A DNA stretch of 64,000 bases, taken from contig NC_061064.1 of NCBI RefSeq assembly GCF_021917145.1, forward strand, positions 5,596,091 through 5,660,090, given 5' to 3'. This DNA is from Hypomesus transpacificus (lineage: Eukaryota > Chordata > Actinopteri > Osmeriformes > Osmeridae). Positions within the stretch are counted from its first letter, which is position 1; every line of letters begins with the position of its first letter. Shown piece by piece: positions 1 to 64,000 of the stretch. A program made the translations under genes and the position numbers. The notes beneath the pieces are model-generated. The model was not told where the DNA came from and searched no databases. It saw only the letters and a list, made by a program, of their open reading frames with translations.

Positions 1-1459
1 CAATTACAGCTGTGAGTCTGATGGGCTGAATCTTGAGTGATGACTTCTGTCATTTCACAACACCTTAGAGGCTAGATATGTGTGCTGTGCACACATTCAC
101 CGTTCTGGCCATAGAAACTTGTAGCTTTTTTGTTGTTACCTAGTTTCCAATGGCCTTGTCTTTGATCAAATCAGTCTCATTCTTTCTCGGTCAACCCATT
201 TAGGGAGACAGCCTGATTTACAAAGGTTTTCTTGACCATGCTTTGTTTTTCATACCTATCTGCTGATAGGAACTTGTCCACAACATTGTTCTCTTGAACA
301 TTTCATGGTGCTCATGGTTGAATGTATCCATTAAAATGCACTACCCTGCTCAGAAACTGCAGAATTGATCCTGAAATCTATGTAACACAGGTGTGTGTGA
401 TTTTAAAGGTAATTGGTTGCACTTAAAATTGGATCTTTTTAATGACTTAACTTGTGCTACTACTTCTATTGTAGTAATACTAATAATAATAACAACTTTT
501 ATTTCAGGCAATGAAACTTTTTGAAAATGGGGTTAGAGATGCTATAGGCACTGTACATTCAAAGTTGTCACCCTTGTACAGTGCTAATTTCAACACACAG
601 ACAAACACTAAAGTTCCAAGTGGCTAGTACAACACAGTCCCAACCAGTCCCAGTGCTAGGCACAAAAGCAACGTAGCTATGGAACTAAAGCACCCTGTGT
701 GGAGAAGGGAAGGAATGAAGAAATGAAGAAAGTAGAGTCAGTTCAGATTAATTACAAGTTTTTATCAGTGATAATTTAACATGATAAACTTTGACTTTAT
801 CATTATTCCGCATAAACTTCATGTTTATTCAATAAAACCTTTATTGATACAAACAAAAAATCTAACCTTGAGAGGAGTTTGCTGGAAGAAAGAAAAAATA
901 AGTTAGGCATTAGAGGAGGCTAGTGAGTTATAACAAACAAGCCGAGTGACACACACACACACATACACACACACACACACACCTCTGATAGTAAAGGTGG
1001 TCTCCATGCCAGCGTGGATATGATTTGAAACGTGACAGTGTAGCAGCCACGTTCCAGGGTTACCGGCTACCATCTCGATGGTCTGGAACGTTCCTGGGAA
1101 CAGGTCAAACACGTCTGCACGGTGGACGTGGTCCGTCTGACACACACACACAAACAAAAGACACACAAAGACACGCATACACGCACGTATGCGGACAGAT
1201 GCATGCACACACACAGACATCGACACATGCACGCACACAAGAGAAGAACAGAGAGAAGAGCAACAAGAGAGAAAAATACCAGGATGGAGGGAGGGAGGAA
1301 AGGAAGGAACACAGTAGGGGGGGTTAGACAGACCTAATCAAACCATGAAGCTCTGTGCCTTAAAGGGCTGACTTCATGCTCCTTCAGTGTTCTATCCATG
1401 AAGGAAGAGGGTTAACATGATGGGAACTGTAGTCTAGGAAAGTGCACGTCCCTTCTGTG
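1..1459. repeat. Distal copy of ~1.46-kb direct segmental duplication
   Basis: This block is repeated almost base for base at 2599-4054. The left edge runs off the window. Differences I can see are one extra T in a T run, a shorter CA microsatellite in the second copy and one substitution near the right edge. It carries the last two coding exons of the ferroxidase gene plus its polyadenylation signal. The part below 860 is AT-rich non-coding DNA resembling a degraded dispersed fish repeat (fragments such as cagctgtgagtct), with no gene I can support. Confidence 0.93.
862..1136 (-). pseudogene. Orphan duplicate of the last two hephl1-like exons
   Basis: Exon 18 copy (1136-983, 154 nt) encodes the domain-6 copper motif [13 protein letters not shown]. 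Exon 19 copy (881-862) encodes ANSSQG and a TAG stop, followed within about 20 nt by AATAAA on the minus strand (845-840). Both are identical at protein level to the proximal pair at 3731-3459, and their splice sites are intact. The proximal pair already finishes the gene, so this pair is either a silent leftover, an alternative downstream 3' end, or an assembly duplication. The CA/GT run at 951-982 directly abuts the exon 18 donor. Confidence 0.8.
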
Positions 1460-2598
1460 TTCACTTCTTTAACAAAGGACAGCAACAGCAACAGGCGAAT
1501 GTATTTGGGTTATTTTGTAGTAAAATATAGTTGGATTAAGTAGCCTGCTGCGGAAACTTGGAACAAATTGGATTTATCTCCGAACGATTTGAACTGTTAT
1601 AACAAACTGCAAGGAACCTTCAATTGCTGTGAAACTTTAGCGCCACCACAAGGTTGAGTAAGTTGTGTGAACAGTGAGGAGCACCCAAGGCTGCGCGCCA
1701 TAATGACCGACTCACAGACAAGTGATGAACAAGTAATTTTATTGCACTTTAGAAATGACCATATAAAATACGCATACAGCTTAAGCCTAGGAATCATGTG
1801 AAACACTGTCAGAATGTGCATCCATGTACATTCTTCACAACTGAATTGATTGAATAATGAACTTAACTAGAAAGTGCATTTCCTGCATGCGTTGGAATGC
1901 TGAAAGCTGAAAGCTGAAATAAATTTTAAAATATTGAAAAAAGTTGACCAGATATCAAAGGTGATTTTTTAAAAATAGTTTGGGGTTTTGTCAACATTTT
2001 AAATGTTGGCTGTACCTGAAAGATTGAGGAAGAAGAAGGATTTGAAAGTTGAAGTTTAAGAGGATTTGAAAATATTATGAATATTGATTTATATTAATTC
2101 AAGCATAAGAGGTAGAAGGCTTAGAGGTCACAGCTGGTGACCCCTGAAACTGCTGATTTTTTTGATAGCTGAACGGTTTTAATGGCTGAAAATTTGAAAA
2201 GGCACTGAAAGGTGCTACGGAAAAATAGAATTAAAAAATGAAATTGATAAAGATTCGAAGAACAATAGTTCCAATCCTAAAGCAGCATTCCAACATTTAT
2301 GTATCTTCACTCACCATTCTACAATATTGTATAATTGTAAGAATTGATTGGTTTGACAGTGTTGATTATATATGCTTGCTTGCTACACAAACAAATACAG
2401 TAGTATGCAATCGAATAAGATGTACAGTGCCTATAGAACGTGCCCTCTTGAACATTCTAGCATTTTGTTGACTTCCAACATTTTTGTTGTATTCACACAG
2501 CATACTCCACGCTATACAAATGACATATTCAAAATACAAAAGTGGTAGGCCTATTCAAATTTGTCTCCAAACGCCCGAGTTAATGCGTGATGGCAGCA
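1460..2598. other. Spacer between the two duplication copies
   Basis: This AT-rich non-coding sequence shows no exon or long ORF that I recognise. Near the right end (about 2425-2598) the text resembles the terminus of a Tc1-like or related dispersed fish element (phrases such as acagtgcctatagaacgtg, followed by attttgttg). That match is from memory and is weak. Confidence 0.4.
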
Positions 2599-4054
2599 AT
2601 TACAGCTGTGAGTCTGATGGGCTGAATCTTGAGTGATGACTTCTGTCATTTCACAACACCTTAGAGGCTAGATATGTGTGCTGTGCACACATTCACCGTT
2701 CTGGCCATAGAAACTTGTAGCTTTTTTTGTTGTTACCTAGTTTCCAATGGCCTTGTCTTTGATCAAATCAGTCTCATTCTTTCTCGGTCAACCCATTTAG
2801 GGAGACAGCCTGATTTACAAAGGTTTTCTTGACCATGCTTTGTTTTTCATACCTATCTGCTGATAGGAACTTGTCCACAACATTGTTCTCTTGAACATTT
2901 CATGGTGCTCATGGTTGAATGTATCCATTAAAATGCACTACCCTGCTCAGAAACTGCAGAATTGATCCTGAAATCTATGTAACACAGGTGTGTGTGATTT
3001 TAAAGGTAATTGGTTGCACTTAAAATTGGATCTTTTTAATGACTTAACTTGTGCTACTACTTCTATTGTAGTAATACTAATAATAATAACAACTTTTATT
3101 TCAGGCAATGAAACTTTTTGAAAATGGGGTTAGAGATGCTATAGGCACTGTACATTCAAAGTTGTCACCCTTGTACAGTGCTAATTTCAACACACAGACA
3201 AACACTAAAGTTCCAAGTGGCTAGTACAACACAGTCCCAACCAGTCCCAGTGCTAGGCACAAAAGCAACGTAGCTATGGAACTAAAGCACCCTGTGTGGA
3301 GAAGGGAAGGAATGAAGAAATGAAGAAAGTAGAGTCAGTTCAGATTAATTACAAGTTTTTATCAGTGATAATTTAACATGATAAACTTTGACTTTATCAT
3401 TATTCCGCATAAACTTCATGTTTATTCAATAAAACCTTTATTGATACAAACAAAAAATCTAACCTTGAGAGGAGTTTGCTGGAAGAAAGAAAAAATAAGT
3501 TAGGCATTAGAGGAGGCTAGTGAGTTATAACAAACAAGCCGAGTGACACACACACACACATACACACACACACACACCTCTGATAGTAAAGGTGGTCTCC
3601 ATGCCAGCGTGGATATGATTTGAAACGTGACAGTGTAGCAGCCACGTTCCAGGGTTACCGGCTACCATCTCGATGGTCTGGAACGTTCCTGGGAACAGGT
3701 CAAACACGTCTGCACGGTGGACGTGGTCCGTCTGACACACACACACAAACAAAAGACACACAAAGACACGCATACACGCACGTATGCGGACAGATGCATG
3801 CACACACACAGACATCGACACATGCACGCACACAAGAGAAGAACAGAGAGAAGAGCAACAAGAGAGAAAAATACCAGGATGGAGGGAGGGAGGAAAGGAA
3901 GGAACACAGTAGGGGGGGTTAGACAGACCTAATCAAACCATGAAGCTCTGTGCCTTAAAGGGCTGACTTCATGCTCCTTCAGTGTTCTATCCATGAAGGA
4001 AGAGGGTTAAGATGATGGGAACTGTAGTCTAGGAAAGTGCACGTCCCTTCTGTG
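2599..4054. repeat. Proximal copy of ~1.46-kb direct segmental duplication
   Basis: This is the second copy of the block at 1-1459, at an offset of about 2598 bases. Homology ends after a shared stretch ending gtcccttctgtg, beyond which the two copies diverge completely. It contains the functional terminal exons of the hephl1-like gene (3731-3578 and 3478-3459) and its AATAAA signal. Confidence 0.93.
3437..3442 (-). terminator. Polyadenylation signal AATAAA of hephl1-like gene
   Basis: TTTATT on the plus strand reads AATAAA on the gene strand, about 17 nt past the TAG stop. The 3' UTR would therefore be very short. An identical signal occurs in the duplicate at 840-845. Confidence 0.6.
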
Positions 4055-5239
4055 GGATGGACACATCATCTAAATGCCACCGTCCTGCAAGTGTCCTGCT
4101 CTGAGAGAAACACCCTAGGAGTGCCCTGAACCACGTTACATGGTTCATGAATAAGTTGTTCATGAAAAACTTAGTCATGTGTACATTTTTCCATTACAGT
4201 GTATTTCACTGTTAAATGGCATTTTTGGCATGGTTGCGATGATGGTATTGGGTATGATCGTGTGAGTTAGGGCTCATGATGACGGTTAGAATGACGAACG
4301 TGGATCATGATAGCCACAGTTATGGAGATGGAAATGATTATAATGACAGTGGAAGCTGAGGAGAAGGATGATGATGATGATGATGACGGTGTACCTTGTA
4401 TGTGAAGGTCTCGGCGTGGAAGTGAACCGTATGAATGTCCATCTCATTCCCCATGCCCAGAAGGTACCAGTCTACCAACTCCCCCCTGGTCATGGCCAAG
4501 CCTTTCAGGTTACCGTACACTTGACCGTTTATACCTACCACACACACACACACCATGCATACAAACAGTAATGATCAATCATGAAGAGCTACAATACATG
4601 ATAAAAAAACTCACATTGTCTATCCATCCATTCAATCCTCCATCTATATATACATGCATACATACACACATCCATCCATCCCTCTCTCTCCATCTCCCAC
4701 CATGCATCATATTGCTCTCCACAAAGCTGTCGTCCGAGGTGAAGTTGTCAGGGTTGGTGTTGAGGTAGGTCCTGATGTTGTCCTTCAGGTACCACGACTG
4801 GTTCTCGTTGAACACCAGGAAGAGCAGAGCGAATTCCCGCTGGGCATCCGTCCTCCGCCTGTCCCCTCCTCCTCCCCCGGCCCCCAGCCCACTCAGAGTC
4901 CCCTTTCTGCACACCACCAAGGGCCCCAGCAGACCACTGTACAGGTCCTGCACACACACACATACATAGATATACACACACACACACATTAGTGGCATAA
5001 CTTGAAGTGAAAACTGTGATTATATAAAAGCCCTTACATTAAATACTTGGTGTGTGTATGTGTGTGTGTGTGTTTACCTTGATGAAATCCACAGGGGAGT
5101 AGTAGACGTAAGAGATGCAGTTGGGGTCAGAGAGCCCTGGGCCGGACCCCTCAGGGACATCCCACCGGAACTCTGTCATAAAGCCTGACAAGAGACACAC
5201 ACATAGTCAAGCATTACACTCCCCAGATAGATTAGATTA

Positions 5240-5271
<32 letters not shown>

Positions 5272-6183
5272 GATAGATAATATAGACAGATACAGTAGAT
5301 AGATAGATAGATGATCAAATATACAGTACCAATCAAAAGTTTGGACACGTTTTCCCATTATTATATGAGGAATGTTATATTATTTAGAGATGTTGTTTAG
5401 AATGTTTATTACCTCATACAAAAGCAGAAAAAGTTCTCAGACGAAAGATAACGCACACTAAGACACGCAGAGACTTTCATGGAAATTGTGGGATAAGAAA
5501 CGCACACACCAGAGTATAAAGAAGTCCTTTAATGCATCCCTCGATTCCTGTGTCTCCCCTCTCTCACCTGGTTCAACAGGAGTGCGCGTGTCGCTGGTCT
5601 CAATACCATGGGCATAGATAGAGTAGGGCCGACTGGCATTGTTCCTGAAGGTGATTAGAATCTGCTCCCCAACTTCTGCCCTGATAATGGGGCCTGGGGG
5701 ACAGATACACAAACAATGATTGACAGAACGTAGAAGATCATCTTCTACAATGATATGTTATTGTCATGAGATAGGATGAGTGGTGGTAACGCATGTTGAT
5801 TCGAAGCAAACCTACCTATGATTCCCAAGTGTTGCTGGTCTGCCTGTCGTTTCCTCTGCGTCCTGAAGGTGGCATCAGTGTACTCTCTGTAAACCGCTTT
5901 CTTATAGCGAGAGCCTATCTGCCGCTCACCTTTGCCGACAAACATGTTTCCTGGACTAAGGACATAAAATATACAACAACAAAAAAACTGGTAACAAAAT
6001 ACAGAAACACCGTTTCTTGGAATATTAAAAATGCCACCTCCCAGACTGATAGCCATCTTGGCTGGACTCATTTCCATTGTCCTAGAAAGCTTCCAGACAG
6101 ACAACGTCACTGAGGCGAAAGATTGAGAATTCTAATAAAGGTCAACAGTTTCAATGAAACACTAAAACAATCTTGCTTTGTGA

Positions 6184-6216
<33 letters not shown>

Positions 6217-6463
6217 CCACCTGTTGTCCAGGGTGGCTTGGTGTTTCTCCAGCTCCCAGGAACGGGAAGGTGAGTAGTCCCACTCCACCTCCTCGGCGCT
6301 GATGAAGAACTGGACCACGGCCAAGGGACGTGTGTTTGCCAGGGTCTGTGTGAAGTTCCTCCCAGGGCACTGCGCCACAGAGTACTGCTGTCTCATGCCA
6401 GCCATGTAATGATCCATCACCCTGCAGTTCACCTCATACACACCTGGGTACAACGGGTTGGGG

Positions 6464-6497
<34 letters not shown>

Positions 6498-9400
6498 GTA
6501 GAGATGGTAAGAGGACAGAGGTCAAAGGTCACACGCCCTGGTCCTGGTCACATGCTCCTAGATGAGAGCTCGTTGGCACAGCAGTACAGGCTGGAAGTGT
6601 GTGTGGTTTTTGGAAGTGGAGAAGCCATTGTGTGGATATTGTCTTTTTTGTCTATGTTGAGACCACAAAGTTTGACTTGAGGTTAAAGCTGTCTACACAG
6701 AGACTATAAATTAACTTAAGGGTATAGCAAGGTTTATTTGGATCTCTGGCTTTGGCTTGCATTCCTGTAACCACCCATGTACTGTAAAGTTTAGTCACGC
6801 ATTTCCGGTTTTCAAGTGTTTAGAAGTTAAGATGATGTCATGGTCCATGGGCCAGTTTATCCTGATTGTCAGCTATTAGTAAATACTTTCAATTTCGAAC
6901 GTAAAGTACTGATGTCAAGACCTTGAAATGTATGTTCTGACCAAACTCTCACACACAATACTCTTACTCTTACTCTTCATAGCTGTATGACATCTACTTT
7001 CACACCATACAATCGTGTCTAAACAACAATAGGAAGAGGTTTTTTAAGCCAGATGACAGTTCATGGCCAACAGGATGCCTTCAGTCACAGCAATCTATGA
7101 TGGATTCCCTGTTTGGCAAGGCCTGTGTTTATCTATGCGAGTGTGGATTGTGTCTGGGGACTGAAATGACTGTGAAGGGCTGCTGCGTGTGTGTGTGTGT
7201 CCGTGTGTGTCCGTGTGTGTGTGTGTAGACCAAATAATGACTGACCAGCTCTCCTTGCATTCATAGTCACAGTAGCCGTAGTGTGAGGGAACAGTTTGAG
7301 TGTGTCCCGGGTTGTGCCCTGCCTTTGGAAGGTGTTGCCCTGGAAGTAAATCCCATGGATGTCTGTCTCGGTTCCCAGACCAAAGGTGTACCACACAATC
7401 CTGTCCCCGGAGCATAGCTCCAGGCCAGGAAGGTTCCCGTACACAAACCCATTCACTGCTGGGATGCAGAAAAATAAACAGAGTTGGATATCAGTGACTG
7501 AGAACAAAAACGAGATAAAAACAGAAACACTGACAAAAATACACCAGCCGCAGTCAATATATGATTGAAAAAATCAGCAATCGTCAAATCTTCATCTTAT
7601 TCCTGGTAGGGGTTGTCTGAGGACCGTGACCAACCGCCCATCCTGCTGTCACACACACACAAAAGCCCTCTCAAGTTGTGTTGGAACAGTACCATGCATC
7701 TTGTTGCTTTCCAGAAAGTTATCGTCCTCTGGGTTGGACTCATTAGTTCCGTAAGTATCAATGTTCGCTTGGAGATACCAGCTCAGGTTCTCATCCATAA
7801 TGGAAAACAGCAGGAACATCTCCTTATCTACTCCTCTCTGTCAAACACACACACATACACTGGGAACAAGTACACACAAATACTCTTCCCGCAGGTAAAT
7901 TCGGCCATCTTGGAAGGCTAAATAGTGGACCGGTGTGGTACCTGTATGCCTGAACCTCCCAGAGTTCCTTTCTTGCACACCAGCAGGGGTCCTACCAGGC
8001 CAGAGTTGGTGTCCTGGATGGGGTCACAGGCAGAGTAGTACAGGTAGGGGATGCAGGGGGGGTCTGAGGGCGAGGGACCCTCCAACACCTGCCAGCTATA
8101 GGTGAAGGTCTGGCCTGGGGGGACTTGGGAGCCGGGTTTCTCAGCTCCTGATGGACACACACGGGAGTAGCAAGGACGGATTCATGACTAATAGGTTAAA
8201 GAACAGAAATATAGAACAGAAATATAGAACAGAAATATGTTTTCAGAGTGGTGTGAAGGTGTTTGTGTGCGTGTCTGAAAGTGAGAGTGTGCTATGTATA
8301 TGTGTGAGTGTGTATGCACATGTATATGCGTGAGTGTGTGTGTGTGTGTGCTGTTAGACAATGCTTGTTTCGGACCATCCTGGTAGCTGGTGCCCTGGAA
8401 GCGTTTCTCAAACTGCAGGCCGTGAGGCTGGATACTGTAGTTCCTGTCTGCCTTGTTCATGAACGTCACCTGGAGGGTGTCCCCGACCTCAGCCCTCAAC
8501 ACAGGCCCTGGGTACAGGACAGCAAGCACACACCGTAGTTACACACTGACTCTTAAAGAGAGAGGGAGGAAAGTCAGGAAGAGAGAGCTAGACAGGCAGA
8601 GAGCTAGAGATATGGAGAGAAGGCAGGAAAGGTAGAAAGAGAGGCTGATGAGAGATGGAGCAGCTCACCTAACAGGCCGTGATGAAGGGACTCCGGCGTC
8701 ACCGGCGTCCTGGTGGAGAACGTGGCGTCTGTGTAGGCCCGGTACACCACCTTCTGGTACCTGCCCCCAAGCCTGCCTTCTGTCCTGCCTAAAAACACTT
8801 CAGACGGACTGGGAGGGGGAAGGGAAAGAGGTCTCTTTATACCCCTTTGATAAGTCTGTTGGATGGAATGTCTCACTACAGCGAAATAGGGCGGAGTTGA
8901 CGGGCCAGGCGGAAAAGGAGTCCAAGGTACATAGTACCTGCCCTCTCAATTGCACTTGGCACACTTGGAACTACTGAACAACCTAAAGATATTTCACGGG
9001 CACGGTTGCATTCATAAACGGCCTCAGTATCTTGTCCTCAAAACCTATATTTACCTTTCACCCTCTGTGAGTGATATGTTGTTTATCTTGTCCATTCCTG
9101 AAGGAGCGTAGTCCCACCTGACCTGCTCGGCTGCCAGGTAGTATTTCCGCACTTGGCCACCGGGAGGAGCCCCTGGGGGCCTGTCTCCCATTCCACAGGA
9201 CGATACCTGATAGAAGGCCTGCATCCCAGCTGGACAACACAACACAACCACGCACAAGTACACACGCGCACACACACACACCCCAGAGGGAGGTCAGGAA
9301 CAATGACACAGGAGCTATTATAAAACCTGTATTTAACAGCTGCAGGGAACACTTATAGGGTTAATCACCCAATGCTTGCTCAGCAGAACCAGGGCCCCAG

Positions 9401-12400
9401 TCGATGTCACAGGGCTAGGGAAGCGTCACAGGAGGACATAAGAGCACCGAGGAGAGCAAATGATTTCCCTTTCTCCTTTTGGAGTAATCACTGACCTGAA
9501 TTCCTTCTGGTCTAATTACGTGCTTTTTTTCAAGGTGTGTTGACTGTGTAAATTCAGGCAAACGTATGATGACTTGTAAGAGAGCGACCACAGCATTCCA
9601 GGGGGAGGAAATATGGTTGTTATTTCCTAAACTCAGCATTATTGATCATTCAGCTGGTCGATGTCTGCTTCTCTCACCTCGTGGGTAGTAGTCTGAAAGA
9701 ACGTCCTGCACTGGACTCTAAGGGTACATGGGGAATAGCCAATCCAAAACATCACCTAGGGCATCATATTATCTTGGTCTGGCATGTCTTGACATGTCAG
9801 GTAAAAGCTATGGAGCCACTGCTTAACCTTTGAAAGAGGGAGATGTGCTGCTACTGGCTGTTATCTAACCATGGGACCCCGTGTCAAAAATACAGGGCCT
9901 TGTCTTGGCAAAGTCCAGAAGGATCCGTGTGTGGAGCAGAATATGAGATGTTGAGACCAGACTTTGTGATTTTTTGGCAACCACGACACATTCTCCTCAG
10001 TCAGAAGTTAAGGGGCAGCGCTCCTACCCTGCAGGTGGTCGTTGACTTGGCAGCTCAGCAACCACTTCCCCGTCGTCATGGGGACCATCTCAGTGGTGAC
10101 AAAGGTGGCTGGGAACAGGCTGACGGTGTCGCCGCGGTGACCGCGGTCCAAAAGCGTGCTGCCCTGGAAGTAGGCGGTGTGAATGTCCACCTCGTTCCCC
10201 ATGCCAAACAGGTGCACGGCCACACGACGGAACTGGCACAGCTCAATGCCGGGCAGGTTACCGTACATGTACCCGTTGATAGCTATCAGAGGGCAGAGAA
10301 GGGGAGAGAGGAAGAGAACACACATGGTGCTTGTCAAGCTAGGCGTGTGACAATGTGAAGGTGGGCCTTGTCCACGTGACTATCAACTGCTGTCACAAAC
10401 AAACAGAAAAAAAGCAAAAGCACACTGTACTGTCACAAGCTGTTCGGTTTCTTTTTTGATTCAGATACTTTACACCACTGACTGATCAAGAGTGGATGAG
10501 AAAAAAGAAGGAAGGCCCTTGGAATAAACCCATTCAGTTGGGCAACAGAAACCATCATCTACAGGACTACAAGACCCACCATGCATCAAGTTGGACTCCT
10601 TGAAGTCTGGGTCTTCCCGGTCAACTCCATCTGGATCAGAGCAGAAGGTACGGATGTTCTCCTCCTGGTACCAGCTCATGGACTCATCCGTCACTGTGAA
10701 CATCAGGAACAGGAACTGGTCCACATCTATGCGCTCTGGTTCTGGCCTGGCCTGGGCAGCTCCAGATACAGGACTGTCCCTCAGGATTCCTGGTTAAACA
10801 CAAAACTACTTTTAGAACCACAATGTTGCTCTAAAATCTTAGATTGTGATGACCTGATTCAACATCTGGAACTGGGGAAAATGATAGGCAACTGCAATCC
10901 CATAGTTGGGTATGTTTGACTTATTACCCAACATCATGAAACAGAATCAGTCCCGCGAGTGTCTGACTGTAAGGCATGTCAAACATCCCTTAATTGCTGT
11001 CAAATTCATTCATCTAATGGATGCATCCGACATAGGTCCGGTATTGTGTACCTTTCCCCTACCGCTACACACAGCCCACCTTTCTTGCAGGTGAACAGTC
11101 CGCCTATGAGTCCAGAGGAGACCTCCCTGGGAGCCTCCAAGTGGGAGTGGTAGACCCAGGTTAGGCAGTTGGCGTCCCCCTCCGTAGGGGCATATTCTGG
11201 CCTCACCTCCCAGCGGTAGGTGTAATTGCTGCCTGGTGGCACGTGGTCATCATGCTTTAGCTTGCCGGAGGTCCCGTCTGGGTACAGCGCCCCTAGTGGA
11301 CAAACATGTGGCATATTTTACAGTAAAAAACACAGAACCATGGAGGTATTGGAGCTAGACTACTGTAAAGGGGAAGACATGAAGACAAAGGGGAAGACAT
11401 CAACTTGTTAGTCCATGTGTACAGTCAACTCCGGAATTATTGGCACCCCTTGGCAAAGATTAGTAAAGTGTGATTTAAAATGTCACCTTTTTTCAGCTTA
11501 ATCACATTGGAAAGAATTAGTACAATCCAACCTTCAATTGAATGAAAAATATTTTTTGAAAAATAAGTCATCCAGAAATAATTATTTTGAGCAAAACCAT
11601 GTGACTTGCTTTTTACTCGTCTTTGCCAAGGGGTGCCAATCATTTTGGAACCCACTGTAGTATCCCTGAAAAGTGTCTTTAAAGTGTCAAATGTCTTTAA
11701 AATACAACTATTTTGTTGACTGGTGAATAAGTACCAATGGATTGAGATAAGGGACTGTCAGGTCAGGCGTTCAGACAGTAGCAAGGGGCCGAGGTTGAAG
11801 TGTTGTGATAAGTTTCCTATCCAGGATTATCACTCTTCTGGTTCATCATGAAATGGCAAGATACTACACTAAAATATATATTATTGGACATCTTCCTAAA
11901 ACACTTCACTCAGTAAATCTTTCATTACTAATGGATGTCAATAACTGTATCATCGTGGTCCTTATCTCCAACATCCAATTGTGTAAGGGTGCTTCATAAA
12001 ATAGACCAATGACCTCACAGCACAGAAGGTCCTGAAACAACCTTTGAGTTCTTATCTAGTCACATGACACAGCTTGAAAGATGTACATAAGTACATAAAG
12101 ATACCCAGCGCATGTTGTTTCAACTGTCACGTACTGGGGAAGACGCAGGCGGCCTGCTTTTAAGTACGGCTTGAAAGCCAAAACATTGTTTTCATTGCTC
12201 ACAGAAGGAGGATTTTAAGGGTGGATATCCTGCTGGATCTTAAAATATATCTAGACATAAGCCAGAAACTATCCAGAACGATTGTAGTCCAGATGACAGG
12301 CAGGACATGGTTTTCAGTAGTAAATCTATCGTAAGAAAATGCCTTTTTGAGCTCTCCCTCTTTTCTCCTGCTCTCGTGTACATTGACTGTCTTTCTTGTA

Positions 12401-15079
12401 GTCTGTTCCACAAGGGTCGATGGTATCAATGTTATCTAAATGGCTTCCTGTCTGGTTGCTGACTGGCACAAGGGCACCAATTCTTAAGCCAATGAGGCCA
12501 CAAGTCTGGGAAGAACTAAACAGTGCTGACGTATTGGATGTCTGAAGACAGACCAGCAAAGGCCAGTGTGTTTGCGGACATGGAGACGTATACAAAAGAG
12601 GAAACTATATCCACTGCAGTGACATATAAATATTTTGGTGTCTCTTTTGGGTCAAAGGACGGACAAAACTCCTGTCATGTATTGCACACCTAACTAAGAT
12701 GGAGATAAAGCAGTATCATTTGCTCTTTGCCAGGAAATGCACTGTAGGAACGAGTGTGTATATTGTTTTAACAGTCATTTGAGAAGATGGTCAGTGCGAT
12801 AGATAACAATAGGCAAGTGCGTGTTTGTACAGATGCGGGCCTGTGTTGGTGTGGAAGAGGAAATATCATACCCTCTGAGTCCTTCTCGTAGAAGACTCCG
12901 TGGGGGTGTATGGAATAGTTCCTGGATGCAAAATTCTTCAGGTGCACCACTATGACGTCACCAACCTCTGCCCTCAGAATGGGTCCTAGGAAACCCAGCC
13001 AAGCCGGTCTGGGGGTCTCTTGGCTGTACGACGCATTTGTGTACTGCCGGTACAGAGCCTTTTTATACACACGGCCAATACGATGGGGCCCTTTCTCCAG
13101 GAACACAGATGCATGTCTGACAGAGACAGACAGACAGACAGAGTGGGAGAAAGAATAAATGAATGGAGGTTACAGAGGGAGAGAAAGGATTATTTATTTT
13201 TTTAAGGGGAGGGGGGTTTGGAGGACATTAAAGAACTGTGATTGTGTGAGATTCCATATCCAATTTACAGCTTGCCTTACCAGGTCTGGTAATAAGGGAA
13301 AATACATTCAACAGATCAAGGCAATTAAGTTAAATGTGAGGGGAGCCCATGGCCACCAGGGGGCCACCTGGGAACTGCCCAAACTTCATGATTCAGCCCA
13401 TCTAACACATAAGGACTGAGTCATCATGTCTGACTGAAACACCCTGTGTCACAATCAGGCCTCCCAGCCACAGAACTGAGAGGGCGCACACGTCGCACGC
13501 AGCTGCACACGTTATTAATTAGTAATAAGTAATAAGTCTACCCCCCCGGTCCATTACTCAGGTGTAGGCTACTTAAGCCAGTTACTCAGGCCGAAGTGTT
13601 GTCTCTTTTTGGCTCTGATTATATGTGTATGACTCCTGCATGTCTGACTACACATTATAAAACCCACATTTGGAAAATGAACCCTTCGTCCTGGGAGTCT
13701 GTCCTTTACACTCTGCTCTTCTCCACCCATTTAGGTGTACTGGTAGGCCTTGAACAGGGATGATTGTGATTATTGGGATGGTTGATATAACTGACATAAC
13801 ATTTTTTATGTTTAAAACATAAATTTTAATTATGTTATTTGAATAACTGTCACATTTCACATTTTGTTGCATGGCACAACAGCAAATCCTTTTGTGATTG
13901 CCTCTCGAACTTTAGCCTCCACCATAGTTTTAGTAATGATAAATAACATCATTTTCAGTACATATGATGTTGGCAATATAGAGCTTAAGAATCGTGCCGT
14001 TTCATATATATGATGATGAATATGGATGAGAGATGTCAGAACTGTCAATATTCACACAAATCCTGCAAATGTGGGCTACTGCACATGACCATAGAAGCAG
14101 AATTTGAGGTAGGCCTATATAGATGTCACTCACGTGATAACTTTTCATGCTTTTTTCACTCAATTAGAAAGAGATCTGAATGTATATGCTGATAAAATGA
14201 TTAATTCTTAATTTATTGTGATTCTTTATGTGACACTTTTTCAATTTGAGAACATAGCATCATGTTCAATCCTGGTCCTCGGGGTCTGCTGTCCTGTATG
14301 TTTTAGATGTTTCCCTGCTCCAGCACATCTGTTTCAATTTAAGGTTGTTATCAGGATTCCACAGAGCTTGACCCATTCATTTGAATCAGGTATGTTGGAT
14401 CAGGGAAAGATCTAAAACATACAGGACAGCAGACCCCGAGGACCAGGGTTGAACACCATTGTTCTAGATTATGCATGCAGTAGGCAGTTCGTTTTGCCAG
14501 AACTTGACATTCCAGAATACTATCATTTGAACTTCTACAGATATCTCGAATGGATGTTAAATCATTAGGCTATATTTCCAGCTGTTTTTACAGCTATGAC
14601 GTTTATGCAGAGACTTGGGGGTAGGCTACCTCTGCTTTCTCAGTACTGTTTAACTGCGATGGCAATAAAAAATACATGCATTAAAATATATATTTTATAC
14701 TGTGTAGGCCTATAATAGGCTGTAGCTATAGTCAAAATGTCGCAAGAGAATTTCAGATTTTTTCCAAAAGTTTACCAAAGCAAAACTTTGCTCTTTTCCT
14801 GCTGTAGCGGTAACCTGGGAGGCTATATAGCAATTACTACATCTAAACAACGTAACTTCAACGTCTTGTTTTTTACATTAAACGAAGGCAAACATGCAGT
14901 CAAAGAACTTACTCATCATCTGCGATGCTTTTTCCATTGATAAGATTTTTGCCACTTGGTGCGTAATCCCAGTTTCTCTCTACAATCCCGATATAGTAAA
15001 CTCTGTCTCTGCATTCAGCCTGCGCTATGGCAGAGAACAGGAGTACCAGACCCGAGAAAATGCTCCGAACCCCAGCCAT
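3459..15079 (-). CDS. hephl1: Hephaestin-like 1 / ceruloplasmin-family multicopper ferroxidase
   Basis: It is a copper enzyme that oxidises Fe(II) to Fe(III) for export and transferrin loading. There are nineteen exons: 15079-14913, 13116-12872, 11292-11080, 10789-10580, 10282-10028, 9229-9055, 8808-8669, 8507-8376, 8147-7942, 7837-7693, 7458-7246, 6443-6221, 5955-5816, 5693-5568, 5184-5078, 4947-4701, 4534-4395, 3731-3578, 3478-3459. They total 3258 nt (about 1085 aa; human ceruloplasmin is 1065). The start ATG opens a signal peptide ([21 protein letters not shown]). Six cupredoxin domains follow, with trinuclear-site histidines at HPHG and YHSH in domain 1 and at HTVHFH and HCHVSNH in domain 6. 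Type 1 Cys-His-Met sets also appear in domains 2 and 4. Domain 1 (ALYPDGTSG) and domain 6 read closest to HEPHL1. The last exon adds only ANSSQG, so no membrane anchor is encoded and the product should be secreted, like ceruloplasmin. The exon 8 donor (gtccga) is weak. The symbol is likely rather than proven. Confidence 0.88.
5229..5310. repeat. (GATA)n microsatellite beside a Tc1-like end fragment
   Basis: A tagatagatagatag tract lies in hephl1 intron 14. It is followed at about 5323-5350 by cagtaccaatcaaaagtttg, a phrase typical of Tc1-like transposon termini in fish. Only one end is visible, so this is a fragment. Confidence 0.7.
6465..6496. repeat. Pure G run of 32 nt in hephl1 intron 11
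   Basis: A homopolymer of 32 G on the plus strand (C on the gene strand) lies only 21 nt upstream of the exon 12 acceptor, so it forms part of that exon's polypyrimidine tract. Confidence 0.9.
11420..11659. mobile_element. Tc1/mariner-like MITE in hephl1 intron 2
   Basis: This ~240-bp element has terminal inverted repeats starting tacagt and ending actgta, with the inner arms ggcaccccttggcaaaga and its complement. There is no ORF. The TA at each edge fits a TA target site. It is non-autonomous. Confidence 0.75.
14258..14463. mobile_element. Fold-back MITE in hephl1 intron 1
   Basis: The two ends are long inverted complements (tcctggtcctcggggtctgc on the left, its complement on the right), about 200 bp overall. 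It is the same family as the cleaner copy at 25636-25826 but more diverged at the tips, and no clear target duplication is visible. Confidence 0.7.
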
Positions 15080-22665
<7,586 letters not shown>

Positions 22666-25302
22666 TGACCTGGGGACCAGGCTCAGGGACCAGGCAACAG
22701 GACCCAGCCTGGTGGAGGAGGGGGAGGGGGAGGGGGAGGGGGAGGGGGGCTGGAGCTGGTCAGACCTAACCGCCCCCCTCCCCCTCCCTACTCCCTTTAT
22801 CCATGTGAAGCAGGCAGCCTGGATGTCCGGATCTATATGACAGCATGGGTTTAAGTAATCCATACATTGTCATAGCAGCACTTAAATGGACATGAGTGAT
22901 TTATATTGTGTGATTGATTGGGGAAGGGGGAGGGAGAGGTTGGAATATGCCAGGGGCTGTTTGGGGTTGGTGGGGACTAGCAGGCCAGAGGGAGTCTGGG
23001 ATATGAATTTTTCCTTGCTTTTGACATGGAGTGAGCCTAACCATGACATGGGGCAACCGGTGCATCAGCGTAGGATGCGGAGTGACATCACGTGATTAGG
23101 TAGTCGATGTAACCGTTTTAAGTTTTAACGGTTGAGTGAAGTTCGGCTGCCTGCGTTTCCGCGGCGACCAATCCTCTCTGACAGACAGGGATCTAACAGT
23201 CGTTCTGGTGAACATAGGTCAGCATTTCATCTCTCACATGAATCGGCAACACAGTGTGTGTGTGTGTGTGTGTGTGTGGGGGGGGGGGGGGTCACTATTT
23301 GTAATGACTTGTAATGCTCGACCTCGTCAGATGTCCCAAGCTACTGGAGAGATTACAACCAGATAGTACAGTAAATCCACATCCAAAAATCAAGCCCTAA
23401 TCCCTTGGCCGGACACTTTTGGAGATTTGAGGGGATTGGACAGGTGATCGTAGAGGGGAACGTCCAACCAGCGGGACAGGAAGATCTGTCCCTCGTCCAA
23501 CTCTCCGATCCCCCTCACCTCTCTACGAGTGCTCACGGGATAGCCGGAGGTCAGGGATTCGTTAGGGACGACGGCATATTAGCCCTGTAGAATGTGCCGC
23601 TGTGTGTGTTATACCTGGCTTCGTGTGTTTACATTGAAAGGGCGCCCTGTTCTGCATTGACATCAGGTTTCCGGTCATCAACCCAGCTTTACAAACACTC
23701 CCAACCTCCACGTCCCCCTATTCAGAGGGAGGCCGTGATTGTGAAGAGATGCCATCTAACAGAAATCCCCCCGTAGAACGTAGCAGAAATCCTTTTAAAA
23801 TCTAGCAATATTATCAGCTATTGTATGTATGATACACAATTATAATCAAAAGCGTATACTGTGTCAAATACCAGTATGAATGTTTGTAAATGTATGTATA
23901 AAAATTAAGGATTAGAAGAATTTGTCTTTGTTTTAAGAAAGTGCGATGGCTTTGCATTAAAACTATTTGGTGGGAGGCTGCTGGGGTGGGTGCTGCGTTG
24001 CGGTTGCTTCTCACCCGAGTCCACTGACAAGCTGATGCACCGACTGGCCACTAGATGGCTTTCACTGACAACAAATGGGTGAGGATTGAGAGAAGTTCGG
24101 TAATCAAACTAACTAGATAAAAGTTAGAGATGGTATAAACAGTTAAGGTGTATGATTTAATATGAAAATTAAAAAAATATGAATATTAATATGAATATCA
24201 TATTTCAACAGCTTATGGAATGTTTGGAATGTTGGCTAGGCAGTAAAGGGTTAAGAAAGTGCGATGGCTTTGCATTAAACTATTTGGTGGGAGGCTGCTG
24301 GGGTGGGTGCTGCGTTGCGGTTGCTTCTCACCCGAGTCCACTGACAAGCTGATGCACCGACTGGCCACTAGATGGCTTTCACTGACAACAAATGGGTGAG
24401 GATTGAGAGAAGTTCGGTACAAACTAACTAGATAAAAGTTAGAGACACCTCAAACAACAACAATCTTATACCAGGTATAGGTACGACTATACTTGTAAGA
24501 CCAAAAGGTCCAGAGAGCAGGGAACAGCTCCTACGTGTTCGCTTGGATAGTGTCAGATGCTGGGCTGAAATCTGTGTGGACCACATAGCTAACGCTGCCT
24601 ACTAAAAGTGACCTGGGAACCTCCTTATACCGTTTACTTTTCCTGGAATAGATGATAGGGGTAGCTGAGAGTGTGTCACTGCCCAGCACATTATGAATTA
24701 ATGTCCTGCAGATGGATTTATTTTCGTCCGAAAAACAATTCACTAATGCACAGATTATGGGAAAAAGGTTTCAAATTATCCAAAAGGATGAAGCGTCAGG
24801 TGTCAAAATAATTCATTCACCTGGATGTTAACTACGGTATTAATTTGTACCTATTTGGATCGGGCTATTTAAATCATTCAGTACTTTTGTGACTTGAAGC
24901 ATCTCTTCTGAGCTATATGGGGTAGGGGTGTGTGTGCACGGAGGAGGAGGGGAGTCGCACTAAAGAAGCACGCAGTCTTATTGGATGACAAAGACGTGGG
25001 CGGATGTACGGTGACGTTGCCCATAGCGGGGATTAACTTGTTTATGTCGCCATCTCTACCGCAATTATAACACCGGACAGCTAGAACACACGACAGCACA
25101 TATACTTTAGAAAGATAATCATATCTTTCTTTAAGTTTAATTAGACCGTATACAGCGGTGTACAAGTCTGTGTAGTCGACATTGCGCAAACAGAAGCGGG
25201 GGGCTATGGTGTACAGTAGTAGCGCACAGGTTGTGAAGGTGCACGAGGATGAAAACTGGGGAACGCAGGATGAGGTTACTTGGTTGATAACTTGTGAATG
25301 AA
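22666..25302. other. tmem135 3' UTR and tmem135-rskr intergenic region
   Basis: The first few hundred bases are presumably tmem135 3' UTR, beginning with a gaggggg minisatellite (22718-22746). A GT run followed by a 14-nt G run lies at 23254-23291. A ~195-bp duplicated block sits at 23933-24130 and 24251-24445. No protein-coding exon was recognised. Sequence from about 24900 to 25302 is the likely rskr promoter and 5' UTR. Confidence 0.6.
23933..24445. repeat. Pair of ~195-bp direct repeats
   Basis: Copies at about 23933-24130 and 24251-24445 share long identical text (for example ggtgggaggctgctggggtg and ccgactggccactagatggc), with only small indels. They are separated by about 120 bp of AT-rich DNA. 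No coding content. Confidence 0.85.
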
Positions 25303-28300
25303 ATGGGGGCCGATGCTAGTAAAAGCAACAAGGTGAGTAAGTGAATCTAAGTCAACTATATAAGAACCGCTGCATGTTTGAACGGTGACGCACATAACGG
25401 GGGTTCCCAAAACCTACCCAGACCGCGGCGGGCATGCTTGAAACTGCTGGAAGTTGTAGAATTTGTGGAGAGAGTTAGCTGAAGTTCGAAAAGCATCAAG
25501 AGCCATGAGGGTTTAAACTGTCCATATACATTTAGATCTGACGCATCACACCCAATCTAAGGGTGGATTTAACTGCGATTTGGAAAATATGAACGTGGAC
25601 AGTTGCAGATCTTCCAATGGCTAGATGGTTTAGGTCAGGGGTGTCGAACTCCGGTCCTCGAGGGCCGCTGTCCTGCATGTTTTAGATGTTTCCCTGCTCC
25701 AACACACCTGATTCAATTAAAAGGGTTGTTATAACGACCATTCATTCGAATAAGGTGAGCTGGATCAGGGAAACATCTAAAACATGCAGGACAGCGGCCC
25801 TCGAGGACCGGAGCTCGACACCCCTGGTTTAGGTGGATATTTATAGATTACTCACTGTAAACAGCACAGATGATAATGACATCTTGGATGGTTGAACATG
25901 CACTCGAAGCTTGCGCTAGAATGCACCAAACGCCACGCTCTGTTGCCCAAGAGGCGCGTGTGACAGTAGAGTCCGTTCAGTAGAACAGATGAATCTAGGA
26001 CACGCTTCTTTTCTCTTTGGTAAACGTCGCATCACGGAAATTGGAGCGAGTGTCTGCGGGGTGCACTGGATCTCCGTTAATGCGTGACGCACGCAGGAGC
26101 CTCGGGGTCCCCGGAACCACGACAAACTATGAGTAGGCTAATCTGAGATCTCAAAAGTAGGAGAAAAAAAAACACGCCCCTCAGCTTGGAAACATAGTAC
26201 AAAATGGGTGGAGACTCATACTTTGGACTCTGTCTAATAAAATAGTTATATCATCTAAGTCTCTATTTGGGGTTGGCAAAAGAAGTTCCTGCAAGTAATT
26301 AAGAAGACATCTGAAACTCTGTCTTGGGGGGGGGGTGCTCCATACTAGACTAAACCACTGCCTCCCTCCCTCCGTGTAGAGGCCTGCCCTGGAGCAGGAG
26401 GACGGCCAGTGCTCCTCAGGCTGGCGGGGGTTCCTCTCCAGCGTGGGTCTGTCTCTCCCAGCTGGCCTGTGTCGCCTGGCCCCCTCAGCCCTGCGTCTGG
26501 GCCACCGCCGGATGCTCCAAGACAAGGCCCCCTCCATACCGGAGCACGTGCTGGGCCTGGGGGCGGTGGGGCCTGACAAGCTGAGGGCCGAGTGGAGCCT
26601 GCCCGGCTTCGTCTCCATGTTTCTGCCTGAGTTCCCCCACAGAACGGTGCCTGGGCACGAACACTTCCAGGTGGGCAGCTCTTCTTGGCTCGCTCCAGAG
26701 GCGTTGTTAGACATAAAACTCTACTGGGGCACAGGCCCTTATTCATGTCCCTTTTTTTTCTTTCAAGCTTGATGCGCACAATGCACTACTAGGCTATAGA
26801 AACTCCCCTTGCTTAACCCACTATACAACAGTTCAGGGACGCAAGTTTGATATCAGCTTTGGCAGGGACATAAATAGTTAATGCCAGTGTGCAATTTGTT
26901 TTTGCATTCATCTGAGCGCAAATACTGTTTTTTTAGCTTCATGTTATAATAATAATGTAATAATGTTTTAATATTTTAGTCAAAATAAGATGATCAGATG
27001 ATAAGAAACTATCTTTAGTTTTGTAAGGTTTTCTTAGCCTACCTCAATTCTGACTAGTGTGCCAAGTCACCTGGACTTCTGTGTGCGTGCTGCAGTGGCT
27101 ATTTGGTAAGCTCAGAAGAGCGCGCTGACATGGAATTCTGCGTGCATCGGTTTGTGTTTTCGGTTAAACACTTTTTCAAACACATTTTTCCGGCATTATC
27201 AATCTAAATTAATGCACTGAATAATAAAGGATTAAGTATTAATTGTTCAAACTTTTGAGATTGTTCTAGATTTTACTGGGGCACAGCAGATTTATACTGG
27301 GGCACGTGCCCCAGTAAAAAGGGTCTAACGACGCCCATGGCTCGCTTGCTTTAGCGAACACAGGCACAAACACTGTCGATTTATCCATCTTTTTGAAGGT
27401 TTGACATTGTTATTGTGACATAAAACTGTGCTAAAAAAAGTGTTCACTTTCAGAAAGCAGTATGAAGTCTGTTAAACCTCTCCTCTCAGGTGCTGGGTTA
27501 TATAGCCAAAGGCTCTTTTGGGCCCATTCTGAAGGTTAAGGACAAAACCAAACAGAAAACCTATGCCGTCAAAGTAAGACACCTCTACCTATAGTTGTGT
27601 ATGTATGTCTGTGTGTGTCATTGGGTGTGTCTGCAGTTCCTATCTACCAATATAATTTGAAAAAACGAATTTGACAAAACTAAACATGCACAAATCACTG
27701 TTTGCATCTTTAGTATGTAAATCTTCAAATGTTTTGGGTTTATGTGTGTCCTCAGATGATTCCCAAGTCAGAGATTCTAAGACTCGGCGTTCTGGAACAG
27801 TCAAAAGAGGAGGTGATTGTACAGGTGAGAGCAGATCCTTTCTAGGTACTGTATGAACTGAGCCAGTCTCCAGGCAGTGGGCCACTTTGTCCAGCTTCGT
27901 CTAGACACACAACTGGCTTTGTTCCCGCGGAGAGCCAGTAATTCCCTTGCGTAAACTCTGTCGCTGTCAGAGGTGGTTGGTTGGTTGGTGGGCCACAATG
28001 CAAGACACCATGAAAACCGGTACCTCTATCTGACCCCAGACCCCAGTAGCCTTGTGTCAGCCTGACCTCTGAACTCTGCCCTCAGCGTCAGGTGCATCAC
28101 CCATTCGTCCATGACCTCCAGGACTGCTGGCAGACACAGCGACACCTCTACATTAGTGAGTCACAAAGGGGAACAGTTAGACCCTGACCCTACCACTGTC
28201 CTAGCACCAGTCCCCTACAACTGACCCTTATCCTACCACTGTCCTAGCCCTAGTCCCCGACCCTACCACTGACCCTCATCCTACCACTGACCCAGCCCCA

Positions 28301-31300
28301 GTCCCTGAGCCTGATCCTACCACTGTCCAGCCCCTGACCCTGATCCTTGTCCTACCACTGTCCAGGCCCTGACCCTGATCCTTGTCCTACCACTGTCCAG
28401 CCCCTGACCCTAGCCCACTCTCTCTGCCCCTGGCCTTAGCACACTTTTACAGAATCTACCACTGTCCCTGTGCCTGCCCCCAACACCCTGTTCTAGCCCT
28501 AGACCCTAGCACACTGTTCTAGGCCTAGACCATAGGATTCTGTCCGAGCCCCTAATCATAGCACCCTGTGCTTGTCCTTATCCTTGTCCTAGATCGTAGC
28601 ATACTGTCTTGACAGGTGCTACTTATTTTTTGCTTATCTTAAAAAAACTGCTTGCTGATTCTACAACACCTTGCATCAGCAAGCAGCTGCTCTCATCTTC
28701 CCTCCCACCCCTGACCTCTACTCTAACTCGCTCTGATTCAGCCAACAATTCAGAAAATATGACCCAGTTTCCTCCACTTGTCCCTGCTCTTCCAATCCCC
28801 CCTTCCCTGAGCCAGCCGTGGGACCAGATGTTGACTGCTGCTACCGTTCAACTACTGTGCTTGCATCTCAGCCACGGGAGTTTACCCTCTAGTTCACCAC
28901 CTCCTCAAATGTCTCCCAACAGATGACACCCTCTTGTGTGTGTGTGTTTGTGAGAATCAGTAGCAGAAGAACCTGACACCTCCTGTCACATCCTAGTGTC
29001 TCCCATCACTTGCATCACCGTATTAAGTGTCTTTACGCCAGACAAGGGTTAAGATTCATTGGTCAAATACTGAAGGTGTGCTTGATTTAGTTCAACCTGC
29101 AGGTAAATCCTAACCCGACGTTGCAAGATGGCTTGTCACACTGAACCATCTGTGAGGTCGTCCTTGGAAAAGGGGAGGCACCTTAAAAAAATACTTTCTG
29201 GTGATTGGATTAACCATCTGTCAATCACGGTTTATCACGGGTTAACTTAAACCACACCAGTAGCTGGCAGTAGTTTCTCATAGGATGTTGATTGGCACTG
29301 TGGTTCCGACACAAACCGATAACTTGGAGCTTGGCAAGATAGATTCTCGCATGGTCGTGATCTCGCAAATCCAGTTCTCTTGCAAGGTTAGGTAAATCAA
29401 GCGTACCTTGACCAAACCAAACACAGTGTTTGACGAATGTATTTGACTCTGCTGCACACCTGTTTCGAGTGCTGTGGTAACCCTCCCCTGTGGCTCCTCC
29501 TCAGTGTGTGACTACTGCAGCACGGGAGACCTGTACACTTACTGGGTGATGATTGGCCAGTTTGGAGAAGCCACAGTGAGGGTTTTTGCAGCCGAGTTGG
29601 GCTGTGCTCTTGGTGAGTTCACACACGTACAAAAGACATGTTTTCCGACACCTTTTCCACACACACTTCTGTCAGCCTGCTTCTGAGTATGGGCCCTGCA
29701 TTAGTGTTGTTAAAAACAGCTTCTTCTTCTCTTTTCACAGGTTTTCTCCATGACTTTGGAATCATCCACAGAGATGTAAAGGTAGTTCATTTGATTTGCC
29801 ATTTTTCAGTGTGAATGTATTTTGTATACAATGTTATTTATTTATTTACAATTCATCTTATTATTGTCATTTCTTTCATAGATGGAGAATATCTTGCTGA
29901 CAGAGAACGGTAAAAGAATAAGCTTGTGGTTATTGATCACCAGGTGGCAGTATTAGCATGGTTTTCCTCAGATTATTCTGGAAAATGTCTCAATTTCCAC
30001 AAAGCAGACTACACTACTATCAAGACATATTAAAAATGCAAAATTACACATCCAATGTTTTAAATAGTTCAATTGAGTACTGTTTTTGAATTTCCTGAAA
30101 TTTGTGTAGAGAACAACCTTGTGTAGAGAATACTGAATTACGGGTAGAGATCACTGAGGTTGTTTATGCGGTTCAGTCATATGTTTGGTAAATGTTCCAG
30201 GACACCTCCGTCTAGCAGACTTTGGCCTGTCCCGGCGCCTGGAGAGAGGAGGAAGAGCCTTCACCATCTGTGGAACCATCCAGTACATGGGTGAGGGTCC
30301 CAGGGCAGGGATCCAGTCCCAGGGCAGGGATCCAGGCCTTGAGATCATCAAAATTCAAACCAAACTTTATTTGTAATGCTTAGACAATCAACAGATGTGC
30401 TGTACCCCCCCCCCCCCCCCTCCCAGGGACCCTGGAACAAAAACAAATGCTATTTGTGGCATGTCATTAGTCAAATGGCTGATTTGGAAAGACATCCTCA
30501 CATGATACAATGTGAGTCATGTAGTTAAGTTGTTTTCTAGGGAAGTTCCATTCAGTTGAGAGGCAAAGAAGATGGAACACATACAGATCGATGCGTTGAT
30601 GCATCCTGTACCATGAATGATATTGTGTTACAACACGTTCACGCGTGTGTGGAATGTATAAAAGACTTGACGTGACTAGTCTGATACGGTCCAGTAAGCA
30701 TGCCCTGTCTTCTCAGCCCCAGAGGTGCTGAGTGGGGGACCCTACAGCCACGCAGCTGATTGGTGGTCGCTGGGCATCCTGCTCTTCTCATTGGCTACTG
30801 GGAAGGTGAGGTCATTTTGCAGTGTGTGCCATCATGTGTGGATGAAGCGTATCAATGTATTCTATGTATGAATATTGGACTGAGTCAGTGCCTTTTTATT
30901 ATTTATATAATAAATACTATAATATAACGGTTTTTCCTCATTGTGGTAGGAGTTGAATGGTTATTTGAAAATGTCTGGTAGCTATTTATAGAAGACAGAC
31001 TGACTACAGCCTAAATTAGTATTTGTTGCCTTTTTTCGCTGTTTTTTCTCCTCCCATGTCTCATCTACCTCCCTCTCCCCTCCCCCCCCCCCCCTCTGTC
31101 TCTCTCTTACCCCTCTCTCTCCCTTCTGTCTCTCTCTCGCCCCTCCCCACCCCTCCCTTCTGTCTCTCTCTCTCTCCCTTCTGTCTCTCTCCTCTCTCTC
31201 TCCCTTCTGTCTCTCCCCTCTCTCTCTCTCCCACTCCCTCCCTCCAGTTCCCGGTGCCTCCGGAGCCAGACCACTGCAGTATGCTGAGGAGGGTGAGGTG

Positions 31301-32033
31301 TTTCCCCTACGAGATGCCCCTCAGCTTCAGCCCCCCGCTGGCTCTGCTCCTAACAGAGGTGCCCACACACCCACACCCACACATGATGATCCCACACACC
31401 CATATATCAAGATGGCGACGGTTCCATCTTGCCTCCTGACCCCTCTCCTCCCCGTCTCTGCTCCTCCCCCTGGTCGCAGCTACTGTGTAAGACGCCAACC
31501 CGCCGCCTGAGGACCCTGGAGCGTTTTAAACGCCAGACTTTCTTCTTCGGTTCCACCTTCGACCTTGTCCTGCTTCAACGCCAACCCGTAGAGGTCAGTG
31601 ATCAGTTAAATACCAACCCAATAACGTGTATGCAAATAAGACAAATAACCCACCCAGTATTTAAACATTGGGCATTTACTGCATACACAGCATTGATTTC
31701 ACAAATGGGAATGCACACAAATTATTTTAAAGATTTGTGAAGGTCTAGGAGGACAAGACATATGTCATTGATCTGCTTGCCTAGGTGATCCTGGAGCTGA
31801 GGGAGAGACCAGACAGAGCAGCCAAAGCCCGACGAGGCCTCACTCTGTCCCTGCAGCCCCTCAAGGGCTTCGACTACGACGGCCTTCTCAGCCCCCCCGC
31901 CACGCCCGACACGCACCTGGACCCCGACGGGCACGCTCCCACGTGGGACGACACCCCCCTTCCCGGCCCCCACTGGAGCCCGCAGGAGCCAGCGCCCCAG
32001 GGGAACCTCCCAAAGAAGGAAGTGTTTGTGTGA
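25303..32033 (+). CDS. rskr: Ribosomal protein S6 kinase-related protein (SgK494-like)
   Basis: An AGC-type Ser/Thr kinase of poorly known function. Thirteen exons: 25303-25332, 26380-26670, 27490-27573, 27756-27824, 28086-28155, 29505-29612, 29741-29781, 29882-29909, 30201-30290, 30717-30805, 31248-31358, 31480-31593, 31785-32033. Total 1374 nt (457 aa). The catalytic core starts near residue 108. It shows the glycine loop (AKGSFG), a VAIK-type lysine (YAVKM), HRDVKMEN, DFGLSR and, across exons 9/10, [11 protein letters not shown], so it looks active. FLPEFP just before the core and DYCSTGDLY match human RSKR. The first exon gives [10 protein letters not shown], which fits an N-myristoylation signal. 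The C-terminal ~80 residues are Pro/Asp-rich and unlike other kinases. It lies next to aldoc and pigs, as in human 17q11.2 (from memory). Confidence 0.92.
25636..25826. mobile_element. Palindromic 191-bp MITE with 8-bp target duplication, rskr intron 1
   Basis: The arms are near-perfect complements (caggggtgtcgaactccggt at the left; complementary text ending cgacacccctg at the right). GTTTAGGT flanks both sides (25628-25635 and 25827-25834). The 8-bp duplication points to hAT-type mobilisation. Confidence 0.88.
26695..27339. mobile_element. Non-autonomous hAT-like element in rskr intron 2
   Basis: The left end cagaggcgttgttagac and right end gtctaacgacgcccatg are inverted relatives. The inner arms ctactggggcac and gtgccccagt continue the symmetry. 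Flanking 8-mers gctcgctc and gctcgctt match at 7 of 8. The element begins 24 nt after the exon 2 donor. No transposase ORF. Confidence 0.82.
28155..28570. repeat. Degenerate Pro-rich-like minisatellite in rskr intron 5
   Basis: About 400 bp is built from imperfect repeats of gaccctgatcctaccactgt / ccagcccctgaccc type units. It is low complexity and has no coding meaning. Confidence 0.75.
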
Positions 32034-32812
32034 GAAGACCGTCCGGAACCCTTTGACGAGTATCGCCTCACGGTGGTTTACATGTATGCATGGCATGACT
32101 CTCACTCTCGCACACAGACACACACTCACGCCGTGTCCTATTGAAGACTCTTTCCTACATGCTGCCTGAGATGTGTGGCTTCTCCGATCATGAGGGATAC
32201 GTAGAATACACTGGAAGCTCTGAGCTCAGATGTGTCTAAAATTAGACCGGCAAATCCTCATTGACTGAAGATATACCAAAATAATGTTCTATATATGCAG
32301 GCAACTGCAGCATGACCCACCCAGAACCTCCCCTCCTGACAGGTGACTTCCTGTTTCTTTTCCCCGCCCCTTTGCGTCCAACCTCTTTTGCAATTGAGAA
32401 AGCATTGGCCAATGATTTAAAGGGGTGTGTGTTGCCCACACCTCTGATATCTACACACTCAAACACACATATTCAGGTTTTAACACGGTAATATTGTTTA
32501 CTTCCAGCGTGAATTTTTTGGACCTAGGACTAGGGCTTTGGATGAGCCATACTGTAGCACCTCTATGCACTTGCCTGACTGATTATTTTCAGATTTTATA
32601 AAAGACTGCCCTAATGTGAACCCAGTATGCCTATTACACCTGATCCTGGTCTTACTTATATGTCATTAGAATGCTTGTTTATAAGATTACCTGTGGGATT
32701 TATTTAGAGTATTATGGATGCAATTCTGTTTGGATCAGTGTTTTTAAGTGGTTATTGCCAGATGTTTAACTCAGTATTTTTCTAATTATATACTGGTAAC
32801 TCAGATGGAAAT

Positions 32813-32818
32813 ATTAAA
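32813..32818 (+). terminator. Probable polyadenylation signal of rskr (ATTAAA)
   Basis: ATTAAA about 780 nt after the rskr stop is followed by a GT-rich element (gtgttggtgtcacctttgtg), the usual downstream signal. Confidence 0.5.
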
Positions 32819-33059
32819 CTGTTTACACCTTAGATCAAGTGTTGGTGTCACCTTTGTGTGTGTGTTCTCTGGAACAGGATGTTCTCGGTATTTAAATAAG
32901 ACTGCTGATTTATCGATCTAAAGAAGCTAGAACTTTCTTTAGGGGGAGGGGTGATGCCATGTCATAATGGTGTGTTTGCAGGGCAGGGGTTGGAGGGTGT
33001 ACAGTTATGCGGGCATCACACAGCACACATGTAAGGCAGACCCCAAAGAGTCGTGATGC

Positions 33060-33265
33060 TGATGCAGGCGATGACATCACGATCTCGCCATCCGCGCATG
33101 TCTTATGAATATGCTGATTACGTGATGACGCCAGACCCCGCCCCTGAAGCTTTTATGAAAAGTCACGTTGCGCTGCGGCACAGATACAGCCGACAGACTA
33201 TTCACATCACCGCATCCTTCTGTCGCTCTCCCACCTGCTGAAGCTTTCTCCAAACGCATCATCAG
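33060..33265 (+). promoter_or_regulatory. Probable aldoc promoter and non-coding first exon
   Basis: A GC-rich segment has CRE-like sites (tgacatca 33072-33079; gtgatgacg 33122-33130), a GC box (ccccgcccc 33136-33144) and a TATA-like ttttatgaaaa just downstream. The sequence then runs to a good donor (catcag, then gtaaga at 33266). That fits a short untranslated first exon spliced to the aldoc coding exon at 36039, as in vertebrate aldolase genes. The transcription start was not determined. From 32034 to 33060 lies the rskr 3' UTR and ordinary intergenic DNA. Confidence 0.55.
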
Positions 33266-36039
33266 GTAAGAAACAGTCCGTTAATGCAATCACTTCAGTA
33301 AACGATGTATAGGTTATTTTCTTCTGCTCACTTATTGTGGAGTTTAAAATTAGATACCCATTGTATGACGCAGGCAACGTTAGCACAAACGTAATAGTTT
33401 CCGTTAAGGACAGTATTATAGCAGGGACGGTCTTGCACCGTAGCAAGATTTATCGGTGTAAATTCGAAAGGTGAAGTGTCTCGGTTTCCTATCTGAAAAT
33501 TAGAGTTAAACCTTCAACCTGTTGCAGGGATACGAGAACGGGAAGCTGTGTCGCTACATCTAACCGCATTGTTCTGAAATACTATTGCCAATAAGCAAAT
33601 GGTGATGGTGCCATTCAATTTACTGTCATCCTTGCTCGGGCGGATTTACTGAAACGTAGTCAATCTCATGTCGAATCTAACATTTTTGACCTGATTTGCA
33701 TTTTGCAGCCATCAAACATTTTAACCACAGACATATGTTAGCTACAGAACACAGGTCGCACGTGCAACGGTACACGTTGATCCTCTTACCTCTGGATAAA
33801 AGAGTCCAAAATAAACGGCCATACCACCTACTTTAGACAGCTGCATCATCCTTATCATCGTCATCGCAACAATGTCTCTCACTGTGTGTGCGTGACTCCC
33901 CACTCCCACCCCCTTGGCCTACGTGCAGAAGAGGACGGTCTAGCCCTCGTGACCAAATGCCCCTCTATCGAGGAACCCAATACTCTGGTTCATTTGTTAA
34001 TATATAATGACCTGACATACAGTATTATAGAGTCGGATGTTATGCGTGTGTGTGTCTGTGTGTGAGGTATTGACCAAGGTGAGATGATTTTGCGCCACAT
34101 AGCAAGATACAGTGCCACGGAGGACAGTTAGCCAACGCCTTTTGATGTCGCAGTGCAGAACCTGTGTCTACATTTTTGGTAGTCTGTCTCATGCCACCAC
34201 AAATTATTTTTCTCCCTTTTAACCTTGCATCTAGCACTACCTGCAGCACATTGCTATGGAATTCAGGCCAGATTTTAGGTGACATTCAACTATACAGCAA
34301 ACAAACCCTTATTGACACTGCTTTCTGTAAAGCTTGTCACCTTCCAATAGCAGCAACAGACACACACACACACCATGCAGGTCCCTCAGGTCTGCCAATA
34401 GAACACGTAAGTACTGTTCTCTTCTCCCAAAAGATGTTCTCCACAAGAGCAATCTGAAACCTAGCCTATTCCCACAAGGACATGTCCTCATTGGATGAGA
34501 TGTGAGCACATTTGTGTGTGTGTGTGTGTGTGTTTAACACACCAGCCAGTTTGAGGAATGCTGAGTGTAGGCTACTGAATGTTGTTATCTCATGGCTGTA
34601 AGCTGGGGATTAGCAGAAAGAATACAGTGTGCCAGGTCATACCCTTCCATAGCAACAGAATTGAGCAAACTTGTGGAAGAGAACCCACTCAGTACACCCC
34701 AAACTCATTGTTATTCAAAAAAATTGAATATTCGCTTCTGCTTTGGTTCAAAAGTGTTGTTTCTGATCCAGATTCAGCCATTGTCCCCTCTGTAGGCCAA
34801 ACCCTGGAGAGGGTTGGGGACAAATCCCTGGTTTTGATGCGTAGATTTCTGACACCTGCACCTTATACTAGATGTGTATACATGGATAGGCATTTTTATC
34901 ATTCTTTAGCAACCTAGCCATTCTTCTGTTACAGAACTGCAACACATCCTTTGTTTAAGGCCTTGTTTAGGATTTATGACCCTGACACACAAGCAGCCAT
35001 TTTGTGTCTGGTACCAGGATAAGAGTCCTGTTCCATCGTGACTAAAACATGAGTGTCAAATGTTTTTAATGATATCTATTAAATGCACAAAATAATAACA
35101 TTTCTTAAAAGGTGGAAAAAGCTCTACAATCTAAATGTGTGTGTGAGTGAAAGTAGGTATCACACAATCGAAGAGGTCTGTCACTGCTTGTTTTCTGGCA
35201 CACTAGTGGAAAGAATGTTCTAGAATGGAACATTTCTATCGGTTGGCCCATTTGTGTGCTTGTAGGCTAGTTCCAGAGTGGGAATTGATTGGTGTCGAGT
35301 GTGCCTATAATGTGCCGTTTCTCTAAATGACAAAGTCACCCACTGGACAGACATGGCCCCGGGCAGGAGATGAGGATTCATGGAGGAGGTTGAAAGAGGA
35401 CGAGGAAATGGAGAGACCAAGAGAGAAATTGAGGGAAGGAAACAAAATGAAAGGGTGACTGCAGGAAAGATATTTGAGAGAGGGTTGTTATGAATTGTGC
35501 TCTCCATCAGCTGTAATGAGGATTGGCAGTAGACCATATAGGAGAGAACGATTACATAATCCCTCCCCCTCTCTTTCTTCTCTCTATCCCTCTGTAATCA
35601 CTATGACTACCGTGTAGTGTGAGGGGGGGGGGGGGGTAGTGGTGTGGTTGTAGCCACGGTTACGTAACGGCCTGCTTATTTACGCGAAAGTGATGGAGGG
35701 TACTATGGAAGAATGCAGAATGAAGGCTTTAGAACACAGAGAGGACGTTTGTCTGCATGTCTGCGTGTGTGTGACAACACTTCCTGTTTAACTAGGCCAA
35801 ACTAGGCTTGTCATACACCACATATCCAGGATGTCATGACAAGTAAAATATGACGACATGTCCTTAACAATCGCATCCCTGACATACTGTCGCTTCTGCT
35901 GTGACACTACTTAGTAAACATTGCTCTCTCTTTCTCACTTTCTCTTCTCTCTTTTCCTCTCCTCTCTCTTTCCCGCTCTCCCGTGTTTCTTCCTTTTCTC
36001 TCTGTCTCTGTCTCTCTGTCTCTGTCTCTGTGTGCCAGT

Positions 36040-36269
36040 ATGACTCACCAATACCCAGCGCTGACTCCGGAGCAGAAGAAGGAGCTGCAGGACATCGCTG
36101 AGAAGATCGTGGCCCCAGGGAAGGGCATCCTCGCAGCTGATGAGTCCACAGGTGTGTATTTCCCTTCAACCTGTGATGGTGCACTACAGTGCCCATGCTT
36201 ACCTTCAAGTGTTTCTGTGCACTTTCACGACATTTCACCACACCGTTCAGTCACACTTTGGGTGTGCTT

Positions 36270-36315
<46 letters not shown>

Positions 36316-37880
36316 ACAGGCAGCATGGCCAAGCGTCTGAACCCCATCGGGGTGGAGAACACCGAGGAGAACCGCCGCCGCTACCGCCAGCTGCTGTTCA
36401 CAGCTGACGAGCGCATCGACAACTGCATCGGGGGGGTCATCTTCTTCCACGAGACGCTTTACCAGAACACGGACGATGGCACGCCCTTCCCCCAGCTCAT
36501 CAAGGACCGCGGGATGGTCGTGGGCATCAAGGTGGGTGTCCGTTGTGGCTCCGACCCAGATTCCTTCAGCAGGGGTCAAAGCCTGTTTGTTGAGAGGACT
36601 GGAGTCCTACTTGGCCTGTACATGAATGTAGGACAGTGGTAACTGTCTAGACCACACAAGGCAACACGTTTTAATGACTCATTCACTGACGAGGCTTTGT
36701 GTATTACACACAAATGCACTCTGACACAGATACACTCAAATCAGGGGTAGTGAGTGTTTAAACAGACAACATTTACATTGTCATTCAGCAGACGCTCTTA
36801 TCCAGAGCGACTTACAGTAAGTACAGGGACATTCCCCCTGAGGCAAGTAGGGTGAAGTGCCTTGCCCAAGAACACAACGTCATTTGGCACGGCAGGGAAT
36901 CAATCCGGCAACCTTCTGATTACTAGCTCGATTCCCTAACTGCTCAGCCACCTAACAACATATATAACGTGCACACACACACAGTGTGTATTTCCAGAGG
37001 ATTAGCTAAGCTTAAGGACACTTGTAGGTACGTTGAGGTCAGGCTCTGGGATGACCAGTGCAGTGTTTGTCAGTCAGAGGATATCCTTACATAAACCTTC
37101 CCTCAGATCTGACCACAGTACTTTCCGAGATCCATAGATCCTTTATATGAATACTGTAACAAAGGCATATGATCAGTGTGTTTTACCAAGCAAGATCTCT
37201 CCCTGCAGGTGGACAAAGGTGTTGTGCCCCTGGCCGGGACCGATGGAGAGACCACCACACAGGGTAGGAGCACACACACGCACACACACACTCAGGTATA
37301 CACATACGCACACTCACTAAATCATTTTCACCCACCTACCGCCACACCCTTGGTCTCATGTTTGTGTGTAGGTCTGGATGGACTGTCTGAGCGCTGTGCT
37401 CAGTACAAGAAGGATGGTGCTGACTTTGCCAAGTGGCGCTCTGTGTTGAAGATCAGTGAGAACACACCCTCTGAGCTGGCCATCATGGAGAATGCCAACG
37501 TACTGGCCCGCTACGCCAGCATCTGCCAACAGGTGTGTGTGGGTGTGTGTGGTGTGTGTCTGTCTGTCTGTGGGTGTATTTGGCGTTCCGTAACACAATG
37601 CGTTGTGTTTCAGAACGGTATTGTTCCCATCGTGGAGCCTGAGATCCTTCCTGACGGAGACCACGACTTGAAGCGCTGCCAGTACATCAGTGAGAAGGTG
37701 ATTGATCCTTGTCACCCAAGCAGCGCAGCCAACCAGATACATGACAGTATAAGAAGACAACACATTAGTATAGAGCACACTGTACATCATAACATAAAAT
37801 ATTATTCTAATATCCCATTTAATGCCCGTCTTTTACTTTTTCTGTACTAACCCAGTTACCGCCAATGTTTGACTTTTCTC

Positions 37881-37939
<59 letters not shown>

Positions 37940-38907
37940 GTCCTGGCTGCAGTGTACAAAGCTCTGTCAGACCACCATGTCTACCTGGAAGGCACCCTGC
38001 TGAAGCCCAACATGGTCACCCCCGGACACTCCTGCCCCAACAAGTATACAAACGAGGAGATCGCCATGGCAACCGTCACCGCTCTGCGCCGCACTGTGCC
38101 CCCCGCCGTAACAGGTCCGACACCTACTGTCACTTTCACTTAGCCTGGAATCTAATGGAATTCGTCTGGAACCTCTCAGTTCAATCTTTTACTTCCAAGG
38201 GGTGTCGTCAGTCCAAAATGTCTCTGGATGCAATTGGATAGAATTTGATTGAAACAAACAAGCAGAGTAACAAAACATGAAATCTTGGTTGTTCGCCTCA
38301 ACTGTGCTGCACTCTACAGCCATCATATTAAATCCGCCCCATACCAGATAAACGGTTGTGATTGACCAAGCCTGAATCTAGTCTGATAGGTCTAGCCAAC
38401 CCCTTGATTTCTGTTTGCCAGAACGAATAAAACAGCTGCTCCCCCCCCTACCCAGGTGTGACATTCCTGTCCGGTGGCCAATCAGAGGAGGATGCCAGCA
38501 TTAACCTGAACGCCATCAACACCTGTCCACTGGCCAAGCCCTGGGCCCTGACCTTCTCCTACGGCCGTGCCCTGCAGGCCTCCGCCCTCAACGCCTGGAA
38601 AGGAGAGCGTGACAACGAAAAGGCTGCCACAGAGGAGTTCATCAAACGTGCCGAGGTACAGCGTCAGAGTGCCCGTATCACACACATGTAGAACCATCAA
38701 TCCTTAGCGATGTAACAACAAACCCAGTCCGCCCCCCCCCCCCCCCCACACACACACACACACACCATTTAGTGCAGCAGTAGTAAACCTCTGTTTCCTT
38801 CCTCTGTCCTCCAGGTTAATGGCCTGGCAGCGCAAGGGAAGTACGAGTCCTCCGGAAGCTGCGGCGCCGCCGGACAATCCCTCTACGTGGCGAACCACGC
38901 CTACTGA
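36040..38907 (+). CDS. aldoc: Fructose-bisphosphate aldolase C
   Basis: A class I aldolase that splits fructose 1,6-bisphosphate into two triose phosphates in cytosolic glycolysis; isoform C is the brain form. Eight coding exons: 36040-36151, 36320-36531, 37209-37263, 37372-37532, 37614-37697, 37940-38114, 38456-38655, 38815-38907. Together they make 1092 nt (363 aa), the normal length, and exon sizes equal those I recall for mammalian aldolases. The start [16 protein letters not shown] is preceded directly by the acceptor. [18 protein letters not shown] and the Schiff-base lysine context GTLLKPNMV are intact. The C-terminus [11 protein letters not shown] ends in the essential tyrosine and is closer to ALDOC than to ALDOA or ALDOB. 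A GT microsatellite precedes exon 3 and a CT microsatellite precedes exon 7. Confidence 0.97.
36274..36311. repeat. (GT)n microsatellite forming the aldoc exon 3 acceptor region
   Basis: About 19 GT units end 8 nt before the exon 3 start (tgcgcacag acceptor). Confidence 0.9.
36772..36958 (-). mobile_element. tRNA-derived SINE, reverse orientation, aldoc intron
   Basis: It is the reverse complement of the family member at 63310-63507. The shared tail is gcagacgctcttatccagag, the middle gtgccttgcccaagaacac, and the tRNA-like head is at the right end (cgattccctaactgctcagc). Confidence 0.85.
37881..37937. repeat. (CT)n microsatellite as polypyrimidine tract of aldoc exon 7
   Basis: About 57 nt of alternating CT runs straight into the AG acceptor at 37938-37939. 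Confidence 0.9.
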
Positions 38908-40242
38908 GCCCCTCGCTGCACATTCCACTGCCGCCAACCAATAGTTTCCTCTGCTGCTGCTCCGCCCCCTTCCCTCCACCCCCCCACCCACCCACCCCCC
39001 TCTAGTCACAGGCCTGCGCTGTCTACTGTACTTTAGGACTGTCGTGGAGACGTCGATGCGATGTGACTGAGTTTGTGTATTTAAAAGCTGTTTGTACTGT
39101 ATCCATGCTAAAGAGGGTCCAAACCTGTGCTTGTGTAAGCGGTAGTTGAAGTTCAGTGGGCATTTTAGAAGGAACAGCTCTTCATCCACGACAGTGCAAG
39201 TCAAGAGAATTCTTTACTAATTGTTTGCTAACAGTGACAATTGTGAGGATGACGATTGTGACCTGGTCGAATAACAAGTCAGTAGTCACTCAATACCTGT
39301 CTTCTTTCACGTCAATCTACTCTCTTTCGCTCATCTTCCCCCAATCCATTCACCACCGACCTACCTTTGCCTTTCAGTCCTTACTCTCAATTCAATCACT
39401 CCAGAGCTGCTCAGATCTTGTGTGTGTAAATCATGTGTTTCGCTTCTGTCTGAATGCAGTATGGACTCTGTCATCGCAATACTAACAATCTCCCTGGCAG
39501 CGTGACCAATCAAAAGAACCGATAACATCCGTAGTTAAAGACCAATCAAAGACTAGATTACATCCTATGGCAACCAGTGTGTGAAGTGTTATTTATGCAG
39601 AGTTTTCTGTGTGATTCAGAAGTGGAGGGGGTATCGGTATTCACACTCTCACCCCAGCCAGAGACTGAAACCTAGCTGAGGTGGATGGGTAGACTGCAAA
39701 CCACTAAACACCAAGTCTCAACCTAACCTTTCTGTTTTTCTCCTTCTGACCTCCAATGATTGGGACTCCCCCTGTGTCTACCGTGTCATCAAAATATTAG
39801 CTTTGAATTACATCGTATTGAGTTATGTGACAGTGTTGATATATGTGACGCTTGTTTGTGTTGATCTTCCCTTGCCCCCTTCCTTGACCAATGGCCAGAG
39901 AAGTAATAAGGATGAATCTGATTGTCTGTCCTGGGTAGAGAGGGCCTGAGTATGAGGTTTGTAAGGGATGGGGGCGTCACTGCTTTGTTGGAATACTGTG
40001 ATGTTTGTGATGTTGGTATTGTTCTTGAAGCACTTGGTGTGTCAAATAGTGGACAAACTTACAGAAAACTACAATAAAAATTACAAAAACTATTAGAAAC
40101 GTTGTGTGAACATTCCCTATTCCTTTCACAGTGGGGTGTTCAATAATAATTTTGCATTATTACACATTCAATTACATATGAATACACTTACAACATTTTG
40201 GCCACTGCCTGAAGATCAATGAATCTGACCTTGTAATATGAG
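38908..40242. other. aldoc 3' UTR
   Basis: This is untranslated sequence after the aldoc stop. AATAAA at 40073-40078 is the best polyadenylation signal, giving a UTR of roughly 1.2 kb. No ORF or RNA gene was recognised. The 8 bases aatatgag at 40235-40242 are the left target duplication of the adjacent transposon. Confidence 0.6.
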
Positions 40243-41525
40243 TAGTGCTGTCAGTTTAACGCGTTATTAACGGCGTTAACGCAAACCCAAATTAACGGCG
40301 TCAATTTTTTTATCGCGCGATTAACGCTCTTTTTGGCCTAGCAAACTTTGTAGTTTTTTTCCACATGCTGTTGCAACAACTACCGAAGTTAGAAAAACTA
40401 CAACACCACACCGGATCTAGCTAGACCGGAAACAAAACAACAGGCACGCCACACACTTGTTTGGCTTGCGATCCGGCTAAAGCGTAGTAGCAGAGCCCGT
40501 TTACGGATATGAGACATTCTCTGGTAGTAGGTTAACTTTACGTTTTGAGTGGATGGCGAGCGCGAGACGCCGAAATGGATGCCAATAAGATTCTGAATGG
40601 AAAGTTTACTTTTAAAAAGTTGCCAAATGGTTCCATTGACAAGACCAAGTGATCTGTGTGTTTTGTCGTTGTAAAATGAGCTATCATTGCAGCACGTCCA
40701 GTCTGAAATACGACTTGATATGGAAGCAAATCGTGACCACAATTCAAATTCAAATGTATTTCCAGAAATGCATTTTCATTTTAAGAATGTGGCTGCATTA
40801 TTTGACTCATAAATCAAATTAGTATTCAATCATCCTATTTGCATTTTCATTTTCTTCTTTAAGACTGCTCATTCTTTCCCTTAATTAAAATGAAAACGAA
40901 AAAGACATTTGAAATTTAATTTTCAAAATATGCCCCAGCAAATAGATACCAAAATTCAATTTGAAATGTAAAATTTGAAAATGAAAATGCATTTCCAGAA
41001 ATGCATTTTCATTTTAAGAACGTGGCTGCAAAATCGTGACCACAATTCAAATTCAAATGCATTTCCAGAAATGCATTTTCATTTTCAAGAACGTGGCTGC
41101 AAAATCGTGACCACAATTCAAATTCAAATGCATTTTCAGAAATGCATTTTCATTTTAAGAACGTGGCTGCAAAATCGTGACCACAATTCAAATTCAAATG
41201 TATTTCCAGAAATGCATTTTCATTTTAAGAATGTGGCTGCATTATTTGACTCATAAATCAAATTAGTACTGATTAGTACTGAGCGGACATTGCATTTTCA
41301 TTTTCATGTTCTGCCCGCAAAGAACTGCCCATAATTCGAAAACGAAAATGCATTCTGAGCGGCGCAGTAGAGTGACGTCAGTAGCCGCTCTTCTTCAGCT
41401 CCCTGCTGACCGAGCTACCCATCTTGTTCGGTAGGGGGCGGTGTGCACATACGCATTGCATTACATGACAAATGTGCCGGGAAATTGATTGAATTGCCGG
41501 GTCTTTAGAGGACGCATCACAGATC

Positions 41526-41885
41526 ATGGCGCTCCCTCAAATTGTGCAGACACTGATAGAATTAGCTGAGCTGGTAGAAACTAATAATATATCTGAGTCT
41601 GATGCCCGTGACCGAGTAGAACAAGTCACAGAGAGCTTGGCTGCATACTCTGCCGTCACAGACGTACACATTAATGAGGTTGCCATAGTAAACCTCTCTT
41701 CAGTCCTGGAACGGCTGGATGCTGTGGAGGCTCAAATGGGACGGGGACGACCAACCATCCACATCCCGTTCGAGTCCATCGAAAACTATTTATTAAATGG
41801 TTTAAAAATAAAGGACATAGCGGAGCTGTTGTCGGCCACCAGACCATCCGTCGGAGGATGCAAAGCAACGGATTTACGGAGCTAG
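41526..41885 (+). pseudogene. Truncated N-terminal transposase-like ORF with HTH start
   Basis: This 119-codon ORF starts MALPQIVQTLIELAELVE, has a helical segment and an RGRP-type stretch, then KIKDIAELLSATR. That last piece resembles a helix-turn-helix that goes out of frame at once, with the expected arginine-rich helix readable in another frame. In fish, I recall this N-terminus on integrase-core (rve) transposase proteins; no rve domain is present here. A product, if made, would be a DNA-binding fragment at most. Confidence 0.6.
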
Positions 41886-42047
41886 AAAGCTGACAAAAGT
41901 ATCTGAATTTGAATATGAAAGATCTGAAATATTTGTGTCTCGAATTTCATAAAACTGAAATATATTGCTGTTGAATATATAATATCTGAATTATTTGTAT
42001 GCCAAATTTAATACAACTGAATTATTTTGATCCAAAAATAAAACATT

Positions 42048-42455
42048 CTAAAATTCAGATTGCAGGAATTCAGATTCTTGAAATTCAGATTGCGGAAATT
42101 CAAATTCAGATTGCGGAAATTCAGATTTTGTCTGAACCAGGCCAAAGGTGAAACAGCTTGCTTTCACAGGAAAAAGTAGACCATTTAATAAATAGTTTTC
42201 GATGGACTCGAACGGGATGTGGATGGTTGGTCGTCCCCGTCCCATTTGAGCCTCCACAGCATCCAGCCGTTCCAGGACTGAAGAGAGGTTTACTATGGCA
42301 ACCTCATTAATGTGTACGTCTGTGACGGCAGAGTATGCAGCCAAGCTCTCTGTGACTTGTTCTACTCGGTCACGGGCATCAGACTCAGATATATTATTAG
42401 TTTCTACCAGCTCAGCTAATTCTATCAGTGTCTGCACAATTTGAGGGAGCGCCAT
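42048..42455 (-). pseudogene. Mirror copy of the truncated transposase-like ORF
   Basis: It is identical to the plus-strand ORF over the first ~93 residues (MALPQIVQ... to ...ENYLLNGL). It then reads into spacer sequence with a low-complexity tail (QSEFEFPQSEF), so it ends before the helix-turn-helix. It is convergent with the copy at 41526, so both point to the palindrome centre near 41990. Confidence 0.6.
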
Positions 42456-44004
42456 GATCTGTGATGCGTCCTCTAAAGACCCGGCAATTCAATCAATTTC
42501 CCGGCACATTTGTCATGTAATGCAATGCGTATGTGCACACCGCCCCCTACCGAACAAGATGGGTAGCTCGGTCAGCAGGGAGCTGAAGAAGAGCGGCTAC
42601 TGACGTCACTCTACTGCGCCGCTCAGAATGCATTTTCGTTTTCGAATTATGGGCAGTTCTTTGCGGGCAGAACATGAAAATGAAAATGCAATGTCCGCTC
42701 AGTACTAATCAGTACTAATTTGATTTATGAGTCAAATAATGCAGCCACATTCTTAAAATGAAAATGCATTTCTGGAAATACATTTGAATTTGAATTGTGG
42801 TCACGATTTTGCAGCCACGTTCTTAAAATGAAAATGCATTTCTGAAAATGCATTTGAATTTGAATTGTGGTCACGATTTTGCAGCCACGTTCTTGAAAAT
42901 GAAAATGCATTTCTGGAAATGCATTTGAATTTGAATTGTGGTCACGATTTTGCAGCCACGTTCTTAAAATGAAAATGCATTTCTGGAAATGCATTTTCAT
43001 TTTCAAATTTTACATTTCAAATTGAATTTTGGTATCTATTTGCTGGGGCATATTTTGAAAATTAAATTTCAAATGTCTTTTTCGTTTTCATTTTAATTAA
43101 GGGAAAGAATGAGCAGTCTTAAAGAAGAAAATGAAAATGCAAATAGGATGATTGAATACTAATTTGATTTATGAGTCAAATAATGCAGCCACATTCTTAA
43201 AATGAAAATGCATTTCTGGAAATACATTTGAATTTGAATTGTGGTCACGATTTTGCAGCCACGTTCTTAAAATGAAAATGCATTTCTGAAAATGCATTTG
43301 AATTTGAATTGTGGTCACGATTTTGCAGCCACGTTCTTGAAAATGAAAATGCATTTCTGGAAATGCATTTGAATTTGAATTGTGGTCACGATTTTGCAGC
43401 CACGTTCTTAAAATGAAAATGCATTTCTGGAAATGCATTTTCATTTTCAAATTTTACATTTCAAATTGAATTTTGGTATCTATTTGCTGGGGCATATTTT
43501 GAAAATTAAATTTCAAATGTCTTTTTCGTTTTCATTTTAATTAAGGGAAAGAATGAGCAGTCTTAAAGAAGAAAATGAAAATGCAAATAGGATGATTGAA
43601 TACCAATTTGATTTATGAGTCAAATAATGCAGCCACATTCTTAAAATGAAAATGCATTTCTGGAAATGCATTTTCATTTGAATTTTGGTCACGATTTGCT
43701 TCCATAACTTGATGGCCAAGCACACAGATGATGCAAATTCTCCGCCCCCTCGTCAAAGCCAGGCGATTGCAATGTTGTTTTCAATAACAAAAAATATTTG
43801 CACGAAGCAATCCGAACCACTTTTCCATGTTGATAAGAGCATTAAAATTTGAAAAAAGAATGGGACAAAAAGAAATCAAGGGACATTTAGAATAGATAGA
43901 AATAGAAATGTGCGATTAATTGTGATTAATCACGAGTTAACTATGACATTAATGCGATTAATCGCGATTAAATATTTTAATCGTTTGACAGCACTAAATA
44001 TGAG

Positions 44005-44330
44005 CCATTTAATTATCGATCAAACTGCTACTTTGCCAAATTAAGCCATGGCTATGTATTGCCCTTGATTTATTTATAGGATACCTATTGCCTGTATATG
44101 GCCATAGGAAATAGGTAACTCACAAGAAATACATTTTTGCAATAATCTAGCTGCGGTGTGGTCATTTTCTCAGCTGTCATTTCCAACCGTTTTCCACTTC
44201 CTTATTGTCAGTGCATTAGGTCCGCCTTCTGGCTCATTGGCCGTTTGGGTATTGGTGGAAGGGGGTGCACCTTACTTTGATTGGAGAATTCTCTTCCGTA
44301 TGCTCCAGCCACGCCTCGTATGAGGGAAAA
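44005..44330. promoter_or_regulatory. Probable pigs promoter and 5' UTR
   Basis: This is a short interval between the transposon and the pigs ATG. A CCAAT-box complement (tcattggc, 44233-44240) lies about 95 nt upstream of the ATG. No TATA box is obvious. The remainder is ordinary AT-rich DNA. Confidence 0.4.
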
Positions 44331-47300
44331 ATGACTACCATGGAAGTGGGTGAGTGAGATTTGTGTAATGTTTCCTCATAAATGCAAACCATTTTCAGAA
44401 TAATAACATTTCTGGAAGAAAGATGTGCCGTCGTTTTGTTCATTGTCCCACAATATGCCATAAATGCTAGGTTTGGTCGCTAGCTAGTTTGACACGCGCT
44501 AGCTACAAATGTTAGCTGGCTAAGCACAGTGCCCTAGACCTTGATTTTTCTTATGTTATCCAGAGAAAAATGCTATAGCCAGTAACTTAGCAGATACTGT
44601 GCCCAACAAGATACCTGACCATGCTACACAGTGATGCTGATGGAAGGAATGATCGTTGGATTGATGTCCATGGCATTTGTCTTGGTCTGTTTGAGACAAA
44701 TGCATTGCATACTGCACTATAAAAAGTCGTAATTCAATCTGTTAAACATATTTGCGACACGATGTTTGAACAGGAAAATAAGCAACAAAGGCCTAGCCTA
44801 CATCCTTGGACCTGCTGTTAAATTGTTTGCGTGCTGTTGCCTGGTGCAGTGTGTAGTGTATCATTATGTGGTTGTTAACTGTTTTGAGGATAGTGTGGTG
44901 TTATGTGTGTTTGTTCTTCTGATATCGCTTTGGTACCCATTGAGTCCCTGGCTGAGTATTTCTCTGTCTGGCGCAGAACGACAGCGGGGTCGGTACGCAG
45001 CACTGGCCATCGCAGCCGTTGTGATTGTAGTGGGAGTCCCTCTTTGGTGGCGCACCACCGAAACTTACCGTGCCTGGCTGCCTGTGCACCAGATCAACGA
45101 GTTGGCCCAGCTGCAGGTATGTTGTGTAATTATGTGTTCGCATACATTGCTATTCTGTATAACCTCTGTCTAACTTCCACCTCTTGTTCTTTAGCTTCAG
45201 TTGAATGTCGATGTAGAAGTTGTGTTCTCCCGTGGAACCCTGACCCCAGAACAAGGGAAAAAGGTTCCATTAACACAAACACGAGATGAGGAACACACAG
45301 TGGACGGTAAGGGTAACGTACTTGGTGTTTTTGATTGATCAGCAAGCACGCAAAACTTGATTCAATTTAAATAGCTACTTAGGTTTCCATTTCACATCCT
45401 CTAACTTCGACCAAATGTTTCTCTTCTTCCTTTTGCGCCATCTAAGCAAGAACGGAGGAGCATGTTATCGGTATATGTGTATAATGTCTCCTCTCTTCCA
45501 CATGTCTTGTTCTCCCTATAGAAAATACTTCTCTGAGGTACAAGTATGAGACAAAGTACCGAACAGCTACCATCATGGAAGAGGATGCTCTTAACCAGCC
45601 TACTGCTGCAGGTCAGGCCTCCTCAGCCTCAGTTGTCAAACTCAGCCCCCCAGCCCTAACAGCTCCCTCAAGCAAAACCATGCAGATATGACAAAAGGAA
45701 ACAAGCATCTGATGGCTCTATATCTCTCTGTGTCTCTCTCTGTTCCCTCCTTTAGAGGCTGACGTCGCTCTGCACACGCTCAGTGAGAGCCCGTGTGGTT
45801 CCGTGGTGGTGCACGTGATCCCCGAATCCTCCTCGCTACTTCCAGAGGTGAGGACGAGACGTTAGCCTTCGCAAGCGTATACAAAACGGAAGGGGGGGGG
45901 GGGGGGGGGGGGGGGGAAGACAGCGTCCGCGTGTTCATGCCATGGGTGTGTGTCCCTGTCAGGGCGTGAGCGTGTACGTGGGCCGGAGGAGGACCGCCGT
46001 GCTGCGAACGAGCAGCGCTCCGAGAGGGGGCGTGACTCTCAAGGAGGTGCTGGCTGCCCTGGAGCCGCAGGTCACCCAGGTGCTGCACATGATGTCGTTC
46101 AGCCACACTGACATCGCCGTGGCCGTCAGCGACCGAGTCCGCCTCGGCAAAGTCAGCAGGGAGAGTCTGGTAGACAGCATGAGAGCCTTCAAGTCCAGTC
46201 CAGGTCAGTTCACGAGACCGTCACATTTGACCCACTTGAGATGAGAAATGTCCATGGTACTGTGCCATTAGTTCACATGAGATTAGCACATTTTCCCCCC
46301 TTGAGTCGGTTTCTAGCCAGACCACTTCCAGTAGTTTCCTTTCAGGCCAGGCCTGGATATGTTCTACCTTACTACTTCCTTTCCTCTCTTTCATTCTTAT
46401 CCCCCTTTTATATATTTTACCCTCCGTGTCTAACTCCAGGATATGAGATAACCTTCAGCCTGCTAAACCCGGATCCAAAGTCACACCGCCTCCACTGGGA
46501 CATCGAGGGAGCTGTACAGAACTACATCCAGCCCTTGCTCACAAAACTAGCCCCTGTCGCCAACTTCAGCATCGACTCTCAGGTGGTCCCATCTCCATAT
46601 CTCGTCGGACTTGCTGATCAACCACATCTGTGTGGCTGTCAAATATGTAACCGGGTCCCTTCTCATCTGTGTGCCATAGATCCTGTACTACGCAGTGCTG
46701 GGGGTCAACCCTCGCTTTGACGGCAGCTTTAATGCCTACACGCTCAACGCTGAGAGCCTTGCACACGTTATTAACCCTGTGGAGGCCAGACTGGGTGAGA
46801 AGCGCACACGCGCGCACGTAAATATACACGGCCCCAACCGCGAACAGCTTATCGTTTGGGAGAAATAGCCTATGTGCAAGGTTATGCATGTGGACATTGA
46901 GGTGACGTCGTAAAGATAGCGAGGTAGGTGTTTTTCTGTGTCCAGGCTCCAGTGCCGCTTCCTCCTACCCGGTGTTGAACTTCCTGCTGTACGTGCCTGA
47001 TGCCCACCACTCCCCCCTCTACATCCATGGGCACAGGAAACAGGAAGTGCCTTCCAACGCATTCCATTCTCCACGCTGGGGTGGCATCATGGTGAGACGC
47101 TGCCACCTTCTTACGGGGCGGCTGCAACAGCTTGCCACCATGGGCAATCTCGTCATCGCTTTGTTTTGTAGGACAAACTCCTTCTCATCCCATTTTTCTC
47201 TCTGTAGGTGTATAACGTCAACGACCGCTATGGGCCTGGGGCTGAGTTTCCTGTTGATGTCAGCATAGACATGGCCAGGGTCATGGGAGTCTTCCTTGCA

Positions 47301-48075
47301 CAGCTTCGGTCAGTCGAAAAACATACGAGTGTGTGTGTGTGTGTGGAAGTAGATATATTTATCTGTTTGTAAATGCAAATGCCTGTGAGTGTCGGTGTAG
47401 ATATTATTGTGTGCTTGTTTGTTTTTTTTGTGTGTGTAACCTTCCTCTCTCTCTCTCTGTCAGACTAATGCTGGGGGTGCAATCCTCTGCCCCTCCCCCT
47501 GGCTTCCTGGTTGAACCGTGTGGCAGTGCAGGATTGGCAGACTGGGAGCTGGACCGCCTTATGTGGAGTCGTAGTGTGGAAAACGTTGCCACAGCAACGA
47601 CCACCATCACCTCATTGGCACAGCTTCTTGACCAGATTGGCAATATCGTCATCAACGACAACATTGCCCAGCAGGTGTGTGTTTGTGTGTTACAGTACAT
47701 TTGACATCTAATCTAAAGGAAAAGCGATAGGCTTCAAGAAGGTTTTTCTATGGTTTTCGAAGTGACACAATACCTATTGTTGTCCATGTCACCCAGGTGT
47801 CGAGTGCTGTCACGTCCCTGCAGTTGGCTGTGGCTGAGTTGGAGATGGGGAACCTTGGCTTCGCCCTGCAGTACAGCAAGGAGGCCATCTTGGCATCGGA
47901 GAGAGCCTTCTTCGACCCCTCCCTCCTCCACCTCCTCTATTTTCCAGATGACCAGAAGTTTGCCATCTACATCCCCTTATTCCTGCCCATGTGTGTCCCC
48001 ATCTTGCTGTCCTTGCTCAAGATCGCCTCTGAGATCAGACAGAGGCGCAAGGACAAACAGGCGAAGAAAGACTGA
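44331..48075 (+). CDS. pigs: GPI transamidase component PIG-S
   Basis: PIG-S is an ER membrane subunit of the complex that attaches GPI anchors to proteins. Twelve exons: 44331-44349, 44977-45116, 45195-45306, 45522-45611, 45756-45847, 45963-46203, 46440-46582, 46680-46794, 46946-47091, 47208-47308, 47464-47674, 47797-48075. Total 1689 nt (562 aa; human 555). An N-terminal membrane helix ([18 protein letters not shown]) and a C-terminal one ([20 protein letters not shown]) flank a large luminal part. Highly conserved segments are [46 protein letters not shown] and [17 protein letters not shown]. The C-terminus is Lys-rich and cytosolic. Exon 1 codes for only six full codons. A 25-nt G run lies in intron 5. 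Intact. Confidence 0.96.
45892..45916. repeat. 25-nt G run in pigs intron 5
   Basis: A pure G homopolymer begins about 45 nt after the exon 5 donor. Confidence 0.9.
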
Positions 48076-48503
48076 GACACATGCGTACACAGGCATGGAT
48101 ACCCAAACGGCCTATGGCCTTAGTTCACAGACCACTGTGACACCGGTCAGCTAATCTACAGGAATGTAGCCAGGATGAAGTTAAGGAGGCTTGAAACTCA
48201 TCGTACTACGTGGATGAATGGAAACCTCAATGGCCTTGGCTTCATACGATTGTACTTCTGATGTGGTCCCACTGCACTCTAAAGTCACAAGTATAAAAAC
48301 TAGCATCAGGATGGCACTGACAAATTAAGTTTCTACACTTCCAAGCCCATCTCCTTTCTATTTGTTAATACCATTATAGAAAATACCAATGATGGATGCA
48401 CTGTACTACTGTTAAAAGGGATCTTATTTAATGAAGAAATGTTGTCTGACATATTGAAAGATACATAGGGGGTGCTTTTTTACCTTGTTTTAGACTATGT
48501 GAA

Positions 48504-48509
48504 ATTAAA
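48504..48509 (+). terminator. Probable polyadenylation signal of pigs (ATTAAA)
   Basis: ATTAAA lies 430 nt after the pigs stop and is followed by a T-rich stretch. The sequence between stop and signal is plain 3' UTR. Confidence 0.5.
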
Positions 48510-48624
48510 GAACAATACAAGTATATTTTTTCGTAAATGTATTCTTTATTCTAGTGACAGTGTGGTTCGATACCCTTATACACTTAGCTCTAAGACTGTC
48601 GTGATATAGTCTTGATGTTAAGTA

Positions 48625-49606
48625 GGGGAGACCGGGGTTGGTTGGCTACAGGGGTTGGTTGGCACACAGCATTTTTGGGTCGTTTTGAAGGTCACAGAAA
48701 CAAAATTGTAACATCAAAATGTTTGTTTTCTCGACCTGCACTCATCTACTATGTTAAAACATCTGAAAATCACAAACTGTTTTGGTGAGGGTAACATTTC
48801 ACTTTTATAGTATCAAAAGTAAAAAAGTGGTCTGTGGACTGAATTTATTATAAAACTGTGTCAGCTAAAGATATTTAAAACATGTTACATGTAGTTAATA
48901 GACATAGGAATCAGCTACATTTTCATTTAAAATTTGAAAGTTTGTGATGAGTGATGGTAGATAGCCAACATAATTTAATCACAAAATTGGGTTAAATTTG
49001 AGCGGGGTTGGTTGGCACAGTGATTTTGAAGATATAGGAATTTAATCAAAAAGTGCTAAAACATGTATTATAAGTTTGATGGGGGAGAGGGGCTACTAAG
49101 AGGGCTACTGTTAGGCTACTGTTGGGGTTATTATCCCTTTTAAATGTTGTCTAATAAGAATGTTGTTGTCAACATTCCGTTCTTCAGTCTTTTTGCCTGA
49201 TTCTGAGGATTAGGCATAGGTTTAGGTTTAATACATACATTCCTTCTAATAAATTGCATAAAACATGTTATAGAATGATTAATTGGTTACACTCTTTTAT
49301 TAAATGTTCAAATTGTTTCTATTGCTTGCTTCATTTTGTGTAACTATAGCATTTTAACATTGTGCCAACCAACCCCATATTGTGTGCCAACCAACCCCGT
49401 GATGGGGCTGGTTGGCACAAATGCACAACATGATTTAAATCTCAAATCACCACATTTAAAACAAATATTTGTGTACTTGTAAACGTATTTAATTATGGCT
49501 TAGACCATAACGTTTCATTTGCTGCTGGTTAGAATATTCTATCATAAATTATGCCAGAGAAATATGGCAGTCAGTGAAAAGTGTGCCAACCAACCCCGGT
49601 CTCCCC
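48625..49606. mobile_element. TA-flanked non-autonomous element with GGTTGGTTGGC termini
   Basis: It has perfect 22-bp terminal inverted repeats beginning ggggaccgg-type text (ggggagaccggggttggttg, then gc) and is flanked by TA at 48623-48624 and 49607-49608. The core ggggttggttggcaca recurs internally near 48650 and 49003 and inverted near 49365-49400. The rest is AT-rich with no ORF. Length 982 bp. TA duplication suggests Tc1/mariner-type mobilisation. Confidence 0.82.
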
Positions 49607-49950
49607 TACCTATTATTTAGTAAATGCACGGACAGCAATACGCTGCTTTCGGAAAACAATTAGAAAATTCGCGTTCTACATTTTGCATGATGTTTTGAAG
49701 CGCACCTTGACCTTAACGTCCGCCGCCTTGTTTTCAGAACGGAAGCTGGCCGGTTTTCCAACTTAGTTAATGGACTGAAGTGTACCGGACAGTTTTCACA
49801 CCCCAAATTTTAGAAGATAATTGTGTTTGGATGGTTAACAGTGATATTGGTGACCGTTTAATATCTTAAAATCGGCCATCATCTAGGTTTGTTGATTTGT
49901 TCGTACACACCTTTGCAGTGAAATTTCTTATTTGTGATCGATTCGGAGGA

Positions 49951-51294
49951 ATGTCTGGAGGAGTCATTCAAGGCCCAGCGGGTAATAACGACTGTCGGAT
50001 TTACGTGGGCAACTTTCCCCCAGATATTCGTACCAAGGATGTCGAAGATGTTTTCTATAAATACGGGGCCATACGCGACATTGATCTGAAAAACCGAAGA
50101 GAAGGACCGCCGTTTGCCTTTGTTGAATTTGAAGATCCTCGTGGCGTTGTTTAGTATGAATGGTAGTTAGCTAAACAGCCTGTACTGTCTGGGCTTCACC
50201 AGCCCTTAGCAAGCATACTGTACACATTCGCTATGACATTCATGGGGCTCTGGGCACATTCTTTTACGAATTAGCAAGGGTAGTACCTTTCAAATAACTT
50301 TGGTTGGGGGATATAACTACTACTTGTCAAAACGTTTATGGGCCGTTGTTTTTATTGAGTGCTTAATGTCCCTGCTTTGGCCTTGTACGTTACAAACCGT
50401 GTTTTACCAACTTATGTCGACTGTTTGTTTTAATAAGGGATGCAGAGGGCGCTGTCTGTGGTCGTGACAGCTACGACTATGATGGCTATCGCCTGCGTGT
50501 GGAGTTTCCACGAAGCGGGCGTGGGGGTGGGAGAGGAGGTGGCGGAGGTATTGGAGCTCCACGGGGAAGGTATGGCCCACCCTCACGCCGCTCCGAGTAC
50601 AGGATCATTGTCTCAGGTTAGTGAGTGAGTCACTCGTATTGTTGCGTTGCCAGTCGTACAGTATGTAGGTCAACAGTTGTATCTATTGTGTGTGCTCCCA
50701 CACCCTAGGCCTCCCACCCAGTGGATAATGGCAGGACCTGAAGAACTACATGCAAGAGGCAGGTGATGTATGTACGCTGACGTGGTCCGTGATGGCACCG
50801 GCGTGGTGGAGTTTGTACTCAAGGAAGACATGACCTACGCCGTCCGCAAGTTGGATAACACTAAGTTCTCATGAAGCTCTCATGAAGAAGGTTTGGGTGA
50901 CGGATATGGGATAATGGCTGCACACAAGGAAATAGCTATGGAATTTGGAAGGTTTACCAGGGTAAGTCTTGGAAAGTCATACTGCGAGGGTGGGGGAGAA
51001 GTGGATGAATTAGGGAAGGGAAAATATAACTGACCCCGTAAGTGCTTTTCTTCTATTCGGAAGCGGCTTGTGTGTAGAAATTCAGTGCTTTGGGTTTGTT
51101 TCTTAAATAGTAGCTGTTTGTGTGTCTCCGTGTGCATCTAGGGAGAGACAGCCTACATCCGTGTGAAGGTGGACGGGCCCCGTAGCCCTAGCTATGGCCA
51201 CTCGCACTCCCGCAGTCACAGCAACAGCCGGTCCCGGAGTTACTTGCCGCGCCGAACTCGAGGTTCCCCAAACTACTCTCGCTCACGCACCTAG
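49951..51294 (+). pseudogene. srsf1: Broken srsf1-like splicing factor copy
   Basis: Four exon remnants (about 49951-50140, 50438-50616, 50709-50890, 51142-51294) follow the SRSF1 gene structure, so this is not a processed copy. RRM1 is intact ([29 protein letters not shown]), followed by the Gly/Arg linker. Lesions: the exon 1 donor is out of frame with exon 2 by one base; a TAA replaces the serine codon of the signature SWQDLK in RRM2; one T is missing in the CYADV region; a short duplication with TGA sits at the exon 3 end; the RS domain has lost most Arg-Ser pairs ([14 protein letters not shown]). Neighbouring dynll2 matches the human SRSF1-DYNLL2 linkage. If translated it would give an RRM1-only protein. 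Confidence 0.8.
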
Positions 51295-53396
51295 GCCCTC
51301 AACCAGCTCTTCTCCGAGATGCTTACAGCACCTATCCAGACCCAGGATCTGGCCTCCTCTAGCCCTGTGTGGTCTGAGACTTCCCACTCACTGATCAGTT
51401 TGACGTCAGCTGTGACTCACTCTGCCCCCTGGTGGGCCGTCAGCTGTATTACTCTTCCAGTTCATCCTCCTGATTCGTCTTCTCTTTCCTCTCACCCTGT
51501 TTGTCGAACTTTTGTTGTTGTCCCTCCCACCCCCTTTCTTTCCCATAACCCCCTCTCCTCCCCTCTCCTCACTCCCCTTTCCATCACCCCGCGTTTCACC
51601 CTCTAACTCATCTCTACAAACACTGCTGTGTCATTCTGACTGGTAACTCTCCCCTCTCTCTCCTCGTTTGAACCCAGTGGAAATGGGACAAGCAGCCTCG
51701 GTGCTTCCATCGTTGTCTGGTCTTGTGCTAACGCATGTTGTTCGGCAGGGATGGGTTTGTGAATGGTTTTTCGGGGAGGGAGGATACCTGTTGTTTTTCT
51801 GGGAGTGTTTACTTGTGTGAACTGTTGTACTTTCACCTTCTCGTGTGTCTTTCTGTAGAATTCAGAGGAGCAGGATGGGATGGAAACACAGGAAACAGGA
51901 AAAGTCATATTAGGAAAACTGGAGTCCACTTTTTAGTTTTCAGCATTGTATTTTCACTAGGAGCTGATGATAGTTTGGTGTCCTTTTTCTCTAAAGTAAT
52001 CTATTCTATGGCACCTAGTTGATCACTCTTTGAAGCATGCATTTGTACACAGCAAAAGCTCCTTCTTTTGCGTGGGTGTGATTCTAACTTGTTGCCTCCT
52101 TCTGTTTGGTTCTGCTGGTATTCTGAAGGTTTGGATTGGGCTCACTGTCTCCCCATCCCGGAGCCGGATCAGTGGATCAGGATTCAGGATTAGGTTTAAG
52201 GATGGATACATGGAGCAGGAGCGTGGGAGCATTTTACAGGGAGAAGATCCCAACCCTCTGGGCCAGCCCCCCCAACCCTGTCCCCTACCAACCAAACTGG
52301 AATCATTAAGTTAAAATAACTAATCTAATTGGCACTCAAACATACCAAATTCCTTTTTCATTTGCTTTCATTTTGGTAGAACCTCAGATTTGCTCCCCGA
52401 CGGGATCTTGATCGGCCATCTTTTCTTTTTGTCTGATATATCTTCTTTTCATAATTATAAAAAAGTGGAGCAAAGTCTGGAGCAAAAGCAAGGGGGCGTG
52501 CTCCGAGGCACAGGATGGACCCGCGCGCCTAAGGAGTGGTAACGAGGGTTAACGAGGGGAATTCTAACATGGATGGTGGGAGGGAGGGAAGGAAGGCACC
52601 AGAGGGTGAGATGTCGTAATGATGGTTTGCGAGTTCAGTTTTAGTTCACATACTCACATGGTTTGCAGTGTTTGTGCCTCTCCTAAATAAATACCCATTT
52701 GCACAGCAGTATGAATTCTTTCATTGTATTCACTTATTTGTGCCAGTGTTTTACTCTAATTACCACATTTTACTACATTTTAGAAATAGAACATAGTTCA
52801 GCATCAGACAAGGTTATCAAATCATATCACATAACTTAGGTTTACCTGAAGAATGACACATGTATTTACTTAAATGTTGTACAATCATTAAAAGGCCTTG
52901 CTTGATTCAAATGATCCACTCCTACTGATAATGTATTACCACGCAAGTCAGCTATCATTAGGTGTTGTCCCCCAAAGACTTGGATTGGTCAGTGATAAAA
53001 AACCTGTATAATTCTAAATTTAGTGGGACTGATTTCACCATCTCAACCAGAAAACCAGATATTTAACGCACACTAACACAAGGCTTCATGGATCGCACCG
53101 TTCTCTACGCCACTTTATTCATCAGTGATATACCTTTGCTGTGCATATAATCAAGAGTCACAAAGATCAAACAATCATCATTCAGCAGCCAGTCGGATGC
53201 ATAGTAAGACGAAGCAGTTTGAGTTTAGCATCAATCAGCTTCCCAGCGGAGCTGCACAGCATTGTGGGTGGAAATAAGATGCAGGCAATGGCATGCTAGT
53301 GGAAAACGCTTGTAGCGACCGGGTGGAAGTCGTGATCGAGCCAATAAGAGAGTCGGTGCAATGCGGGGGGCGGACCAAGTAAGAACGTGGCAAGTA
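51295..53396. other. srsf1-like 3' region and intergenic DNA
   Basis: The ~1.4 kb after the TAG reads like a retained SRSF1-type 3' UTR, ending at AATAAA 52686-52691. From about 52700 to 53396 there is AT-rich intergenic DNA with no recognised gene. Confidence 0.5.
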
Positions 53397-53544
53397 ACCG
53401 CATATGAGCGACAAACAGTGGTCTATCATTCGTAGCGTAGAGGATACACACACACGCAGAACTTTGGTTTAAAAAAAAACGGGAAGAGTTATTTGAGTGA
53501 ATAAAGTCATTTGTAGTACAAAATCGAAGTCAGACAATAAACAG
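53397..53544 (+). promoter_or_regulatory. Possible dynll2 non-coding first exon
   Basis: The sequence ends in a strong donor (aaacag, gtgagc at 53545), located 1.4 kb before the dynll2 coding exon, whose own 5' edge is an acceptor (ctcag at 54919). LC8 genes normally have an untranslated first exon. The exact start is unknown. Confidence 0.45.
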
Positions 53545-54924
53545 GTGAGCTACCATTTTCTAATGTCAGTCTGTCATAATCATGGAAGATGCATTAGCAG
53601 CATCTCCTGCGTTCAAGTTCTAAGATGTGCGCAATCGGAACTCCAGTCACTGTTCTACTCGGTGTGTATGTGTAATGTCCAGACTATGCCTATGCAGTCT
53701 ATTTCTAAATATAAGCCATGACAAACACGTAAGATGTAGTTAGTCATTACAATGATAGTGTAGGTTACAATTGCAAAAGCAATGCCCAGAAATATCGTTA
53801 ACAGAATTGGGTGATTAGGAAGTGTCGCCGCGCGGTCATTCAACACCTAGCAGATGTTTCAATGTAGATAGGCTACAACGTTGCTGAATCCATTTTTAAC
53901 TGCGCTCTCGAAGCACAGCCTGTCTTCAAGGACAGAGACGAAATTAATTCCGCTGTCATCATAAAAAAAATCTGATGAGTAACATTTTAACCGCAGAAAG
54001 TTATTCTTATTAACTCGAACGTCACTGCCGGCAACATAGATAAACGCAGGTGATTTTCAGGACTACAGGTGTTGTATAGGGGAGACAGGTGATCACCTAG
54101 TCAGATCACTGCCTCCTAAGGCTGATCACACTGTGCTTTGTGCGTAGTTTGTGATTCATGTTATAGACATAAAGGTTTGTGGATTATTTTAGTTTATTGC
54201 TGTTCCAAAGGCAAAGCCTAGTGAAGCCTTTTTGGTTTAGTCACAGAGTAGGCCATTTGGACATCATCGACGTCCATGTTGCCATTCCACGAGTTGAAAA
54301 CCAGTCCAATACAGTTTGTTCTTGTAATTGGATATCAGTTGGTGTCTATAGATTATGGATTCAACCTAATTGCATGAATTAATGCGGTATTCCTCTTGCA
54401 TCTTATTCAGCCTGGGATTGCTGTTCATCATGGACAGAGGCCAGATTGCTCTCTGTCAGAGCAAGGTGATAAAGTGTTGGTTGGCAGGAGATGGATAACT
54501 GAGCTGTTTGGCTTAGAGCTGCAGACTGCAGAGATCAGGAATGAGAAAGTCAGGAATTAGAACAACACTGCTCAAACTACTTCAACCTCTCGTCTTGTGT
54601 CCTGTGGTGTGTTGTTGTTACTGGTTCTGCAATTTGCCAGCAGCCCTCCCACATGAAGCAACATGGGGGTCACCATTTGTTAGAGTTTTTTGGGAGGGTT
54701 GTGGCTGCTGACTCTTCTACATTCCCTGCAATGGAGACCAATGCCTATGAGACACAGCACCAACACCAGAGACATGTTTTGGTTTATCACAGTAATTCAG
54801 TGAAACCACATGTGATTTACAAGGGACTGAAGTAGAAGCTGACAGTCTGGACACTGCAGTATGTGACCGCTTTAATCAGGCCTTGCTTGGAGTTCAAATT
54901 TGTGTATGTCTGTTCTCAGCCATC

Positions 54925-55334
<410 letters not shown>

Positions 55335-56212
55335 GCCCCCCCCACCCCCCCACCCCCACCCCAGATAGCCTAACCTACCCCCCCCCCCCTTCCCCCTTAC
55401 CTTATTTACCCCTTATTGTGACTCCCCTGAACCACATTACCACCGACAGTGAAAGGGGCTTCGCTCTTCAACTGGACTGTGATACACAGATGGCTGAGGT
55501 CATTCTTACTTACTCGCTCACACACGTGTATACACATACACACACAATACACAAACAAACGCCTTGCCCCCAACAATTGCATCCACACACTAGCTCAAAC
55601 ACAGACTAACTCATACTCTACAAATGTTCTAGATTATTCTTAAGACCTGGCTGTGCACTGATGCATGGACCGTGTACATTACTTCATGTGTATATGTTGC
55701 AGTATGATAAACATGCTTGTCATGGAGTTGCCTAAGATGACTCAGCAACAGGATATTTTTGTTTATTATGCTTTTTTTATTTTCTGTTTGATTTAATGTT
55801 ATTAAAGATGTTGTACAAAATGCTTTGACTGTTGCTTAAACATTATTAATAAAGAGTAGAATACTTTATTTCAAAGTAATATTGCCTCCTGTCTTTAAAG
55901 TTAATGTCTCTTGGCTGTGTAATATTTGTCAGATAATTGGCACCATCCATCCATAATATAATGTATCTTTCTTTTCATGAGAATGTGAAGGAAAGGGCAC
56001 CATCAGTCCAAATAATTTTGTTCTAATATCGCACCACGCTGTTCAAAAATGCCATAGGCCCTAAAAAATCACACAACGAAGTTATAATTAAATAAACGAT
56101 CTGATGAGTGGTAGAGAGCGACGACCATTGCGCAGAAGAGGAAATAACCTCCGTTTGACCCCGGATGTTGATGTGAGTTACCATAGTAGTGACTGCATTT
56201 AAGTAGACTAAG
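55335..56212. other. dynll2 3' UTR and heatr6 promoter interval
   Basis: The dynll2 3' UTR runs to AATAAA at 55848-55853 (an earlier ATTAAA is at 55801). Only about 350 bp then separate it from the heatr6 ATG, so the heatr6 promoter must be compact. No TATA box was noticed. Confidence 0.6.

Positions 56213-64000
<7,788 letters not shown>

Follow-up and report, generated by a model that had tools for sequence, protein, structure and literature searches.

A transposable element of 2,988 bp, composed mostly of two inverted arms around a short loop, interrupts a hAT-like element in the 64-kb window (the whole stretch of DNA analyzed here, 64,000 nucleotides). In the best explanation, it is likely a foldback derivative, non-autonomous, to which an IS3EU-type transposon gave rise, and transposase from an intact relative probably inserted it. 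We place the probability of this reading at roughly 60%. Its ends and target-site duplication, the repeats and near-complete symmetry of its arms, and the partial transposase gene carried by each arm are described below, together with the other readings that these features allow.

Ends, host and family of the element

The bounds of the element were set from its inverted repeat and the flanking duplication. The features that define the insert and its host are as follows (those given as unstranded have no orientation).

40719..43706, unstranded: whole palindromic element, 2,988 bp
40713..40718, unstranded: left target-site duplication, ACTTGA
43707..43712, unstranded: right target-site duplication, ACTTGA
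40719..40739, + strand: left terminal inverted repeat, 21 nt, starting with TATGG, identical to the right end
43686..43706, - strand: right terminal inverted repeat, finishing with CCATA
40243..43996, unstranded: host hAT-like element, 3,754 bp including the insert, 760 bp minus the insert and one copy of ACTTGA
40235..40242, unstranded: left target-site duplication of the host, AATATGAG, 8 bp
43997..44004, unstranded: right target-site duplication of the host, AATATGAG, 8 bp

A preliminary description of this DNA had proposed a transposon nested in a hAT element, and the nesting is evident from the two sets of duplications: ACTTGA flanks the insert, and AATATGAG flanks the host at 40243-43996. 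The host has short inverted ends (TAGTGCTGTC/GACAGCACTA), and its own duplication is intact. It was called hAT from these ends and the 8-bp duplication only, which we take to be defining features of that group. The terminal repeat that had been reported for the insert is indeed present at both ends, next to the ACTTGA duplications, but it measures 21 nt and not 20.

PMC10045372 characterizes IS3EU transposons by TA..TA ends and by a duplication that is usually 6 bp long; the catalogued families are few, the same source counting 45 in Repbase in 2022, 17 of them autonomous. Families of the Pucciniales (rust fungi) are given ends of the form TAYGG..CCRTA in PMC12730594. The element in the window terminates in TATGG..CCATA and has the 6-bp ACTTGA on both sides, so the earlier recognition of IS3EU-type ends with a 6-bp duplication agrees with what these two papers say of the group. 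The tie from the reading frame to IS3EU is drawn from the element's own ends.

Against the main reading, blastn (E 1e-3) detected no further copy of the element elsewhere in the 64-kb window, and exact matches to the 20-base end pattern were absent from viral_contigs and genome_contigs, collections that are not expected to contain fish DNA. Rfam gave no matches in 38000-46000.

Two inverted arms and a 444-bp difference

The arms, their repeats and the loop between them are located as follows.

40719..41801, + strand: left arm, 1,083 nt, containing the end, repeats and the 5' part of the transposase gene
42180..43706, - strand: right arm, 1,527 nt, containing the left-arm content and one additional 444-bp unit
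40728..41801, + strand: inner palindrome arm, perfect complement of 42180-43253
42180..43253, - strand: inner palindrome arm, perfect complement of 40728-41801
41802..42179, unstranded: loop, 378 nt
42713..43156, - strand: inner of the two 444-bp units in the right arm
43157..43600, - strand: extra 444-bp unit in the right arm
40985..41241, + strand: about 3.7 tandem 70-bp subterminal repeats, several with the end core AAATCGTGACCA

The inner arms match over 1,074 nt without a single mismatch, as expected from the near-perfect giant palindrome with inverted arms of ~1.08 kb that had been noticed earlier. Outside the element, no exact inverted match in the 64-kb window exceeds 52 nt, which puts the inner-arm palindrome far beyond chance. 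Together the arms account for 2,610 of the 2,988 bp and contain the 70-bp tandem repeats and the 444-bp unit; with most of its length in inverted arms around the 378-nt loop, the element has the composition of a foldback derivative, as had been suggested.

The symmetry is less simple than was first thought. A single mirror rule (x pairs with 83981-x) had been proposed for the whole, but it is valid only for 40728-41801. The outer ends obey a second rule, 84425-x, which pairs the outermost 9 nt and also pairs 40719-41268 as a block with 5 mismatches. Two mirror offsets occur because the right arm carries one additional, exact 444-bp unit: positions 42713-43156 and 43157-43600 are identical (0/444 mismatches).

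Deletion of one 444-bp stretch from the right arm reproduces the left arm with no substitutions over 1,083 nt, and any of 13 adjacent deletion points inside the end repeat fits equally well. When 1,086 nt were compared, this loss model left one mismatch, at 41802, a position that belongs to the loop and lies outside the match. The 444-bp unit is bordered by a 97-nt repeat, which is present in five copies; four of these share one sequence, from which the outermost right copy departs at 5 sites. The 347 nt adjoining the 97-nt repeat are identical in all three of their copies. On the simplest reading of these alignments, both arms were once ~1.53 kb long and identical, and the left arm would later have lost one 444-bp unit by recombination between the 97-nt direct repeats. 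Gain of the unit by the right arm was also modeled; it is less simple, the best duplication model having 6 mismatches versus 1 for left-arm loss. The present arrangement may also have arisen by such a gain if the left outer repeat was converted separately.

Most of the 70-bp tandem array falls within each 444-bp block, and the end core AAATCGTGACCA is found at four places in the left arm and seven in the right. The 70-bp repeats and their AAATCGTGACCA cores are candidate transposase binding sites, by analogy with Galileo, whose long-end repeats are reported to contain such sites (PMC3688188).

The formation of the foldback derivative may be pictured as follows. Faulty repair or a template switch during transposition would have produced two copies of the transposase-proximal end, facing opposite ways, and would have discarded the remainder of the transposase gene. 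Because the arms retain the end and the repeated AAATCGTGACCA cores, the resulting unit would remain a substrate for binding and movement by a helper transposase. We read the element as selfish DNA, likely moved by the transposase of its intact relatives. The identity of the arms would have been maintained by arm-to-arm gene conversion, or else would reflect the youth of the palindrome. In the absence of gene conversion, zero differences at 1,083 sites place the split of the arms (95% bound) less than ~0.14 million years ago if the rate is assumed to be 1e-8 per site per year, and less than ~1.4 million years ago if it is assumed to be 1e-9; with gene conversion, this bound becomes meaningless. 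If the palindrome moved as such and its two ends are the same end, a recent derivative of this kind would show two copies of one end to be enough for IS3EU transposition.

The case for movement as a palindrome is weakened by the outermost right 97-nt repeat, which differs from the other four and could be the 3' end of the parent. An unlikely but by no means negligible alternative is that the palindrome arose in place and never moved. An ordinary IS3EU-type element, already resident in the hAT-like element, would have been cut or broken, and faulty gap repair would have copied its 5' end back from the right-hand side, with a template switch within the 97-nt repeats. Such an event would preserve the duplication and both ends. 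It would also suit the position at which the inner match starts, namely the border of the 97-nt repeat (40728), and the distribution of differences in the right arm: 5/97 in the outermost repeat versus none in the adjoining 444 bp (Fisher p 1.7e-4), such that the outermost right piece (106 nt) looks to have another history and could be the parent's other end, left in place. Against an origin in place, the 347 nt adjoining the outermost right repeat equal the left arm (0/347 differences), where an evenly diverged parental 3' end would predict otherwise. In addition, the contig encoding protein P0123, considered below, carries the same arm-spacer junction, though it may represent the same locus in a related animal.

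Transposase fragments and their public relatives

Each arm of the foldback derivative contains one open reading frame related to the transposase.

41526..41885, + strand: left-arm ORF, 119 aa, in frame with the transposase up to about residue 102 and out of frame beyond it
42048..42455, - strand: right-arm ORF, 135 aa, comprising transposase residues 1-92 and then a spacer-encoded tail

The first 92 residues from the ATG (41526 on the + strand, 42455 on the - strand) are identical in the two arms; the arms thus share an ORF start and each holds the 5' end of the transposase gene, pointing inward, as stated in the preliminary description. The left ORF departs from the frame inside the helix-turn-helix, and the family sequence proceeds in another frame to ~41872. 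In the right ORF the family sequence ends after residue 92, and the protein is spacer-encoded from residue 93. On its left side the loop continues the transposase clearly to ~41872, its middle is AT-rich (26% GC in 41890-42136) with TTCAG/CTGAA repeats, and on its right side ~40 bp are unmatched. A Pfam search with both ORFs gave nothing above the cut-off.

The shared N-terminus is 66% identical (E 1.2e-39) to P0002, a grouper protein of 350 aa and one of two matches among 327 candidates. The second match, P0003, is a fish FGFRL1 gene model. P0002 carries the integrase core PF24764 (219.8 bits) and has 2,663 homologues at E <= 1e-10; among the best 120 of these, the named ones come mostly from fish, with some from corals and other invertebrates, and the window itself is on this ground likely to come from a fish. 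PF24764 was above the cut-off in P0002 and P0004, and PF00665 was below the cut-off in P0004. The catalytic spacing D-56-D-34-E was present in all three relatives checked (P0002, P0004 and P0005). The relatives of the ORF thus carry an rve-type integrase core, in agreement with the rve-type parent transposase that had been anticipated. A search for related loci in viral_contigs, based on P0002, gave eight pattern matches, none of which was confirmed.

The extent of the transposase within the element was followed by tblastn of 121 proteins (P0002-P0122) against 40001-44300. The first catalytic Asp lay beyond all 66 resulting rows, which derived from 41 of the 121 queries (the HIDG motif by which this residue was placed is lacking in the queries behind 8 of these rows). 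A few weak alignments cross stops to 41963, and the clear match stops near 41872. Judged from these alignments, the catalytic core is absent from both arms and the element encodes no whole transposase.

An AlphaFold2 model of P0004, built from 43 rows (mean pLDDT 70), contains an N-terminal three-helix bundle, with predicted helix-turn-helix helices at residues 76-84, 89-96 and 100-109; its catalytic region is poorly modeled (block pLDDT 33-46 over residues 181-230). When placed on this model, the right ORF diverges after the first predicted helix-turn-helix helix, and the left ORF before the third, so that the predicted helix-turn-helix is broken in both arms.

A search with the left ORF returned 11 proteins among 19 candidates. 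One of them, P0123 (135 aa, from an 811-bp contig in ENA), represents the whole right-arm chimera, including the spacer-encoded tail, at 134/135 residues. The junction of arm and spacer thus exists outside this assembly as well. A lack of other copies sharing these ends had been put forward earlier as an outcome that would tell against the element; the P0123 contig meets this point in part, in that it encodes the right-arm/spacer chimera, but it is known only as a reading frame on 811 bp. The sole change in P0123 is Pro69, versus Ala69 in the window, where codon 69 is GCT in both arms; Pro also occurs at this position in the aligned P0124, P0125 and P0002. If P0123 also derives from a palindrome, then Ala69 spread from arm to arm, or arose twice, or reverted in P0123, and the Ala69/Pro69 contrast hints at gene conversion between the arms. 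The junction was absent from the remaining 10 proteins. Two of these, P0124 and P0125, extend into the helix-turn-helix; the others, P0126-P0133, are fragments, either short or broken, that end in different tails, which indicates that decayed copies of the reading frame exist in several public sources.

Perfect inverted copies are a classic artefact of assemblies and libraries, and a foldback read or a collapsed repeat might have generated the second arm. The window does contain a 91-base C run (20246-20336) and, at its start, a near-identical direct repeat of 1.46 kb. A foldback read, however, would run into a mirrored flank, whereas the flanks here are two different halves of one hAT-like element and contain matching 6-bp and 8-bp duplications. 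Moreover, the arms differ by a 444-bp unit, and the junction of right arm and spacer is encoded a second time in a separate public contig. This makes an assembly foldback unlikely, and we give an artefactual second arm very little credence.

The truncated proteins themselves may also be considered. The KP product of the P element is a truncated repressor protein, and the short ORFs could in principle yield a similar repressor that would bind the ends and block the transposase. The N-terminal 92-residue frame is open in both arms; it has a GRGRP stretch, the predicted three-helix bundle of P0004 can be aligned with it, and the right-arm chimera is retained at 134 of 135 residues in P0123. Neither ORF, however, retains the whole predicted DNA-binding domain; with the helix-turn-helix broken in both arms, a KP-like repressor is disfavored and appears most improbable.

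Predicted hairpin RNA and comparison with known systems

Read-through RNA of the foldback derivative is predicted to be a long hairpin. For the 1,022-nt stretch centered on the loop, the predicted fold has an energy of -761 kcal/mol and 329 mirror-rule pairs; the fold is not evidence of function, because any perfect inverted repeat folds likewise. It had been suggested earlier that such RNA could seed small RNAs against the parent transposase, and silencing of the element's own family by hairpin RNA is possible. The element might then act in the manner of maize Mu killer: promoters in the arms or the flanks would drive RNA through both arms, and the hairpin would be diced, or would enter the piRNA pathway, with silencing of the intact family members. 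The layout resembles that of Mu killer, described in PMC3440606 as two inverted partial copies of mudrA, and a study in cultured cells reports that RNAi is triggered by convergent transcription from the inverted repeats of Sleeping Beauty vectors (PMC3343047). Nevertheless, AATAAA hexamers are present on the + strand at 41807 and 42037 (both in the loop) and 42187 (in the right arm), and on the - strand at 41794 (in the left arm), in addition to several ATTAAA, and transcripts could terminate at the AATAAA hexamers, so that they would not reach the second arm or would cover just its first part. Furthermore, the authors of PMC3440606 tie silencing by Mu killer to two short antisense transcripts that are unable to form large hairpins. 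We regard this mode of action as improbable.

Slightly less probable still is the fuller proposal of a vertebrate counterpart of Mu killer, in which a mobile hairpin locus, with its arms kept identical by conversion, would seed small RNAs against its own transposase and spread through transposase supplied in trans, such that the parasite would carry its own off-switch. Among the titles and abstract openings listed from the open-licence literature, none described a palindromic IS3EU derivative or an animal Mu killer. The element offers a natural, ready-made hairpin against a transposase gene in an animal, and makes the question of whether animal transposon families can generate their own silencing loci, like Mu killer in maize, directly testable with small-RNA libraries.

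In comparison with known systems, the element shares with IS3EU/GingerRoot transposons the TA..TA ends and the 6-bp duplication, and the relatives of its ORF have the rve-type core with D-56-D-34-E spacing (three checked). It differs from them in that it is without a catalytic core and carries the transposase-bearing end twice, as a kilobase palindrome. Internally deleted P elements of the KP type likewise retain an N-terminal fragment of the transposase, but they are simple deletions rather than palindromes, and the helix-turn-helix is broken in both arms of the present element.

Galileo 2-TIR elements, like other Foldback-like elements, are described in PMC3573991 as non-autonomous and almost wholly composed of long inverted ends, as is the case here, and some subfamilies have internal tandem repeats that differ in number between the arms. 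In Drosophila mojavensis, the inverted ends of Galileo have been lengthened by tandem repeats and by the recruitment of internal sequence (PMC3573991). Galileo, however, is a member of the P superfamily with 7-bp duplications (PMC3573991); in the present element, recruitment has reached codon 92 of the transposase gene, and no differences separate the inner arms.

Mu killer comes from maize and differs from the element in the window in superfamily and in kingdom. According to PMC3440606, it derives from MuDR; the mudrA side supplies its two ends, between which lie two inverted, partial copies of mudrA. The two partial genes of the present element are identical, as are its inner arms, but its outermost right 106 nt could be the other end of the parent. 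With its two inverted, partial copies of a transposase gene, Mu killer is the closest match in layout to the palindrome described here.

Aldolase exons and an open frame in the window

Upstream of the nested transposons, the plus strand carries a class I fructose-bisphosphate aldolase gene as a series of exons (window ~35905-38700); a Pfam match falls within 35905-36639, and further exons were identified by eye. Near the window end, an open frame of 602 aa on the minus strand (61303-63108) gave weak matches to the Spin-doc zinc finger and to the hAT C-terminal dimerisation domain, each slightly below the curated cut-off.

Direct repeats and a homopolymer run

Two direct repeats were observed, together with an unbroken stretch of C that may reflect sequencing or assembly:
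1-1459 and 2597-4054, direct repeat (99.7% identity, 1,460 aligned positions), the first copy starting at the window start or before it
20246-20336, 91 C bases
23960-24102 and 24277-24419, exact direct repeat of 143 bp, spaced 317 bp start to start

A transposase N-terminus in an FGFRL1 gene model

The protein P0003, a Crenichthys baileyi gene model named FGFRL1, starts with the N-terminal part of the transposase encoded in the palindromic element. Most of the predicted helix-turn-helix is present in this part, and immunoglobulin domains come after it. The arrangement may be a gene-model error or exon capture.
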